From Bacteriovoracaceae bacterium (GTDB lineage: Bacteria > Bdellovibrionota > Bacteriovoracia > Bacteriovoracales > Bacteriovoracaceae), in contig CANHIY010000002.1 of NCBI GenBank assembly GCA_947461175.1, positions 1 through 62,969 of the forward strand: DNA of 62,969 bases, in the 5' to 3' direction. Below are positions 1-62,969 of the stretch, one piece after another. Position 1 is the stretch's first letter, and every line of letters begins with the position of its first letter. The translations under genes and the position numbers were made by a program. The notes under the pieces are model-generated. The model was not told the origin of the DNA, made no database searches, and saw only the letters and a list, made by a program, of their open reading frames with translations.

Positions 1-582
1 GTTAAAGAGGAAAAAATTCAGGCGATCACTATTGAAGCTCCAAAGTTTTGGGAGACTAATAAACTCCTTGATTTTTGTTGTCACTATCTCAAACTACGTT
101 TAAGTCATGATTCTAGGACTTGGATTCTGGAAGTTTTAGAAAATAATTTACCAACTTTTTATAATGCTTGTTTTTTACTGAAATTAAACCATCCAGGTCC
201 TTATGAGTTAGGAATAGCTGAGGTTCAAAAGCTTCTCTCCTCAGAAAAAGTTGATCACTTTGTGATGGCGTCACTTTTTTCCAAGAAAAAGAAGAGAGAA
301 TTCTATCGAAAATTAACCTCATTCCAAAGTGACTTTGATAAAATGAGAAGCTTGTTTTTATTCATGCAGTCTCATCTTTTAAAAATGGCAGATCCTAGCT
401 ACCTTTCTTTAAAATCAAAGCTAACAAATTATGATAAGGAAATTCAAACCACGAGTAAGCTTTGGACCGTGGATGATTTACTTTCAGAAATTGCTCGTTT
501 TAATAAGCTAGAAATACTATCAAAAAAGAAAGATTCAAATCTTTGGCATGAACTAAAAGTAGATTATTTTCGTTGCTCTTGA
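1..582 (+). CDS. C-terminal part of a DNA polymerase III delta subunit-like protein (5' truncated by window)
   Basis: Frame 1 is open from base 1 through the 262..582 ORF; 'LENNLPTFYNACFLLKL...EVQKLLSSEKVDHFVMASLFSKKKKREFYRKL' resembles the HolA middle/C-terminal pattern. Confidence 0.45.
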   Translation, partial: VKEEKIQAITIEAPKFWETNKLLDFCCHYLKLRLSHDSRTWILEVLENNLPTFYNACFLLKLNHPGPYELGIAEVQKLLSSEKVDHFVMASLFSKKKKREFYRKLTSFQSDFDKMRSLFLFMQSHLLKMADPSYLSLKSKLTNYDKEIQTTSKLWTVDDLLSEIARFNKLEILSKKKDSNLWHELKVDYFRCS

Positions 583-619
583 CCAATCTTTGATCACTTT
601 AAATCTAGTGTTTAAAAAA

Positions 620-650
620 TTGACACATTTCTAAGGCGAATCTGTATAGA
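620..650 (+). promoter_or_regulatory. Candidate sigma70 promoter upstream of the 712..2535 gene
   Basis: TTGACA (620-625) and TATAGA (645-650), 19-nt spacer (longer than ideal). Confidence 0.3.
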
Positions 651-711
651 AAGATGACTCTCTTTGGCCTGGAATTTGCTGATATTCCTTTAAATTAATT
701 TTGAGGGGACA

Positions 712-2535
712 GTGATGAGGCTGGTATTTCAATTCATTATGGCACTAGTTTTAGTTCCCTTGCCAGGTCTTTATGCTCAGGACCAGTTGTTGTTAAGAGT
801 AAACGAAAAAGGGATTTTGAATATTCTCAAATTGGCCATTCAGTATAATACCAGTTCGAAAGGAAGTCATAGGGTAGTCATCCCAAGAGACATTTATAAA
901 TTTTCTGTTAAAAAGGAAAAGCTTCTTTCAAATCCCTTTGTTCCTGTTTTAAATGAAATTAGTGATTTGAATTTTACCAAGGACCTTGATTTCTATCTGT
1001 ATACCTCAGATGTTAGTATTACTGGTTATTTAGACTCATCTAGCTTAAAGTCTGAAATACTCAATCCTAGAGACAATGGTTTTGATCTTAAACTTTCTCT
1101 TAAATTTCCAAAATTAGAAATAGGTGCCGATAGCCTATCAATATGTGAAAAAAGTAAGAAAGAAGGTCTTGGTTGCGGGCCAGGGCTTAAAGCATCCCTT
1201 ACACAACTCAAAATCATCACACAATCAAAACCTCTTTTAATTTCTGTGATTCTAAGAGTTAGGACCGATGGAAACTATGCAAGAGTTTTTGTCAGATCAG
1301 TAAAGTCTAATCTTGAAGACGCAACTTCACCGGAAATTGATGTAAATTTTAAAAATTTGGACGTCCCTGAAGTCGTAGTAAGTGTTGATAATCAAGATAT
1401 ACCTCTTGATACTTCGAACCTTAAAGATGAAGTCCTGAAACGTAAGAAATACTTTGCCAGGAATCTATTAAGCTTTGCAGGTGAGTTTATGGCAAACGAT
1501 CTTGCGGAGATGATGAACGTTTATTTAATTAATAAAAAAGTTAACACTAATCATGAAATATTTCGCAGGGACTATAAAGTTCCTCGATTTAATGATTATA
1601 CCACCCATGGATTGAGCGAAGTTCAGATTGATAATACATACGTGAGAACCAACTTCAGCAAAAATGAAACAGTTGTTGCTCCGAATCCATTTGATCAGAT
1701 AATGAAGGAATTATCACAGATCATAAAAACAGCACGTTTTGGCATTTCATTAAGTAAGATATCAACACCTTTGAAAAAAGATATCGAGTTAGCTGGTCTA
1801 TTAAATTTATCTCTCAATGGAGAGAGTCTTAAATTCCAAAATACCCTTCGTAACAGTAATACTCCTCTTCCTTTACAGGATTTAAATCATCTTAGGGGGC
1901 ACGATATTTCGATGGCGATTTCAGAGCCTTTATTAAATTCAATCCTGGATGTTGCAAATGCAACTGATTTATTTCAGGACGTCCTTGATAAAATATCCTA
2001 CATCTCAGGATTTAAAATAAAAAACACAAGAATTCATTTTAAGGGTAATGATAATTTAATCGCAGTTGTGAATGTGGAGATCGATCTAAAAAAACTCTCA
2101 CCACAAAACTTAAAGAGCTGGTTTAAATACAATATTGCTTCATGGATCGAGAGAAATAACAATAATGCAATTATTTATTTTCCGGTTGAAATTCCGATCA
2201 CTCCTATTTTTAAAATGTTACCAGATAATAGCTCTGCAATTGACTTGAGGATAGGGTCTCCATTTAACTCAAAATCCCTTCCTAATACATTTAAATATCC
2301 ATCTAATGTGTCAGAGATGACTTCCACAGTAAGAGAAGGTGTTATGGAAGAACTTCGTGAAGAGATAGAACCTTTTTTAAATAAAAAATATCAGATAGAT
2401 GTTTCGAGATTTTTAAACCGTTCAGGAGTTGTCTTTGTCCCAAGATCCTTTGCGATCAGGCAAGAAGCATACTTTATGATGAGTTTGGATATTTTAGATA
2501 TCAATTTTAATTCTATGAAAAGGACGACTAGATAA
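712..2535 (+). CDS. Secreted protein, possible BPI/TULIP-like lipid-binding fold
   Basis: 607-aa ORF with signal peptide (MMRLVFQFIMALVLVPLPGLYAQ); 'HDISMAISEPLLNSILDVANATDLF' resembles the BPI second-domain start; GAGGGGACAG upstream as possible RBS. Confidence 0.6.
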   Translation: MMRLVFQFIMALVLVPLPGLYAQDQLLLRVNEKGILNILKLAIQYNTSSKGSHRVVIPRDIYKFSVKKEKLLSNPFVPVLNEISDLNFTKDLDFYLYTSDVSITGYLDSSSLKSEILNPRDNGFDLKLSLKFPKLEIGADSLSICEKSKKEGLGCGPGLKASLTQLKIITQSKPLLISVILRVRTDGNYARVFVRSVKSNLEDATSPEIDVNFKNLDVPEVVVSVDNQDIPLDTSNLKDEVLKRKKYFARNLLSFAGEFMANDLAEMMNVYLINKKVNTNHEIFRRDYKVPRFNDYTTHGLSEVQIDNTYVRTNFSKNETVVAPNPFDQIMKELSQIIKTARFGISLSKISTPLKKDIELAGLLNLSLNGESLKFQNTLRNSNTPLPLQDLNHLRGHDISMAISEPLLNSILDVANATDLFQDVLDKISYISGFKIKNTRIHFKGNDNLIAVVNVEIDLKKLSPQNLKSWFKYNIASWIERNNNNAIIYFPVEIPITPIFKMLPDNSSAIDLRIGSPFNSKSLPNTFKYPSNVSEMTSTVREGVMEELREEIEPFLNKKYQIDVSRFLNRSGVVFVPRSFAIRQEAYFMMSLDILDINFNSMKRTTR

Positions 2536-2543
2536 GGTCTTCT

Positions 2544-4211
2544 ATGATGAAATTAAAAGCCTTTTTTTGTATTTTGACTCTTCTCTCTAGTCTTTCCTTT
2601 GCAGGAAATTTTGTAACTCCAGATATATTAGTGGATTCAAAACTTAATTACGATTGGTCTAATGTTTTGATTACGAAGTTTAGAAAACTTTTGAAAAACT
2701 TCCAAATGAACGATCCCTTTTCTCTCCGTTATACTCAACCCTTACTGTTAAACGAATCAGCCTTAGGAGATCTTCTGCCGGAAAAGTCAAAGTTGTTTAC
2801 TCATGACTTTGGCAAGGCCGTTGGACTTGATTTTCTCAAAGCCGAGACGAAAGTTTGGGTTCACGGATTTAATTATGATGTTAAGGGATTCAGAACTGAT
2901 CTTAAAACAAGTGAGCATCAAGTTGATGGTTTAATTCTAGATACGGAGTTTAGTGCATCAGAAGTATTTATGAATGCAGAAAAACTATCGCTGAATTTAG
3001 TCATTCCAGGTAAGGCAGATGGCACACTTATTAAGGTGGAAATTGTTAACCCGACAATTAAGATTTCTCATGAGGCAATCATCAACTTTTTGGCAAAAAT
3101 TAAAATTAAAGATAATCTGGATTCATATAAATTCATTATTCAGCAGGCCAATTTTGATAGAATGGCACATGGTCTTGTTGATAAGGCCCAAGAAGTTAAA
3201 ATTACCTATGATCGGATTTTAATTCCCAAAACAAGCCTCAGGGTAGGAAGTAAAACGATAAATTTTTATCCAGAACGAATTGAGAAGATTATTAGGGACA
3301 ACCATATTGCAATAAAAGGTCTTTTGTTGTCGCAAATGGCCGATATGCTTCGATCTAATACAACCCAGTCAGCTTTTAGAGTCTTGGAACAATATAAACT
3401 AAGTAAGGAATACTGGGTTTCTTCCTCTGCTCTTCAGAGTCAGTTTCTGATACATAATTTCAGAAGCTCTAATGGAAAAAACAACATAGAGATAGACATG
3501 CCCGGAGATTTTTGCACGAATGAAAAATTCAATCAGCTAAAATCTTTGTGCCTTAAAGATAAGAAGACAAAAACTTCCTTATCCCGACTAAAAATCCATC
3601 ATTATATGAAGTCATTAAATGAGATAAATGAAGTTTTTGAAAACGGCGAAGCTAATATTATTGTCAGTGTATCTGAGGATTATGTGAATAAGCTTTTAGT
3701 CACGACCTATGATGCTGGACTCTGGAAAGAAAGCCTCGATGAGGCCGGTGTAGAATTAGGGCCAAATAAAGTGATTATGCGACTTGATAAAAAAGGTCAA
3801 ACAGGGACTCTGGCCTTAGATGTGGTTTATAGGCCAACTAAAATGGAAAAAATTTTAACGGGTACTCAAACTATTAGATTTCCCCTCGTCCTGGATGTGT
3901 CTCTAAGGATTGAAAAAATTGATGAAGAGTCAGTTGTGATCATAAGGCTAAATGATGTTGATTCAACCGATGCCACTCTTATTTACGGTCGTGAGGATTT
4001 AAAGATGTATAGTACATTAAAGACGATTCCTCGTTTTAAAACTAAAGTTGCCAGTACGATTAGAGAGCGGTTAGGTGTTCTTAAAGATAAGGATATTATA
4101 GAGTTACGATACCCAGAGCTTAATGGACTCGGACTGGAAAAAGTTCATTTTCTTTCAGATGGTTCCGGAAGGATGAATGCCACCATGAGATTAGAGGATC
4201 TTTTGGAGTAA
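2544..4211 (+). CDS. Secreted protein, probable tandem relative of the upstream gene, BPI/TULIP-like
   Basis: Signal peptide MMKLKAFFCILTLLSSLSFAG; 'ANIIVSVSEDYVNKLLVTTYDAGLWK' resembles BPI 'ISEYFFNTAGLVYQEAGVLK'; 8-bp gap to upstream gene. Confidence 0.6.
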   Translation: MMKLKAFFCILTLLSSLSFAGNFVTPDILVDSKLNYDWSNVLITKFRKLLKNFQMNDPFSLRYTQPLLLNESALGDLLPEKSKLFTHDFGKAVGLDFLKAETKVWVHGFNYDVKGFRTDLKTSEHQVDGLILDTEFSASEVFMNAEKLSLNLVIPGKADGTLIKVEIVNPTIKISHEAIINFLAKIKIKDNLDSYKFIIQQANFDRMAHGLVDKAQEVKITYDRILIPKTSLRVGSKTINFYPERIEKIIRDNHIAIKGLLLSQMADMLRSNTTQSAFRVLEQYKLSKEYWVSSSALQSQFLIHNFRSSNGKNNIEIDMPGDFCTNEKFNQLKSLCLKDKKTKTSLSRLKIHHYMKSLNEINEVFENGEANIIVSVSEDYVNKLLVTTYDAGLWKESLDEAGVELGPNKVIMRLDKKGQTGTLALDVVYRPTKMEKILTGTQTIRFPLVLDVSLRIEKIDEESVVIIRLNDVDSTDATLIYGREDLKMYSTLKTIPRFKTKVASTIRERLGVLKDKDIIELRYPELNGLGLEKVHFLSDGSGRMNATMRLEDLLE

Positions 4212-4217
4212 GTATGA

Positions 4218-5468
4218 TTATGTATGTAAACGATTTTTAAGAGAAAAAGATTTTGCACTTACCAGCATCTCCCGCAGTGAAATACTACCCACATAGTTAC
4301 CAAATATTGCCAGTCCTGATTCGTTTCTTAGTAGCTGATGAATCTTTTTAACACTTAAGTATCTTTGAAGATCGTAAACAGGAATAGCATTTTCCCAAAA
4401 CTTGCTTTCCACATGCTCAACATCATCATTAGATAAATCACTTTGGAGGTATTGAATGTCAGTGAGGAAATCGTTCTTTCGAGATAATGACCTTGAGATA
4501 AATGTATATGAGTTTATATTCTCATGATTAGCAGGAAAGATGGCCTTGTTGTTTATTATACCTATTGAATTTAGGTTGCTTTCAAAGGGCATTAGTATTC
4601 CAAAAGCTTTATTAAGACATTTAATGTCTCGCTTTGTGAATACGGTTGTCGTTGATAAAGGCTGGTAATGGATGCGTTTAAGTTCTTCGCTGATTTCAGG
4701 TTTTACATGGGAGAGTAACCTAGAAGCTGTCTGTGCATCCGTACAAAGGATTGTATTTTTCTTAAGTTCAAATGGAGTCTTGTAATTTAGTTTAATCTCT
4801 TGTTTAAGATTTTCACCCAGGGTATTGATGAGGGTTTGCATCCCACCCTCAAAAGTTACAGATCCACTTATTTTTAGCTGCTCGTTCTTTTTAATTTTGT
4901 TCAAAACTTTTTTCAGAAATTCAAAATAAGAAGAATACTGTGTGGTTTCATCAACATGTCCAAAAACAGATTTAAAGTGAAGTTTTTCTGAAGCAGTTGC
5001 ATAAACTCCCCCTAGTAAAGGAGAAACATACTTTTCAACATTTTCTTTACCCATGAGCGGATCAAAAAAATCTCCTACCGTCAAACCATCGGTTATGAGG
5101 GGAGGTCGCTTGTGAAGATTGAACATCAGTTTTGAGAGGATTGAGGGATGAAAAGGTCTTCGTACTTTACCGTCAATCAAGAGAAGTTTTTTCAGTTTTT
5201 TTGAGGCCGGGACAGGAGAAAGCTTTAGTTCATTGAAGAGTTCCAGTGCATCTTCGTTCATATAAAAGGCATTGGCACCCGTTTCCGCTGGTCCAGCAAA
5301 TGTTTTATTTGTCCCAATTTTGCCCCCAATTTTATTGGAGATCTCATAAAGATGAACTTTATAACCCTGTTTTTTGAGGTAATAACCCAAGATGAGTCCC
5401 GAGTAGCCGGCTCCCCAAATGTGTACGTCCTTATCATGGGTATTTAACTTGCCAATGATATCTTTCAT
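4218..5468 (-). CDS. FAD-dependent amine oxidase / protoporphyrinogen oxidase (HemY)-like protein
   Basis: N-terminal dinucleotide-binding motif 'VHIWGAGYSGLILGYYLKKQGYKVHLYEISNKIGGKIGT' and PPO-like 'VSPLLGGVYATASEKLHFKSVFG'. Confidence 0.7.
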   Translation of the reverse strand: MKDIIGKLNTHDKDVHIWGAGYSGLILGYYLKKQGYKVHLYEISNKIGGKIGTNKTFAGPAETGANAFYMNEDALELFNELKLSPVPASKKLKKLLLIDGKVRRPFHPSILSKLMFNLHKRPPLITDGLTVGDFFDPLMGKENVEKYVSPLLGGVYATASEKLHFKSVFGHVDETTQYSSYFEFLKKVLNKIKKNEQLKISGSVTFEGGMQTLINTLGENLKQEIKLNYKTPFELKKNTILCTDAQTASRLLSHVKPEISEELKRIHYQPLSTTTVFTKRDIKCLNKAFGILMPFESNLNSIGIINNKAIFPANHENINSYTFISRSLSRKNDFLTDIQYLQSDLSNDDVEHVESKFWENAIPVYDLQRYLSVKKIHQLLRNESGLAIFGNYVGSISLREMLVSAKSFSLKNRLHT

Positions 5469-5475
5469 AGAAGCA

Positions 5476-5838
5476 TTAATTTTTTAATACTTCCTGGAGT
5501 TCTCCGGATTGGTACATTTCGGTGATGATGTCGTTTCCACCGATGAGTTGATTATTTACATACAGCTGAGGGAATGTTGGCCAGTTAGAATATTCTTTTA
5601 GTCCCTGTCTTATTTCAGGGTCATTCAGGATGTTGAATGTTTTAAAGCTGACTCCAAGGGCCTTAAGTATCGCTACAGAATTGGCCGAGAAACCACACTG
5701 AGGCATTTGGGCATTACCTTTCATGAAGAGCACAACTTTAGAACTTTGAATAAGATTTTTAATCTGCTGATTGAGTTCAAGTGCTTTGTCGGCATTTTGA
5801 ATTTCAGAGATTTCATTATTTAAGATGTTAAACGACAT
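5476..5838 (-). CDS. grxD: Monothiol glutaredoxin (Grx4/GrxD family)
   Basis: 'VVLFMKGNAQMPQCGFSANSVAIL...YSNWPTFPQLYVNNQLIGGNDIITEMYQSGEL' with CGFS active site. Confidence 0.93.
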   Translation of the reverse strand: MSFNILNNEISEIQNADKALELNQQIKNLIQSSKVVLFMKGNAQMPQCGFSANSVAILKALGVSFKTFNILNDPEIRQGLKEYSNWPTFPQLYVNNQLIGGNDIITEMYQSGELQEVLKN

Positions 5839-5841
5839 AGT

Positions 5842-6096
5842 CTATCCTTTGTTGATCATTTGAAATTTTTCTTTAGAATAGGTATTTAATTTTACGGCAT
5901 GAATTCTTGATTTCAACTCTTCTTTTAATAGTTGCATAAGAATTTGGTGTTGCTTGAATAAGGGGATATTTTTAAATTCATCACTGACCACCGTAATCGC
6001 CAGGTGATCCTTTGTGCCAGTTAAATCTTCAACCATAACAACTGAATCTGGTAGTCCGGCCTTGATAATATCTTCCACAAATTTAAAGTCATTCAT
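5842..6096 (-). CDS. BolA family protein
   Basis: 84 aa; 'DHLAITVVSDEFKNIPLFKQHQILMQLLKEELKSRIHAVKLNTYS'; adjacent to monothiol glutaredoxin. Confidence 0.85.
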   Translation of the reverse strand: MNDFKFVEDIIKAGLPDSVVMVEDLTGTKDHLAITVVSDEFKNIPLFKQHQILMQLLKEELKSRIHAVKLNTYSKEKFQMINKG

Positions 6097-6116
6097 TTTA
6101 GGACTCCGTTTAGCTT

Positions 6117-6506
6117 TTAACTCTTTGGTGATACTGCCCAGAAACTGGTGACAAAAGTCAGTATCCTGAGTGAAAATGTAGTAAAACCAAGAATTTTATG
6201 TTTTTTCCTCAGATCTCCACGACCTTTAATGATTTGCCTTCCACTCTGAATCATGAATCCGTATAAAACAACAGTTAAGACAGCGATGGTAACATGAACA
6301 TTAAGGGCAAAAGCATTGGACATGGCCTTTGAAGCTTTCAGGATAGCAGACCTACTAAGTTCAATTTGAAGAATTAAGATAACGTCCCAAATTATCGCCA
6401 GACTCATGACTTTGATATGTAGCTTTCTGTTACGCCTGACCATGATCCCAAAGGCCATGGTAAAAACGATACACAGTGATTGGAATTGCATTACAAAAGC
6501 TTCCAT
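6117..6506 (-). CDS. Small multi-pass membrane protein of unknown function (DUF420-like?)
   Basis: Hydrophobic segments with conserved-looking H residues (LHIKVM, NVHVTIA, KHKILGF). Confidence 0.5.
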   Translation of the reverse strand: MEAFVMQFQSLCIVFTMAFGIMVRRNRKLHIKVMSLAIIWDVILILQIELSRSAILKASKAMSNAFALNVHVTIAVLTVVLYGFMIQSGRQIIKGRGDLRKKHKILGFTTFSLRILTFVTSFWAVSPKS

Positions 6507-6744
6507 AATCCCTCGAATAAATTAATTAATGCAAGTTAGCATATTGCACCAAACTCTGCCTATAGATTTATGTTAGATTGATCCTTAATTCTTAGAATTT
6601 CATGAGCATTTCTCAATTTTTCAGGTTGAAAAAGAAAGGTGGTTTTTAAATTTTTGCAACTGAATTTCTTTGACATCCCGAGCTTAATCTTTCAACTTTC
6701 ATTGTTGATATCACTTAATATGTCACAAAGCACAAAGGATTCGG

Positions 6745-9600
6745 ATGTCATTAGGAAATTGGGCCTTATTAGATATTGAAACAACTGGAATAAACCCATC
6801 GACTGATGAGATTATTGATTTAGGTTATTTGCAGTTTGAGGGAACTAAGCTTGTGAGAACATATTCCTCACTGGTTAAACCTGAAAACCCAGTATCTTCG
6901 TTCATTACAAAACTTACTGGCATCACAAATCAACAGCTTCAAAAAGCCCCCCTTTGGTCAGAAGTCCAGACAGAGCTACTTCTTCTTGAATCTCACCAAA
7001 TTCTGGCACATAACGCAGGCTTTGAAGAAAGTTTTTTGAAAAGGCATTTTGACAAACTTCCAACCACTTCAGAGAGAGAGAGTTATCATGATTCTATCCT
7101 CTATCTGGCTCTTCTATATCCTCAAACCAATACCCTAAATCTTGAATATTTTATTCAATATTTTGGTATTGCTGAAAAGGAGGAGCACAGAGGTTTCGCC
7201 GACTCACGGGATCTCTTAAAAGTTCTCTTGTTGGCAAGTTTTATCACTCACAATGATAAAGAACTAAGGTTAAAGTTATTTGAAGTCTTTCAGGAGTTTC
7301 CTTCGGATTTTTTTTACAAGAAATTTTTCATGCTTTCCACTTCTGAACTCCAGGAGATCGCAACTCAATTGGATTTTCATCTTGTTGAAGCAGCTGAAAA
7401 GATAAAAAGCCTTCAAATAACTGAAAAAAATCCTGCTGATGACCTGAAAAAATTTGAAAAAACATTTTCGGGAGAAAACATTCAAAAAATTTTAAGAGAT
7501 GAAAAAAGTATTAATCAGATTTTACCAAATTATAAGCACCGGCAGTCCCAAGAGCAACTATCACTTAGGGTAGGTCAGGCCTTTAAAAATAAAATTCATG
7601 CCCTGATCCAGGCACCAACAGGTACAGGTAAAACCATGGGGTATCTGGTTCCATCCTTGCTTTTTTCCTTGAATGAAAAAGAGACGTGCCTTATTGCTAC
7701 GGGGACTAAAACTCTTCAAGATCAAGCCTTAGAAAAAGATGTTCCTGAAACTTTAAGAGTATTGGGTCTTGCTAATGAGACCAAAGTTGTAAAACTTGTG
7801 GGATCATCAAATCATCTTTGTGAACTTCTTTTTCGTGAAATGGAAATGGAGAAAAGTTTTATTTCAACATTTAATGAAGTCTATTCAAAGGCATTTTTTG
7901 AAATGCTTTTTTTCTATAATTCGAGAGTATCTTATGAAAAGAAATTAACGAGAGAGGAAATACCCTTTATCTTAAAGAAATTGAACAGTGAACTAGCTGA
8001 GAAGGAATCTTCTCTGGCCGTGGATTATAGGGCCTGCGCCGGACAAAACTGTCCCCTTTCCTCACAATGCTCCTACATTCAGGGATTAAGAGAAGCAAAG
8101 GATGCCAAAATTATTTTAGGGAACCATGCTCTCATGCTCAACTGGCCTAGAAGTTTACCTCGCCCCCAATATGTAGTAGTTGATGAGGCCCACAGGCTCG
8201 AGCATGAGGCAACCAAGGCTTACTCGATTGAAATACAGCAAAGAAGTCTCGAAATGTTTCTTAAAACTTTCCCACAGGGAATGGGTGCCCTTATCTATCT
8301 TTTGTCCACAATAGATGATGAATTTTCAGCAGAGGATCTAATCCAAAAAATCAGGGAGGAGACTCAATTTAACTTAAAAATGCTTAGGGATCATATTGAA
8401 TCTTTGCCAAAGATCATCGAATCTTGGTTTAAAAAGCTTCCTGGGTATAATCCAGCCTATTCAAATGAGCTGGCCTTTCCAAAAAAAGAAGAGCTTAAAG
8501 ATCAACTGGCCGCAGCTATTCTGAATCATACCGAATCTATAGGTTTTATTTTTGATTCTTTGTATCATTTGTATTTGCCTTATTTTTCCAGGTGGCAGAG
8601 TAAAGATTTTAAAAATGAACCTCAGAAACTTAAGGCCTGGGCCTTATTGGAATCTCACTTCGCTACACTGGATAAAAATGTAGGATCCTTCAAGCACTTT
8701 CTTGAGAACCCTTCGGATTGGTGTAGTGTCCTGAATTATCAGGAGAGTGAGGGATATGCTTTCGAATCCTCCCCGGTTGACGTGGGAAGAAAAATCCATG
8801 ATGAACTTCTTATGATGAGTTCTTCTGTTATTTTTACCTCGGCTACATTGGCCAATGGATCTGGAGATAGTGGAACTCGTGGAGTGGAGTGGATGACCGG
8901 ATATTCCTACCTTGGTCATGAAAAAAGATTTAAATCAGGTCTCTATTTAGATGCTGTTTATGATTATAAAAATAAATGCAAAGTTTATCTTAGTGCCGAT
9001 TCAAGGAACATTACGGATCCGTTATTTGTTCCGGATTTATTAAAAGAAGTTATTCCTCTGATAGACCGTTTGGAGGGGAGAACGCTTTTATTATTTTCTT
9101 CACGCCTGCGTTTCAATCAGGCCTCAGATATTTTGTTGCAGCACTTTGAGGGTAAAATCCCTGTATTTGTCCAAGGAATTGGAAAAAATATTATACAGGA
9201 GTTTAAAAAGGGATCTTCAGGTATTTTAGTTGGCATGGAAAGTTTTGGAGAAGGAATTGATGTCCCTGGGGAGAAATTGTCTTTCATTGTCATCGATAAA
9301 ATCCCTGATGTCCGGCAGGAACTTATTATCCAGAAAAGACGGGATTTTTTTGATTTTAAATTTGGCAACGAATTCAATGATTATTTTTTTGCACATAGAA
9401 CCAGGTCACTTCATCAAAAATTTGGTCGACTATTAAGGACCGAATCTGATCATGGTGCCATCCTGTTGGTTGATAATAGAGTCAAAAAGTGGAAAGGTAA
9501 CACCTTAAAAACCTTTGAAAAGTTAATGGAGCCTTATCATATAGTTTCAAGCCCCTTAAAAAATGCCTGTCATGAGATAGCTGAGTATTTTAAAGTTTAA
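6745..9600 (+). CDS. dinG: DinG-type helicase with N-terminal DnaQ-like exonuclease domain and Fe-S cysteines
   Basis: Exo I 'LLDIETTG', Exo II 'AHNAGFE', Exo III 'HRGFADSRDL'; Walker A 'APTGTGKT'; 'DEAH' box; LCEL + CAGQNCPLSSQC cysteines. Confidence 0.85.
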   Translation: MSLGNWALLDIETTGINPSTDEIIDLGYLQFEGTKLVRTYSSLVKPENPVSSFITKLTGITNQQLQKAPLWSEVQTELLLLESHQILAHNAGFEESFLKRHFDKLPTTSERESYHDSILYLALLYPQTNTLNLEYFIQYFGIAEKEEHRGFADSRDLLKVLLLASFITHNDKELRLKLFEVFQEFPSDFFYKKFFMLSTSELQEIATQLDFHLVEAAEKIKSLQITEKNPADDLKKFEKTFSGENIQKILRDEKSINQILPNYKHRQSQEQLSLRVGQAFKNKIHALIQAPTGTGKTMGYLVPSLLFSLNEKETCLIATGTKTLQDQALEKDVPETLRVLGLANETKVVKLVGSSNHLCELLFREMEMEKSFISTFNEVYSKAFFEMLFFYNSRVSYEKKLTREEIPFILKKLNSELAEKESSLAVDYRACAGQNCPLSSQCSYIQGLREAKDAKIILGNHALMLNWPRSLPRPQYVVVDEAHRLEHEATKAYSIEIQQRSLEMFLKTFPQGMGALIYLLSTIDDEFSAEDLIQKIREETQFNLKMLRDHIESLPKIIESWFKKLPGYNPAYSNELAFPKKEELKDQLAAAILNHTESIGFIFDSLYHLYLPYFSRWQSKDFKNEPQKLKAWALLESHFATLDKNVGSFKHFLENPSDWCSVLNYQESEGYAFESSPVDVGRKIHDELLMMSSSVIFTSATLANGSGDSGTRGVEWMTGYSYLGHEKRFKSGLYLDAVYDYKNKCKVYLSADSRNITDPLFVPDLLKEVIPLIDRLEGRTLLLFSSRLRFNQASDILLQHFEGKIPVFVQGIGKNIIQEFKKGSSGILVGMESFGEGIDVPGEKLSFIVIDKIPDVRQELIIQKRRDFFDFKFGNEFNDYFFAHRTRSLHQKFGRLLRTESDHGAILLVDNRVKKWKGNTLKTFEKLMEPYHIVSSPLKNACHEIAEYFKV

Positions 9601-10307
9601 GTATCACTTTTCCTGAGGAATTTGATGATGATTTTTTGTCCTCCATGTATTAATTGATAGGGCACCCCAAAATGTTTACTCAAATGAATCTCAACTGGTG
9701 AGTCGGTGGAAGTGTTTATGAACGTGGAGTCATACTGATAAAGTTTCAAGACAGACGCATTTAAAAGATTGCCATTTATATTTATTTCTTGAACATCTCC
9801 AGTTTTATAATCCGCATAAATAATCTTATCCGAAGGGTGAGTTGTATAATTCCATTCGTTTTCTGAAGCAATCAAAAGGACTGAAGTTCGCCCCGCAGTT
9901 TCAATTCTTTTACTGAGTGTAAAAACACCATGCGTGCAGAACGCAGGGGAAGTCAGGTAGTGTTTGGGGGAAATATTCTTTTTAAACTCCTGTTTTTTTC
10001 CCGAACTCTCGAATGAATAATTCATCTCCATAGCAGAGGTATCTATTTGGAAGTTCTCTAAAGAATATTGATCACCAACCGATCTTTCAATCCTGACAGA
10101 AATGGGAAGAAAGTATTGGTTCATTTCGTATTTTACAAGAATCTTCAGGAACTCACCGGTTTTTAAACGAGAAAGAATTTCAGAATAGAAAGTGTAGTTT
10201 TGACTACCAAAGCTTTTCACCAGTTTGAAATTTTCATCTGCGTAGTGAGTTTCTTCCTGGTAGTAAAGATATGAACCTTCAAGAATAATTTCTGCATTTT
10301 GATACAT
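9597..10307 (-). CDS. Hypothetical protein
   Basis: 236-aa ORF convergent with and just overlapping dinG. Confidence 0.5.
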   Translation of the reverse strand: MYQNAEIILEGSYLYYQEETHYADENFKLVKSFGSQNYTFYSEILSRLKTGEFLKILVKYEMNQYFLPISVRIERSVGDQYSLENFQIDTSAMEMNYSFESSGKKQEFKKNISPKHYLTSPAFCTHGVFTLSKRIETAGRTSVLLIASENEWNYTTHPSDKIIYADYKTGDVQEININGNLLNASVLKLYQYDSTFINTSTDSPVEIHLSKHFGVPYQLIHGGQKIIIKFLRKSDT

Positions 10308-10422
10308 GGTTTAACGGTAAGTGAGGTGATGGAGAGTTTCAAGTTCAGTTTGTGTTTTTGAAATGATTCGTTGAGGCAAAGAGGATATTTTTAGAAATTG
10401 ATGAGAAAATCCTAGAAATCTA

Positions 10423-10442
10423 ATGTTTGATATATCAAACAT
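10423..10442. promoter_or_regulatory. Perfect 20-bp palindrome, candidate operator for the nuo operon
   Basis: ATGTTTGATATATCAAACAT equals its own reverse complement; about 80 bp upstream of nuoA. Confidence 0.5.
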
Positions 10443-10464
10443 ATCGGCCTTTTCGTTAGAATTA

Positions 10465-10492
10465 TTGAGTTTATCTATTGGCCCTGTTAAAT
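10465..10492 (+). promoter_or_regulatory. Candidate sigma70 promoter of the nuo operon
   Basis: TTGAGT - 16 nt - TTAAAT, just downstream of the palindrome. Confidence 0.3.
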
Positions 10493-10520
10493 TAAACTAT
10501 TCATTTTTCCTAAGGGTTTT

Positions 10521-10910
10521 ATGTTTCTTCCAATTGAAGGTTCTTTAGATTATCTTGCGGTCCTCATTCTCATCTGCATAGCGCTTGTGATTGCTACGGC
10601 TGTTATTTCCATCAACAAAATATTTGGAACAAGTCCTAGGGAGATAACTCGTAAAAAATACGAGACCTATGAATGCGGTGTGGAGTATGTAGGGGACGCC
10701 CATCAACAGTTTTCCGTCCGGTATTATCTTGTGGGAATTATTTTTCTCATTTTTGACGTGGAAGTTGTGTTCATGTACCCTTGGACGCTTGTCTATCACA
10801 CTTATTTAAAAACTGGCCCTCTCATCCTTCTCGAGATGGGATTATTTTTCATGCTTCTCTTGGGTGGATATTTTTATCTACGCTTAAGAGGTGCCTTGAG
10901 CTGGGATTAG
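10521..10910 (+). CDS. nuoA: NADH-quinone oxidoreductase subunit A
   Basis: '[44 protein letters not shown]'. Confidence 0.97.
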
Positions 10911-10920
10911 GGAGATTAAT

Positions 10921-11529
10921 ATGTCTAAAGACGGAAGTTCATTTTTTTATCCGACTCTTCTTTCTGAGGCTGCCAAGTGGGCTCAAAAGAATTCCCTCTG
11001 GCCTATGCCTTTCGGGACCTCTTGCTGTGGAATTGAGATGATGTCCACTTTGTCATCTACCTACGACCTTTCAAGATTTGGAGCTGAGGTTGTCCGTTTT
11101 TCACCAAGACAGGCCGATATGCTCATTGTTGCTGGAACCATTACAACAAAAATGGCTCCCGTCCTTAGGACCATTTATGATCAGATGCTTGAACCTAAAT
11201 GGGTTATCGCCATGGGGGCTTGCTCTTCTTCCGGTGGAATCTTTGATACCTATTCTGTGTTACAGGGGATTGACGAAATTATGCCTGTTGACGTCTATGT
11301 ACCAGGGTGTCCTCCTATTCCCGAAGGCTTAATTCATGCCATTCTTTATCTTCAGAATAAAATTGAAAAAGGCATGGACCGTAAGCCTGCTGAACGCCCG
11401 TCTTATGATGATGCAATGAATGCTATGACTTACAGAAAGAGTGCTGGGGATATTAAGGCCGATTTTGTGATAACTCCCGAGTATTTAAAACAACAAGAAG
11501 AGCTAAAGACCAAGCAGGAGCAAAAATAA
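10921..11529 (+). CDS. nuoB: NADH-quinone oxidoreductase subunit B
   Basis: '[11 protein letters not shown]', 'MGACSSSGG', '[10 protein letters not shown]' (N2 ligands intact). Confidence 0.98.
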
Positions 11530-12116
11530 TGACGACTTCAATTGCTCCCAAAGCCCCTTATCTTGCCGCCCAGGAAAATTTAAGCAAACGCCTTGTTGAA
11601 AAATATGGAACTGATCGGAAAGTTGAATTTGATAAATTAAATGAGCCCATCATTTGGGCAAAATCACCTGAAGATGCAAAAGTGTTATTCAAATCTTTTA
11701 TGGTTGATGATGTTTTCAAGATGGATTTCCTCTCTGACATCACTGCCTACGATAATAAAGATCATGAGGATGGAAATAAACGTTTCGTTGTGGTCTACCA
11801 GCAGTATTCAACAACTCTTCATGTTCGTGTTCGAATTAAGTGTCTTCTTGATGAAAATGAAGAAGCTTTAACTTTAAGTGATGTGTTTAAGGGAGCAAAT
11901 TGGCTTGAGAGGGAAGTTTTTGATATGTTTGGAATAACATTTAAGGGACACCCGAACATGCGAAGGATCTTAATGGATGAGAGATTTACCGGGCATCCTC
12001 TTCGTAAAGAATATCCTATTAAACAAAGAGAACCATTTAAGGACAATATAGCTTTTCACCTTGGAGCAAATCCTAAATCTATCGATACTCACATTTTAGA
12101 AGGTGAGGAGAATTAA
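11529..12116 (+). CDS. nuoC: NADH-quinone oxidoreductase subunit C
   Basis: 'WLEREVFDMFGITFKGHPNMRRILMDERFTGHPLRKEYP'. Confidence 0.97.
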   Translation: MTTSIAPKAPYLAAQENLSKRLVEKYGTDRKVEFDKLNEPIIWAKSPEDAKVLFKSFMVDDVFKMDFLSDITAYDNKDHEDGNKRFVVVYQQYSTTLHVRVRIKCLLDENEEALTLSDVFKGANWLEREVFDMFGITFKGHPNMRRILMDERFTGHPLRKEYPIKQREPFKDNIAFHLGANPKSIDTHILEGEEN

Positions 12117-12117
12117 A

Positions 12118-13326
12118 ATGGCCGCACACGTTCAAGACCCACACCAGTTACAAGACTTCTATAATCCAAACGTCCTTATAAATTTGGGACCCTCTCACCC
12201 GGCCATGCACGGAACCCTTCGCGTTATGTGTCGAGTCAATGGAGAAACCATTGAGGATGCCAATTGTGAAATAGGTTATCTTCATAGGGCCATTGAGAAG
12301 CTTGGTGAAGAAAAAACTTATCATCAATGGATGGTTTATACTGACAGACTGAATTATTGCTCTGCTCTCAACAACAACATTGCTTACGCCATGGCCGTTG
12401 AGAATATTATGAATATTTCAATAACTGAAAGATGCATGTGGATTCGAGTCATGTGTATGGAGCTTTCCCGAATCATTGATCACATCATTTGTGTGGCCAT
12501 CAATGCTCTTGACCTTGGTGCCATGACAGTCTTTTGGCTCCTTTATCACTGGCGAGAAGAAGCTTACACTATGATTGAATCTATGTGTGGCATGCGCCTA
12601 ACAACAACTTATGCCCGAATTGGTGGGATGAGTTATGACATTCCAGATAATCTTCGGGAACGTCTTTGGAAATTTTGTGAAGATTTCCCTCGAGCACTGG
12701 ATGAAGTGGAAGGTCTTTTAACTTCCAACCGAATCTGGATAGACCGGACTAAGGGCGTAGGAGTCATTTCAAAGGAAGATGCTCTTAAATTTTCCATTAC
12801 TGGACCATGTCTAAGGGCATCAGGTGTAGATCATGATCTTCGAAGAGACCGTCCTTATTATGTTTACCCTGAGCTTGATTTTGATGTCGTAGTCGGCTCT
12901 AACGGAGATGTCTATGATCGTTACCTCATACGTTTAGAGGAGATGAGGCAGTCCATTCGCATCCTTAAGCAGTGTAATGACCGAATGCCTGAAGGTCCTT
13001 TATGGGTTGATGATAAGCGTGTGCAGATTCCTGAGAAAATAGATGTCTACACAAAAATGGAAGTCCTTATTCACCACTTTAAGATTTTTATGGAAGGAAT
13101 TGATGTTCCAAAGGGTGAAGCTTTTACCTGTGTTGAAGGTCCAAACGGAGAGCTTGGTTTTTATATTGTTAGCCGCGGAGGACCCAAAGCTTGGAGAATG
13201 AGGGTCAAGTCGCCTTCATTCATGTTGTTCCAGAGCTTTGAAGCCTCTGTTAAAGGTGGAAAAATTCCAGATGCCGTGGCTCATTTAGGAAGTGTGAATA
13301 TCATTGCCGGCGAATTAGATCGCTAG
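12118..13326 (+). CDS. nuoD: NADH-quinone oxidoreductase subunit D
   Basis: 'NLGPSHPAMHGTLRV', 'IGYLHRAIEKLGEEKTYHQ', C-terminal 'IIAGELDR'. Confidence 0.98.
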   Translation: MAAHVQDPHQLQDFYNPNVLINLGPSHPAMHGTLRVMCRVNGETIEDANCEIGYLHRAIEKLGEEKTYHQWMVYTDRLNYCSALNNNIAYAMAVENIMNISITERCMWIRVMCMELSRIIDHIICVAINALDLGAMTVFWLLYHWREEAYTMIESMCGMRLTTTYARIGGMSYDIPDNLRERLWKFCEDFPRALDEVEGLLTSNRIWIDRTKGVGVISKEDALKFSITGPCLRASGVDHDLRRDRPYYVYPELDFDVVVGSNGDVYDRYLIRLEEMRQSIRILKQCNDRMPEGPLWVDDKRVQIPEKIDVYTKMEVLIHHFKIFMEGIDVPKGEAFTCVEGPNGELGFYIVSRGGPKAWRMRVKSPSFMLFQSFEASVKGGKIPDAVAHLGSVNIIAGELDR

Positions 13327-13336
13327 GAGTAAGAAT

Positions 13337-13861
13337 ATGTTGTCTGAAAGAATTAAAAATACAATCAATGGAATCCGTCATCAATTTCCAACAGAACAGG
13401 CCCTTCTACTGCCTCTTCTTCACGAAATCCAAGAAGAGCATGGTTGGCTATCCATAGATTCCATGAAAGCAGCGGGAGAATTTCTTAATCTTCCCTTATC
13501 AAAAGTTAGGGAAGTCGCAAGTTTTTATACCATGTATAAGCTTGAGCCCTGTGGAAAGGTGGACGTTCAAATTTGTACAAACATTTCATGTTGGCTCAAC
13601 GGGTCCGATAAGCTTGTTTCATGTGCTGAAAAGAAATTAGGCATCAAAACTGGAGAAACAACTAAGGATGGCAAATTTACCCTAAGCCAAGTTGAATGTT
13701 TAGCATCGTGTGGGACAGCTCCCGTCGTGCAGATGAATCAAGACTACTTTGAGAATATTTCAACGGAAGAATTCTCAAAGCTTCTGGACGATGCCAGTCG
13801 AGACCTTGATCAGGGGAAAGTGGTAGGTAAAAGCACTCAAAAACCAGGAGTATGGCCATGA
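13337..13861 (+). CDS. nuoE: NADH-quinone oxidoreductase subunit E
   Basis: '[28 protein letters not shown]...[15 protein letters not shown]'. Confidence 0.97.
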
Positions 13862-15189
13862 TGTATAACAATGAGCACTTTGAGCCAGTCATTACAAAAT
13901 TTGTCAATGAAGCTGGTTCCGAGACGATTGATTTCTATATCAATAAGGAAAACGGTTATAAGGCCTTGGAAAAAGCCCTGAAGATGAAGCCTGCTGAAGT
14001 GGTGGATGAAGTTAAAAAGTCCAACCTTCGTGGTAGAGGAGGAGCAGGGTTCCCAACAGGAATGAAATGGTCCTTTATGCCAGCTAATCCAGTGGATGCT
14101 AATGGCAATCCGAAGCCTAAATATCTTGTTTGCAATGCTGATGAAGGTGAGCCAGGAACATTCAAAGACCGCCTTATCATGACCAAAACTCCTCATAAAA
14201 TGATTGAGGGTATGATCATTGGAGGCCATGCTATTGGATCAAATAAAGGTTTTGTTTATATCCGTGGTGAGTTTCATAAAGAGATCCGCCTTATGCAAAA
14301 GGCTATTGATGATGCCTATGCAAGAGGGTTTCTTGGAAAGAATATTCTTGGTTCTGATTTTCATTTTGATCTCGTGATTTATAAAGGTGCTGGTGCCTAC
14401 ATCTGTGGAGAAGAAACAGCACTTCTTAATTCATTAGAAGGTAAGCGAGGGGAACCAAGACTAAAGCCTCCTTTCCCTGCTCAAGTGGGGGCCTTCGGTA
14501 TGCCTTCTTGCGTGAATAACGTAGAAACATTTGCAGCTGTTCCCTACATCATCTCTGAAGGGGCGGAAAAATATGCAAAGATGGGAACTGAACGAGCAGG
14601 TGGAACACGCTTGATCGGAGTCTCTGGTCACGTAAATAAACCTGGAGTTTATGAATTCCCCATGAACCTATCAATCAACGAAATCATAGAGATTGCTGGT
14701 GGAGTTAAGGGCGGGAAACTCAAAGCAGTGATTCCTGGAGGAGCATCTGCTCCCATGTTACGGGCCGATGAATGTGACGTGAAAACCGATTATGAATCCC
14801 TTGCCAAAGCAGGTACGATGGCCGGTTCGGGTGGTATCATCGTGATGAATGATACGGTTAATATCGTCGAGGCCACTTATACTCTTTTAAAATTTTATGA
14901 ACACGAATCCTGTGGTCAATGTTCCCAGTGCCGTGAAGGTTCCCATTGGCTGGCCCGCATGTTTAAGCGGATTTTAGATGGAGGGGGAACCCAGGATGAT
15001 CTTGATTATGTCGCAAAAATTTGTGGCAATATGGCCGGGCAAACAATTTGTGCCTTTGCTGATGCTGTCACTGGCCCAGCACTTTCCTCAGTGAAAAAAT
15101 TTAGAAATGAGTTTGAAGAACTGATCCGAAACGGTGGGCTTCATGGAAATAAAAAACAAGTTAATGTAAATGAAGGTGTCCATGTCTAA
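13858..15189 (+). CDS. nuoF: NADH-quinone oxidoreductase subunit F
   Basis: '[17 protein letters not shown]', '[12 protein letters not shown]'; overlaps nuoE stop. Confidence 0.97.
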
Positions 15190-16723
15190 TAATGTTCATG
15201 AAATCATTAAACCTAAAGAAGATCTGAACTACTCTTCTGAAAAAAAGCCTATCCACTCAGATTCCTCAGTAGAGGCTAAGCCTCTACCGAAAGTGACAAT
15301 AGACGGTAAAACCTATGAGTTCAAGCCTGGTGATACGATCATGCAGGTTGCAGAACGATATAAGGTCCATGAGGAAATACCTCGCTTCTGTTATCACCCG
15401 GCTATGCCCATTGCCGGAACCTGCCGTATGTGCACGGTGGAGGTAGAAAAAGCACCAAAGCTTATGACCTCTTGTTCAACACCGGCCGCAGACGGGATGA
15501 TCGTTCATACTAAATCTGAAAAGGTCTTGAAGTCTCGAACAGGAGTGATGGACTTTCTTCTGACGAATCATCCTCTTGATTGCCCAGTTTGTGATAAAGC
15601 AGGGGAGTGTGAACTTCAAGATTATAACTTTGAATATGGTCCTTCACACTCAAACTTCAAAGAAGAAAAAAGAGTGTACGAGGATGCTACTACCAAGAAG
15701 CTATCCGATCAGGTCACTCTAAACATGAACCGATGTGTACATTGTGAAAGATGTGTCCGTTTTACTGATGATGTTACAAAAACAAATGACCTCGTTATGG
15801 TCAATCGTGGCTGGCACAAAGAACTTGATGTTGCTGATGAAAGAGGCCTTTTTAATGATTACCAGGGATGTTTAACTGATTTCTGTCCCGTGGGTGCTCT
15901 TACCTGGAATGATTTTCGTTTCAAAAAACGTTCGTGGTTTTTAGATAAAAAAGCCTCTGTCTGTGACAGATGCTCAAAAGGCTGTAACATTGAAGTTCAT
16001 TCAGACCGGGATGTGGTTTACCGTTACATACCAGTTTACAACGAATTGGTGAATGGCCACTGGATGTGTGATGAGGGACGTTCTTCCTATAACGATCTTA
16101 TGGATCCTCAGAGAATCATTTCTCCACTTTTAAATCACAACAACTCGATGACCTCAACATCCCTAGAGACTGTCATTGGTGAAGTAAAAAAAGTTCTCAA
16201 AACTGCTGCATCTATTCAGGTTGTCGTAGGTACAGATGCAACCCGTGAAGAGGCAGCACTTCTAAAAGAAAAATCAACGCTAGCTTTTGGTAAACCGGTC
16301 ACAATTAACTTTTACAATGGTCATATTCAAACCTCTCAGGAGGATAAAAAGCTTGATCACATGCTGCGTATGACCGATAAAACACCAAACACCCGGGGTG
16401 TTGAGGAAACAGGTCTGGCACCTCTTCCGAATGGAGAGCTGTCATCTGAGGTTGCTATTATTTTCAGAAATGGTCGTGCTGGCATCCCAAAAATGAACCC
16501 ACATCAAAAAGTGATTCTGTGGGGAGTTTGGAATATTGAAGAAGTTAAAAATCTTCCAACTAATAATATCATCGCCGTCATTCCTGGACTTGCTACCATT
16601 GAAAAAGAGGGAAGTTTTAAAAATACTGATGGAGTGGTTCAGAAGTTTCATCCGGCCATTCAACACCGCGGAGGAGCAGTCACTGTTCACCATGTTGTTG
16701 GTTTAATGACTAATAATAATTAA
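15182..16723 (+). CDS. nuoG: NADH-quinone oxidoreductase subunit G (short form)
   Basis: [2Fe-2S] and [4Fe-4S] motifs: '[17 protein letters not shown]', '[17 protein letters not shown]', '[12 protein letters not shown]', 'CDRCSKGCN'. Confidence 0.95.
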
Positions 16724-16735
16724 GAAGTGAGTATT

Positions 16736-17803
16736 ATGGAATATTTTGATTTCATTCAGTTGATGGCAAAAATCCTCCTGGTGGTGGGGGTTAGTCTAGG
16801 TGTCGTTCCTGTCATGGTGTGGTTTGAACGAAGAGGTGCTGCTTGGATGCAGGGACGAGTTGGTCCTAACCGCGTTGGTCCCTTTGGTCTTCTTCAGCCT
16901 CTAGCGGATGTTGTGAAATTTATTATGAAAGAGGATTTTGTTCCAAAAAATGCGAACAAGTTTTACTACTATCTTGCCCCTCTCATTGCCTTGATTGCTC
17001 CGCTTTGTGCTCTGTCTGTGATTCCTTTTGGGTCCAAGGCGATTGTTAATGGTCAAGAAGTTGTCCTCCAAATTGCTCAAATGGATTCTGGTGTTATTTT
17101 TATTCTGGCATTTGCTGGTTTAGAAGTTTATCCCATCATTCTTGCTGGCTGGGCATCGAATAACAAGTACTCGGTTCTAGGAGCTCTTCGAGGCTCTTCG
17201 CAAATTGTTTCCTATGAAATTTCCATGGGACTAGCACTCCTCTCTATGTTGATTGTTTATGGAACTTTTAATCCCCATGAAATGGTCGCTTGGCAGTCTG
17301 AGAACTACTGGGGAGCCTTGATAAATCCTTTTGGAGCACTTGTTTTTCTTATCTCTATTTTTGCTGAAACTAACCGGCTTCCCTTTGATCTTCCGGAAGG
17401 AGAATCTGAAATCGTTGCGGGTTATCACCTTGAATATGGGGCCATGAAGTTTGCACTGTTCTTTATGGCGGAATATGTGGCCATGATTATGGCCTCAGCG
17501 CTTATTTCAACTCTGTTCTTTGGGGGTTACTCCCTTCTTCCTGGAATGGGCACTCTCGTTTCAATGATCTCATCTCAGTTTGGTTTTGGTGAAGTTGGTG
17601 TGACGAACGTCACAGCTGTCTTCCAATTCATATCTCTATGTTCGAAAGTTGGATTTTTCATGTTCCTCTTTGTATGGATCAGATGGACTCTACCGCGTTT
17701 CCGTTTTGACCAATTAATGGACCTTGGATGGAAAATACTGTTCCCACTTTCTCTTATTAACCTCGTCGTTGTAACCGTTATGGTTTACTTCCTTAATCAA
17801 TAG
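16736..17803 (+). CDS. nuoH: NADH-quinone oxidoreductase subunit H
   Basis: 'WFERRGAAWMQGRVGPNRVGPFGLLQPLADVVKF', 'ETNRLPFDLPEGESEIVAGYHLEYG'. Confidence 0.97.
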   Translation: MEYFDFIQLMAKILLVVGVSLGVVPVMVWFERRGAAWMQGRVGPNRVGPFGLLQPLADVVKFIMKEDFVPKNANKFYYYLAPLIALIAPLCALSVIPFGSKAIVNGQEVVLQIAQMDSGVIFILAFAGLEVYPIILAGWASNNKYSVLGALRGSSQIVSYEISMGLALLSMLIVYGTFNPHEMVAWQSENYWGALINPFGALVFLISIFAETNRLPFDLPEGESEIVAGYHLEYGAMKFALFFMAEYVAMIMASALISTLFFGGYSLLPGMGTLVSMISSQFGFGEVGVTNVTAVFQFISLCSKVGFFMFLFVWIRWTLPRFRFDQLMDLGWKILFPLSLINLVVVTVMVYFLNQ

Positions 17804-17812
17804 AGAGGCACC

Positions 17813-18328
17813 ATGGGAACTATAAACGTTTCTAAAAAGTATACGGCTAAAGAAAGAGCATACCTTCCTGCAATCCTTATCGGTATGAAAATTACGATGA
17901 AGAGATTCATAGAGGGATTCTTTTTTAGAAAGCACTTTACGATTCTTTATCCAGAAAAAAAGAGGGATTACTCTGATAGATTTAGAGGGGCCCATTTCAT
18001 TTCAGTGGATGAAAACAAAACGGAGAATTGCACCGCATGCTTTCTTTGTGAGACTGTTTGCCCTGCTGAATGTATTCACATCGTGGCAGATGAGAGGGAA
18101 GAAGAAACAAACATTTATGGAGTCAAAAAAGAAAAGAAACCCTTGAGTTTTGATATTGATCTCTTGCGCTGCTGTTTTTGTGGTTTCTGCGAAGAGGCTT
18201 GTCCTAAAGACGCCATTAAACTTTCTACTAACTATGAAATGGCAACTTATTCTCGTGATGAGGCCATTGTTGATCTTGATCAGCTTAAACGTCCTATGAA
18301 TGGCCGTCATGAAAAGAAGGATAACTAA
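17813..18328 (+). CDS. nuoI: NADH-quinone oxidoreductase subunit I
   Basis: Two 4Fe-4S motifs 'CTACFLCETVCPAECI' and 'CCFCGFCEEACPKDAI'. Confidence 0.96.
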   Translation: MGTINVSKKYTAKERAYLPAILIGMKITMKRFIEGFFFRKHFTILYPEKKRDYSDRFRGAHFISVDENKTENCTACFLCETVCPAECIHIVADEREEETNIYGVKKEKKPLSFDIDLLRCCFCGFCEEACPKDAIKLSTNYEMATYSRDEAIVDLDQLKRPMNGRHEKKDN

Positions 18329-18852
18329 TGAGTCCAGTTATTTTAATTCTCGCTGTTATTTCTGTGATTCTTGCCATAACGATGCTTTTTGCCAAAAATC
18401 CTATCACTTCAGCTCTTTGTCTTTTGGGAGTGCTCCTAATGACAGCTGGTATTTATGGATTAATTGGAGAGCACCTCATCGCTACCATTCAGTTGGTTGT
18501 TTATGCTGGGGCCATCATGGTTCTTTTTATTTTCTCCATCATGCTTTTAAATCTCACTACTGAATCTGAAGATCATAAAAAAGAGCCACTTTTGTATGTC
18601 TCGGCCATTGCTTTAGGGGGGGGAGTCCTGACCTTCATCATTTTGGCCCTGAATGAGCATTTTCTAAAGCATCCGATGGATTATTCTTTCGGAAAATTTT
18701 CACCGGAAGTGATTGCTCAGCTTGGTGGAAATTCTAAAGTGCTCTCCCATGCCTTGTTCAGTCAATTTTATGTCTCTTTTGAAGTTATCTCTCTTGCCCT
18801 TTTAATTGCCATAGTGGGAGCTGTTGTTCTTGCTAAAAGAAAATTTGATTAA
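18328..18852 (+). CDS. nuoJ: NADH-quinone oxidoreductase subunit J
   Basis: 'IGEHLIATIQLVVYAGAIMVLFIFSIMLLNL'. Confidence 0.95.
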   Translation: MSPVILILAVISVILAITMLFAKNPITSALCLLGVLLMTAGIYGLIGEHLIATIQLVVYAGAIMVLFIFSIMLLNLTTESEDHKKEPLLYVSAIALGGGVLTFIILALNEHFLKHPMDYSFGKFSPEVIAQLGGNSKVLSHALFSQFYVSFEVISLALLIAIVGAVVLAKRKFD

Positions 18853-18861
18853 GGTATTTAT

Positions 18862-19164
18862 ATGACAAATGATGTACTGGTTCAGACACTTGCTGCGGTT
18901 CTTTTTACTATTGGAATCCTTGTGGTGCTTTTAAGAAGAGACACCATTATGGTTCTTATGGGTATAGAGCTGCTTCTTAATTCCGCTAACTTGTCTTTGG
19001 TTGCTTTTTCAAAGTCAGCAGCAATGATTGAAGGACAACTTCAAGTTTTCTTTGTCATCACCATTGCTGCAGCAGAGTCGGCCATTGGACTTTCAATCCT
19101 GATCAATCTCTACCGGAACTTTGGATCCATTAAAACTCAAAATGCTTCTACTCTTAAAGGATAA
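18862..19164 (+). CDS. nuoK: NADH-quinone oxidoreductase subunit K
   Basis: 'MGIELLLNSANLSLVAFS...QLQVFFVITIAAAESAIGLSIL'. Confidence 0.96.
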   Translation: MTNDVLVQTLAAVLFTIGILVVLLRRDTIMVLMGIELLLNSANLSLVAFSKSAAMIEGQLQVFFVITIAAAESAIGLSILINLYRNFGSIKTQNASTLKG

Positions 19165-21143
19165 TGAACGTGGAAACTATGCAATCTTCTCTCCCACTTC
19201 TCATCTTAATTTCCCCCTTGATCGGTTTTTTTATTAATGGGGTTATTTTGCCACTGAAACTAAAAGGATTTGCTAAAACTGATCCTCACACCGCAGGCTA
19301 TACGGCAACCTTTTTTATTGGGCTTTCATTTGTTTTGGCCTGTGCTGCTTTCTCCAAATTAACTGGTGTAGGAGGGAATCCCTCCCTCGTTTCATTTTGT
19401 TTTGAGTGGTTTAACTTTGGTGGACTTAACATTCCCTTTGAACTCCGTATGGACAAGCTCTCTGGAATACTTGTGATGATTATCACAGGTATTGGAACCT
19501 TGATTCATCTTTACTCAACAAGTTATATGCATGATGAAGAGTGCGTAGGTCGTTATTTTTCCTACCTCAATCTTTTTTGCTTCAACATGCTTCTTCTTGT
19601 CCTAGGTAATAATTTGCCCCTCTTATTTTTTGGTTGGGAGGGAGTAGGTCTGTGCTCCTACCTCCTCATTGGCTTTTGGTATACTGATACTGAAAAGGCC
19701 AATGCCGGTAAGAAAGCTTTTATTGTGAACCGGGTAGGGGACCTTGGTTTTCTAATTGGGATGTTTCTTCTTTTTAGAGAACTTGGAACTTTAAATCTTG
19801 TTGAAATTAATACTCTTCTCTCTAATCCTGAGGTGACAACCAGGATCATGCCTTCAGTTACCCTTATCTGTCTTTCTCTTTTTGTGGGGGCAACGGGCAA
19901 GTCTGCTCAAATTCCTCTCTATGTCTGGCTTCCAGATGCCATGAGTGGTCCTACTCCAGTATCTGCTCTCATCCACGCCGCTACCATGGTGACGGCCGGT
20001 GTTTATATGATTGCTCGCCTAAATCCACTCTTTGAGCTTTCTCCAGTTGCTTTAAGCGTGATCGCTCATACTGGAGCCTTGACTGCCTTATTTGCTGGAA
20101 CAATTGCTGTGGCCCAAACAGATATCAAGAAGGTTTTGGCCTATTCCACTGTTTCTCAATTAGGATTTATGTTCCTTGCCTGCGGAGTTGGTGCCTATCA
20201 GACTGCTGTCTTTCACCTCATGACCCATGCTTTTTTTAAAGCACTTCTCTTCCTAGGATCGGGTTCTGTGATCCATGCTTGTTCTGGTGAGCAAGATATG
20301 ACAAAGATGGGTGGGCTTAAAAAGTATCTGCCTCACACTCACTCTACGATGCTTGTTGGATCCCTTGCTATCTCTGGGATCCCCTTCTTCTCAGGATTTT
20401 TTTCCAAAGACGAAATCCTTTACTCCACAATTGCACTTCCTGGTGGGGTTTCCTACCTTTTCGTCGTGGGAGTCCTAACTGCTATACTCACCGCTTTCTA
20501 CACTGGTAGGATGATGAGCCTCACATTTTATGGACCTGAAAAAATGTCTCATGATGTAAAACATCATCTCCATGAATCTCCTGGGCTTATGACTTTTCCT
20601 CTTTATGTTCTGGCCTTTTTAGCAGCATTTGGTGGTTTTCTTGGAGTTCCTCACCTCATGGGAGATTTCTTGGGTCACATGCCGCATTTCCTCTCTGAGT
20701 GGCTAAACCCAGTTGTTCCGGCCAAGCATCTTCCTTTAGTGGGAGTAAAAATTCCTCTCCATGAAGGAGTGGTCATGGTGGGCTCATCAGTTATTGCCTT
20801 AGCTTCATTTATTGCAGGAATTAAGGTCTTTAAGAAAATTGAGTTCATCTCTGATGCTTTCTCAGGACTTCTTCCTTTGCAAAAACTCCTCTCACATAAA
20901 TACTACATCGATGAACTCTATTCATTAGTTATTGTTACTCCCATCAAAAAGATCTCATCTTTTGCCGGAGAGGTTTTTGATAAACTTTTTATCGACGGAG
21001 CAGTGAATGGTCTAGGTCGTGGAGTACGTTTAGTGGGAGCGAGTTTACGTACTATTCAAACAGGTGATCTTCAGACCTATGGATTGCTTATGCTTGGTGG
21101 AGTTCTTCTCGTTGTTCTTTTTATTTTTAAAGTTTTGGCCTAA
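19164..21143 (+). CDS. nuoL: NADH-quinone oxidoreductase subunit L
   Basis: 'FFGWEGVGLCSYLLIGFWY', 'LPDAMSGPTPVSALIHAATMVTAGVYM'. Confidence 0.97.
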   Translation: MNVETMQSSLPLLILISPLIGFFINGVILPLKLKGFAKTDPHTAGYTATFFIGLSFVLACAAFSKLTGVGGNPSLVSFCFEWFNFGGLNIPFELRMDKLSGILVMIITGIGTLIHLYSTSYMHDEECVGRYFSYLNLFCFNMLLLVLGNNLPLLFFGWEGVGLCSYLLIGFWYTDTEKANAGKKAFIVNRVGDLGFLIGMFLLFRELGTLNLVEINTLLSNPEVTTRIMPSVTLICLSLFVGATGKSAQIPLYVWLPDAMSGPTPVSALIHAATMVTAGVYMIARLNPLFELSPVALSVIAHTGALTALFAGTIAVAQTDIKKVLAYSTVSQLGFMFLACGVGAYQTAVFHLMTHAFFKALLFLGSGSVIHACSGEQDMTKMGGLKKYLPHTHSTMLVGSLAISGIPFFSGFFSKDEILYSTIALPGGVSYLFVVGVLTAILTAFYTGRMMSLTFYGPEKMSHDVKHHLHESPGLMTFPLYVLAFLAAFGGFLGVPHLMGDFLGHMPHFLSEWLNPVVPAKHLPLVGVKIPLHEGVVMVGSSVIALASFIAGIKVFKKIEFISDAFSGLLPLQKLLSHKYYIDELYSLVIVTPIKKISSFAGEVFDKLFIDGAVNGLGRGVRLVGASLRTIQTGDLQTYGLLMLGGVLLVVLFIFKVLA

Positions 21144-21155
21144 GGATTTGTACAC

Positions 21156-22697
21156 ATGGAAACTTCTTGCTTGTTGACCTGGATTATTTTTACACCGCTT
21201 ATCTTCGGATTTATAGTGGCTCTCATGCCTCAGAGTCTTGAGTCAAAATTCAGAAAGCTTGCATTAGCACAAACGTTAGTCAATGCCTTATTGGCGACTT
21301 ATCTCTATGTTCATTTTGATGGTAGTTCCTACGCTTCACAATTTGTTCACCTGGTTAGCTGGTTGCCAGATTGGGGAATTAATTATTCAGTTTCCATTGA
21401 TGGAATAAGCCTTCCTCTTGTGATGCTTACGGCCTATGTGGCCCCAGTTGCCATTTTGGGAACTTGGCCTGATATCCACCACGGTGGTTTGAAAAAAGAA
21501 AAGTTTTTTGTCATATGTCTTATGGCCCTTCAGACTGGAATGTACGGAACTTTTTTATCATCCGATATTTTTCTTTTTTATTTTTTCTGGGAAGTTGTTC
21601 TTATCCCAATGTTCTTTATGATTGGAATTTGGGGTGGTAAGGACCGCATCTATGCCACTGTTAAGTTTTTTATCTACACAATGATTGGTTCTCTTCTTAT
21701 GCTGGTTGCCATTTTCTGGATCCTTAAAACTGGTTCTGAGCAGTTTGGGGCCCCTACTGCAGATATGGGAAAGTTGTCTGAATTAGCATTTTCGTTTGAC
21801 GGGACATCTCTTGGTTCTGCACTGATGTCACCCCAGTCCCTTTTATTCTTCGCTTTTGCTTTGGCCTTTGTGATTAAAGTTCCGATGGTTCCTTTTCATA
21901 CATGGCTTCCGGATGCCCACGTTCAGGCACCAACAGTTGGTTCGGTTTTTCTAGCCGCAGTTCTTCTTAAAATGGGGACCTATGGTCTCATGAGAATAGC
22001 TATTCCGTTTTTTCCAGAAGCAGCTCATTATTTCTCGTCTGTCTTTATACTACTTGGAGTGATCGGTATTATTTATGGGGCTTTTTGTGCTCTCGCACAA
22101 TCTGACTTTAAAAAGCTTGTTGCTTATTCCTCTGTTTCTCACATGGGATACATCATGGTCGGTCTTTTTGCTTTCCAAAAAGTCGCTATTGCTGGCTCAC
22201 TTTACCAAATGATTAATCATGGTATTTCGGCTGGAGGATTATTTTTAATTGTTGGTTTTCTCTACGAAAGACTCCACACGAGGAATTTAAATGAATTTGG
22301 AGGACTTGCTAAGGTAGTACCTTTAATGGCCATAGGTTTTATGATCATGACCCTGTCTTCAGTGGCCCTTCCTGGATCCAATGGATTTGTTGGTGAATTT
22401 CCCATACTTCTTGGGGCTTTTCAGACTCAACCCACTTTTGTTCTGTTCGCTGGAACAGGAGTGATCCTTGGTGCAATTTATGCTCTTAAAGCTTATCAAT
22501 TGGTTATGCTTGGACCTACAACCAGGTCTGATCTAGCCACCTTGAAAGACTTGAATTTAAAAGAAGTTATTTCTCTATCAATTCTTACGATTTTTGTTTT
22601 TGGGATTGGTTTCTTTCCTAAAACTTTCTTTTGGAAGTCTGATGCTTCTTTAGAAAACTACGCAAACACTCTAATTCAGAAAGTGAGTTCAAAATGA
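21156..22697 (+). CDS. nuoM: NADH-quinone oxidoreductase subunit M
   Basis: 'FYFFWEVVLIPMFFMIGIWGG', 'TWLPDAHVQAPTVGSVFLAAVLLKMGTYG'. Confidence 0.97.
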   Translation: METSCLLTWIIFTPLIFGFIVALMPQSLESKFRKLALAQTLVNALLATYLYVHFDGSSYASQFVHLVSWLPDWGINYSVSIDGISLPLVMLTAYVAPVAILGTWPDIHHGGLKKEKFFVICLMALQTGMYGTFLSSDIFLFYFFWEVVLIPMFFMIGIWGGKDRIYATVKFFIYTMIGSLLMLVAIFWILKTGSEQFGAPTADMGKLSELAFSFDGTSLGSALMSPQSLLFFAFALAFVIKVPMVPFHTWLPDAHVQAPTVGSVFLAAVLLKMGTYGLMRIAIPFFPEAAHYFSSVFILLGVIGIIYGAFCALAQSDFKKLVAYSSVSHMGYIMVGLFAFQKVAIAGSLYQMINHGISAGGLFLIVGFLYERLHTRNLNEFGGLAKVVPLMAIGFMIMTLSSVALPGSNGFVGEFPILLGAFQTQPTFVLFAGTGVILGAIYALKAYQLVMLGPTTRSDLATLKDLNLKEVISLSILTIFVFGIGFFPKTFFWKSDASLENYANTLIQKVSSK

Positions 22698-24172
22698 ACC
22701 TGATTGATGTTTTTCCCTTAACAGCCCTTGGAGCTTCTGATTTTCTAAATCTTGGGCCAGTTTTGATTCTTACCTTTGGTGCAGTACTAAGTATTCTTTT
22801 GGGTACTCATAAAGATAAAGGTCATTATTTGGCTTTTGGGATGTCCCTTGCATCAGTTCTTGCTGCCTTTTTAGTCAATTACGCCATGGTTTTTTCAAGT
22901 GATGTAAGTATTTTGGGTGAAACACTTATTTTTAGTCCTTTTACGAAAACCCTCTCTCTTATGCTTTTAGTCTTTTCGGGAATTGCTATTTTTCTCACCT
23001 TTGGGCATGACAAGAAAGAAGGATTGTTAGCAGAAATTTATGGTTTGATTCTCTTCTCGGTGACAGGCATGATCCTTATGGTGAGCACTCAGCACCTTTT
23101 GTTCATGTTCATTGCCTTAGAGATAATGTCTCTTGCGATTTATGTCATGGTGGCCATGAGGCGAACCAGTCGTTTTTCTGCTGAGGCAGGTTTAAAGTAT
23201 TTTATTCTTGGAGGCTTAGCCTCGGCCTTGTTTTTATATGGTTCATCCTTAGTTTTCGGAGCAACTGGATCTTTTCAACTTGAATCAATCAGCTACTTCC
23301 TCTCTTCTCATCCAAATCCGTCATACATTTACTACGTTGGTCTGGGTCTCATTTTAACGGCCATGCTTTTTAAGGTTGGAGCAGTCCCTTTTCATGGGTG
23401 GGTACCGGATGTTTATCAGGGTGCCTCCACCAATATAACTGGCTTCATGGGAGCAGCTGTTAAATTTACGGCTTTTATGGCCCTGACAAAAATTTCACAG
23501 CATTTAGTCTTTGTCCCTCAAGTCAGTGGCCTATCTTGGTTTCAAAATTATGTATGGCTGATTGCTGCTGCATCGATGATCTACGGAAACTTTGTTGCGA
23601 TTTCACAAAATGAAATAAAGAGGATGCTCTCTTTTTCCACCATCGCTCACACAGGATATTTACTTCTCGGTCTTTGTGCTATGAATGTTGGGGAGACTTC
23701 TTCTGAAGATCTAATAATTTACTTGTTTTTTTATGCTCTCTCTAACCTTGGGGCCTTCGCAGTAATTTCACAGTTTGAAGAAAAAAATCAAAAAGATCTT
23801 ACTCTTGACCAGATTGCTGGAATAGGACTTAAGCATCCTTTACTGGGAGCTTTCTTCACCTTGTTCCTTCTCTCTATGGCAGGTATTCCTCTTACTTCAG
23901 GATTTATAGGAAAGTACGGCCTTTTTAGCTCCGCCGTTAATTCTGGAGAGGTGCCACTTGTTGTCATTGCTGTCCTCACTTCCGTCGTTTCAGTGTATTA
24001 TTATCTTAGAGTGATTATTTATATGTTCATGAAAGATAGTGCTGGTGAAGAGGTAACATTTCAGGGTTTAAAGGGTGCAGGGTTAGCAGCTTTCATCTCC
24101 GCCGTTGCAACACTTCAATTTGGACTATTTCCCCGTGCCATCATTTCGTTTGTTAAAATGATTTCAAAATAA
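22694..24172 (+). CDS. nuoN: NADH-quinone oxidoreductase subunit N
   Basis: 'ALEIMSLAIYVMVAMRR', 'GAVPFHGWVPDVYQGASTNITGFM'. Confidence 0.96.
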   Translation: MNLIDVFPLTALGASDFLNLGPVLILTFGAVLSILLGTHKDKGHYLAFGMSLASVLAAFLVNYAMVFSSDVSILGETLIFSPFTKTLSLMLLVFSGIAIFLTFGHDKKEGLLAEIYGLILFSVTGMILMVSTQHLLFMFIALEIMSLAIYVMVAMRRTSRFSAEAGLKYFILGGLASALFLYGSSLVFGATGSFQLESISYFLSSHPNPSYIYYVGLGLILTAMLFKVGAVPFHGWVPDVYQGASTNITGFMGAAVKFTAFMALTKISQHLVFVPQVSGLSWFQNYVWLIAAASMIYGNFVAISQNEIKRMLSFSTIAHTGYLLLGLCAMNVGETSSEDLIIYLFFYALSNLGAFAVISQFEEKNQKDLTLDQIAGIGLKHPLLGAFFTLFLLSMAGIPLTSGFIGKYGLFSSAVNSGEVPLVVIAVLTSVVSVYYYLRVIIYMFMKDSAGEEVTFQGLKGAGLAAFISAVATLQFGLFPRAIISFVKMISK

Positions 24173-24180
24173 GAGGACAC

Positions 24181-24444
24181 ATGATTGCTAGAAAAATTAC
24201 ATATCTTGGAAACTTTAACGATGACGTGTTTGGTACAATTTTTGACATTACAAGAAAGAATGAAATCACTGGTATTGTAAAAAAGATAAGTGAAAAACAG
24301 GTTGAGCTTAGTCTTGAGGGTGATCCCTCTCAAATTAAGCTTATTCAGCACCAGATTGAGAGGAAGGTTAAACCCTATATTCAAAATAAGAATGTGGAGC
24401 AAATTCCCTATCAATACTATCAAGGAATCAGCCTTTCCTTATAG
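24181..24444 (+). CDS. Small protein after nuoN, possible degenerate acylphosphatase-like fold
   Basis: 87 aa; 'GIVKKISEKQVELSLEGDPSQIKLIQHQIERKV' resembles acylphosphatase core; 8 bp after nuoN. Confidence 0.5.
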   Translation: MIARKITYLGNFNDDVFGTIFDITRKNEITGIVKKISEKQVELSLEGDPSQIKLIQHQIERKVKPYIQNKNVEQIPYQYYQGISLSL

Positions 24445-24568
24445 TTGATAAGGACCAAACTTAAATGTTAAGACTGTCATCGAAAATTCCAAGTTTGTTA
24501 TTTAAGCCTGTCATTTCCGTTTGTTCAATTCATTGAAATAAATGTAGAATTTTCAAAGATGAAATCTT

Positions 24569-24655
24569 TGGTGCCCAAGACGAGACTCGAACTCGTACGG
24601 GTTATTCACCCGAGGGATTTTAAATCCCTTGTGTCTACCATTCCACCACCCGGGC
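24569..24655 (-). tRNA. tRNA-Leu(UAA), CCA encoded
   Basis: Reverse strand GCCCGGGTGGTGGAATGGTAGACACAAGGGATTTAAAATCCCT...GAGTTCGAGTCTCGTCTTGGGCACCA; 7-bp acceptor, long variable arm, anticodon loop TTTAAAA. Confidence 0.95.
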
Positions 24656-24673
24656 ATGTAGAAAAGTAGGGTA

Positions 24674-24702
24674 ATGATGTTATGTTATTGAGATTATGTC
24701 AA
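24674..24702 (-). promoter_or_regulatory. Candidate promoter for tRNA-Leu overlapping the start of the divergent lipoprotein gene
   Basis: Minus strand TTGACA - 17 nt - CATCAT, about 20 bp upstream of the tRNA. Confidence 0.45.
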
Positions 24703-26172
24703 TTGAAAAGCCTTGGGATTCTTTCACTGCTTGTTATTATTTTGCCGTCCTGTTCAATGTGGCGGGGAGAGAAGGGACAGAAGGAAATTTTAACCACTTA
24801 CAATAATCTGTGGTTTAAAACAAACCTTCATCATGCTTTGGTTGATAGTCAAGGCCAGCCATTACCCCACTTATTTTTTGACCTGAACTCAGAGTATGTA
24901 GCTTCTCAAAATGAAGTGACTGTTCTTATTTCCACTCCTGAAGGTTCTAAGGATGGATACGACATTGACTTAAGTTCCGGCCAAAGATTCTATACTCATA
25001 CTTACTGTAAACAGGATGATATTTGGAAATCCTATAGTGGACCACTTTATCGGCCCCCTTATTCAATTGGCTACATTCCCAAAGTTCTTGATCAATTAGG
25101 AGGACCTCAGAAGGTTATTGTATGGTCAACTTCTGATAGTATCCCAAAAACTTATAAAACTAATTATCAAAAAGTCCGTTTGGTGGGTGCTTTTGTTGAA
25201 CAGAACTGTCTTATTGGTAATTGTATTGGAAAAAATAATTGGCTATCTCGGCTTGTATTTGTTGGTGTGGATGTAAATGATCCTGATTTAGCATTTGTTT
25301 CATCAACAACTGAATTTAAAAAAGTTATAGATTGGGAAAAATCAAAGGCGCATTTGGCAAATATTGATGGTCACAATACCATTGGAGAAAATTTTTATCC
25401 ATCGAAACGAATCGGTGAATTATTGGATTTTCATGAGGCTTTTAAGTATTTCAAGAAAAGATCAATTATACTCACCAATAAGGAATTAAAAAACATTCAG
25501 AAAGGGTGTCACGATCTCTATGATCTTTTTCTGGAGGAGGTTGGTAAGACTTCACCCGAGGATCAACCAGCAACAAATATAGATGAATTAAAGGAAAAAC
25601 TGAAACTTAGGGCCTTGATGAAAAAAAAGAAACTACCCGTTGGATTTGCACAAAGGCTAGCTCACTTTACGGGGAAGTATTTTAAAGAGATCACAACCTG
25701 TGAAAAATTCATCTACCACGGTAATATTAATAATAGTCAAGACAGCTATTGGTTTTTGAGTTATCTAGGGATTTATTTTAAATTACACAAAGAAGGTTTT
25801 TATTTCGATTGTAAAAACCAAAGTTGGCGAAAGAATGAACTCAATGAGGATGGGAAGCTTATTTTTAATTTACCAGAAGATATAAAAAAATGCAGCGAAA
25901 GAGATCTAGACCTCGCCATGAATTATCTTCCTAACTTTTTAGAAGGTTTAAAGAGCAGCGAGCATATGTATAAGTTTATAGATTATGATAATCAATCTTA
26001 TGGGACTCATAATAAAATATACGCTTGGGTAAGAATAAAAAATCCTCGTTTTGATTGCAGAAAGAATCCTAACCAAGAGATTGTTAAGAAAATGTCTGTT
26101 GCACCTGAAGATGCCAACTGGAAACCAAGGCAAGTGAAAGATATAAGTGATGAACTAAAGATCATAGAATGA
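24682..26172 (+). CDS. Lipoprotein of unknown function, first gene of the Nuo-like accessory operon
   Basis: 496 aa, lipobox 'IILPSC'; stop overlaps the next start (ATGA). Confidence 0.7.
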   Translation: MLLRLCQLKSLGILSLLVIILPSCSMWRGEKGQKEILTTYNNLWFKTNLHHALVDSQGQPLPHLFFDLNSEYVASQNEVTVLISTPEGSKDGYDIDLSSGQRFYTHTYCKQDDIWKSYSGPLYRPPYSIGYIPKVLDQLGGPQKVIVWSTSDSIPKTYKTNYQKVRLVGAFVEQNCLIGNCIGKNNWLSRLVFVGVDVNDPDLAFVSSTTEFKKVIDWEKSKAHLANIDGHNTIGENFYPSKRIGELLDFHEAFKYFKKRSIILTNKELKNIQKGCHDLYDLFLEEVGKTSPEDQPATNIDELKEKLKLRALMKKKKLPVGFAQRLAHFTGKYFKEITTCEKFIYHGNINNSQDSYWFLSYLGIYFKLHKEGFYFDCKNQSWRKNELNEDGKLIFNLPEDIKKCSERDLDLAMNYLPNFLEGLKSSEHMYKFIDYDNQSYGTHNKIYAWVRIKNPRFDCRKNPNQEIVKKMSVAPEDANWKPRQVKDISDELKIIE

Positions 26173-26564
26173 AAAAAGATAAAAAAATTATTTTGAATAT
26201 ATTTAACTTTTCCCATCCTCTTATGCATACCGAAGTTTTTTCACTACTTGGTAGTAAGTATGCTCATGCTCTACCTTTCGAATGGTGTTTGACTTCAGAC
26301 TACCATGAAGCACATGTCATCCTTTGGGATGGAGTGATGACTCTTAAAAATAAATTATTTGTAGAAAAGATTATAGATGATATCAAGTCTGATAAGATTC
26401 TTCTTTTGATAGGTGAGTCTTGGACTCTTTTGAAAGATCGTTCTGTCATTAAACTTTTAGATTTTGAAAATTTAAATTATGTTAATCTTCCTGGATGGAA
26501 TGTTTTACCGGAAGAGATTTTGGCTGCCTTAGAAACCTGCCATAAGAAGTTGAAAAATGTTTAA
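26169..26564 (+). CDS. NuoB-like 20-kDa subunit paralog lacking the cluster-ligand cysteines
   Basis: By-eye alignment: FSHPLMHTEVFSL vs [21 protein letters not shown] vs [31 protein letters not shown] vs [23 protein letters not shown]. Confidence 0.65.
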   Translation: MKKDKKIILNIFNFSHPLMHTEVFSLLGSKYAHALPFEWCLTSDYHEAHVILWDGVMTLKNKLFVEKIIDDIKSDKILLLIGESWTLLKDRSVIKLLDFENLNYVNLPGWNVLPEEILAALETCHKKLKNV

Positions 26565-28182
26565 GTGGAAAGAATTTGATAAGACTAAAGAGATCCTTTC
26601 TCATTCAGCTCATAACCAATATAGAGATGAGTTAGGTCAGCATCATCTTTATTTAAGACCCAATGCTCTTTTAGAGTGGATCGAGTTTTTAAAAGATGAT
26701 TTGGATTTTTTTACTCTTGTGGATCTTGCCGCTTTGAGTGTGAATCGGGATAAATTTGAAGTCATTTATCAGCTTCTCAATATGGGAACACATCAAAGGC
26801 TTAATATCCATATTGATCTTAACCGAGGGGAAATTCTCCCATCTCTTCAACACTTTTTTTTGAATGCAGATTGGATGGAACGAGAACAGGGTGAAATTCT
26901 TGGTCTGACATTTGATTTAAAAAAAGAACCCTTAATCTTACCAGAGCACTCTCATGAGACGTTGTGCCAGGCAGATGTATCTTTTGATGACTTTTATCAG
27001 GATGAGCCATACTCAGTACCTAAGCTACGGTTTAATCCCAATAAATCGGAGGCTCCTTACCCTGAGGAGAGTTACAAATGGCAAAGGTTTGATTTATTTT
27101 CGCCACAAAATCAAGGACATTTTGAATCATTCATTTGTTTTGATCCAGTTAAAGTTGTTGATTTAAAAATTAAAATTGGTTTTCATCATCAGGGCTTTGA
27201 GAAGCTTTTGCAATCGAAGGATATCTTTCAAGTATTACATCTTGTGGATAAGATTAATTTTACAAGTGCGCCAAGTCTTTCTATCGCCTGGGCGAAAACG
27301 ATAGAGGAAATATTCCGAATCAAAATCCCAGAGAGGGCACAGGCGATTAGGATTGTCTTGCTCGAACTTGCCCGAATTTCAAACCATCTCACGGTTGTAG
27401 CTTCAATTTGTAAAGAGTTGGATCTTCCAGAGTCGATTCTGTTCTTAAATTTACGAGAGAAAATCTTCGAATTATTTGAAAAATACTCCGGTCATCGACA
27501 TAGTGTAAATGTTGTCAAAATGGGAGGTATGAGAGAAGACTTGCCTCACGGATGGATCGTTGAATATCAAACAGTTTCAGGGATGATTCTTAAAAATCTG
27601 ATAATTATTCATAATTCTCTCATTGGACAGAGAAAATTTAGATCATCCCTTGAGGGAGATTCTGTCAATGCTCAGTCAATATTACAATGGGGTGTAAGTG
27701 GCCCAGCCATGAGGGCCGCTGGACTGAATTTTGATCTTAGAAAATCTCAACCCTTTTATTTTTATCATGAGATTGATTTTGATATTCCAGTGGGGATAAA
27801 CGGGACAGCCTATGACCGGTATCTCATTAGATACGAGGAAATTTGTCAAAGCTTAAGAATCACGACTCAAGTTATTGATAACTTACCGCTAGGAGAAATC
27901 ATTCCACAATCGTTTAATGAGAATTATTTTGAACTCATTAAGGTTTTTAGTCACTTGGAGCAAACTGGAGTTTGGCATTATAATTCTATTGAATCTCCCT
28001 CTGGAGAAGCTGGATATTTGGTAAAAATAAATGAAGGAATTCTTTTGGAGAGGATTAAAATAAAAACACCAAGTTACTCTCTGGCCCAGGCATTACCAGT
28101 ACTTCTTAAAGGCTTAAAGGAAGATCAGGTGGCAGCAAATATCGCAAGCTTAGGAATCTCTCGATGGGAAATGGATCGCTAG
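26557..28182 (+). CDS. NuoC-NuoD-like fusion (complex I/group 4 hydrogenase large-subunit-like), no NiFe cysteines
   Basis: N-term 'LNADWMEREQGEILGLTFD' like NuoC 'ANWLEREVFDMFGITF'; C-term 'IGFHHQGFEKLLQSKDIFQ', 'WGVSGPAMRAAGLNFDLRKSQPFYFYHEIDFDIPVGINGTAYDRYLIRYEE' like NuoD; ends 'RWEMDR'. Confidence 0.9.
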   Translation: MFKWKEFDKTKEILSHSAHNQYRDELGQHHLYLRPNALLEWIEFLKDDLDFFTLVDLAALSVNRDKFEVIYQLLNMGTHQRLNIHIDLNRGEILPSLQHFFLNADWMEREQGEILGLTFDLKKEPLILPEHSHETLCQADVSFDDFYQDEPYSVPKLRFNPNKSEAPYPEESYKWQRFDLFSPQNQGHFESFICFDPVKVVDLKIKIGFHHQGFEKLLQSKDIFQVLHLVDKINFTSAPSLSIAWAKTIEEIFRIKIPERAQAIRIVLLELARISNHLTVVASICKELDLPESILFLNLREKIFELFEKYSGHRHSVNVVKMGGMREDLPHGWIVEYQTVSGMILKNLIIIHNSLIGQRKFRSSLEGDSVNAQSILQWGVSGPAMRAAGLNFDLRKSQPFYFYHEIDFDIPVGINGTAYDRYLIRYEEICQSLRITTQVIDNLPLGEIIPQSFNENYFELIKVFSHLEQTGVWHYNSIESPSGEAGYLVKINEGILLERIKIKTPSYSLAQALPVLLKGLKEDQVAANIASLGISRWEMDR

Positions 28183-28183
28183 T

Positions 28184-28549
28184 ATGATTTTGAATAGACG
28201 CTTTTATGCTAAAATATCTTTGTTCCGGAATTTATGGAACTCCCATAGGATGAGAAAACTTATTGGAAAGAATGTCTTTAAAGCTTTTCAACTTTCTAGG
28301 GTTCATTTGCCGAGTAACATCTATTCCTATTCTTCTCGCTTGAAAAGAATTCCTCAATTCACGGGGAACAAAGAACTTTTGGCAAACTGGAAAGATGCAA
28401 AAAAATGTGAGAGGATCTGTCCAACTGGTGCAATTACGATTACTACTGATTCATTTGAAATTGACCCAAATGGTTGTATTGCCTGTGGACTCTGCCTTGA
28501 TTTTGCACCTCAAGGGATTCTGGAAGCTTCCCAGGAATTTTTGGGATGA
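28184..28549 (+). CDS. Ferredoxin-like protein retaining one [4Fe-4S] cluster set
   Basis: 'KKCERICPTGAI...NGCIACGLCLDFAPQGIL': second CxxCxxC intact, its CP partner present; other cluster lacks ligands. Confidence 0.8.
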   Translation: MILNRRFYAKISLFRNLWNSHRMRKLIGKNVFKAFQLSRVHLPSNIYSYSSRLKRIPQFTGNKELLANWKDAKKCERICPTGAITITTDSFEIDPNGCIACGLCLDFAPQGILEASQEFLG

Positions 28550-29649
28550 ATTTATTTGTGAGGACTTCTATTATGATTAAGCTTTTAACTTTTTTTCTTT
28601 TCCTTTATGTCATATCTTTCTTTTTAATTAACTCTACCTTGGGACACTATGGTTTATTTGGGGAGGTTATTATTAATCATCCCATCCTATTTTTTTCAAT
28701 TTACTCTGTTTTAATGTCACACTTTACAATTACTTCTATGAGTTTATCATTTCATCGTTACCATACTCACAAAGGTGTTATCTTAAACAAGTGGATTGAT
28801 ATTCCGATGCAGGTCTGGCTCTGGATGGTGACCTCCTTGTCAAAAGTTGATTGGGTAGCTGTGCACATCTGGCATCATGCCCATTCTGACCAGGAAAAAG
28901 ATCCTCACAGCCCTCTCCACAAAGGCATCTGGCACGCACTTTTCCTGGGAGTGTTTGATTACACAAAAGCAAAATCTAGCCCTGAAGTGATTAAGATAAA
29001 AAAAACCATTCCTGTTAATAAGATTGAGGCCTATATTTTAGATCACTCGTTTACAGGTCCAGTGATTTTAAGTGTAGTGACCTTAATTCTTTTTGGACCT
29101 ATCTGGGGAGCATTAGTCGCTGTTTTGAATTTTATGATCTCACCAATTTTTGCAATAGGTGGAGTCAATGCTCTTGCACATTGGTATGGCTACCGAAATC
29201 ACAGTACTTGCGATAATAGCAGGAACCTTGGTTTTGTCTTTCCATTGAATTTCATTATATGTGGCGAGCTTGACCATAATAACCATCATGCTCACATGCG
29301 TTCCTGTTCTTTTAGGCACCGTTGGTTTGAATTTGATATTGGGTTCATTTATTTAAAGATTCTTTCTTTCTTTAATCTTGCAACACTGAAAAATGTTTAT
29401 TCTCCTGCCACCTTGAAACAAGAATTTGCTTTGAGGTTTATAGAATTAATTGAAAAAGACTATAGGTTTAAAAAGCGTGTAGAAGAACTTTCTCGTGAAA
29501 TGAATCTTAATTATCTGGAGTTAAAAACTAAAATTGAAGAATATTACTGCGGAAAAAAGGTAAGGTTGGAAAAGTCTGTGCTTGAGTTCATGGAAGAGGT
29601 CAAAAGGACTTATCTTGCAAACCAAAAACTCAAACTTTCTTATGTTTGA
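28546..29649 (+). CDS. Membrane fatty-acid (acyl-CoA delta-9 type) desaturase
   Basis: His boxes 'HRYHTH', 'HIWHHAH', 'HNNHHAH' with hydrophobic segments. Confidence 0.9.
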   Translation: MNLFVRTSIMIKLLTFFLFLYVISFFLINSTLGHYGLFGEVIINHPILFFSIYSVLMSHFTITSMSLSFHRYHTHKGVILNKWIDIPMQVWLWMVTSLSKVDWVAVHIWHHAHSDQEKDPHSPLHKGIWHALFLGVFDYTKAKSSPEVIKIKKTIPVNKIEAYILDHSFTGPVILSVVTLILFGPIWGALVAVLNFMISPIFAIGGVNALAHWYGYRNHSTCDNSRNLGFVFPLNFIICGELDHNNHHAHMRSCSFRHRWFEFDIGFIYLKILSFFNLATLKNVYSPATLKQEFALRFIELIEKDYRFKKRVEELSREMNLNYLELKTKIEEYYCGKKVRLEKSVLEFMEEVKRTYLANQKLKLSYV

Positions 29650-30323
29650 AAATATTGATTACGGCTAAAACTCCAGTTGATTTCTTTGAGTCGGTTGGTG
29701 AATTCTCTGCGTGAAATGTATTTTCCTCCAAATTGCTCTACGACGGTTGTAACCATTTGTGTATCTATCCAGCTCAAGCCTTTACTCTCGAGGTGGCGAA
29801 TTAAGTGATAGAGACCTAGCTTTGATGCATTGTCGGTGTGGGTGAACATAGATTCTCCTGAAATAAAACTTCCTATGGCAACTCCGTAAATTCCAGCGAC
29901 AATTTTTTCATCCTCCCAGACCTCCACAGAATAGGCATAACCAGCATCATACAACTTAGTATAAGAATCTTTTATTTCTGAGGAAATCCAAGTCCCAGAA
30001 TGATCTCTTCTTAATGTTTTGGCGCATTGATTGATCACATCTGAAAAGTTTTTATTGAAGGTGACCTTGAAAGGTGTGTTTTTTAAAAATTTTTTAAAAG
30101 ACCTTGATAAGTGGAGATCTTTGAAATCAAGTACTCCGCGTGGGTCAGGAGAAAACCAGGTCATAGGGAGATTTTTATTCTTGTGGTCTATGGTGACCGG
30201 CCAGGGGAAAATGCCTTGTTGGTAAGCACGAAGGAGAGTGTCTATTTCCAGATCTCCTCCCACAGCAACAAGTCCATGTTCATTGGCCGTTTCAACTGGT
30301 GGGAATATAATTCTTCGTCTCAT
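29640..30323 (-). CDS. aat: Leucyl/phenylalanyl-tRNA--protein transferase
   Basis: 'LLRAYQQGIFPWP', 'TWFSPDPRGVL', 'SGTWISSEIKDSYTKLYDAGYAYSVEVW', 'SGESMFTHTDNASKLGL'. Confidence 0.96.
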   Translation of the reverse strand: MRRRIIFPPVETANEHGLVAVGGDLEIDTLLRAYQQGIFPWPVTIDHKNKNLPMTWFSPDPRGVLDFKDLHLSRSFKKFLKNTPFKVTFNKNFSDVINQCAKTLRRDHSGTWISSEIKDSYTKLYDAGYAYSVEVWEDEKIVAGIYGVAIGSFISGESMFTHTDNASKLGLYHLIRHLESKGLSWIDTQMVTTVVEQFGGKYISRREFTNRLKEINWSFSRNQYFQT

Positions 30324-31414
30324 TTTGTTAAAACGCTTAAAAGTAATTGAGCAATTTGTGCCGCAACAGTGAGAGAGCTCTCATGGTCCCAGAGTTTCAC
30401 ATTTTCCTGCAAAACATAAGGTGCAACTTCCACTAAGTCTGCACCAGAAATGATAAAGTTATTTTTTAAAAGACCAATAATAACAGCACAATCAGGTGGT
30501 ATGAGTCCTCCTGTTTCTGGTGTTCCTGTCGCACTTGCATATTTTATGTCTAAGGCGTCAATATCAAAACTTATATAAATCTCTTCAATATTTATTTTTT
30601 TAAAATATCTAAGTATTTTTTGATAAGTTTTCTCTGGGCCCCAGTTAACTACATCATTTGCCCAAAACTGCTCTACTCCAATTTCATTTTGCCAATATTT
30701 TCTGTTTTTTCCTGAGGAACGGATGCCAACTTGAAGAAGATGCTTTCTTGAAGAGAGGTCTTCTAAAATCTGATACGCCCAAGTTCCAAAACAAAGGTCA
30801 ATGCCTAATCTTTTTTCAAGTAGATCTGTATGGGCATCGAAATGGAGGATGGCAACATTACGAAGATTCTTTCTGCTTTTGAGCCATGAACGAACCAGGG
30901 GGTAGCTTACAGAATGATCTCCACCAAGCCCTAGTATTCTTGAATCAGGATATTTCCTGTAAAGCTCATCAAGAACTTTTTCTGAAATGCTGAGAGGTGA
31001 TACTGGAAGTTTATTTTTTTTCCCGTAAAGTGCTTTTTGACAATCAGTAATTGTTTTTTCATTGAGGTATTTATCATGTAGTAAATGCGGAATTACTTTA
31101 ACATCACCTAGATCAACAAAATGATTTTGAGATAGATGGATGTGTTCTCGAATGGCGAGAGGCCCCCAATTGGCACCTCTATGAATCCCTCCTCCATTGT
31201 CAGAGGGGATGCCTAGAATCCAGGGGACTTTCGTGCTGGGATTTTTGATAGACTCAAGCCACTTCAAACGGGCATCTTCTATCTTACTTGTCTGGTAGTA
31301 TTTTTTTAAAAGTCGCTCTCTTTTGTCCTTTCCTGTATGAATTGTGTAGACGCCGTCTCCGGGGAGAGTCAGGAGTTGATCTAAAATTTTCAAATAAGTA
31401 CTCCTTGGATCCAT
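30320..31414 (-). CDS. Arginase/agmatinase family ureohydrolase
   Basis: 'LGGDHSVSYPLV', 'ILHFDAHTDL', 'SFDIDALD' metal-binding motifs. Confidence 0.88.
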   Translation of the reverse strand: MDPRSTYLKILDQLLTLPGDGVYTIHTGKDKRERLLKKYYQTSKIEDARLKWLESIKNPSTKVPWILGIPSDNGGGIHRGANWGPLAIREHIHLSQNHFVDLGDVKVIPHLLHDKYLNEKTITDCQKALYGKKNKLPVSPLSISEKVLDELYRKYPDSRILGLGGDHSVSYPLVRSWLKSRKNLRNVAILHFDAHTDLLEKRLGIDLCFGTWAYQILEDLSSRKHLLQVGIRSSGKNRKYWQNEIGVEQFWANDVVNWGPEKTYQKILRYFKKINIEEIYISFDIDALDIKYASATGTPETGGLIPPDCAVIIGLLKNNFIISGADLVEVAPYVLQENVKLWDHESSLTVAAQIAQLLLSVLTK

Positions 31415-32355
31415 TTATTTTGAATGAGCTGTTTCTCATACAGTTTGAGGAAGACCTCTCGGCCTAAGGTTAGAAAATCTTGAATCACTTTCTTTTCAAA
31501 ATCTAATATCTTTGAGTCGAGATTTTTTTCAACTCCTGCGATATGACTTGTTTTCCAAATTTGAGGAAAACCATGCCACTCTTTCTCAAATGGCTCTTTT
31601 TCAAAAACATCCAGATAGGCAAAGGAATCGGGATTGGTAAGAAGATAATTTTTTAAACTAGACTCATCTACTAATTCTCCTCTTGCTCCGTTGATGAAGA
31701 GGACTTTCGTAGAAAGTGCCTTAAAAAATTTTTCATCAAAATAATGGAGAGTCGTTTGATTTAAACTAAGAGCAGAAATAATGACCCTAGCATCATTGAT
31801 GTCATCCTCATGCCAGTGAGAAATAAGTTTATAAGGACAATTTTTCACAAAGGCATCCACCACAGTTACTTTTGTTCCAAGAACTGACAGAGCATCAGAA
31901 ATAATCTTTCCAATGTGACCGTATCCAAAAACCCATACTTGAGTTTCTTTAAGAAGAGTTCTGTTCCATTTTCTTTCTTTGTTCCAGTTTAAGTGCTGGG
32001 GCATTTCAAGAAGATTCTCAAAAACAGCACCGAGGGAGTACTCAGCAACGGCCTGTGCCCTGATTTCATGACCAATAACTAAAGGAATATTTTCCCAAAA
32101 ATGAATGTCCTTAGAAAAATTATCATAGCCAGAGTTAGGGTGGATGATGAGACAGGTTTGATCTAAAATTTTCTTAGGAATATTCACAAGCTTAGTATGA
32201 GTATTGGTGATAAGAATGGTAGGAAGTTCTGAAGCTTCTTTCAGACTCACATATTGAAGAACAGAAAAATCTTCTATTATTTTTCTTTCTAGTTCAAAAA
32301 AATCATCGTTTTGATAGGGTGATGAATGAGTTCTTATAACCTGATATTTTTTCAT
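31390..32355 (-). CDS. D-isomer-specific 2-hydroxyacid dehydrogenase family protein
   Basis: 'VWVFGYGHIGKIISDALSVLGTKVTVVD', 'FINGARGELVDESSL'. Confidence 0.8.
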   Translation of the reverse strand: MKKYQVIRTHSSPYQNDDFFELERKIIEDFSVLQYVSLKEASELPTILITNTHTKLVNIPKKILDQTCLIIHPNSGYDNFSKDIHFWENIPLVIGHEIRAQAVAEYSLGAVFENLLEMPQHLNWNKERKWNRTLLKETQVWVFGYGHIGKIISDALSVLGTKVTVVDAFVKNCPYKLISHWHEDDINDARVIISALSLNQTTLHYFDEKFFKALSTKVLFINGARGELVDESSLKNYLLTNPDSFAYLDVFEKEPFEKEWHGFPQIWKTSHIAGVEKNLDSKILDFEKKVIQDFLTLGREVFLKLYEKQLIQNKWIQGVLI

Positions 32356-32451
32356 GTCCTTTTAATTATACTCCTCACAAGTAAGAGATTCGATAAGAAA
32401 TTTCAAGTGTTGGGTATAGCGTAAATGAGGCTGAAAGTGTATAAGGTGCCT

Positions 32452-33237
32452 ATGATAACTATTAAATCCAACAGAGAAATTGAAATCATGCGTGAAGTTT
32501 GCAAAATGGCGGCTAAAACGCTCCATTTTCTCGGACAGAATTTGCGAATAGGGATGACCACAGATGAGATTAACTCGATGTGTCACAGGTATACTGTGAA
32601 CCGAGGAGGAATACCTGCAACTTTAGGTTATCATGGTTTTCCAAAATCCCTTTGTACTTCTAAAAATGAAGTTATTTGTCACGGCATACCCTCTGAAAAA
32701 GATATCCTGAATAATGGAGACATTATTAACTTGGATGTCACCACGATCCTAAAAGGATTTCATGGTGATACCAATCGAACCTTTTTGATAGGGGATGTAA
32801 AACCAGAGGTTAGAAAGCTTGTGGATGTTTCCCATCAGTGTCTAATGGCCGGAATCTCTGTGTGTAAACCAGGTGCTAGGGTGGGAGATATCGGAGCAAT
32901 CATTGAAGAAATGGCCCATGATCATGGGTTTACGGTAGTGCATGAGTATTGCGGTCATGGAATCGGGAGAGTATTCCATGAGGAGCCACAGGTTGTTCAT
33001 GTGGGTAAAAAAGGTACAGGGGTTGAGATGCGTCCAGGGATGACCTTTACTATTGAACCCATGATTAATTTAGGAAAAAGGCACTGTAAGTTGCTTGACG
33101 ATGGTTGGACAGTGGTCACCAAGGACAAATCCTGGTCTGCTCAATTTGAGCATACGATTCTTATCACTGAGAGTGGCCATGAAATCCTGACTCAGTTTTC
33201 GCCAGAGGATTGGACGAGCGAAGATGAAAAAATTTAA
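32452..33237 (+). CDS. map: Methionine aminopeptidase type I
   Basis: 'SLCTSKNEVICHGIP', 'GDIINLDVTTILKGFHGDTNRTF', 'HEYCGHGIGRVFHEEPQV', 'MTFTIEPMI'. Confidence 0.95.
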   Translation: MITIKSNREIEIMREVCKMAAKTLHFLGQNLRIGMTTDEINSMCHRYTVNRGGIPATLGYHGFPKSLCTSKNEVICHGIPSEKDILNNGDIINLDVTTILKGFHGDTNRTFLIGDVKPEVRKLVDVSHQCLMAGISVCKPGARVGDIGAIIEEMAHDHGFTVVHEYCGHGIGRVFHEEPQVVHVGKKGTGVEMRPGMTFTIEPMINLGKRHCKLLDDGWTVVTKDKSWSAQFEHTILITESGHEILTQFSPEDWTSEDEKI

Positions 33238-34036
33238 GGATTTTTTTGTTGATCCTACCTTCAATAATTCTCTTGAGTTTTCTTCCGTTGATGTGACTTT
33301 TGGTGTCTATTCTCTGTCAGTTCGTTTTGATTCTAAGGATGTAGTACTCAGTGCACGTTATCAGGGACCACTGAATCCTTGGATGTCTTCGATGTGTTAT
33401 CTCATTGAGGGAAAAAGTTTAGGTGAATTGGTTAGATTTACCTGGAAACAATGGGAACTTTTTTTTCAGAATGATCAAACTTTCTGGGATTATTACGACG
33501 AAGAAAGTCGAAAATTTATTTTTGAACCCTTAGAACTTCTTTTTGCTTCGTTAAATGTATATCAAGGAAGAGATTATCTTTATCAAGAAGAAAGTCCTTT
33601 GGTGTGCAGGTGTTTTGGAGTCAGAGAAAAAGAGATCAGAGATTTTCTTCAAACAGAAACTAATCCAACCCTGGAAAATTTGGTAAATAATTCGAAGGCT
33701 GGAATGGGGTGCAGGAGTTGTGTCCTTCAGCTCAAGAGGTGGTTAATGGTTGATAACGATAAAAAAAACAATCGTTATTTTAAAAGTCGACCAGCTGCAG
33801 ATTGGCTTCTGGATATAGACCGGACACTTGCTGATTTTCCCAAGGCACTTGATTGGAAAATGGAAGTCTCTCTTCTTAAAGGGAATCAGGTCACCATTAT
33901 TTTTGATAAAGAAGTTTCTCAAAGAGAAGAGGAATTAACAGGTAAGGAGCTTCAGGATTTTTTGGGTCGCTCTGTTGATTTGGATTTAAGTTTCTTTTTA
34001 AGACGGGCGCGGCATTTTTCAAACGCTAAGGGATAG
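33224..34036 (+). CDS. BFD-like [2Fe-2S] domain protein with NifU-like N-terminal region
   Basis: 'VCRCFGVREKEIRDFL...AGMGCRSCVLQL' (CxC...CxxC); overlaps map end. Confidence 0.65.
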   Translation: MKKFKDFFVDPTFNNSLEFSSVDVTFGVYSLSVRFDSKDVVLSARYQGPLNPWMSSMCYLIEGKSLGELVRFTWKQWELFFQNDQTFWDYYDEESRKFIFEPLELLFASLNVYQGRDYLYQEESPLVCRCFGVREKEIRDFLQTETNPTLENLVNNSKAGMGCRSCVLQLKRWLMVDNDKKNNRYFKSRPAADWLLDIDRTLADFPKALDWKMEVSLLKGNQVTIIFDKEVSQREEELTGKELQDFLGRSVDLDLSFFLRRARHFSNAKG

Positions 34037-34575
34037 TTTTTTAATTTTTCAAAAATCTTAGAATCTTTTCCTGAGAAGATAATTTGAGGGTCCACATCTT
34101 CCTGCAGATATTTAATTTCTGTAAAAAAATTATCAAGTTCAGGAATTTCTTCTTTTAGGCAGGTTGCAGTCGGGGCCTGTGTCTGTACTTGAGAAATGAC
34201 ATTGAGAAGGATTTCACGGCTGCTTTCGATATAATCTTCAATCATCCCTTCAATCATGCTTCTCTGAATGTCAGAGATGTTCTTAGGAATTATAAATAGG
34301 CTTTTTCTCTTTTTGATGGAGAGTTCGAGAAGATTCCAAGATTCAGAAAACTTTTCTCCTGTGCAAATAACCAAATAATCGGATGGATTAATCTCAACTT
34401 TTGGGATCTGTATAAGTTCGCTTATTAAGCGCTGATTCAGGTCATAGATTGGACTCAAGTCTTTTTTTAGATGAAGACGTTTTTCTTCATCTCCTAGGCA
34501 TTTGAGTATTTCATGATCTTTACTAAAAACGGGAGCTAAAAATAGATAAATAAAGATCACAGATATGAAATTCAT
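33952..34575 (-). CDS. Hypothetical secreted protein
   Basis: Signal peptide MNFISVIFIYLFLAPVFS; convergent overlap with preceding gene. Confidence 0.5.
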   Translation of the reverse strand: MNFISVIFIYLFLAPVFSKDHEILKCLGDEEKRLHLKKDLSPIYDLNQRLISELIQIPKVEINPSDYLVICTGEKFSESWNLLELSIKKRKSLFIIPKNISDIQRSMIEGMIEDYIESSREILLNVISQVQTQAPTATCLKEEIPELDNFFTEIKYLQEDVDPQIIFSGKDSKIFEKLKNYPLAFEKCRARLKKKLKSKSTERPKKS

Positions 34576-34675
34576 AAATTTATTGTAACGTAAGAATGAT
34601 ACTCAACAAATGACAATTTTCATGGGGCATAAAATATACAGGACAGAAAATGTCGTTTAAGGTTATGATCCCAAA

Positions 34676-35416
34676 ATGAAAGAAATGAGCTTTATAGAAC
34701 ATCTGGAAGAACTACGTACCAGATTAATTCGTATCCTTATTATTCTATTTGCATCCTTTGGGATCTGTTATTATTTTTCCACCGAAATCCAGGAAATTTT
34801 ATTGGCCCCATTGCGCCAGGCTATTGGAACAAATGGAAAAGTTATTTTTACTGGGCTTTTAGACAAAGTCTTGGCCGAGTTACAAATTGCTTTTTGGTCC
34901 TGTGTTTTTCTGGCAAGTCCATTGTGGTTTCGTGAAATCTGGTTATTTATTCGACCAGGTCTTTATGAGACTGAAGTGAAGGCAGTTCGCCCCTTTATTT
35001 TTGTTGGTTTTTTTCTTTTCCTAGTGGGTATTTCATTTGGATATTTTGTCATTTTTCCTTTCACATTTAAGACACTTATTTCTGCCGGGGTGACAAACGT
35101 AGAAGCCATGTTGAATCTTCAGGATTATCTGGTTCTGGCTTCAAAAGTCTTAATTTTCCTTGGTCTTTTATTTCAACTTCCAAATGTCATCGTGATTCTT
35201 GGGTTTATGGGACTTGTGACGAAGTATTCTTTACGAAATATGAGGCGTTATTTGGCCGTGGCATTTGCTGTTGCCGCCGCAGTGATTACGCCCACACCAG
35301 ATATTCTCTCGATGATGTGTGTCTGGATTCCGATGATGATCCTCTATGAAATTGGAATCATTGCGGTGGCAGTGATTGTTCATCCATATTTAAAACGAAA
35401 GTATCTTCCAGAGTAA
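34676..35416 (+). CDS. tatC: Sec-independent translocase TatC
   Basis: 'MSFIEHLEELRTRLIR', 'FIRPGLYETEVKAVRPFI', 'AVITPTPDILSMM'. Confidence 0.96.
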   Translation: MKEMSFIEHLEELRTRLIRILIILFASFGICYYFSTEIQEILLAPLRQAIGTNGKVIFTGLLDKVLAELQIAFWSCVFLASPLWFREIWLFIRPGLYETEVKAVRPFIFVGFFLFLVGISFGYFVIFPFTFKTLISAGVTNVEAMLNLQDYLVLASKVLIFLGLLFQLPNVIVILGFMGLVTKYSLRNMRRYLAVAFAVAAAVITPTPDILSMMCVWIPMMILYEIGIIAVAVIVHPYLKRKYLPE

Positions 35417-35417
35417 T

Positions 35418-35768
35418 TTATTTGTTATTTCCATAGTCCACATCTGTGGGATCCTGGTTCAGAAGGATGGTTTCTTTCTCGTCCTGACCTGATTTTGGAT
35501 CACCTAGATAGGTGATGTAGGTAATGGTAAATTTCCAATTATCCATGTCACCGGAAATAAAATAATTCGGTAGTCGTCTCTGAAAATCCTCTATAAGGTT
35601 CTCAATTCCAGATGCATTAAAAGCTGAGGTATCATTTTTAACCAGCCATCCGGTAATCCGAATCTCGTAACCAGAGACGCTATACTGAGCAAGACTCAAA
35701 TCAATTTGGTGCCTGATGAGAATGCGTCTGACTTCTTTACTTGCTTCCATCCGACTTAGTTTTCTCAT
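35418..35768 (-). CDS. Hypothetical protein
   Basis: 116-aa ORF, convergent with tatC. Confidence 0.5.
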   Translation of the reverse strand: MRKLSRMEASKEVRRILIRHQIDLSLAQYSVSGYEIRITGWLVKNDTSAFNASGIENLIEDFQRRLPNYFISGDMDNWKFTITYITYLGDPKSGQDEKETILLNQDPTDVDYGNNK

Positions 35769-35884
35769 TTAATTCCCTCTGATCAGTATTTTACACCCAT
35801 CCTAGGAATCCAATGAATTTATTTTTGCCCAGTACCTATTTGATCCTTAAGATTAAAATGGAGAGGTCATAAGTGGTCAAGATT

Positions 35885-36799
35885 TCAATGATTCATGGCG
35901 AGTATGACTTCTCTTGTGATTTTTGAAGCAAAACATGAGGAATTATTACTGGTATCAAGCATAGGTGCAAGCTCTACGATGTCTGCTCCCACTAAATTTT
36001 TTCGATTCAGAATTTTAAGAATTTTCATAAATCCATGAAAATCTTCACCTCCTGCCTCTGGGGTTCCTGTTCCAGGGAAAAATCCTGGGTCAAAAAAATC
36101 TAAATCCAAGGTGAGGTAGATGGGTCTGTCAGAGGAAATATTTTCTAACCACTCACAGCACTCTTTTAGGGAAGTGGCGAGGGTCTTATTTTCTTTCATC
36201 CATTGAAACTCTTGTTTGGGTCCAGAACGTATTCCATATTGAATCAGGCGATTTTTTTCTGTGAAATGATCTAGAACTCTGCGGATTATTGAGGCATGGG
36301 AATATTTTTCCCCCAAGTAACCATCTCGTAAATCCGTGTGGGCATCAAGGTGGAGAATAACAAGGTCAGGGTAGTTTTTAAGATAAGTCACAATCGGGCC
36401 GTAAGAGATGGAGTGCTCACCACCCAGAGTCACAAACTTGATAGCATCTTTTTTAAGATCCAAGTCCTTTGTCATTTCCATGAAAAAATCGTTGGTCAAG
36501 TGCCACTTGGAAGGAAAAACCGGTAAATCTCCCATCGTAATTATGCTGTAGTCCTGAGTGTCTTTGTCCAGATAGGGAGAGTAGTCTTCTAGGCCATAGG
36601 AGGCGTCTCTTATGGCCGGCGGAGCAAATCTTGCACCCGGACGAAAGCTGGTTGTACCATCAAAACAAAAACCAATGATGTGGGTTGTGTCTGAGAAAAT
36701 AGCTTCCGCATATTTTGTACCAATGAAGGCCCTGGCGTGTTCTAGACCTTCAATTTCTTTAATAAGACGAGGTTCTTTCATCTTTCTACTCCTGGCCAA
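35885..36799 (-). CDS. speB: Agmatinase-family ureohydrolase
   Basis: 'TLGGEHSISYGPIV', 'ILHLDAHTDLRDGYLGEKYSHA', 'TLDLDFFDP'; overlaps spermidine synthase gene. Confidence 0.9.
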   Translation of the reverse strand: MARSRKMKEPRLIKEIEGLEHARAFIGTKYAEAIFSDTTHIIGFCFDGTTSFRPGARFAPPAIRDASYGLEDYSPYLDKDTQDYSIITMGDLPVFPSKWHLTNDFFMEMTKDLDLKKDAIKFVTLGGEHSISYGPIVTYLKNYPDLVILHLDAHTDLRDGYLGEKYSHASIIRRVLDHFTEKNRLIQYGIRSGPKQEFQWMKENKTLATSLKECCEWLENISSDRPIYLTLDLDFFDPGFFPGTGTPEAGGEDFHGFMKILKILNRKNLVGADIVELAPMLDTSNNSSCFASKITREVILAMNH

Positions 36800-37643
36800 T
36801 CATTTTTTTGTGAAAGTTTGAAATCGAAAATGTGCCTTTATGCCAATCCATGTTGTACCACTTAAGATTTCTTTGTAAGGAATTCATGTGTTGTATCTTG
36901 GAGGGGTTAAGATCTGTAGGGCGATATTTTTTGGATGAGAACCCAAAAGTCCAATAGACACCAGGATAAATGAGCATGGGGGCATTGAATGAATTTACTA
37001 TAGGAAATATTTTTCTCATGTTGTTGTAGATGTTCTTAATACCCCATTCATCAAGAAAGGGATTTTCTGTTTGATTCATCATGATGCCCTCTTCTGAAAG
37101 AGCGTTGAATACATCTTGATAAAATTCATCCGTAAAGAGTCCAGAGGCAAAGTCCACAGGATCTGTTGAGTCCACTATAATGATGTCATATTCGTTGCGG
37201 GCTTTTTTAATGAAGGCAAACCCGTCCTGAGGTAAAACTCTTACTCTTGAATCGGAAAGACCAGAGGTGCAATCAGGAAAAAATTGCTTTGATACTTCTA
37301 TAACTCTCTCATCAATTTCAACCAGGTCAATTCTCTCAATTTCAGGATGCTTAACAAACTCTCTGACCACTCCACCATCACCACCGCCAATGATCAGTAC
37401 ATTTTTGGTCTTTCTGGAAACCATGTAGGGGATATGAGACACAACTTCGTGATAAACAAATTCGTCCTTGTCAGAAACCATAGTCTTGCCATCAAGGAGA
37501 AGAAGCTTTCCCACAGAATCAGTGTCATAGACATCAATTTTTTGATAAGTAGACTGCTCCGAATGAAGATGGGTCTTGATTTTAAACCCCATAGCAAAAG
37601 TATTCCTAAAAGATTCCTCAATTTTCCATCCGTCAACCTTCAT
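36786..37643 (-). CDS. speE: Spermidine synthase
   Basis: 'KLLLLDGKTMVSDKDEFVYHEVVSHIP', 'LIIGGGDGGVVREFVKHPEIERIDLVEID', 'DSTDPV'. Confidence 0.95.
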   Translation of the reverse strand: MKVDGWKIEESFRNTFAMGFKIKTHLHSEQSTYQKIDVYDTDSVGKLLLLDGKTMVSDKDEFVYHEVVSHIPYMVSRKTKNVLIIGGGDGGVVREFVKHPEIERIDLVEIDERVIEVSKQFFPDCTSGLSDSRVRVLPQDGFAFIKKARNEYDIIIVDSTDPVDFASGLFTDEFYQDVFNALSEEGIMMNQTENPFLDEWGIKNIYNNMRKIFPIVNSFNAPMLIYPGVYWTFGFSSKKYRPTDLNPSKIQHMNSLQRNLKWYNMDWHKGTFSISNFHKKMIGQE

Positions 37644-37800
37644 AATTCTCCCTTTAAAATGAGAGATTTATCTATCCTAAAAAGCACAGTTTTCCAAGAG
37701 GCATAATGCTTTGCATTTGACTCGTTTTTATCAGGAGTTAAGGTGACTAAAAATATGTTTTTGTTTATGATCAAAGAGTTTAATCAAGAGGGGAATGTTC

Positions 37801-38793
37801 ATGATTTTAGTGACTGGGGCCGCAGGCTTTATTGGTAGCGTGATAGTCAAACAGTTAAATGATTTGGGCCTAGAGGATATTATTATTTGTGATAATTTTG
37901 AAAGTCAGGATAAATGGAAAAACCTCCGAGGTCTGAAATTTAACTCATTTATTCAAGTTCAAGATCTTTTTGATCATTCTATCTGGAGAGGGAAATCTTC
38001 CTTAAAGGCCATTTACCACATGGGTGCCTGTTCTGATACCACGGAGATGAACATGGACTTTTTGTATAAAAATAATACTTTGTTTACAAATAAACTTCTC
38101 TCTTTGGCGGCTACAAAAAATATTCCTATTGTTTACGCTTCAAGTGCGGCCACCTATGGTGCCGGAGAGAGTGGGTATTCTGATGATCATGAAGGAATTT
38201 CAGGTCTTAAACCTTTAAATAAATATGGTTACTCCAAACAGTTAAGTGATGAATGGATACTTAAGCAGAAGAAAAAACCCAAAGTTTGGTTTGGTGTGAA
38301 ATTTTTTAATGTTTTTGGACCCCATGAATACCATAAAGGCAAAATGAGTTCTGTGGTTTATCAAGCCTTCAATCAAATACATGACGTAGGAGAAGTTAAA
38401 TTATTTAAGTCCCACCGACCTGATTTTGGAGATGGTGAACAGCTAAGGGATTTTGTGTATGTGAAAGACGTTGTTAGGGCGATGATTGCATTAATTGAGA
38501 ACGGAAAAAAACGTCCTGAAATTTCTGGAATCTATAATCTTGGCACTGGTGAGGCTAGAAGCTTTTATGATTTAGTTAAGGCAACTTTCGAGTCCCTTGA
38601 TTTAAGGCCTAAGATTCATTTCATAGATATGCCTGAAGAACTTAGAAATCAGTATCAATACTTCACACAGGCCAGTATGAAAAAACTAAATAAGGCTCTT
38701 CCTAAATTTAAGTTTATGAAACTTGAAGATGCTATCGATGATTATGTGAGGAATCACTTAAGTAAAGATGACCCATATTTGAGTAAAAAATGA
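37801..38793 (+). CDS. hldD: ADP-L-glycero-D-manno-heptose 6-epimerase
   Basis: 'MILVTGAAGFIGSVIVKQLND', 'YHMGACSDTTE', 'YGYSKQLSDEW', 'FNVFGPHEYHKGKMSSV'. Confidence 0.93.
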   Translation: MILVTGAAGFIGSVIVKQLNDLGLEDIIICDNFESQDKWKNLRGLKFNSFIQVQDLFDHSIWRGKSSLKAIYHMGACSDTTEMNMDFLYKNNTLFTNKLLSLAATKNIPIVYASSAATYGAGESGYSDDHEGISGLKPLNKYGYSKQLSDEWILKQKKKPKVWFGVKFFNVFGPHEYHKGKMSSVVYQAFNQIHDVGEVKLFKSHRPDFGDGEQLRDFVYVKDVVRAMIALIENGKKRPEISGIYNLGTGEARSFYDLVKATFESLDLRPKIHFIDMPEELRNQYQYFTQASMKKLNKALPKFKFMKLEDAIDDYVRNHLSKDDPYLSKK

Positions 38794-39221
38794 AAAAGAA
38801 AATAGACGGATTCAAACAAGCGATTGAAATGCTGAAAGGCTTAGATTTGGCCTCTCAACAATCCCTTTTGGCAGAAATGGCTCGAAAAGATCCTGAAATG
38901 GCCATAAAACTCAAGAAAAACCTCATTACTTTTGATGATCTTGAATTTTTAACTATAGATATGATGAAACGACTTCTCAAAGATATTCCTTTGGAAGTTT
39001 TTGGCCTTGCATTGAGAGGGGCGAGTAAGCAAACAGCTACTCATATCCTAAACATGTTCTCTACTAACATGAAAAATGACGTTGAAGAGATTTTAAAAGG
39101 TAAACCTCGTCCCCTGGATGAAGTTCTTGAGGCCCAGAACAAAATCATGAAAGTTGTTCAGGCCTTGGCAGAGAAAGGGGAAATCATCCTATCCAAAGAT
39201 AAGTCTGAAAAATATGTCTAG
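38790..39221 (+). CDS. Stand-alone FliG C-terminal-domain-like protein
   Basis: 'LKKNLITFDDLEFLTIDMMKRLLKDIPLEVFGLALRGASKQTATHILNMFSTNMKNDVEEILKGKPRPLDEVLEAQNKIMKVVQALAEKGEI' parallels FliG-C; only 143 aa. Confidence 0.8.
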   Translation: MKKKIDGFKQAIEMLKGLDLASQQSLLAEMARKDPEMAIKLKKNLITFDDLEFLTIDMMKRLLKDIPLEVFGLALRGASKQTATHILNMFSTNMKNDVEEILKGKPRPLDEVLEAQNKIMKVVQALAEKGEIILSKDKSEKYV

Positions 39222-39333
39222 TTAGGGTCTAAGTGACTCCAGGCAGTAGTAATAGTGTCCTCATTAAAAGTCAAAATAGCCCCTTTCATTTACCAATATT
39301 TTCTATAAGTCCCTTAAATTTCTAATGTAAGGC

Positions 39334-39350
39334 TTGGCATGATTCCTGCT
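39334..39350 (+). promoter_or_regulatory. Sigma54 (RpoN)-type -24/-12 promoter upstream of dksA-like gene
   Basis: TTGGCATGATTCCTGCT: GG and GC elements separated by exactly 10 nt. Confidence 0.6.
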
Positions 39351-39499
39351 CAATGGGTTCCAGCAGATAAGGAGGGCACTTAGGGATGAGTGTTCAAGAA
39401 AGGGATTTCACCTCCAGGGAAGTATGGATTTAAATTTATTTGAGTCATGTTATTTTTCTCATGCAAGAGAGTTCTAAGAGAAAAAGTAAGGAGAGCTTT

Positions 39500-39976
39500 A
39501 TGGAAAAGACAGTTGTTGATCACTTTAAAAAAATTTTTTTGGAAATTCTTTCAGATCAAGAAGAATCTGACGGCCAGTTCTTACCTGCAAGTCGTGAAGG
39601 AGATGAAGTAGACCTCGTTTCAGCAGAAAAAGATAATCAAATGGATCTAAGGCTTAAGGCGAGAAATGCCATATACCTAAAAAAAGTAAGAAAATCTCTT
39701 CAGAAAATTGAAGATGGGACTTTTGGTGAATGTGAAAATTGTGGGGTTGAAATAACGTTTAATAGACTTAGTGCTCGTCCTACCGCAGCCTTGTGCATTC
39801 AATGCAAGGAGGCCGAGGAGAAGGAAGAGAATCAATTAATTCATAAAAATAGGAATTCTGTAAAAGTTGGTAGAAATCTTCCGGTTGAAAGCATTGATAA
39901 AAATTTCAAATCTGATGAAACGGGTACTTCTAACTTTAAAGTTTCGCACATGGATTATCAGGATATCGTTACTTAA
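39500..39976 (+). CDS. DksA/TraR family zinc-finger protein
   Basis: 'KKVRKSLQKIEDGTFGECENCGVEITFNRLSARPTAALCIQCKEAEE' with CxxC...CxxC. Confidence 0.88.
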   Translation: MEKTVVDHFKKIFLEILSDQEESDGQFLPASREGDEVDLVSAEKDNQMDLRLKARNAIYLKKVRKSLQKIEDGTFGECENCGVEITFNRLSARPTAALCIQCKEAEEKEENQLIHKNRNSVKVGRNLPVESIDKNFKSDETGTSNFKVSHMDYQDIVT

Positions 39977-39984
39977 GTTATAAA

Positions 39985-40011
39985 ATGTCGGTCCTTGGTT
40001 AGGACCGACAT
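39985..40011. terminator. Bidirectional intrinsic terminator between convergent dksA-like gene and htpG
   Basis: ATGTCGGTCCT-TGGTT-AGGACCGACAT, perfect 11-bp stem; minus-strand 3' flank TTTATAA. Confidence 0.75.
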
Positions 40012-40020
40012 GAAGAAAAA

Positions 40021-41898
40021 TTAAACGATATATTGTGAAAGTTCCTGAACCAGATTTTGGGAACGACTAACAAATTTTTCCTTATCTTCCGAGCTAAGTC
40101 CCTCAGATGAAAGAGAAGCTAAGTCCTGAACGTGATGACAAATTTTTTCGGCCAATTCCTTTTTCTCCCCTTTTTCCCAAATTTTTAAAGCATTTTGAAC
40201 GAGGGCGTTGTTAGGATTAATGATCAAGGTTTTTTTAAGTGGCATGCTAAATGACGTTTGCCCCATAGACTTGGTCATTTGCTGAAATCTTTTCATATTT
40301 TCATCAACTTTAAAATACGCACTTGAAGAGGAATTTTTAAGTCCTTTGACTTCTACATCAAGTTTATTTTCAAGGCTTTTATCGTCTCCTACCAAAACCA
40401 TTTTAAAAAAATCTTTGATTTTAATGTCGTTCGGAGTTGTTTGTTCAGATTCAAGTAGAGTTTCAATCATGGAATCAATTGCAGAAAACTTAAAGCTTTG
40501 TTCTCCGATTTTTTTATACTCGGAATGTTGCATGAAGTGAGGGTCAATGTACTGGTCAGTTTCAATAACCTGGATGTTTTCCAATATGAGCTGTTTTCTA
40601 AGGGATTCATCACTCATATTTTTTTCAAAATAAACATACTTATCCTTGAGCTTTTCCTTGTAATTTTCTGGGATAGACTCTTGGTATTCGTCAAAAGTGA
40701 TCAATTGCCCTGTCGTGTTTTTAAAGAGAACAAATTTTCTCATAACCTCATCAAATTTCTCATCCTGCATACAGCCGTATTTAACGAAAAGACCAATATC
40801 TTCCCAGGCCTTCTCAAAGCGGTCTCTGTCAGAGTTAAAGAGTTTTTTTAGTGACTCAGAAACTTTCTTAATAATGTAATTGGATATTTTTTTAATGTTA
40901 GGGTCACCCTGTAATGCAGACCTAGAAACATTAAGAGGGATGTCCACAGAATCAATGGCGCCCTTTAAAAGTCCTAAGAAATCAGGCACCACATTTTTTA
41001 CATTATCGGAAACGAATACTTGCTTCGAATATAGCTTAATGCCATTTTCCTGAATGGGCTTGTTTTGGTTAAGCTTTGGAAAAAACAGGATCCCCTGGAG
41101 AGTAAAGGGGTGATCCACATTTAAGTGGAGCCAGAACAAAGGCTCAGGATCCATTGGAAACATTTTTCTGTAAAAGTTTTTATAGTCTTCGTCAGAAAGT
41201 GTTGTTGGATCCTTTTTCCAAAGTGGTTGAGTTTCGTTAACAATTGTTTCTGATGCCTCTTTTTCGTTTAAATCCACGAGTCCTATCTGGTAGGGCATGA
41301 AGTCACAGTAGCGTCCCAGAGTTTCTTCTAATTTGTATTTATCTAGAAATTCTTCCCCATCACTGCCTATGAATAAGGTAATCTTGGTTCCAACTTCATT
41401 TTTTGTTGAACCAGAAAATTCGTAGTCAGTGTCTCCATGGCATGTCCATTTTGTGGGAAGAGAGCCTGGATGCATGGAAAGAGACTCAACTTCAACTTTT
41501 TCCGCAACCATGAAAGCTGAGTAAAAACCTAGACCAAATTTCCCAATAATTTCATCCTTTGTGCTGGTGTTCCCAAGGTCATTCATCTTTTGAACAAATT
41601 CTTCGGCCCCGGAGAAAGCAAGCTGAGCAATGTATTTTTCAACCTCTGTCTCTGTCATTCCAATTCCATTGTCTTCTATAGTGATCATTCGCTCGGTTTT
41701 ATTGACTTCAATCTTGATTTTCCCCTCAGGTGTTTCATGACCTTGGGAGCGAGCGATGGTGCTTCTTTTTGTAATTGCGTCAGATGCATTAGAAACAAGC
41801 TCTCTGATGAAAATATCGTGCTCCGAGTAAAGCCACTTCTTTATAATAGGAAAAATGTCGTTAGTTTTTACTGAAATTGAACCTTTACGGGTACTCAT
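40021..41898 (-). CDS. htpG: Molecular chaperone HtpG (Hsp90)
   Basis: 'IFIRELVSNASDAITK', 'IEDNGIGMTETEV', 'GKFGLGFYSAFMVAEKVEVES', 'DIPLNVSRSALQGDPNIKKI'. Confidence 0.98.
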   Translation of the reverse strand: MSTRKGSISVKTNDIFPIIKKWLYSEHDIFIRELVSNASDAITKRSTIARSQGHETPEGKIKIEVNKTERMITIEDNGIGMTETEVEKYIAQLAFSGAEEFVQKMNDLGNTSTKDEIIGKFGLGFYSAFMVAEKVEVESLSMHPGSLPTKWTCHGDTDYEFSGSTKNEVGTKITLFIGSDGEEFLDKYKLEETLGRYCDFMPYQIGLVDLNEKEASETIVNETQPLWKKDPTTLSDEDYKNFYRKMFPMDPEPLFWLHLNVDHPFTLQGILFFPKLNQNKPIQENGIKLYSKQVFVSDNVKNVVPDFLGLLKGAIDSVDIPLNVSRSALQGDPNIKKISNYIIKKVSESLKKLFNSDRDRFEKAWEDIGLFVKYGCMQDEKFDEVMRKFVLFKNTTGQLITFDEYQESIPENYKEKLKDKYVYFEKNMSDESLRKQLILENIQVIETDQYIDPHFMQHSEYKKIGEQSFKFSAIDSMIETLLESEQTTPNDIKIKDFFKMVLVGDDKSLENKLDVEVKGLKNSSSSAYFKVDENMKRFQQMTKSMGQTSFSMPLKKTLIINPNNALVQNALKIWEKGEKKELAEKICHHVQDLASLSSEGLSSEDKEKFVSRSQNLVQELSQYIV

Positions 41899-41999
41899 AA
41901 ATCCTCCAAGTCTGGTAATATTGAGTAAATATTAATTAAAAATTAAATGCTCACTTAATATGGGTATGAAATGACGAACGTCAAGGGATGGGAATTAAT

Positions 42000-42521
42000 A
42001 TGTCTAATGAAATAATGCCACTTACGATTTTAACAACCGGAGGAACTATTGAGAAGGTCTATGATGAATTTGAGGGAGCGCTCACCAATAGGGAAACTAT
42101 TGTAAAAAATAAAATCTTACAAAAGTTACGACTTCCTTACACCGATATTTCAGTCAAACAAATCATGGCGAAGGATTCACTCTACATGGACGATAGGGAT
42201 AGGGAAACAATTCTAGAGGCCATAAAACTTCAGGAAAAGTTACATCACCCCATTGTTGTTCTCCATGGCACCGATACGATGGATGTGACCAGTCGGTACT
42301 GTCACAAAAATTATAAGGAAATTACGGTTCCTGTCGTATTCACTGGTGCTATGAAACCCTTGGGTTTTGATGATTCAGATGCCGCTCAAAATGTTATTGA
42401 AGCAATTTTTGCCGCTAGGATTTTAGACCCCGGTTACTATGTCACATTTCATGGCAGACTTTTTACCGTTCCAAATCTCAGAAAAAATAAAGAGAAATCT
42501 ACTTTTGAAGATTGTGAGTAA
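42000..42521 (+). CDS. Asparaginase N-terminal-domain-only protein
   Basis: 'ILTTGGTIEK', 'VVLHGTDTMDVTSRYC', 'VFTGAMKPLGFDDSDAAQNV'; ~174 aa, lacks the C-terminal domain. Confidence 0.8.
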   Translation: MSNEIMPLTILTTGGTIEKVYDEFEGALTNRETIVKNKILQKLRLPYTDISVKQIMAKDSLYMDDRDRETILEAIKLQEKLHHPIVVLHGTDTMDVTSRYCHKNYKEITVPVVFTGAMKPLGFDDSDAAQNVIEAIFAARILDPGYYVTFHGRLFTVPNLRKNKEKSTFEDCE

Positions 42522-42681
42522 TCTTTTCGGTTATAAATAAAAGCCTTGTCATGCCAACAATTTAAGGCACCAAAACGAGATCACTATTAATGAAAACAAC
42601 CTGTTAAGTATTGCTTGGGATAAAATAATTGAATCTTTCTTGTCTGTGTTAAAGTTGCATATGTGACCAAAGGTAAAGGCA

Positions 42682-43623
42682 ATGAAATTTTATATATTTG
42701 TTTCAATTTTATTTTTAACTATTTCATGCAACTCATCTCAAAATTATTTCCAAAAAAATAATATGGATTCTTTGGGAGTCAACAATCCTGAGACAGATCC
42801 TGTTAATGGACCACCTATAGCCTTGGATTTTAATAAAACTATTAACAATGATTCTGATTACGTTCTTGAATTAGATTACTCTGATCCAGAAAAAGATCAT
42901 GCTGTCTTTTGTGAACTGAATAATAAAAAAAGTATCAACACATCGGATTGTTTGTGCATCAATGGCAAGTGCTCTGTGAGTGTTTATAAAAATTTAAATT
43001 ATAGTGGCGAAGGATCTTTTATTTTTACCTTAAAAACTTCTGATTCTCAGTCGACTACTGCCAGAGCAGTATTAACTATTTTAAATTCAGAAACATCGGT
43101 AGATATTGTGGATCCAAAGGATCCTAAAATTGACTGTGAAAAACTGAAGGTTTCAAATAAGGTTCACGAATTGGAATTAACTTTTACTGTTGATGATTTT
43201 GGGACTGCTTGGATTGATGGCAATCTGGTGGGGAGTAATACTCACTGGAAAAAATTGACAACCTATAAGACAACCATAAAGTCAGGTTGTCATTTGTTGG
43301 CCATTAAAGGTGAAGATAAGCTCAAATGGGTAAGTGGACTCATTGCATCTTTGAAAATTGATGGCAACCTTGTTTGGGTAAGTGGAGATAAGAATGATTT
43401 TTTAAAAGTTTATGGACCGGAAGATCCACCGATTAATTGGAATCAATTTGATTTTGATGATTCCATGTGGGGAGCTTCTTATAATTGTTCAAAGACATCT
43501 GACTGGATTTATTCCGATGCTTCTCAATTAAGCAATCTTGGTGCAAAGTGGATTTGGTGGACACCTTCTTGCAATAATCTTCAGAAGGCTTACTTTCGGC
43601 TAGGTTTTACTGTAAAGGACTAA
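42682..43623 (+). CDS. Hypothetical lipoprotein, possible beta-rich/galactose-binding-like C-terminal region
   Basis: Lipobox 'LFLTISC'; 'VDDFGTAWIDGNLVG...WIWWTPSCNNLQKAYFRLGFTV'. Confidence 0.55.
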   Translation: MKFYIFVSILFLTISCNSSQNYFQKNNMDSLGVNNPETDPVNGPPIALDFNKTINNDSDYVLELDYSDPEKDHAVFCELNNKKSINTSDCLCINGKCSVSVYKNLNYSGEGSFIFTLKTSDSQSTTARAVLTILNSETSVDIVDPKDPKIDCEKLKVSNKVHELELTFTVDDFGTAWIDGNLVGSNTHWKKLTTYKTTIKSGCHLLAIKGEDKLKWVSGLIASLKIDGNLVWVSGDKNDFLKVYGPEDPPINWNQFDFDDSMWGASYNCSKTSDWIYSDASQLSNLGAKWIWWTPSCNNLQKAYFRLGFTVKD

Positions 43624-43649
43624 TCTGAAAAAAAGCGATATGAGATCAA

Positions 43650-45656
43650 TTACAATCTTCTTTCTTCAGAGCTAAAGTGCAATGGTTGTCTTACATCCAC
43701 AATTCCTCCTCCCTTTGGCTTAGGAAATGGAATAATTTGAAGAACTTTCCCCATGCAGTCTCTAAAATTTTTACTAATTTTATTTTCGGTTGATTCAATA
43801 CTAAATTTTTTTAAATGACCGAGGGGAGAAATGGAAAAATTTAAATCAAAACTTCCACTTCTCATTTCCGAGTTTAAGACGAGTTCCTGCTGGTAACAAT
43901 GTCTAAACTGCGGAATATATTCTTTTAGTATTTTTCGTAACAGTTCAGCATCCATGGACCCAAGGACGACTGTTTTGGTAGTAATGTTCATATTATCAAA
44001 AGTATTTTTTGAGGCGAGGCTCCTGAAGTTTACTTTTTGGTAGAGTCCACTTTTTGAAGCGTCACTTAGTTTAGTCATTTCTGAATTGGAAGATCTTATT
44101 GCGCCTGCACCATTAATTGATTCTGATACCATTAAGTCGGCATGGTTTCTTTGTCCAAAATGTTCTTTAGAGGATAGATTAATAGGTGTAGATTCGAGAG
44201 ATAGATCATTAAGGTTGGTACTTGATTTGAAGGAATAGGTTTTTTTTACAACTTGAACTGGCTCTGCCTTGACATTTTTTTGAGGAATTTCAAATGTCTC
44301 AACTCTTTGAGGTGTCTGTTCTTTTTTTTGCAATGAATTTATGACAACTTCTTTTTTTATTTGAGGTTGGTCAAAAATTTTCGGTAAATTTTGAGGTGGC
44401 GGCGGAGGTGGTTCTGATGGAGATTCAGGAGAAGGGTCAGCCACAAGGCTTGGATTTTCTGGTAAAACCTCTTCCGTTATGTTCTCTGGTTGATTTTGTT
44501 TTGAATCGTTTGCTTCGGGTGTCTCGACGTTTGTTAAAATCTCTTCTGGGATATCTTCTTCTATTGTGATTTCTTTTTGAACCTCGACTTCTTTAGGGAG
44601 TTCATAAATAACGGCAATTTCATTTTTTTTCTCAAAAATTTTATTTGGTTTATAGAAAGAAAATAAAATAGAGGGGAGGAAAAGAAGAAAGGAGAAAATG
44701 AGAATGTTTCTTAAACTTTCAGGTTGAGAAACCTTTTGGGATGAGTGAATAAAATTAAATTTTTCCTCAGTTAATCTTATTGAGATTTGTTGTATCCCAA
44801 AAGTAATAAAAAGTGCTGAGGTGAGATTTATCCTGGAGCTTATTTTTTCTGAATATTCATAGTCTTTCAATTTGTATAATTGGAAGTTTTTACCATTGAA
44901 TGACATGAATTTTTGCTTGGAGATAGTTTCGCCTGGAACAAATATGCAGTTTTTTTTATTTTTTGACTTTGAGAAGTATAAGTCACCATCAACGAGCTTT
45001 ATATACTCAATGTTTGTTATTTTTGATGAAAGGTAGTAGATGACTTCAAGACGCTTCTCTTTTTTTGAGGAGAAGATTTTTTCAGATGAACCAGATGAGT
45101 CAAGATCAATAAAGTTACTAAAGTTTAATGAATTTAGAGGAATTTCTTTTGTAGATTCAAATCGAGAATCATTAAATTCAATGTCACACTCTTCACCATC
45201 AACGATGACGAGTTTCTTCCGAGGTAAAAGTGTCTTTCTTTTTTCTACCTTTAATTCGGGAGTATTAATCGCTTCTGGTATTTCCTTTAATTTAACAGAA
45301 GTTTCTATCACTGTGGTTTGAATTTCTCTATTTTCCTCTTGATCAGTGTTAATGACATTAAATTCAATTATGTAGGAACCTATCAAAACTGAATCATTTG
45401 GTTTTAAAGTATTATGTGAAATCTTTAGTCCATTTAACCAGGTTCCATTTTTCGATTTTAAATCAATAATCTCAACAGAGTTTTGCTCATTAACAAAAAC
45501 GAGACAGTGTAGAGGAGATACTTGTGGATCATTGAGTCGAATTTTTAAATTTTCTGATGAGCCTATAAAAATTTTTTCATTTGGATCAGTTGATATTGAT
45601 ATAATATTTTGATCAGTTTCGTCTTTTATGTGGCGTATAGAAAACTTCAAATTCAT
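43650..45656 (-). CDS. FHA-domain, TM, Pro-rich, AgmX/PglI C-terminal-domain protein (GltG-like)
   Basis: FHA 'IFIGSSENLKIRLNDPQVSPLHCLVF...DLKSKNGTWLNGLKI'; TM 'NILIFSFLLFLPSILFSFY'; 'PSEPPPPPPQN'; C-term 'FRHCYQQELVLNSEMRSGSFDLNFSISPLGHL...IPFPKPKGGGIVDVRQPLHF'. Confidence 0.85.
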   Translation of the reverse strand: MNLKFSIRHIKDETDQNIISISTDPNEKIFIGSSENLKIRLNDPQVSPLHCLVFVNEQNSVEIIDLKSKNGTWLNGLKISHNTLKPNDSVLIGSYIIEFNVINTDQEENREIQTTVIETSVKLKEIPEAINTPELKVEKRKTLLPRKKLVIVDGEECDIEFNDSRFESTKEIPLNSLNFSNFIDLDSSGSSEKIFSSKKEKRLEVIYYLSSKITNIEYIKLVDGDLYFSKSKNKKNCIFVPGETISKQKFMSFNGKNFQLYKLKDYEYSEKISSRINLTSALFITFGIQQISIRLTEEKFNFIHSSQKVSQPESLRNILIFSFLLFLPSILFSFYKPNKIFEKKNEIAVIYELPKEVEVQKEITIEEDIPEEILTNVETPEANDSKQNQPENITEEVLPENPSLVADPSPESPSEPPPPPPQNLPKIFDQPQIKKEVVINSLQKKEQTPQRVETFEIPQKNVKAEPVQVVKKTYSFKSSTNLNDLSLESTPINLSSKEHFGQRNHADLMVSESINGAGAIRSSNSEMTKLSDASKSGLYQKVNFRSLASKNTFDNMNITTKTVVLGSMDAELLRKILKEYIPQFRHCYQQELVLNSEMRSGSFDLNFSISPLGHLKKFSIESTENKISKNFRDCMGKVLQIIPFPKPKGGGIVDVRQPLHFSSEERRL

Positions 45657-45675
45657 AGAATCTCAAGCTGTTAAT

Positions 45676-46527
45676 TTACTTAGGATTCTTTTCGGTTTGC
45701 AAAGATAACTCTTTAGATTTTATAAGCTTTAATAAAATTAAAGAGTCAGGTTGATGCGGATTGGTTTTGTCTGCAATGAGGGGCGCCAGGTTGTTTTTTG
45801 CCTGATTAAGATGGTTGGATAAGTAGAGGTAAGTGCTATAGGTTAGTAACCTATCAGAATTTTTCATTTCTTCCTGAGCGATTTTAGAAAAGACTCTTTC
45901 CGCTTCATTTAGGTTTTTACTGATAGTGTAGGCGAAACCCAAAGTGTACAAAATGAGTGGGTCTTTGTTTTCTTCTAATGGATTGAGTAAGTTTATTGCT
46001 TCCTGTGGTTGATTCATTCTTAGATGGAGTAGGGCTAAGTTATATCTTAATACCTTCGATTTAGGATTTATCTCAAGACCTTGATTAAATGAGTTTAAAG
46101 AAAGACCGAATCGATTTTGAATGAAGTAGATCATTCCTAGTAAATTAAGGGATGAAGATTTTTCAATCTTGTTTCTGCTTGAGCTTAAGACATATTTTGA
46201 AAAAAATACCGCTTTAGGGAAATCTTTTTTCATATAAAAGCAGTGTGCGACGTGATTATAGTATAACGAATGATCCTTCAATGTTTTAAATTTTTTTTCA
46301 AAAACCATTAGTGCATCATCAATGCTTCCTTGGTAGCAATGATCAAATGTTTGTTCTAGTGTGGGTATTTCCTTCGATGAACTCAGAAGAAAACTGTGGT
46401 AAGACTCATTTGCAAAAGCATTGAAATGAATGCTTTTATTTTTAGACTGCTCTTTCTTTGACGAGCATGAAGAAATAAAAATAAACAAAATGAGATTTAA
46501 TGTTCTCAAAAGAAGAATTCGTTTCAT
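45676..46527 (-). CDS. TPR-repeat lipoprotein (gliding cluster, GltE-like)
   Basis: Lipobox 'FISSCSS'; tetratricopeptide pattern. Confidence 0.75.
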   Translation of the reverse strand: MKRILLLRTLNLILFIFISSCSSKKEQSKNKSIHFNAFANESYHSFLLSSSKEIPTLEQTFDHCYQGSIDDALMVFEKKFKTLKDHSLYYNHVAHCFYMKKDFPKAVFFSKYVLSSSRNKIEKSSSLNLLGMIYFIQNRFGLSLNSFNQGLEINPKSKVLRYNLALLHLRMNQPQEAINLLNPLEENKDPLILYTLGFAYTISKNLNEAERVFSKIAQEEMKNSDRLLTYSTYLYLSNHLNQAKNNLAPLIADKTNPHQPDSLILLKLIKSKELSLQTEKNPK

Positions 46528-49391
46528 TCAATAATATCCTCTTGCGTTCGATCAAGGAAAATGAGTGACTCATTTAGCTTTGAAAAACTAGAATTTAAAA
46601 AATCAAATTTGTTTTCCTCAACTAGGAAGCTACCACCGTTATTTAAATTTCTTAAAAATGTTTCCCGATCTTTTGTACACTTTAAGTGATTCTTCTGAAT
46701 ATTATCTGAAATTTTGAACATTTCTTTTAAGAAATCATCTTTAATTTCCTGGTCGAGACCCTGTGGATTGAGGGTAGAGATTTTTTGATGAGCGACGAAG
46801 GTAAGTTCGCACACAACATTTAGTCCTTGTAAAACAATTTCTGGTACCTCAGATTTCATGAGACTGTTTGAAAGTGAAATCTTTTGTGCTAGTTTTTTTA
46901 AATATGTTTCTAAACTGAAGTTGAATCTATCAGGATTGAATTCTTTCTCTTCCCAGATATTGTTATTTCGAAAATTTTTCGTTGCTTTTGTTAACTGTTC
47001 AAGACCAGTGAGGTCTATCAAGTTATTTCTTAATCCTAGGCCAGGTGAATTTAAGGATATTTTTTTTAGGTTATCTAAAGTAAGTATTTTAAGATAATAG
47101 TTTGTCATGATCTCTTTTCTTAGTGCTTTGACCAATTCTTCCTTAGGATTGAAGGACAATAGAGCGTTTACTTCTTGGTAGTTATCTAGATTAGAGAGGA
47201 TGTAGTCACTTATGATCGTACTTATTTCATTCTGGAAAATCTCATTTTGTGAAAGGCATCCTTTTAAAACATTTAAGCTTTTAATCTTTTCAAGATTCAA
47301 AGAGTCTGCATTCAAGATATTTACATAAATTCTAAAAAGTGAGTCATTTAAACTGTCTCTATCGTCACAAACCTTCATTAAGAATTTTTTTGAATTTTTT
47401 TCTGAGAAAGGAAAATCTTGAATGAGAGCGTAAAGTAGTAATTGGTCTATGATTTTCTTTTTGTTTTCAAGAAGATCCTTTTTTTTCATGTTGTTGAGAG
47501 AAAATTCAAATATTTTTCTTGAGTTATTCGGATCATTTTTCAAGGAGTAATAGGAGGCAAGGTTGATTGCTGCAATTGACTTTATGCTGTTTGGAATACG
47601 ACCATCTTTGAGAATTTTTAAGTTTATTTGATTATGTTCAGAATCTTTCGCGTTTTTTAAATCTGATTCTTTTCTTGAAAAGATGAGTTTTGAGAGGTTC
47701 TCGTCGATTTGCTCAGATTTATTTTTATCAAATCCTAAAAAACCAGTTCTTATTTTATACGCTTCCTGTATGAGTAGTGATAGCTGTTTTTTCTCAACCA
47801 TTTTGTCTATGAGCTCAAGCTCAAGTATTTGTTGTGATTCAGTCTTAGATGGAGCCAATTTGGAAAATTGTTCAATTTGATATATAGCATCTTCAAATTT
47901 TTCATTTTTTATAAAACGAGAAATAATGCTAGGGAAAATATCAGAGGCATAATCTCCTTTAGGATTCAATTTAAGGTATAATTCAAAAGAGGCGTCTAAG
48001 TTTTTTTGCAGAGATGAGTCTTCAATATTTGAATCATTCGCAATTTTCGCGATATTAAATAGTGCATTAAAAGCTTTTACTTTTCTTTCCTCAGAATTTT
48101 TTTGAGATCCAGCAAGGAGAGAGCTCAGGTAGTATTTAGAGGCTAGGGTAAACATCTTCTTCATGAAATAGGATTCAGCAAGAAAATAATGGTATTCACT
48201 TTTGTTTTCAGGGTCTAAAAAAATAAGTTCCTTCAAGTAGCCATCATAAAGATTAAAAATATCAGGATTTTTTGTAAGATTATCCTGAAACTTATCCTTT
48301 TTGATTAAGGCATCAAGGTAATTCGTAATTTTTTTCAATGATGTTAAGACTTCATCCTTAATCTCTGTTGACACAGCCTTTAGTTTTTTGCCTGTTCCCC
48401 AAATATCACGTTGAAGCCTTAAGTATTCATCAAACATTTTAAACTCTTCAAATGCAAGAAGTGACTCTCTTTTTACTTCCATACTTCTTTGGTGGAAGCT
48501 GTTTTTTTCTATAGACTCATTTGCTAGGGTAAGGATTTTGAAAGTATCGTTTTTTTTTCCTGAAGTTCGGCATGCTTCTGCATAAAGGAGTAGAAAGGTG
48601 ATTTTCTCTTGAGGATCTCTTATTCTATTAAAAAAATTAATTCCCTCTTGAATTTTATTGTTTGAAATATAAAGGATCATTTTAAGCCTCATGATTTGAT
48701 CTTTAAACTGAGTGGATTCAGTTCGGATCATAAGACCATAGCCTCTTTCTAAAGAAGCTAGCGCCTCTTTAGGTTTCGAAGTTTTCAGATAGGCCCAGGC
48801 AAGCTGATAGTAATTCCTTACAACAAACTTATCTAAAGGTTTTTTATTAATAATGGAAGTAAAGTGTTTGATAGCTTGAGAAAACATCTTACTATTCATG
48901 TAATAATCTGCAAGCATTTCCTCTGCAAAGTATGAGGTGGATTTATTCACATTACTACAAGGTTCAATAGCTTTTAATAGATAACCTTCAATTGATCTTG
49001 AATTCCCATAATTCTTTGAGTTTACGGCAAGTCTGTAGAGGATTTGACTTCTAATCCCACAATCATTTATTCCCTCTGAAGCTTTCTTGCCAATTTTTTC
49101 AATCTTTTCAAATTCTTCTTGAGTATCTTTAAAAAAAAAGGACTTATCTTGATTATCACTCTTAGAAAGATAATTATTATTTTCTTTTTCAAAAATAAGC
49201 TTAAGCCGTTCAGAGTAAGCCTCAATTAGTCTTAAAGTGTTTTCTGGTTTTGCATCCTTTTTTTCGAGAAATTTGATTTCTTCATTTGTTAGGTCCAGAA
49301 TCTTTTTCCACTTTTCTTCATCAAATGAGTGTGTTGGACTCGAAATAAGGATCATGCTCAAACAGATGATAAAAAATTTCCTAATTTTCAT
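46524..49391 (-). CDS. Large secreted TPR-repeat protein (gliding cluster)
   Basis: 955 aa with signal peptide; 'NYYQLAWAYLKTSKPKEALASLERGY' TPR; overlaps neighbors. Confidence 0.75.
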   Translation of the reverse strand: MKIRKFFIICLSMILISSPTHSFDEEKWKKILDLTNEEIKFLEKKDAKPENTLRLIEAYSERLKLIFEKENNNYLSKSDNQDKSFFFKDTQEEFEKIEKIGKKASEGINDCGIRSQILYRLAVNSKNYGNSRSIEGYLLKAIEPCSNVNKSTSYFAEEMLADYYMNSKMFSQAIKHFTSIINKKPLDKFVVRNYYQLAWAYLKTSKPKEALASLERGYGLMIRTESTQFKDQIMRLKMILYISNNKIQEGINFFNRIRDPQEKITFLLLYAEACRTSGKKNDTFKILTLANESIEKNSFHQRSMEVKRESLLAFEEFKMFDEYLRLQRDIWGTGKKLKAVSTEIKDEVLTSLKKITNYLDALIKKDKFQDNLTKNPDIFNLYDGYLKELIFLDPENKSEYHYFLAESYFMKKMFTLASKYYLSSLLAGSQKNSEERKVKAFNALFNIAKIANDSNIEDSSLQKNLDASFELYLKLNPKGDYASDIFPSIISRFIKNEKFEDAIYQIEQFSKLAPSKTESQQILELELIDKMVEKKQLSLLIQEAYKIRTGFLGFDKNKSEQIDENLSKLIFSRKESDLKNAKDSEHNQINLKILKDGRIPNSIKSIAAINLASYYSLKNDPNNSRKIFEFSLNNMKKKDLLENKKKIIDQLLLYALIQDFPFSEKNSKKFLMKVCDDRDSLNDSLFRIYVNILNADSLNLEKIKSLNVLKGCLSQNEIFQNEISTIISDYILSNLDNYQEVNALLSFNPKEELVKALRKEIMTNYYLKILTLDNLKKISLNSPGLGLRNNLIDLTGLEQLTKATKNFRNNNIWEEKEFNPDRFNFSLETYLKKLAQKISLSNSLMKSEVPEIVLQGLNVVCELTFVAHQKISTLNPQGLDQEIKDDFLKEMFKISDNIQKNHLKCTKDRETFLRNLNNGGSFLVEENKFDFLNSSFSKLNESLIFLDRTQEDIIE

Positions 49392-49864
49392 TTAGGACCT
49401 ACAATAAATTTAAATTTTTCGAACCCACATAGTGCAGTTGTTGTCATGATCTGATTGACATGCTTTGATGCGACACTTTGATCAATGACCAGGTTTAAAA
49501 CGATGTTTTTTGATTTAGAGCCTTTTAGAGTTTCATCAATTTTTATTTTCTCAAAATCTTTTTTTAAGTTTTTTTCTATTTTTTTCACGGTTTCTTCGTC
49601 ATTTATATTTCCAATCAGTTTTGATTCATAAAAGATGTCTAATTCTTTATTTATTTGAATAACGGGCGCGAAAGTGGTGTGTTTCTTTGAAAGAGATTCT
49701 GCTAGTTTTAAGTTTGTGACTAGGTCGAGTTTTAAATCAGAAGGATTATAGCTGAATAATAAAAAAACTAATATAATACTTAGGACATCAAGAAGTGAGG
49801 TAATGTCAAGATCTATTGAGGTGTTTGATCTCTTGTTTTTTTTATTTATTAGAAATTTCTTCAT
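49388..49864 (-). CDS. ExbD/TolR-family protein (AglS/AglQ-like)
   Basis: 'TSIDLDITSLLDVLSIILVFLLFSY' with intramembrane Asp. Confidence 0.8.
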   Translation of the reverse strand: MKKFLINKKNKRSNTSIDLDITSLLDVLSIILVFLLFSYNPSDLKLDLVTNLKLAESLSKKHTTFAPVIQINKELDIFYESKLIGNINDEETVKKIEKNLKKDFEKIKIDETLKGSKSKNIVLNLVIDQSVASKHVNQIMTTTALCGFEKFKFIVGPK

Positions 49865-50327
49865 TGCTTTTTTCTTGTTCAAATACAATTTGAGTAAAAA
49901 GTTTATTGGTTAGTTTTGGATCCTGAGTTAAGTCAATCGCTTCAATTGCCTTGTTGAATTTTACTTCTGGCCTTGTACTGATTCGAATTGTGTTTTCATT
50001 GGGATTACTTTTCTTAAGATCCATCAGAAAAGTTATGATCTCTTTTCGTTGAAGATAATTAAAATTTTTTTTTGTAATTTCCTTGAGTCCAAATTCAATG
50101 TCCAGAGATTCTTCATTTGGGATTACTACCAAATTAAAGTTACGATCATCACCTTGACTAATGATTTCTTTTTTTATTGGGGTTGAAATATTTATTTCAT
50201 AAACATCTACTAGCTGTGCAGAGGATAAGAGAAAAAAAATAAATATAAAAATTGCATCCATTATTGGTACGAGATTCAATTTTTCTGGTTTTTTAAATTT
50301 TTTTTGTTGAAAAACCCATTGTCCCAT
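49842..50327 (-). CDS. ExbD/TolR-family protein (AglQ/AglS-like)
   Basis: 'KLNLVPIMDAIFIFIFFLLSSAQLV' with intramembrane Asp. Confidence 0.8.
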   Translation of the reverse strand: MGQWVFQQKKFKKPEKLNLVPIMDAIFIFIFFLLSSAQLVDVYEINISTPIKKEIISQGDDRNFNLVVIPNEESLDIEFGLKEITKKNFNYLQRKEIITFLMDLKKSNPNENTIRISTRPEVKFNKAIEAIDLTQDPKLTNKLFTQIVFEQEKSNEEISNK

Positions 50328-50332
50328 TTTTA

Positions 50333-51013
50333 TTACTCGTCCTTTACGACTATTTTTCTTGTGGATAACAGGTCGGTAAGTTTAAAAGATTTCTCCTCTA
50401 TGTCTTTTACGATCTTTTCACCTTTATTTACAAGATAGGTATGAAACACCATGAGAGTAATTGCAGATATTAGGCCCAGTGCTGTAGTGTTCATCGCTAC
50501 AGCTATACCTTCAGCTAAAAGTTTTCCTTTCTCACCGGGGTCTGCATTAGCAACAGCAGCAAATGATTGGATTAAACCTTGAATTGTTCCAAGAAGCCCT
50601 AAAAGTGTTGATAGATTGGAGGCAAGGGATAAATACGATAATTTATCTTCTACCTTGGGAGAGACCTCCATAATAGATCCGATAAGTGCATCCTCAATCT
50701 GGTCTTTGGTTTGATTTGCCCTTTTAAGACCATTTTTAAGAACAAAGGCAAGAAGCGATTTTGAATCCGAACAAAGCTGAATCGCCTTTTGAACTTCATT
50801 CGAAATAACAAGTTTTTTTATGGCTTCTAGTAAGCTTGTACCATTAATTGAGAAACGTTGATAACTCACGAACCTTTCAAGAGTGATGCCTAGTCCTAAA
50901 CACCAAACACCAAGAATAATCCACATAAAGATGCCGCCTTCATTCATAAAGACTGCAATGCTTTGTATTGTTTGGGGTGCATTTTTCATCAAGACTTCAG
51001 GATTCATATCCAT
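50333..51013 (-). CDS. MotA/TolQ/ExbB family proton channel protein (AglR-like)
   Basis: 'LSTLLGLLGTIQGLIQSFAAVANADPGEKGKLLAEGIAVAMNTTALGLISAI'. Confidence 0.92.
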   Translation of the reverse strand: MDMNPEVLMKNAPQTIQSIAVFMNEGGIFMWIILGVWCLGLGITLERFVSYQRFSINGTSLLEAIKKLVISNEVQKAIQLCSDSKSLLAFVLKNGLKRANQTKDQIEDALIGSIMEVSPKVEDKLSYLSLASNLSTLLGLLGTIQGLIQSFAAVANADPGEKGKLLAEGIAVAMNTTALGLISAITLMVFHTYLVNKGEKIVKDIEEKSFKLTDLLSTRKIVVKDE

Positions 51014-51030
51014 TTCTCCCTTAAATCATT

Positions 51031-51324
51031 TTATTTTAATCCCAGTATTTCAATATCAGTAAATTCATTTAGGTTGTCGCGCTCGTAAAGTTTCTCTTTG
51101 ATTGTTTTTCGCTCTGATTCTTTTATCATTAAGTCATCAGGGTTCACGTATTCTCCATCAATACTTATATTCCCAAGATCTATTTTTTCGTATTTCTTAA
51201 ATTCTACTTTTTCGATTGTTTTTCCTTCCTTTTTCTTCAAGGACTCATTCTCTTGGGCGTTCAAAAGTGTTCTATTGCTAACTACCAAAAAGACTAATAG
51301 CATAAGGAGTTTTTTAGACTTCAT
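51031..51324 (-). CDS. Small secreted protein in gliding cluster
   Basis: Signal peptide 'MKSKKLLMLLVFLVVSNRTLLNAQ' from internal ATG; overlaps the upstream gene by 11 bp. Confidence 0.6.
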   Translation of the reverse strand: MKSKKLLMLLVFLVVSNRTLLNAQENESLKKKEGKTIEKVEFKKYEKIDLGNISIDGEYVNPDDLMIKESERKTIKEKLYERDNLNEFTDIEILGLK

Positions 51325-52708
51325 TTTTTTTATCCTTTTCGCAATTCGATTTAATGGAAAAGGAGTAGTCACCTATTTCATCTGCCCAGAATTCTCCGTC
51401 AAATTTCCAAAAGTGCTCATTTTCTTTCACGTCAATTTCTATGTTTTCGTTTTGAATTTTTAAATCACTTTGATTGTTCCTTCCAATTATTGATTCTTTT
51501 TTCCTTTCCAGTGTTCTTATTTTTAATTCTAGAATACTGTTTTCAAATTTATTTACTTGTTCTTGATAAAGACTGATCTGCTTTTTAGTCATATCGAAAA
51601 GTAATCCAAGATTTTGTTCCTTATGATTTTTAAGAAGAGTTAAGAGGGTGTCTCTTTTTTTAGTTTTCTTTAGTTTTTTTATGATTGCATACTCATCATT
51701 TATTTTTTTGAGTTGATTTAGGGCGAATTGAAATTTTGGATTATTGTTTATGCTCTTGAGGAAAGATTGGGTGAAATTGTTCCCATCAATTTTTTCTGTT
51801 GGTTTATTTTGAAAAATCATTTTCAACATTTTTTCACGATCTAGTTTTTCAAGGTTTTTCAATTGTTCAAGATTTTTATTGAATTTGTTAATTGATTTTT
51901 CCGATAGATCAGAGACTTCGTTCCAGAGACATAATCGGTAGTTCGAAAGAATCGTTAAGTATTCAGCTTCGGGGTAGAACCTGTCTTTTAAAAGGGGCGA
52001 TTTAAAGGTTGCGAGAAGGCCGAGAGTTCGATTATATTTTTTTTGAAAGTAATAGATCCATGATTTCTCCAATAATGTGTTTATAAATGTTACGGACCTC
52101 TTATCAATGACTGAAAAAAATTTGAGTGATTTTTCCATTTGAGCTTCGTTAAAGGCTTTTCTTCCAATGATCATCGTGCAGTTATTCAAAATACTATCAT
52201 AGTACTTTAAGGTGTTTAGATCATGTTTGTACCTCTTCTTCTGAATCAAGCTACTTAGTATACATTCTTTTATGGATCCTTTTAATTTCTCATCTTGATT
52301 TTCTTTATTATAAATTTGAGAAATAATGAGTCTTGATTCTGGATAGTAGGAGCTTTTTTTGCTTACCTTTAAAAGATGATACAAAGCCTTTTTATTTTCT
52401 TTTTGAAGATATTCTTTTTTTCCAAGGAGATAGCTTAGTGCTTCGTTTTCAACTTTTTGGAAGTTGTACTCCTTCTCAAAAGAAATTACTTCAATGTTTA
52501 TATTTTCGAGAACCTGGTTCAACATTTTTGAGTAAAGATCTTTTTTCTTTATTTTTTTTTCAGCCTCTTCTTTCATTAAGACGTAAGTTGTGTTCCACAT
52601 ACCTTTTTGATAAAAATTTTCATATGAAGTTGAACCACCAAATGCGAGGATTCCTTGCCCGAAGACACTCATTGAAATTGCTAGGTAGAATAATTTCAAA
52701 GTTTTCAA
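51314..52708 (-). CDS. Secreted helical/TPR-like protein (gliding cluster, GltC-like)
   Basis: Signal peptide; helical repeats 'ALSYLLGKKEYLQKENKKALYHLLKVSKKSSYYPESRLIISQIY'. Confidence 0.65.
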   Translation of the reverse strand: MKTLKLFYLAISMSVFGQGILAFGGSTSYENFYQKGMWNTTYVLMKEEAEKKIKKKDLYSKMLNQVLENINIEVISFEKEYNFQKVENEALSYLLGKKEYLQKENKKALYHLLKVSKKSSYYPESRLIISQIYNKENQDEKLKGSIKECILSSLIQKKRYKHDLNTLKYYDSILNNCTMIIGRKAFNEAQMEKSLKFFSVIDKRSVTFINTLLEKSWIYYFQKKYNRTLGLLATFKSPLLKDRFYPEAEYLTILSNYRLCLWNEVSDLSEKSINKFNKNLEQLKNLEKLDREKMLKMIFQNKPTEKIDGNNFTQSFLKSINNNPKFQFALNQLKKINDEYAIIKKLKKTKKRDTLLTLLKNHKEQNLGLLFDMTKKQISLYQEQVNKFENSILELKIRTLERKKESIIGRNNQSDLKIQNENIEIDVKENEHFWKFDGEFWADEIGDYSFSIKSNCEKDKKNEV

Positions 52709-52725
52709 CTCTTTACCTTTATATC

Positions 52726-53433
52726 CTAAAAAGAAAATCCAGTATAAATAACAAAATCATTGTTTATTTTTATTTCTTCTTTGTTTACTAGCCTAGGCGC
52801 TTCAGAATTGTAGTACAGACTTTGTAAGTATGTACCGATGTTCCAGATTTCGCTTACGTAGATTTTTAATTCTAGTTTGCTTACTCCACCGATTTGATTT
52901 TCAGGTTCTTTTTCAGCATTTGGATTTGCATTACTTACACCTAGGTTCGCCCTGCTTTTTAGACTACTTATTCCGGCACCTAAGATAAAATCAAAATAGA
53001 TAATTTGGTTAAAAGTATTAATCTTTCCATAGAATGGAGCCCATTTAAGTATTGCAGATGCGCTTGAAATTAATTCTCTAACAAAGGGCTCAGTTTCGTT
53101 TATTTCTCTTATGTTTTTATAGTCCGAATTGTTTTTATTCAAATAATGTAAATAGGAGATTTCACCGGCCCACTCCTCACTAAAGAAATAACTCATGCTT
53201 ATTGCACCACCATTCACATTTTGAAAATTAGAACTCATTCCCTTTAAATAACCAAGCTCCGTATAAACTTGACCTTTTTTTTTAAATTGTTTGTTTTGTA
53301 GAACGTAAACAGATTTATCTTTATCTAGCCATAGGAAGTCGTACAAAGAATCTTCGCTTCCGAAAATAAACGAACTCCATCCAGTTAAAATAATTGTCAC
53401 TAATACAGCACTAATTATTTTTTTGAGCTTCAT
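52726..53433 (-). CDS. Outer-membrane beta-barrel protein (Myxococcales-type OMP, gliding cluster)
   Basis: Signal peptide; 'VYVLQNKQFKKKGQVYTELGYLKGMSSNFQNVNGGAISMSYFFSEEWAGEISYLHYL'; terminal Phe. Confidence 0.7.
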   Translation of the reverse strand: MKLKKIISAVLVTIILTGWSSFIFGSEDSLYDFLWLDKDKSVYVLQNKQFKKKGQVYTELGYLKGMSSNFQNVNGGAISMSYFFSEEWAGEISYLHYLNKNNSDYKNIREINETEPFVRELISSASAILKWAPFYGKINTFNQIIYFDFILGAGISSLKSRANLGVSNANPNAEKEPENQIGGVSKLELKIYVSEIWNIGTYLQSLYYNSEAPRLVNKEEIKINNDFVIYTGFSF

Positions 53434-53463
53434 TTCTTGCCCTTCAATCCCTCGTGGATTTAT

Positions 53464-54195
53464 TTATCTATATTGGCGTTTTAGTTTTTTTATTTTTTTT
53501 AATAGCCTTATCTTTTGAATAAAACTAATATTCGAAAATTTTAATCCCAAAGCTAGCCCATCCTCCAGCTCTTCACTCCTGGAGATTTCTGTCCCTAGTT
53601 TAAATTCATCGTGGTCCAGATGAAACACTAGTTTATTCACGTTTCTATTTTCGATGGTGGGTACTAGTTTTTGTTGAAATATTACATAGGCACCTGATAA
53701 AGAAATATTCTTCATCTTACCTTCTATGAATTTATCACCAATTAAGATATTTGCATCGATGTCAGTATAATATCTTTTTTCTGTTTCCCACCACCTAAGT
53801 CTTGGATTAAAAAAAAGGATCTTCAGATATGGAAACTGTGTCATAGTAATAATTGCTATTGAAATAAGAACAACTACATAATTATAAAGAAAGGGATTTT
53901 TTGAGTAATATGGCCAGTCCATTTCTTGAAAGGTCATCAACCGGTAAATAATATAGAAGAGGGTGAGATTAAAAAGATAGTAAGTCCATCTATTAATCTT
54001 CAAAATGATGATTCCAGCTAAAGGAAACATCAACCAAAAGTCAAAGACATCTACGAGCCCTGATCGGGAACCAATATTATAAAGAATTGTTTCCCAACTA
54101 AAGCCGGTATTAATTTTAAATGCGAGAAGCTTAAAGAAAGGCTCTGCAATAAACAATACTGGTATAACTTTGTATAGTATAGGTTTTGATTTCAC
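53464..54195 (-). CDS. Membrane protein with C-terminal PilZ domain
   Basis: Several N-terminal TM segments; 'EKRYYTDIDANILIGDKFIEGKMKNISLSGAYVIFQQ' with NxSxSG motif. Confidence 0.75.
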   Translation of the reverse strand: MKSKPILYKVIPVLFIAEPFFKLLAFKINTGFSWETILYNIGSRSGLVDVFDFWLMFPLAGIIILKINRWTYYLFNLTLFYIIYRLMTFQEMDWPYYSKNPFLYNYVVVLISIAIITMTQFPYLKILFFNPRLRWWETEKRYYTDIDANILIGDKFIEGKMKNISLSGAYVIFQQKLVPTIENRNVNKLVFHLDHDEFKLGTEISRSEELEDGLALGLKFSNISFIQKIRLLKKIKKLKRQYR

Positions 54196-54279
54196 TTTTT
54201 ATCCCTTATTTTACTTATTCTAAGTTATTTCTTTCTCCAATCTACTTTTTTTAAAATGACCTTTTTCTACCTACCTAGT

Positions 54280-54306
54280 TTATCGGCCTGTATAGGCTGA
54301 TTTTTT
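54280..54306 (-). promoter_or_regulatory. Candidate sigma28 (FliA)-type promoter for the gliding cluster
   Basis: Minus strand GCCGATAA (54287->54280), A-rich -35 region (AAAA) 15 nt upstream; about 85 nt before the PilZ start. Confidence 0.4.
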
Positions 54307-54307
54307 T
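54283..54307 (+). terminator. Intrinsic terminator-like hairpin in a divergent intergenic region
   Basis: TCGGCCT-GTAT-AGGCTGA followed by TTTTTTT on the + strand. Confidence 0.5.
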
Positions 54308-54375
54308 AGTCGGAGACCTATGTTAGTTCTAAAAATTCTGAGACTTTCTTCCGATATATTCATAAGGGAGATTTG

Positions 54376-56307
54376 ATGCCTAAAAACTATCTTTTTCATT
54401 TTTTTAAATTTGTTTTCACATTATCTTTTTTTAGCTTAGGTGGATGCCTTACTTCAGATATTGCTTCCCAACAAAGAGAGAATCAATTCCAAGATGTAGA
54501 ATGCGCTTTTGGTACCAACTGTTCAGTGGGTGATAATAATACAACCTTTGGGACTGGCACCACTCCGCCACCAATTGTAGAAATTCGTCATCTTATTGAA
54601 CCAAACCTCTCCACGGACACGACTTACAGCACAGGTATAGGAAAGGCATCAGTGGGGGGCAGTTACGTCAGAAAACTCACCCTTCCTAAAAATTTTGCCG
54701 GAAGACTTTATCTTGCAGGTATAAATGTGGGAACACTCTCTTCCATCCATGTGAAGGTTCGATTTAATTTTGGTCTCAACCGTGAACCGATCACTATTCC
54801 CGCTGTTGTATCTAAGGCTCCGGGAATAACTCCACAGACCGATATTAGTGTTCTCGTCATGGACCTTCGCTCGGAGCCCTTCAGGGATGTACGTCTTCCT
54901 TATGACCTCTTCGATTATAACGAATATGACTCAAGTACTGATCCAACGGAAGATAATAGGAATACCAATCTTTACTGTCGTGGTCTAAAAGTAGAAGATG
55001 ATCCCACTTTTAACGGAGTCGGTGCCTGTGATTCTGACACTGAAGAGTGTCTTTATGCCTACGCAAAGATAGTGGATCAAGGACTTATTAAGGAGTCCGG
55101 AGGTATAAAGGTACCTTTAACACCATCCTATCCTCAAATAAAGAGTACTGGCGGGAGTGGTTATTATAAGGATTCTATGGCCTATAAAATCCTTAAGCCT
55201 CTTCCAGACACCAAGCCTGTTAATAGTATTAAGTTTAGTGAAAATGGGACAGATTCAACTTCAATAACATTTACGAATCCGGGGACAATTTGGAATCCTG
55301 TCACGATTTTGGAATCTTTATATTATTATAGAGGTCCTTATAGGCTCACAAATCGATCAAATTGGGAATTTAAGTTACCCTTCCACTATATACATGGAAA
55401 AAACCGCGTTTTTAAGGATAATGATTTTATCTCCTACCCGAATTATCTGTCAGATCCACTCATTGGTGATAGTACACTTAAAGAGCAAGACAGAATTTAT
55501 TTCAAATCCTACTTATTTCCCCTAGCAACAAAACTTAATCTTCCTGCCAATAAATCTTACCTTCCACGAGATGAGACCACTGAAAAAATCCTTTCTGTGG
55601 CTGGTAAGACCGAACTTATGGATGGAGCGAATGCAAGAGCACAGAGTAGAAATCATGACCAAGAACATGTAGGGTCTTGTAACGTAACAGCCACGATTGA
55701 AATTATTGCAAAAGACAAGAATGATATAAATTATGTGATAGCCTCCTCAAAAGATGTAAAGCTACAACTTGTTCGTCCTACTCAGTACAGTACAGATCTT
55801 GGGAATGAAGTTTTATTTTCAAATTATAAATCCTGCACTTCTGCTGCAGGTTGCAGCAGTAATGAATGTTGTTTGAATAACCGTTGCTGGGATCAAACTC
55901 TTGTTTCAAACTGCATGGAAAATAGAAACGAAGAGGGGAATAGGGAGATCGGGGACCAATGCACTTCAGATTTAGAATGCTCAACCCTTTGTTGTAATCC
56001 CACCTCAGCGCAATGTGCTCCCCACAATACTTCAGTGATACCGGCCCTTTTATGTTCAAAACCTGTTGGAGATTATTGTATCGCAAAAGAATGGTGTCAG
56101 AAGAGTACTGTGGTTAAGTGCTATGTGATTAAGACAGGAATTGATAATTTAGGAAACATAACTTGTCGTCAACAGTGCTACAATGTTGAAGAGTTTGGAG
56201 ATTGTAAAAATGGAATTTGTCTACCACCAGTTCAAGCACCTATTCCAAGTTTTGATCCCACACTACCCAATGCTTGCGCCAAAGCTGTGCCTGCCCCTAA
56301 CTTTTAG
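54376..56307 (+). CDS. Large lipoprotein with C-terminal Cys-rich repeats
   Basis: Lipobox 'LGGC'; 'CTSAAGCSSNECCLNNRCW' and 'CTSDLECSTLCCNPTSAQC' repeats. Confidence 0.7.
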   Translation: MPKNYLFHFFKFVFTLSFFSLGGCLTSDIASQQRENQFQDVECAFGTNCSVGDNNTTFGTGTTPPPIVEIRHLIEPNLSTDTTYSTGIGKASVGGSYVRKLTLPKNFAGRLYLAGINVGTLSSIHVKVRFNFGLNREPITIPAVVSKAPGITPQTDISVLVMDLRSEPFRDVRLPYDLFDYNEYDSSTDPTEDNRNTNLYCRGLKVEDDPTFNGVGACDSDTEECLYAYAKIVDQGLIKESGGIKVPLTPSYPQIKSTGGSGYYKDSMAYKILKPLPDTKPVNSIKFSENGTDSTSITFTNPGTIWNPVTILESLYYYRGPYRLTNRSNWEFKLPFHYIHGKNRVFKDNDFISYPNYLSDPLIGDSTLKEQDRIYFKSYLFPLATKLNLPANKSYLPRDETTEKILSVAGKTELMDGANARAQSRNHDQEHVGSCNVTATIEIIAKDKNDINYVIASSKDVKLQLVRPTQYSTDLGNEVLFSNYKSCTSAAGCSSNECCLNNRCWDQTLVSNCMENRNEEGNREIGDQCTSDLECSTLCCNPTSAQCAPHNTSVIPALLCSKPVGDYCIAKEWCQKSTVVKCYVIKTGIDNLGNITCRQQCYNVEEFGDCKNGICLPPVQAPIPSFDPTLPNACAKAVPAPNF

Positions 56308-56360
56308 CCATTGATCCCCTTTGTTCTTCAAGGCATAATAATAGAGTTAAGGAGCTTATT

Positions 56361-56801
56361 ATGTCTTTACCTGCACTTGAGGATTGTATCCTTGATCACA
56401 TAGCCATTGCTGTCAAAAGTATCACGCAATCAAAAAAAGTATATGAAGATCTTGGATTGGTTTTTAGTTCAAATATTGAAGAGGTTAAAGAGCAGAAAGT
56501 ACTGACTGCTTTTGCCAGTGTTGACAAAAATGCTCACATTGAACTTTTAGAACCCACTTCTGAAGAAAGTACGATATTTAAGTTCATTGAAACAAGAGGA
56601 GAGGGGATTCACCACCTCTGTTTTAAAGTTTCTGATCTAGAGACTAAGACCCTGGAGCTTATTGGAAAGGGATATAAATTTATTTACTCAGCTCCTAGGA
56701 TCGGGGCCGGTGGGTGTCTTGTTAATTTTATGCATCCTAAGTCAACGGGAGGGGTTCTGATAGAGTTATCCCAACCGCCTCAATATGAAAGGTCTATATG
56801 A
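56361..56801 (+). CDS. mce: Methylmalonyl-CoA epimerase / glyoxalase family
   Basis: 'LDHIAIAVKSITQSKKVYEDLGLVF', 'HIELLEPTSEES', 'GIHHLCFKVSD'. Confidence 0.88.
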   Translation: MSLPALEDCILDHIAIAVKSITQSKKVYEDLGLVFSSNIEEVKEQKVLTAFASVDKNAHIELLEPTSEESTIFKFIETRGEGIHHLCFKVSDLETKTLELIGKGYKFIYSAPRIGAGGCLVNFMHPKSTGGVLIELSQPPQYERSI

Positions 56802-57517
56802 GCTATTCACAGTTTTATGCTCCACCTTTAACGAAAATTAATAAATTTATACTCATTTGCACTGGAGCCTGTTTTTTACTTGCTTCAATCCTTAAAGCTG
56901 TAGGGGCTTTTTCTCTTACGGAGGTACTTGGTTTATCTGCAAATGGTCTTTTTCATGGTTTAATTTATCAACTTTTGACTTATCCATTCGTTGAATTACA
57001 TTTGATGAATTTTATTTTCAATGGACTTGTGATTTGGTTCATTGGATCTGAGCTTGAGAATCAGTGGGGTCAGAAAGTTTATCTGCGTTTTTTAATTTTT
57101 ACAGTCATTTTTGTGGGTTTGATTTATTCCTTGGCCCACCTGATTTTTTTCTTTGGAACTCCTACTTACTTTTCCTCCCTTCATGGCTTGTCTGGAATAA
57201 ATTTTGCTCTTTTAATCGCCTATTCACTTCTTTACCCTGATCGGCAAATGGTCTTTATGATGATTTTTCCGATGAAGGCCAAAGTTTTCTGTTGGATTCT
57301 TGCAGGTATCGAGGCCTATCTTGCTGTCTTTGGTTCTCTCTCTACCTCCTGGGCTCATTTATTGGCCATGGTGATTGCCTTCTTGATGATCCGTTATCAG
57401 GGTAATCCTCTCCTCCGCAAGGTCTTAAATTCCTCCTGGAAAGTTTCTTCCCCAAGAAAAAAACACCTTCACATCGTTAAAGATGATCCTAAAAATCCAC
57501 CCAAGTATTGGCAGTAA
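56798..57517 (+). CDS. Rhomboid-family intramembrane protein
   Basis: 'LLTYPFVELHLMNFIFNGLVIWFIGSELENQWG', 'LHGLSGINFALLIAY', 'SWAHLLAM'. Confidence 0.85.
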   Translation: MSYSQFYAPPLTKINKFILICTGACFLLASILKAVGAFSLTEVLGLSANGLFHGLIYQLLTYPFVELHLMNFIFNGLVIWFIGSELENQWGQKVYLRFLIFTVIFVGLIYSLAHLIFFFGTPTYFSSLHGLSGINFALLIAYSLLYPDRQMVFMMIFPMKAKVFCWILAGIEAYLAVFGSLSTSWAHLLAMVIAFLMIRYQGNPLLRKVLNSSWKVSSPRKKHLHIVKDDPKNPPKYWQ

Positions 57518-57591
57518 TAATGCGTCGCACTAGTGCTTGCCGATCTTTTTACTCAGTGGTAAAAACTCTCTCTGAATCAAAGTGAGGAATT

Positions 57592-57765
57592 ATGAAACTA
57601 AGACTGGCCCTAGAAGAAAAATTATTGGACGTAAGAGTGCGTGACCGTCTTCTTGCCGAAGGAAAGATCACTAAGGAAGAAGTAAAAAAATACCTTGATT
57701 CCCTTTCAGATGAGACAAAGAATGCTGTTCCTCTTGATCATGAGGAAGCAAAGAATCTCCAGTAA
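57592..57765 (+). CDS. Small protein, 57 aa (below the ORF track cut-off)
   Basis: MKLRLALEEKLLDVRVRDRLLAEGKITKEEVKKYLDSLSDETKNAVPLDHEEAKNLQ with AGTGAGGA RBS upstream. Confidence 0.7.
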   Translation: MKLRLALEEKLLDVRVRDRLLAEGKITKEEVKKYLDSLSDETKNAVPLDHEEAKNLQ

Positions 57766-57768
57766 CCG

Positions 57769-58227
57769 CTACTGCACGACAAAGACAGAAAAATAAATCT
57801 GCTTAACAGTGGGTAATTCGCCTAGTCTGGCGTTTACCCTCTTTTTTATCTTATTTTCAAACAAAATTTTTCCAGTGACAGAGATAAGATCATCCGGTTC
57901 AAGATGGGAAGCCACTTCTATGGCAACATCTTTGAAGATATGCTCGTTTGCTTTAATTATTGGCTTTTGTCCTTCTTCAAATGTGAGGATATTCATCTCT
58001 AAATCCAAATACCTGAGACGTGAACTAAGGGAATGTAGATTTACGGCGAATTTTTTTATCTGAACTGGTTGAAGTTGAGTGCCAGTAACGGCCTCAGTTT
58101 TAATGGCCGCGGCTTCTGCGACCTGATCGGTTGGGGGAGGTTTAATAATATTATGGGAATAAAACACAACTCCTGCTGCACCCAGAGCGACGATTAAATT
58201 GATTAATATGAAAATTTTTTCAACCAT
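57769..58227 (-). CDS. FliL-like flagellar basal body-associated protein
   Basis: 'MVEKIFILINLIVALGAAGVVFYSHNII', 'VNLHSLSSRLRYLDLEMNILTFEEGQKPIIKANEHIFKDVAIEVAS'. Confidence 0.75.
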   Translation of the reverse strand: MVEKIFILINLIVALGAAGVVFYSHNIIKPPPTDQVAEAAAIKTEAVTGTQLQPVQIKKFAVNLHSLSSRLRYLDLEMNILTFEEGQKPIIKANEHIFKDVAIEVASHLEPDDLISVTGKILFENKIKKRVNARLGELPTVKQIYFSVFVVQ

Positions 58228-58276
58228 GAACAAATCATAACATGGACTGATATTTTCACAAGACGGGCGAGTAAGA

Positions 58277-58300
58277 GGGCCAGGGATAAAACCCTGGCCC
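58277..58300. terminator. Terminator-like hairpin between ald and fliL-like gene
   Basis: GGGCCAGGG-ATAAAA-CCCTGGCCC perfect 9-bp stem. Confidence 0.55.
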
Positions 58301-58313
58301 AAACAAGTTTTTC

Positions 58314-59432
58314 TTAAAGATATTTATCTAGTTGAAGAGGCGTGAAGGGAAGTTCCAGGTCTCTGGCAACTTGTTCGTAGACAAGTTTTCCCTTGTAAAT
58401 ATTTACCCCAAGTCGCAATGCTTTATCTTTCATAATGGCACGGTCAACACCATCCCTGGCCAAAAGCCTGGCATACTTGAGTGTGACATTTGTAAGAGCA
58501 AAGGTGGAGGTCCTCGCTACGGCACCCGGCATGTTGGCCACACAGTAATGAACCACTCCATCTACAATAAATGTAGGATTCTCGTGGGTTGTGGGTTTAC
58601 AAGTTTCGATGCACCCACCTTGATCTACAGCGATGTCTACAACGACAGAACCCTTTTGCATCTTAGAGATCATTTCTCTCGTCACGAGCTTAGGGGCCTT
58701 TGCACCAGGTACCAATACTGCGCCAATGACCAGGTCGCTACTGATAACTGCTTCTTCTATGTTTTGAGAATTGGAGAAGATTGTGTGTACTTTGTTTTCA
58801 AACAACTGATCTAATTCAGCGAGGCGTTTTGTGGACAAATCTATAAGTGTAACATCGGCCCCCATTCCAACAGCCATTTGCGCAGCATTGGTTCCAGCTA
58901 TCCCGCACCCAATGATAGTAACTTTTGCTCTTCTTACTCCTGGAACACCTCCAAGGAGAACACCTTTTCCACCTTTATCGAGTTGAAGATAACTCGCTCC
59001 AACTTGCACAGACATCCGGCCAGCAACTTCGGACATCGGAACAAGCAGTGGCAGGGAGCCATCTTCTAGTTGGATTGTTTCATAGGCTATGCAAGTTGCA
59101 CCTGATTTCATCAGCCCTTCTGTCTGAGGCTTATCGGCCGCAAGATGAAGATAGGTATAAAGAATATGATGTGGTTTTAGGAGCGCAATTTCATTGGCTT
59201 GAGGCTCTTTAACTTTAATAATCATTTCACCTGTTGCATAAGCATCCTCTAAGGTTGAGACGATCTTTGCTCCAGCTTTCATGTACTCATCGTCAGAAAT
59301 TCCAATACCCATTCCTGCATTATGCTGGATAAAAACTTCGTGACCATCCTGAATTAATTGTCTGGCACCACTTGGAGTCAGACCAACTCTGTTTTCATTG
59401 TTTTTAATTTCCTTAGGAACTGCAATTTTCAT
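58314..59432 (-). CDS. ald: Alanine dehydrogenase
   Basis: 'MKIAVPKEIKNNENRVGLTPSGARQLI', 'VTIIGCGIAGTNAAQMAVGMGADVTLID', 'VDIAVDQGGCIETCKPTTHENPTF'. Confidence 0.97.
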   Translation of the reverse strand: MKIAVPKEIKNNENRVGLTPSGARQLIQDGHEVFIQHNAGMGIGISDDEYMKAGAKIVSTLEDAYATGEMIIKVKEPQANEIALLKPHHILYTYLHLAADKPQTEGLMKSGATCIAYETIQLEDGSLPLLVPMSEVAGRMSVQVGASYLQLDKGGKGVLLGGVPGVRRAKVTIIGCGIAGTNAAQMAVGMGADVTLIDLSTKRLAELDQLFENKVHTIFSNSQNIEEAVISSDLVIGAVLVPGAKAPKLVTREMISKMQKGSVVVDIAVDQGGCIETCKPTTHENPTFIVDGVVHYCVANMPGAVARTSTFALTNVTLKYARLLARDGVDRAIMKDKALRLGVNIYKGKLVYEQVARDLELPFTPLQLDKYL

Positions 59433-59788
59433 CGGGGACTCCCTTTATCGTATGCTTTAAATACTCATAAAATGTTTTACAATTCTACACGGTTTTTTAT
59501 TTCTAGAATAGAAAAACGACGTTCTTATGGAGCAAATCATAAAGTACTTTTTATGCACTATGCATTAGTTTTATTTATCTTGGTTTTTGTAAAATTGACT
59601 ATGGGGATGAATCTAAACCTGGAGTTTTAAGTATTATAAGTAGGTTCAGAAAAGGGGAAAAATAACTGATCAAAAGGATTTCATTTAATTTAATTTCTCC
59701 AGGCTTTGATTGGCAAAGGGATGATAGACAACTTAAAATATTCTTTTCTTGTGAATTGTGATCAGAAATTTTTCTTAAGGATTCATCA

Positions 59789-61144
59789 ATGAAGTTTTTA
59801 ATTTTTTTTTCTTCGGCCTTTTTGTTCATGGTCAGTTGTTCCACCATTCAAAAAGAAAAAACGTTAGCAGATAGCATTAACCTAGATGTAGAGGAATTGA
59901 AATTAGACAATGGAATGACAGCTCTCATCGTAAATAATCCCAAATTGCCAATTTTTTCTCTTTATTTTTTCTATAAGGTGGGAGGTAAGAATGAAGTTCA
60001 GGGAATCACTGGAGCTTCACATTTCCTGGAGCACATGATGTTTAAAGGGGCTAAAAAATACGGTAAAAACACGATCGATTTTATCATTGAAGGAAGTGGC
60101 GGTTCCACTAACGCTTATACAACCAATGATTCCACAGTTTATTACGAAAATCTGCCTTCAAAAGAATTAAATATGATTTTGGATATTGAGGCAGACAGGA
60201 TGGAGAACCTCACACTTGACCCAAATGATTTTGAAAAGGAAAGATCTGTAGTTTTGGAAGAGAGAAAAATGAGGTACGAAAACTCACCCAAGGGTCAGCT
60301 TTACCAACTTCTTATGGAGACTTTGTTTCAAGGAACACCTTATGGTAGGTCTGTGATTGGAGATATACCGGATTTAAAATCCTTCACTAGGGAACAAATG
60401 CATGAATATTTTAAACGTTTTTATGCCCCAAATAATGTCACCCTAGTTCTGGTAGGGGATGTGAATAACAATGAGGCCAAAGCCATGATCCGAGATAAAT
60501 TTGGCAAAATAAAGGCTTCTCCCAAAGTCTTGGAATCTCATGCATTGATAAAAGAGGAAGCCTTTAAAGTGACATATAAGGGTGATAAGATTGTTCAAAA
60601 AAAAGGAGAGTCTCCTAACCCAATTTTTATGATGGCCTATCCTACTTATAAAGCTGGTCACCCTAAAGGTTATGCTCTGGATGTTCTATCTTCTATTTTA
60701 GGCTCAGGGAAAAGCTCCACTTTAGTGAATCAATACATCCTGACTTCTAAACCTGTCGCAACTTCTATGTATGCAGCTCATCAGCAATTGGAAATGAACG
60801 GATTCTTTTTCATTGGAGGGGACTTAATTAAAGGCATTGAAATTAAAAAATTTCAGCAGGATCTTAAGTTGAAATTAAAAAGTTACTGTCATTCGGAGAT
60901 AACAGAAACAAATATTCAGAAAATAAAAAATAATTACCTGGTAGATCTTTATGCAAGCCTTGATACAAATCCAGGACTTGCCCAATTTATAGGCGATAGG
61001 CAGTCTATTTTTGGGAACTGGGAGTATTACAAAAAGGAACTTCAAAATTATGAAAAAGTAAAGGTTGAGGACGTGAAATCTCTATGCCTTGAAACCTTTA
61101 ATAAAGACTCTGTTTTTGTATCTGTTTGGAATAATCACAAGTGA
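59789..61144 (+). CDS. M16 family zinc metallopeptidase, lipoprotein, active-site intact
   Basis: Lipobox 'FMVSCS'; HxxEH motif 'ASHFLEHMMFKG'. Confidence 0.9.
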   Translation: MKFLIFFSSAFLFMVSCSTIQKEKTLADSINLDVEELKLDNGMTALIVNNPKLPIFSLYFFYKVGGKNEVQGITGASHFLEHMMFKGAKKYGKNTIDFIIEGSGGSTNAYTTNDSTVYYENLPSKELNMILDIEADRMENLTLDPNDFEKERSVVLEERKMRYENSPKGQLYQLLMETLFQGTPYGRSVIGDIPDLKSFTREQMHEYFKRFYAPNNVTLVLVGDVNNNEAKAMIRDKFGKIKASPKVLESHALIKEEAFKVTYKGDKIVQKKGESPNPIFMMAYPTYKAGHPKGYALDVLSSILGSGKSSTLVNQYILTSKPVATSMYAAHQQLEMNGFFFIGGDLIKGIEIKKFQQDLKLKLKSYCHSEITETNIQKIKNNYLVDLYASLDTNPGLAQFIGDRQSIFGNWEYYKKELQNYEKVKVEDVKSLCLETFNKDSVFVSVWNNHK

Positions 61145-62520
61145 GATTAAAAATGAAAATCGCAACCCTATTCTTTTTGGGAATGTTTACTGCTTGTTCT
61201 GCCTTTGCCAGAGAAAGCTTTTTAGATAACGTAAAAAGAATGAAATGGAAAATAGGCTCAGAAGAGGTAGATGTTGTATGGGTAGAGGACGAGAAATTTC
61301 CCAAGTTTTACGCTTCCATTTATTTTCAGGATGGTGCACTTTCTGACCCAATTTCAGGCTTAACTCAGACAACTTTTGATTTATTGACTTCTGGAACCTC
61401 CAAACATTCTCAGCGTGATATTTCGGAATTTTTTGACTTTTATGGAGTTAACCTAAAGCACTCCGTGACTCATGAGTACTCAGTTTTTAGTGTGGAGGCG
61501 CTTATTAGAGATATGAATCCTGTTATGGGGAAGGTGTGTGAACTTTTTCATGATGCTCAATTTCCTCAAGATGAGCTTAGCTCTCATCTTAATAGGGCCC
61601 AGAGTCGTTTGAAAAATATGGTCACAAATCATGGAAATCTTGCGGACAGGGTATTTAGAAAAATTTCTCTTGAGGACACCCATTATTCTGAACCCGTTGA
61701 AGGAACTCTTGAGGGGTATAAAAAGATCAATCAGGTTTCACTAAAATCTCGTCTGTCCGATCTTAATCAAACGAGAAAGGTAATCTATCTTTCAGGACCT
61801 TCGGAGATAAAGAATTTAGAGGGAATACTAAGTAAAAATTGTCAGTGGTCGAACCAAAAAAAAGCCACTCAAATGACAGTCAATAAACCGGGACACCAAT
61901 CTTCGATTTATTTAGTGGAGGTACCTGGAGCAAATCAGGCACAGATTAGAATTGGCCGTTATATGACCTATAATGAGTTTGATTCAAAGTATGACCATTT
62001 TTACTTCATGTCCCGTTTCCTGGGGGGAGGATTTACTTCTAAACTGGTTCAGGAACTCAGGGTAAAACGTGGTCTTACTTATTCGGCCAATGCTTATGTC
62101 TCAATGCAAAGAGATTATGGACGGGCAGGAGTCACAACCTTCTCAAAAAATGAAACAGCTTCAGAAACAATCAGCGTGATAAGAGATATCATAACTGATG
62201 TGACTCAAGAGAATTTTGATGACATCGAGTTTAATCATCAAAAAAATCACGTTATCGGTGCTTATGCTTTTGGATTTGAGGAGACAAGTGCATTCCTTGG
62301 ACAACTGATGCTTTATGATCATCAGAATAGAGATCTTGAAGAACTGGTTTATTTTCCCAAGAATATTCAAAAAATTACAAAGTCGGAAATGTCCAGAATG
62401 AACATGGAAGCTTTTCCTTGGGACCGGTTATCTATTGTGGTGGTTGGAGACAAAAGTCTTATGAAAAGTCTCTCTAGAATTCGACCTGTTAAACTTGTAC
62501 GTTACAGGGACTACCTATAG
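61141..62520 (+). CDS. M16 family peptidase-like protein, HxxEH motif absent (likely inactive partner)
   Basis: M16 C-domain 'FMSRFLGGGFTSKLVQELRVKRGLTYSANAYVSM'; zinc motif not visible at 'TQTTFDLLTSGTSKHS'. Confidence 0.85.
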   Translation: MRLKMKIATLFFLGMFTACSAFARESFLDNVKRMKWKIGSEEVDVVWVEDEKFPKFYASIYFQDGALSDPISGLTQTTFDLLTSGTSKHSQRDISEFFDFYGVNLKHSVTHEYSVFSVEALIRDMNPVMGKVCELFHDAQFPQDELSSHLNRAQSRLKNMVTNHGNLADRVFRKISLEDTHYSEPVEGTLEGYKKINQVSLKSRLSDLNQTRKVIYLSGPSEIKNLEGILSKNCQWSNQKKATQMTVNKPGHQSSIYLVEVPGANQAQIRIGRYMTYNEFDSKYDHFYFMSRFLGGGFTSKLVQELRVKRGLTYSANAYVSMQRDYGRAGVTTFSKNETASETISVIRDIITDVTQENFDDIEFNHQKNHVIGAYAFGFEETSAFLGQLMLYDHQNRDLEELVYFPKNIQKITKSEMSRMNMEAFPWDRLSIVVVGDKSLMKSLSRIRPVKLVRYRDYL

Positions 62521-62526
62521 TCGTAT

Positions 62527-62645
62527 TTAACTGGCCCCTTATCTTAGTCTTCCTCAGTAGATCTTGCCTCTATCATGAATCCCCAAATACGATATTTTTG
62601 GGGATTGCAAAACGTAGGGACAAGCAAGGCAGTCTAACCAGTTAA
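62527..62645. other. Structured intergenic element (nested inverted repeats)
   Basis: Outer TTAACTGG...CCAGTTAA, adjoining TTAGTCTTCC/GGCAGTCTAA (8/10 pairs), inner perfect 10-bp hairpin AATCCCCAAA/TTTGGGGATT at 62578-62606. Confidence 0.4.
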
Positions 62646-62713
62646 TTTGAGGCTTGAGAATTGTGCTTTATGCTTGAAAAAACACCATTGAAAGGGGGGC
62701 CGTTTCGTGTTTA

Positions 62714-62968
62714 TTAAGATTCTTCTTGAGGTTGAGAGTTGGCCTGCATCTCTACAATCGCCCCGGGATAAATAACTAACCTATGAGATTTGATTTGGCC
62801 GCTAACTTGAGCACTAGACCTGATAGAAACAAGTCCAGAGCAGTCAATTTCTCCTTCAAATGAGCCGTAAATTTCAAGATCAGAGGCTTTTATTTTTCCC
62901 TTAACCAGGCTCCCACGCTCCAGAATGAGATGTCCATTATCTTTTACCTCAATGCTTCCCTCAATGAA
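62714..62968 (-). CDS. Bactofilin family protein (5' end outside window)
   Basis: Reverse strand 'FIEGSIEVKDNGHLILERGSLVKGKIKASDLEIYGSFEGEIDCSGLVSIRSSAQVSGQIKSHRLVIYPGAIVEMQ'. Confidence 0.9.
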   Translation of the reverse strand, partial: FIEGSIEVKDNGHLILERGSLVKGKIKASDLEIYGSFEGEIDCSGLVSIRSSAQVSGQIKSHRLVIYPGAIVEMQANSQPQEES

Positions 62969-62969
62969 A

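Follow-up and report, generated by a model that had tools for sequence, protein, structure and literature searches.

Why should DNA that encodes a complete respiratory complex I carry, shortly behind it, a second and partial set of complex I-like genes between a lipoprotein gene and a desaturase gene? This question is raised by a 62,969-nucleotide stretch of DNA from a Bacteriovoracaceae bacterium (the whole stretch analyzed, hereafter the window), in which five ORFs lie in a row on the plus strand: the first two overlap by 4 bp and the second and third by 8 bp, the third and fourth are 1 bp apart, and the last two again overlap by 4 bp. The initial annotation had described these five genes behind a nuoA-N operon, and an ORF check confirmed the genes, their coordinates, their overlaps, and the preceding operon, with an acylphosphatase-like ORF and a tRNA-Leu gene lying in between. 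The features are as follows:

10521-24172, plus strand: canonical nuoA-N operon (complete complex I), upstream; outside the system and used as the comparison standard
24181-24444: small acylphosphatase-like ORF between nuoN and tRNA-Leu (Pfam E 3e-5)
24569-24655, minus strand: tRNA-Leu, UAA anticodon, divergent to the LP1 operon
24674-24702, minus strand: sigma-70-like promoter of the tRNA-Leu gene, TTGACA-17-CATCAT (consensus match), overlapping the annotated LP1 5' end
24682-26172, plus strand: LP1, lipoprotein predicted to be exported, with the fold of family-I pyrophosphatases and a separate C-terminal part; probable start TTG 24703
26169-26564, plus strand: B2, NuoB-derived, with L, M, S, and W in place of the N2 ligands CC/C/C
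26557-28182, plus strand: CD2, NuoCD fusion (NuoC domain aa 32-122, NuoD domain aa 185-541)
28184-28549, plus strand: FD2, NuoI-derived ferredoxin with 4Fe-4S model matches
28546-29649, plus strand: DES, DesA-type membrane fatty-acid desaturase, a lineage-specific neighbour; probable start ATG 28573

Identity of the genes and loss of redox sites

The interval between nuoN and LP1 contained no Rfam family beyond the tRNA, and a promoter/terminator scan returned no more sites than in shuffled sequence, with the TTGACA-17-CATCAT element facing tRNA-Leu among its better matches. Upstream sequence comparison revealed the tRNA-Leu end and the upstream element ahead of LP1 in most genera, and a TGTCAA conserved across genera is the reverse of the tRNA-Leu promoter -35 box in most of them. 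Because this conserved TGTCAA is the reversed -35 box of the divergent promoter, LP1 probably starts at TTG 24703. The idea that the conserved stretch CQLK is an N-terminal signal of LP1 was rejected for the same reason, since its conservation in the annotated N-terminus is explained by the overlapping tRNA-Leu promoter.

LP1 is characterized by an invariant lipobox Cys and eight further invariant Cys, and a Pfam search of the window protein gave no match. Its AlphaFold model (pLDDT 86.6) matched family-I pyrophosphatases (Foldseek E 3.2e-9, probability 1.00), in agreement with the comparison of the LP1 profile to pyrophosphatase (hhalign E 1.2e-7). The N-terminal domain thus has the fold of the soluble inorganic pyrophosphatases (PF00719); in contrast to these, LP1 is predicted to be exported and lipidated, has a Cys-rich C-terminal part, and lacks equivalents of D65/D67/D70. 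The catalytic triad D-G-D-P-x-D is replaced by L139/G141/K144 in the window, and none of 25 aligned LP1 sequences has Asp at the three catalytic columns, which makes an active pyrophosphatase unlikely. A homologue from another family of the phylum (locus L141) scores above the Pfam pyrophosphatase cut-off and retains the catalytic motif as DGDPVD. Encoded at 899-1993 of that locus, it is itself a predicted exported lipoprotein, combining an intact inorganic pyrophosphatase motif with an LP1-like C-terminal part.

B2 gave no match in a Pfam search. Its genus profile aligned with canonical NuoB at E 2.6e-7 (hhalign), compared to 0.013 or worse for eight unrelated control families, and the top PDB matches of its AlphaFold model (pLDDT 80.7) in Foldseek were complex I NuoB chains. 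With these controls, the profile and fold tests rejected a chance or mis-annotated NuoB. All four N2 Cys are missing in 13 of the 13 loci of the window's lineage (g1) covered by a residue census. CD2 scores above cut-off for both complex I Pfam domains; its quinone site is replaced, with the His motif GPSHP reading DLFSP and the Tyr motif DRLNY reading DKINF, motifs to which we take His224 and Tyr273 of E. coli NuoD to map. These two are the quinone-site residues of the E. coli protein (PMC8357420). An origin of CD2 from a [NiFe]-hydrogenase or group 4 large subunit was discarded, as its translation holds no CxxC nickel-ligand motif; its match to NiFeSe_Hases reached only E 0.1. FD2 is related to NuoI (hhalign E 1.4e-11), with Cys79, 98, 101, and 104 fitting one [4Fe-4S] cluster ligand set and the other set broken. 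The ferredoxin of the initial annotation is therefore refined to a degenerate NuoI with one of two ligand sets, and its description of a stripped-down Q-module without membrane or NADH-input subunits is supported.

Distribution, decay series, and selection

In the following, g denotes a genus, G a genome, and L a locus; the genomes are mostly MAGs, so that absence calls can fail. The LP1 family was matched in 110 of 129 genomes of the class, all belonging to one family, and outside the class two matches (E 2.6e-22 and 7e-4) were obtained among 369 genomes of the phylum searched. Most of the named LP1-bearing relatives are MAGs of Bacteriovoracaceae, Bacteriovorax, or Halobacteriovorax. When relatives were checked for co-occurrence of all five genes, the order LP1-B-CD-I recurred in most genera examined, usually turned towards the same neighbour genes, but the linkage to a desaturase was not general. 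The conserved core is LP1-NuoB-NuoCD-NuoI in most genera of one Bacteriovoracaceae-type family, and not the Nuo trio with a desaturase.

The composition of the cluster varies around this core. Operons of g4 and g29 also carry NuoE, F, and G, giving a full peripheral arm (B-CD-E-F-G-I), and in G004 an LP1-type arm with E, F, and G is accompanied by two unlinked membrane arms. At the other end, LP1 and a CD-like gene are all that remains in g8, g22, g23, and one g17 locus, and LP1 stands alone, without Nuo genes, in g39, g41, and G018; G072 has B-CD at the syntenic place without LP1. Across the family, LP1 is the most persistent component. An apparent loss of FD2 in G081 reflects an assembly gap of Ns beside an otherwise readable FD2. 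Other membrane arms are present in the window genome, whereas several cluster-bearing relatives have none detected: G028, G026, G123, G019, G119, and G125 keep the LP1-type cluster and gave no match for NuoA, NuoH, NuoJ, or NuoF, with the B, CD, and I genes read directly in the first four of these six. The module is therefore independent of the complex I membrane arm, at least there, and selection evidently maintains complex I genes in genomes where no membrane arm was detected.

In a NuoD tree, all 60 sampled LP1-type CDs fell to the same side of a branch supported at 100/99, and nearest to canonical and CI-b NuoD were the full-arm members of g4 and g29 and intact members of g27, g20, and g45; long branches make the root and deep branch order of this tree uncertain. 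The residue census arranges the family by degree of loss. N2 (CCCC) and the quinone motif are both intact in L034 and L156, N2 is intact with an altered quinone motif in, e.g., L036, L037, and L041, and N2 is gone with both NuoI ligand sets present in L051, L128, L129, L124, L125, and L043. A single NuoI ligand set is left, N2 being gone, in g1 (loci with readable NuoI), g10, and g43, and L039/L068 have no NuoI ligand set, with CPxC/ECxxC instead. The NuoI homologues of these last two loci (L039 10438-10749 and L068 8298-8609), with their CPxC...ECxxC arrangement, are zinc-ribbon-like rather than ferredoxin-like. The locus L156 (G100:C103), a g4-type B-CD-E-F-G-I arm with only a broken LP1 fragment upstream, probably lies on a contig that contaminates a g1 MAG.

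Omega was about 0.04-0.15 for LP1, B, CD, and FD/I in comparisons with unsaturated dS (dS was saturated in several pairs), which places these genes, by substitution pattern, under purifying selection. Their frames are intact and omega, where it could be estimated, is far below 1, so they are not pseudogenes, and pseudogene decay was rejected. Judged by profiles, fold, and tree, the cluster and the complex I Q-module share common descent, and the sequence evidence derives LP1-B2-CD2-FD2 from an operon in which the gene of a pyrophosphatase-like lipoprotein preceded those of the peripheral arm of a second complex I. By the same sequence comparisons, the window lineage shed the NADH module, the quinone site, the N2 ligands, and one NuoI ligand set, yet stayed under selection. 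The cluster is thus real: what is left of a second peripheral arm of complex I, maintained by selection throughout the family and sharing its operon with a pseudo-pyrophosphatase lipoprotein.

The desaturase linkage and competing readings

DES has three intact histidine boxes (HRYHTH, HIWHH, and HNNHH), as is common to DesA-type desaturases. Its match to the DesA model NF049918 (E 1.4e-59, 202 bits) does not reach the curated cut-off of 400 bits, so that by this model DES is a relative of the DesA family rather than a member, and its genomic tie to a Nuo-derived cluster sets it further apart as lineage-specific. As most homologues within the genus align from residue 9-10, DES probably begins at ATG 28573, in which case its 4-bp overlap with FD2 may merely reflect the choice of start. 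DES orthologues occur in 35 genomes and adjoin the cluster on the same contig in 30 of them, directly 3' of it in g1, g5, g10, g43, and g46. Many other genera have the trio without an adjacent desaturase. The downstream slot is variable and envelope- or lipid-flavoured: in G018, the gene after LP1 encodes a desaturase from a different subfamily (21% identity) and the trio is missing, and in g16 and g3 a glycosyltransferase-like gene takes this place. Such a slot makes a connection of LP1 to the envelope possible; it does not support a scaffold that generally supplies the desaturase with electrons.

In that scaffold, one of the roles suggested in the initial annotation, FD2 would be docked on B2-CD2 and pass electrons to DES. 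The tight linkage in 30 of 35 genomes and the intact histidine boxes fit such a role, as does the finding that the sampled linked genera keep at least one [4Fe-4S] set in FD2 while the NuoI homologues of the two genera with the cluster but an unlinked DES have no Fe-S ligand set at all, a contrast drawn from seven genera that are not independent. However, the linkage is broken both ways: G080, G081, G087, and G091, of the window's own genus, still have LP1 and the trio, cluster cysteines included, but gave no desaturase match at 1e-10, and G073, G075, and G105, from three genera, carry DES without LP1. Moreover, N2-less modules with [4Fe-4S] ligands and no adjacent DES exist in g3, g11, and g38, the checked neighbours of unlinked DES genes show no recognisable redox gene, and the cluster has no NADH input module. 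With the N2 and quinone residues lost as well, electron delivery to the desaturase fails as a general rule, and we regard it as unlikely. An alternative peripheral arm that docks on the complex I membrane arm and yields an isoform of the complex is plausible for near-intact relatives such as G004, and split complex I loci are normal in the Bacteriovoracaceae-type family; the window version, however, is without N2 and quinone-site residues, and clusters persist in genomes without a NuoA, H, or J match, so that this reading is very improbable here.

The other role suggested at the outset, a link to the envelope, stands as far as the persistence of LP1 is concerned, and a link of LP1 to the lipid or envelope enzyme downstream is possible, given the neighbours in G018 and g16/g3. 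In its strongest form, LP1 and the downstream enzyme would constitute the functional unit, and the Nuo-derived genes between them would be a slowly eroding relic. LP1 without Nuo genes in g39, g41, and G018, the exchange of the downstream enzyme, and the repeated loss of Nuo parts are in line with this, but purifying selection on B, CD, and FD/I, G072 with its syntenic B-CD in the absence of LP1, and most LP1 clusters having no lipid enzyme downstream argue against it, and we consider it quite unlikely.

The reading that we think probably applies is that LP1-B2-CD2-FD2 is a repurposed remnant of a second complex I, tied to LP1, for which we favour a non-respiratory, structural or regulatory role. 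B2, CD2, and FD2 would continue to form a small complex in the cytoplasm that resembles a Q-module but is unable to reduce quinone, and the remaining cluster of FD2 could serve as a sensor, a stabiliser, or a one-electron relay. This complex would be functionally linked to LP1 in the envelope, with the desaturase as a lineage-specific passenger or client and presumably not the reason for the trio's existence. LP1 is predicted outside the cytoplasm and the trio within it, and the core operon encodes no transmembrane partner; the functional tie is therefore suggested by operon conservation only. A wider version, in which the Q-module became throughout the family a cytoplasmic scaffold that is non-redox (or has a single cluster) and acts together with the pseudo-pyrophosphatase lipoprotein, is tentative and somewhat less than evenly probable. 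If true, relatives of predatory bacteria would have an operon whose enzymes are dead but which has gained a new function, one that may define the lineage.

Relation to known systems and further loci

The closest known system is the Q-module of respiratory complex I (NuoB/NuoCD/NuoI, including fused NuoCD), with the same folds and the same gene order B-CD-I. The window cluster differs from it by lacking N2 ligands, the quinone His/Tyr, the NADH module, and the membrane arm, by its single NuoI cluster ligand set, and by the lipoprotein in the operon. The 11-subunit complex I-like enzymes of the Fpo or Desulfitobacterium type likewise have a B-C-D-I input side and no NADH module, but keep a membrane arm (PMC11238625); the LP1 module has none and can occur in genomes where no membrane arm was detected. 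A survey of Nuo distribution counts species with 'incomplete' complex I (PMC12361115), and a search of its text gave no mention of Bdellovibrio or Bacteriovorax. In the library searched for literature on complex I of Bacteriovorax/Halobacteriovorax, on orphan Q-modules, and on exported pseudo-pyrophosphatases, we found nothing on this system. The findings matter for automated 'NADH dehydrogenase' annotation and for the reuse of modules of large complexes. The family includes intermediates between a peripheral arm that apparently still works and a remnant free of clusters, and in this natural series one can ask what a Q-module does after losing its redox chemistry.

Regarding other loci in these genomes, complex I is commonly split in the Bacteriovoracaceae-type family into a NuoB-C-D-I locus and an unlinked A-H-J-K-L-M-N locus (L003, L167-L175, L176, and L177), and the window's genome holds such a split system besides its complete nuoA-N operon. 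In G004, L159 and L160 carry two complete membrane-arm sets (A-H-J-K-L-M-N) in tandem without peripheral-arm genes. Both g47 genomes have an ORF of 2568 residues directly 3' of LP1-B-CD-I (L048 410-8116 and L053 703-8409). Finally, L046 7974-10858 (G040) comprises a near-canonical orphan NuoB-CD-I without LP1 or membrane genes, the proteins of which share 82/78/70% identity with the window's Nuo proteins.
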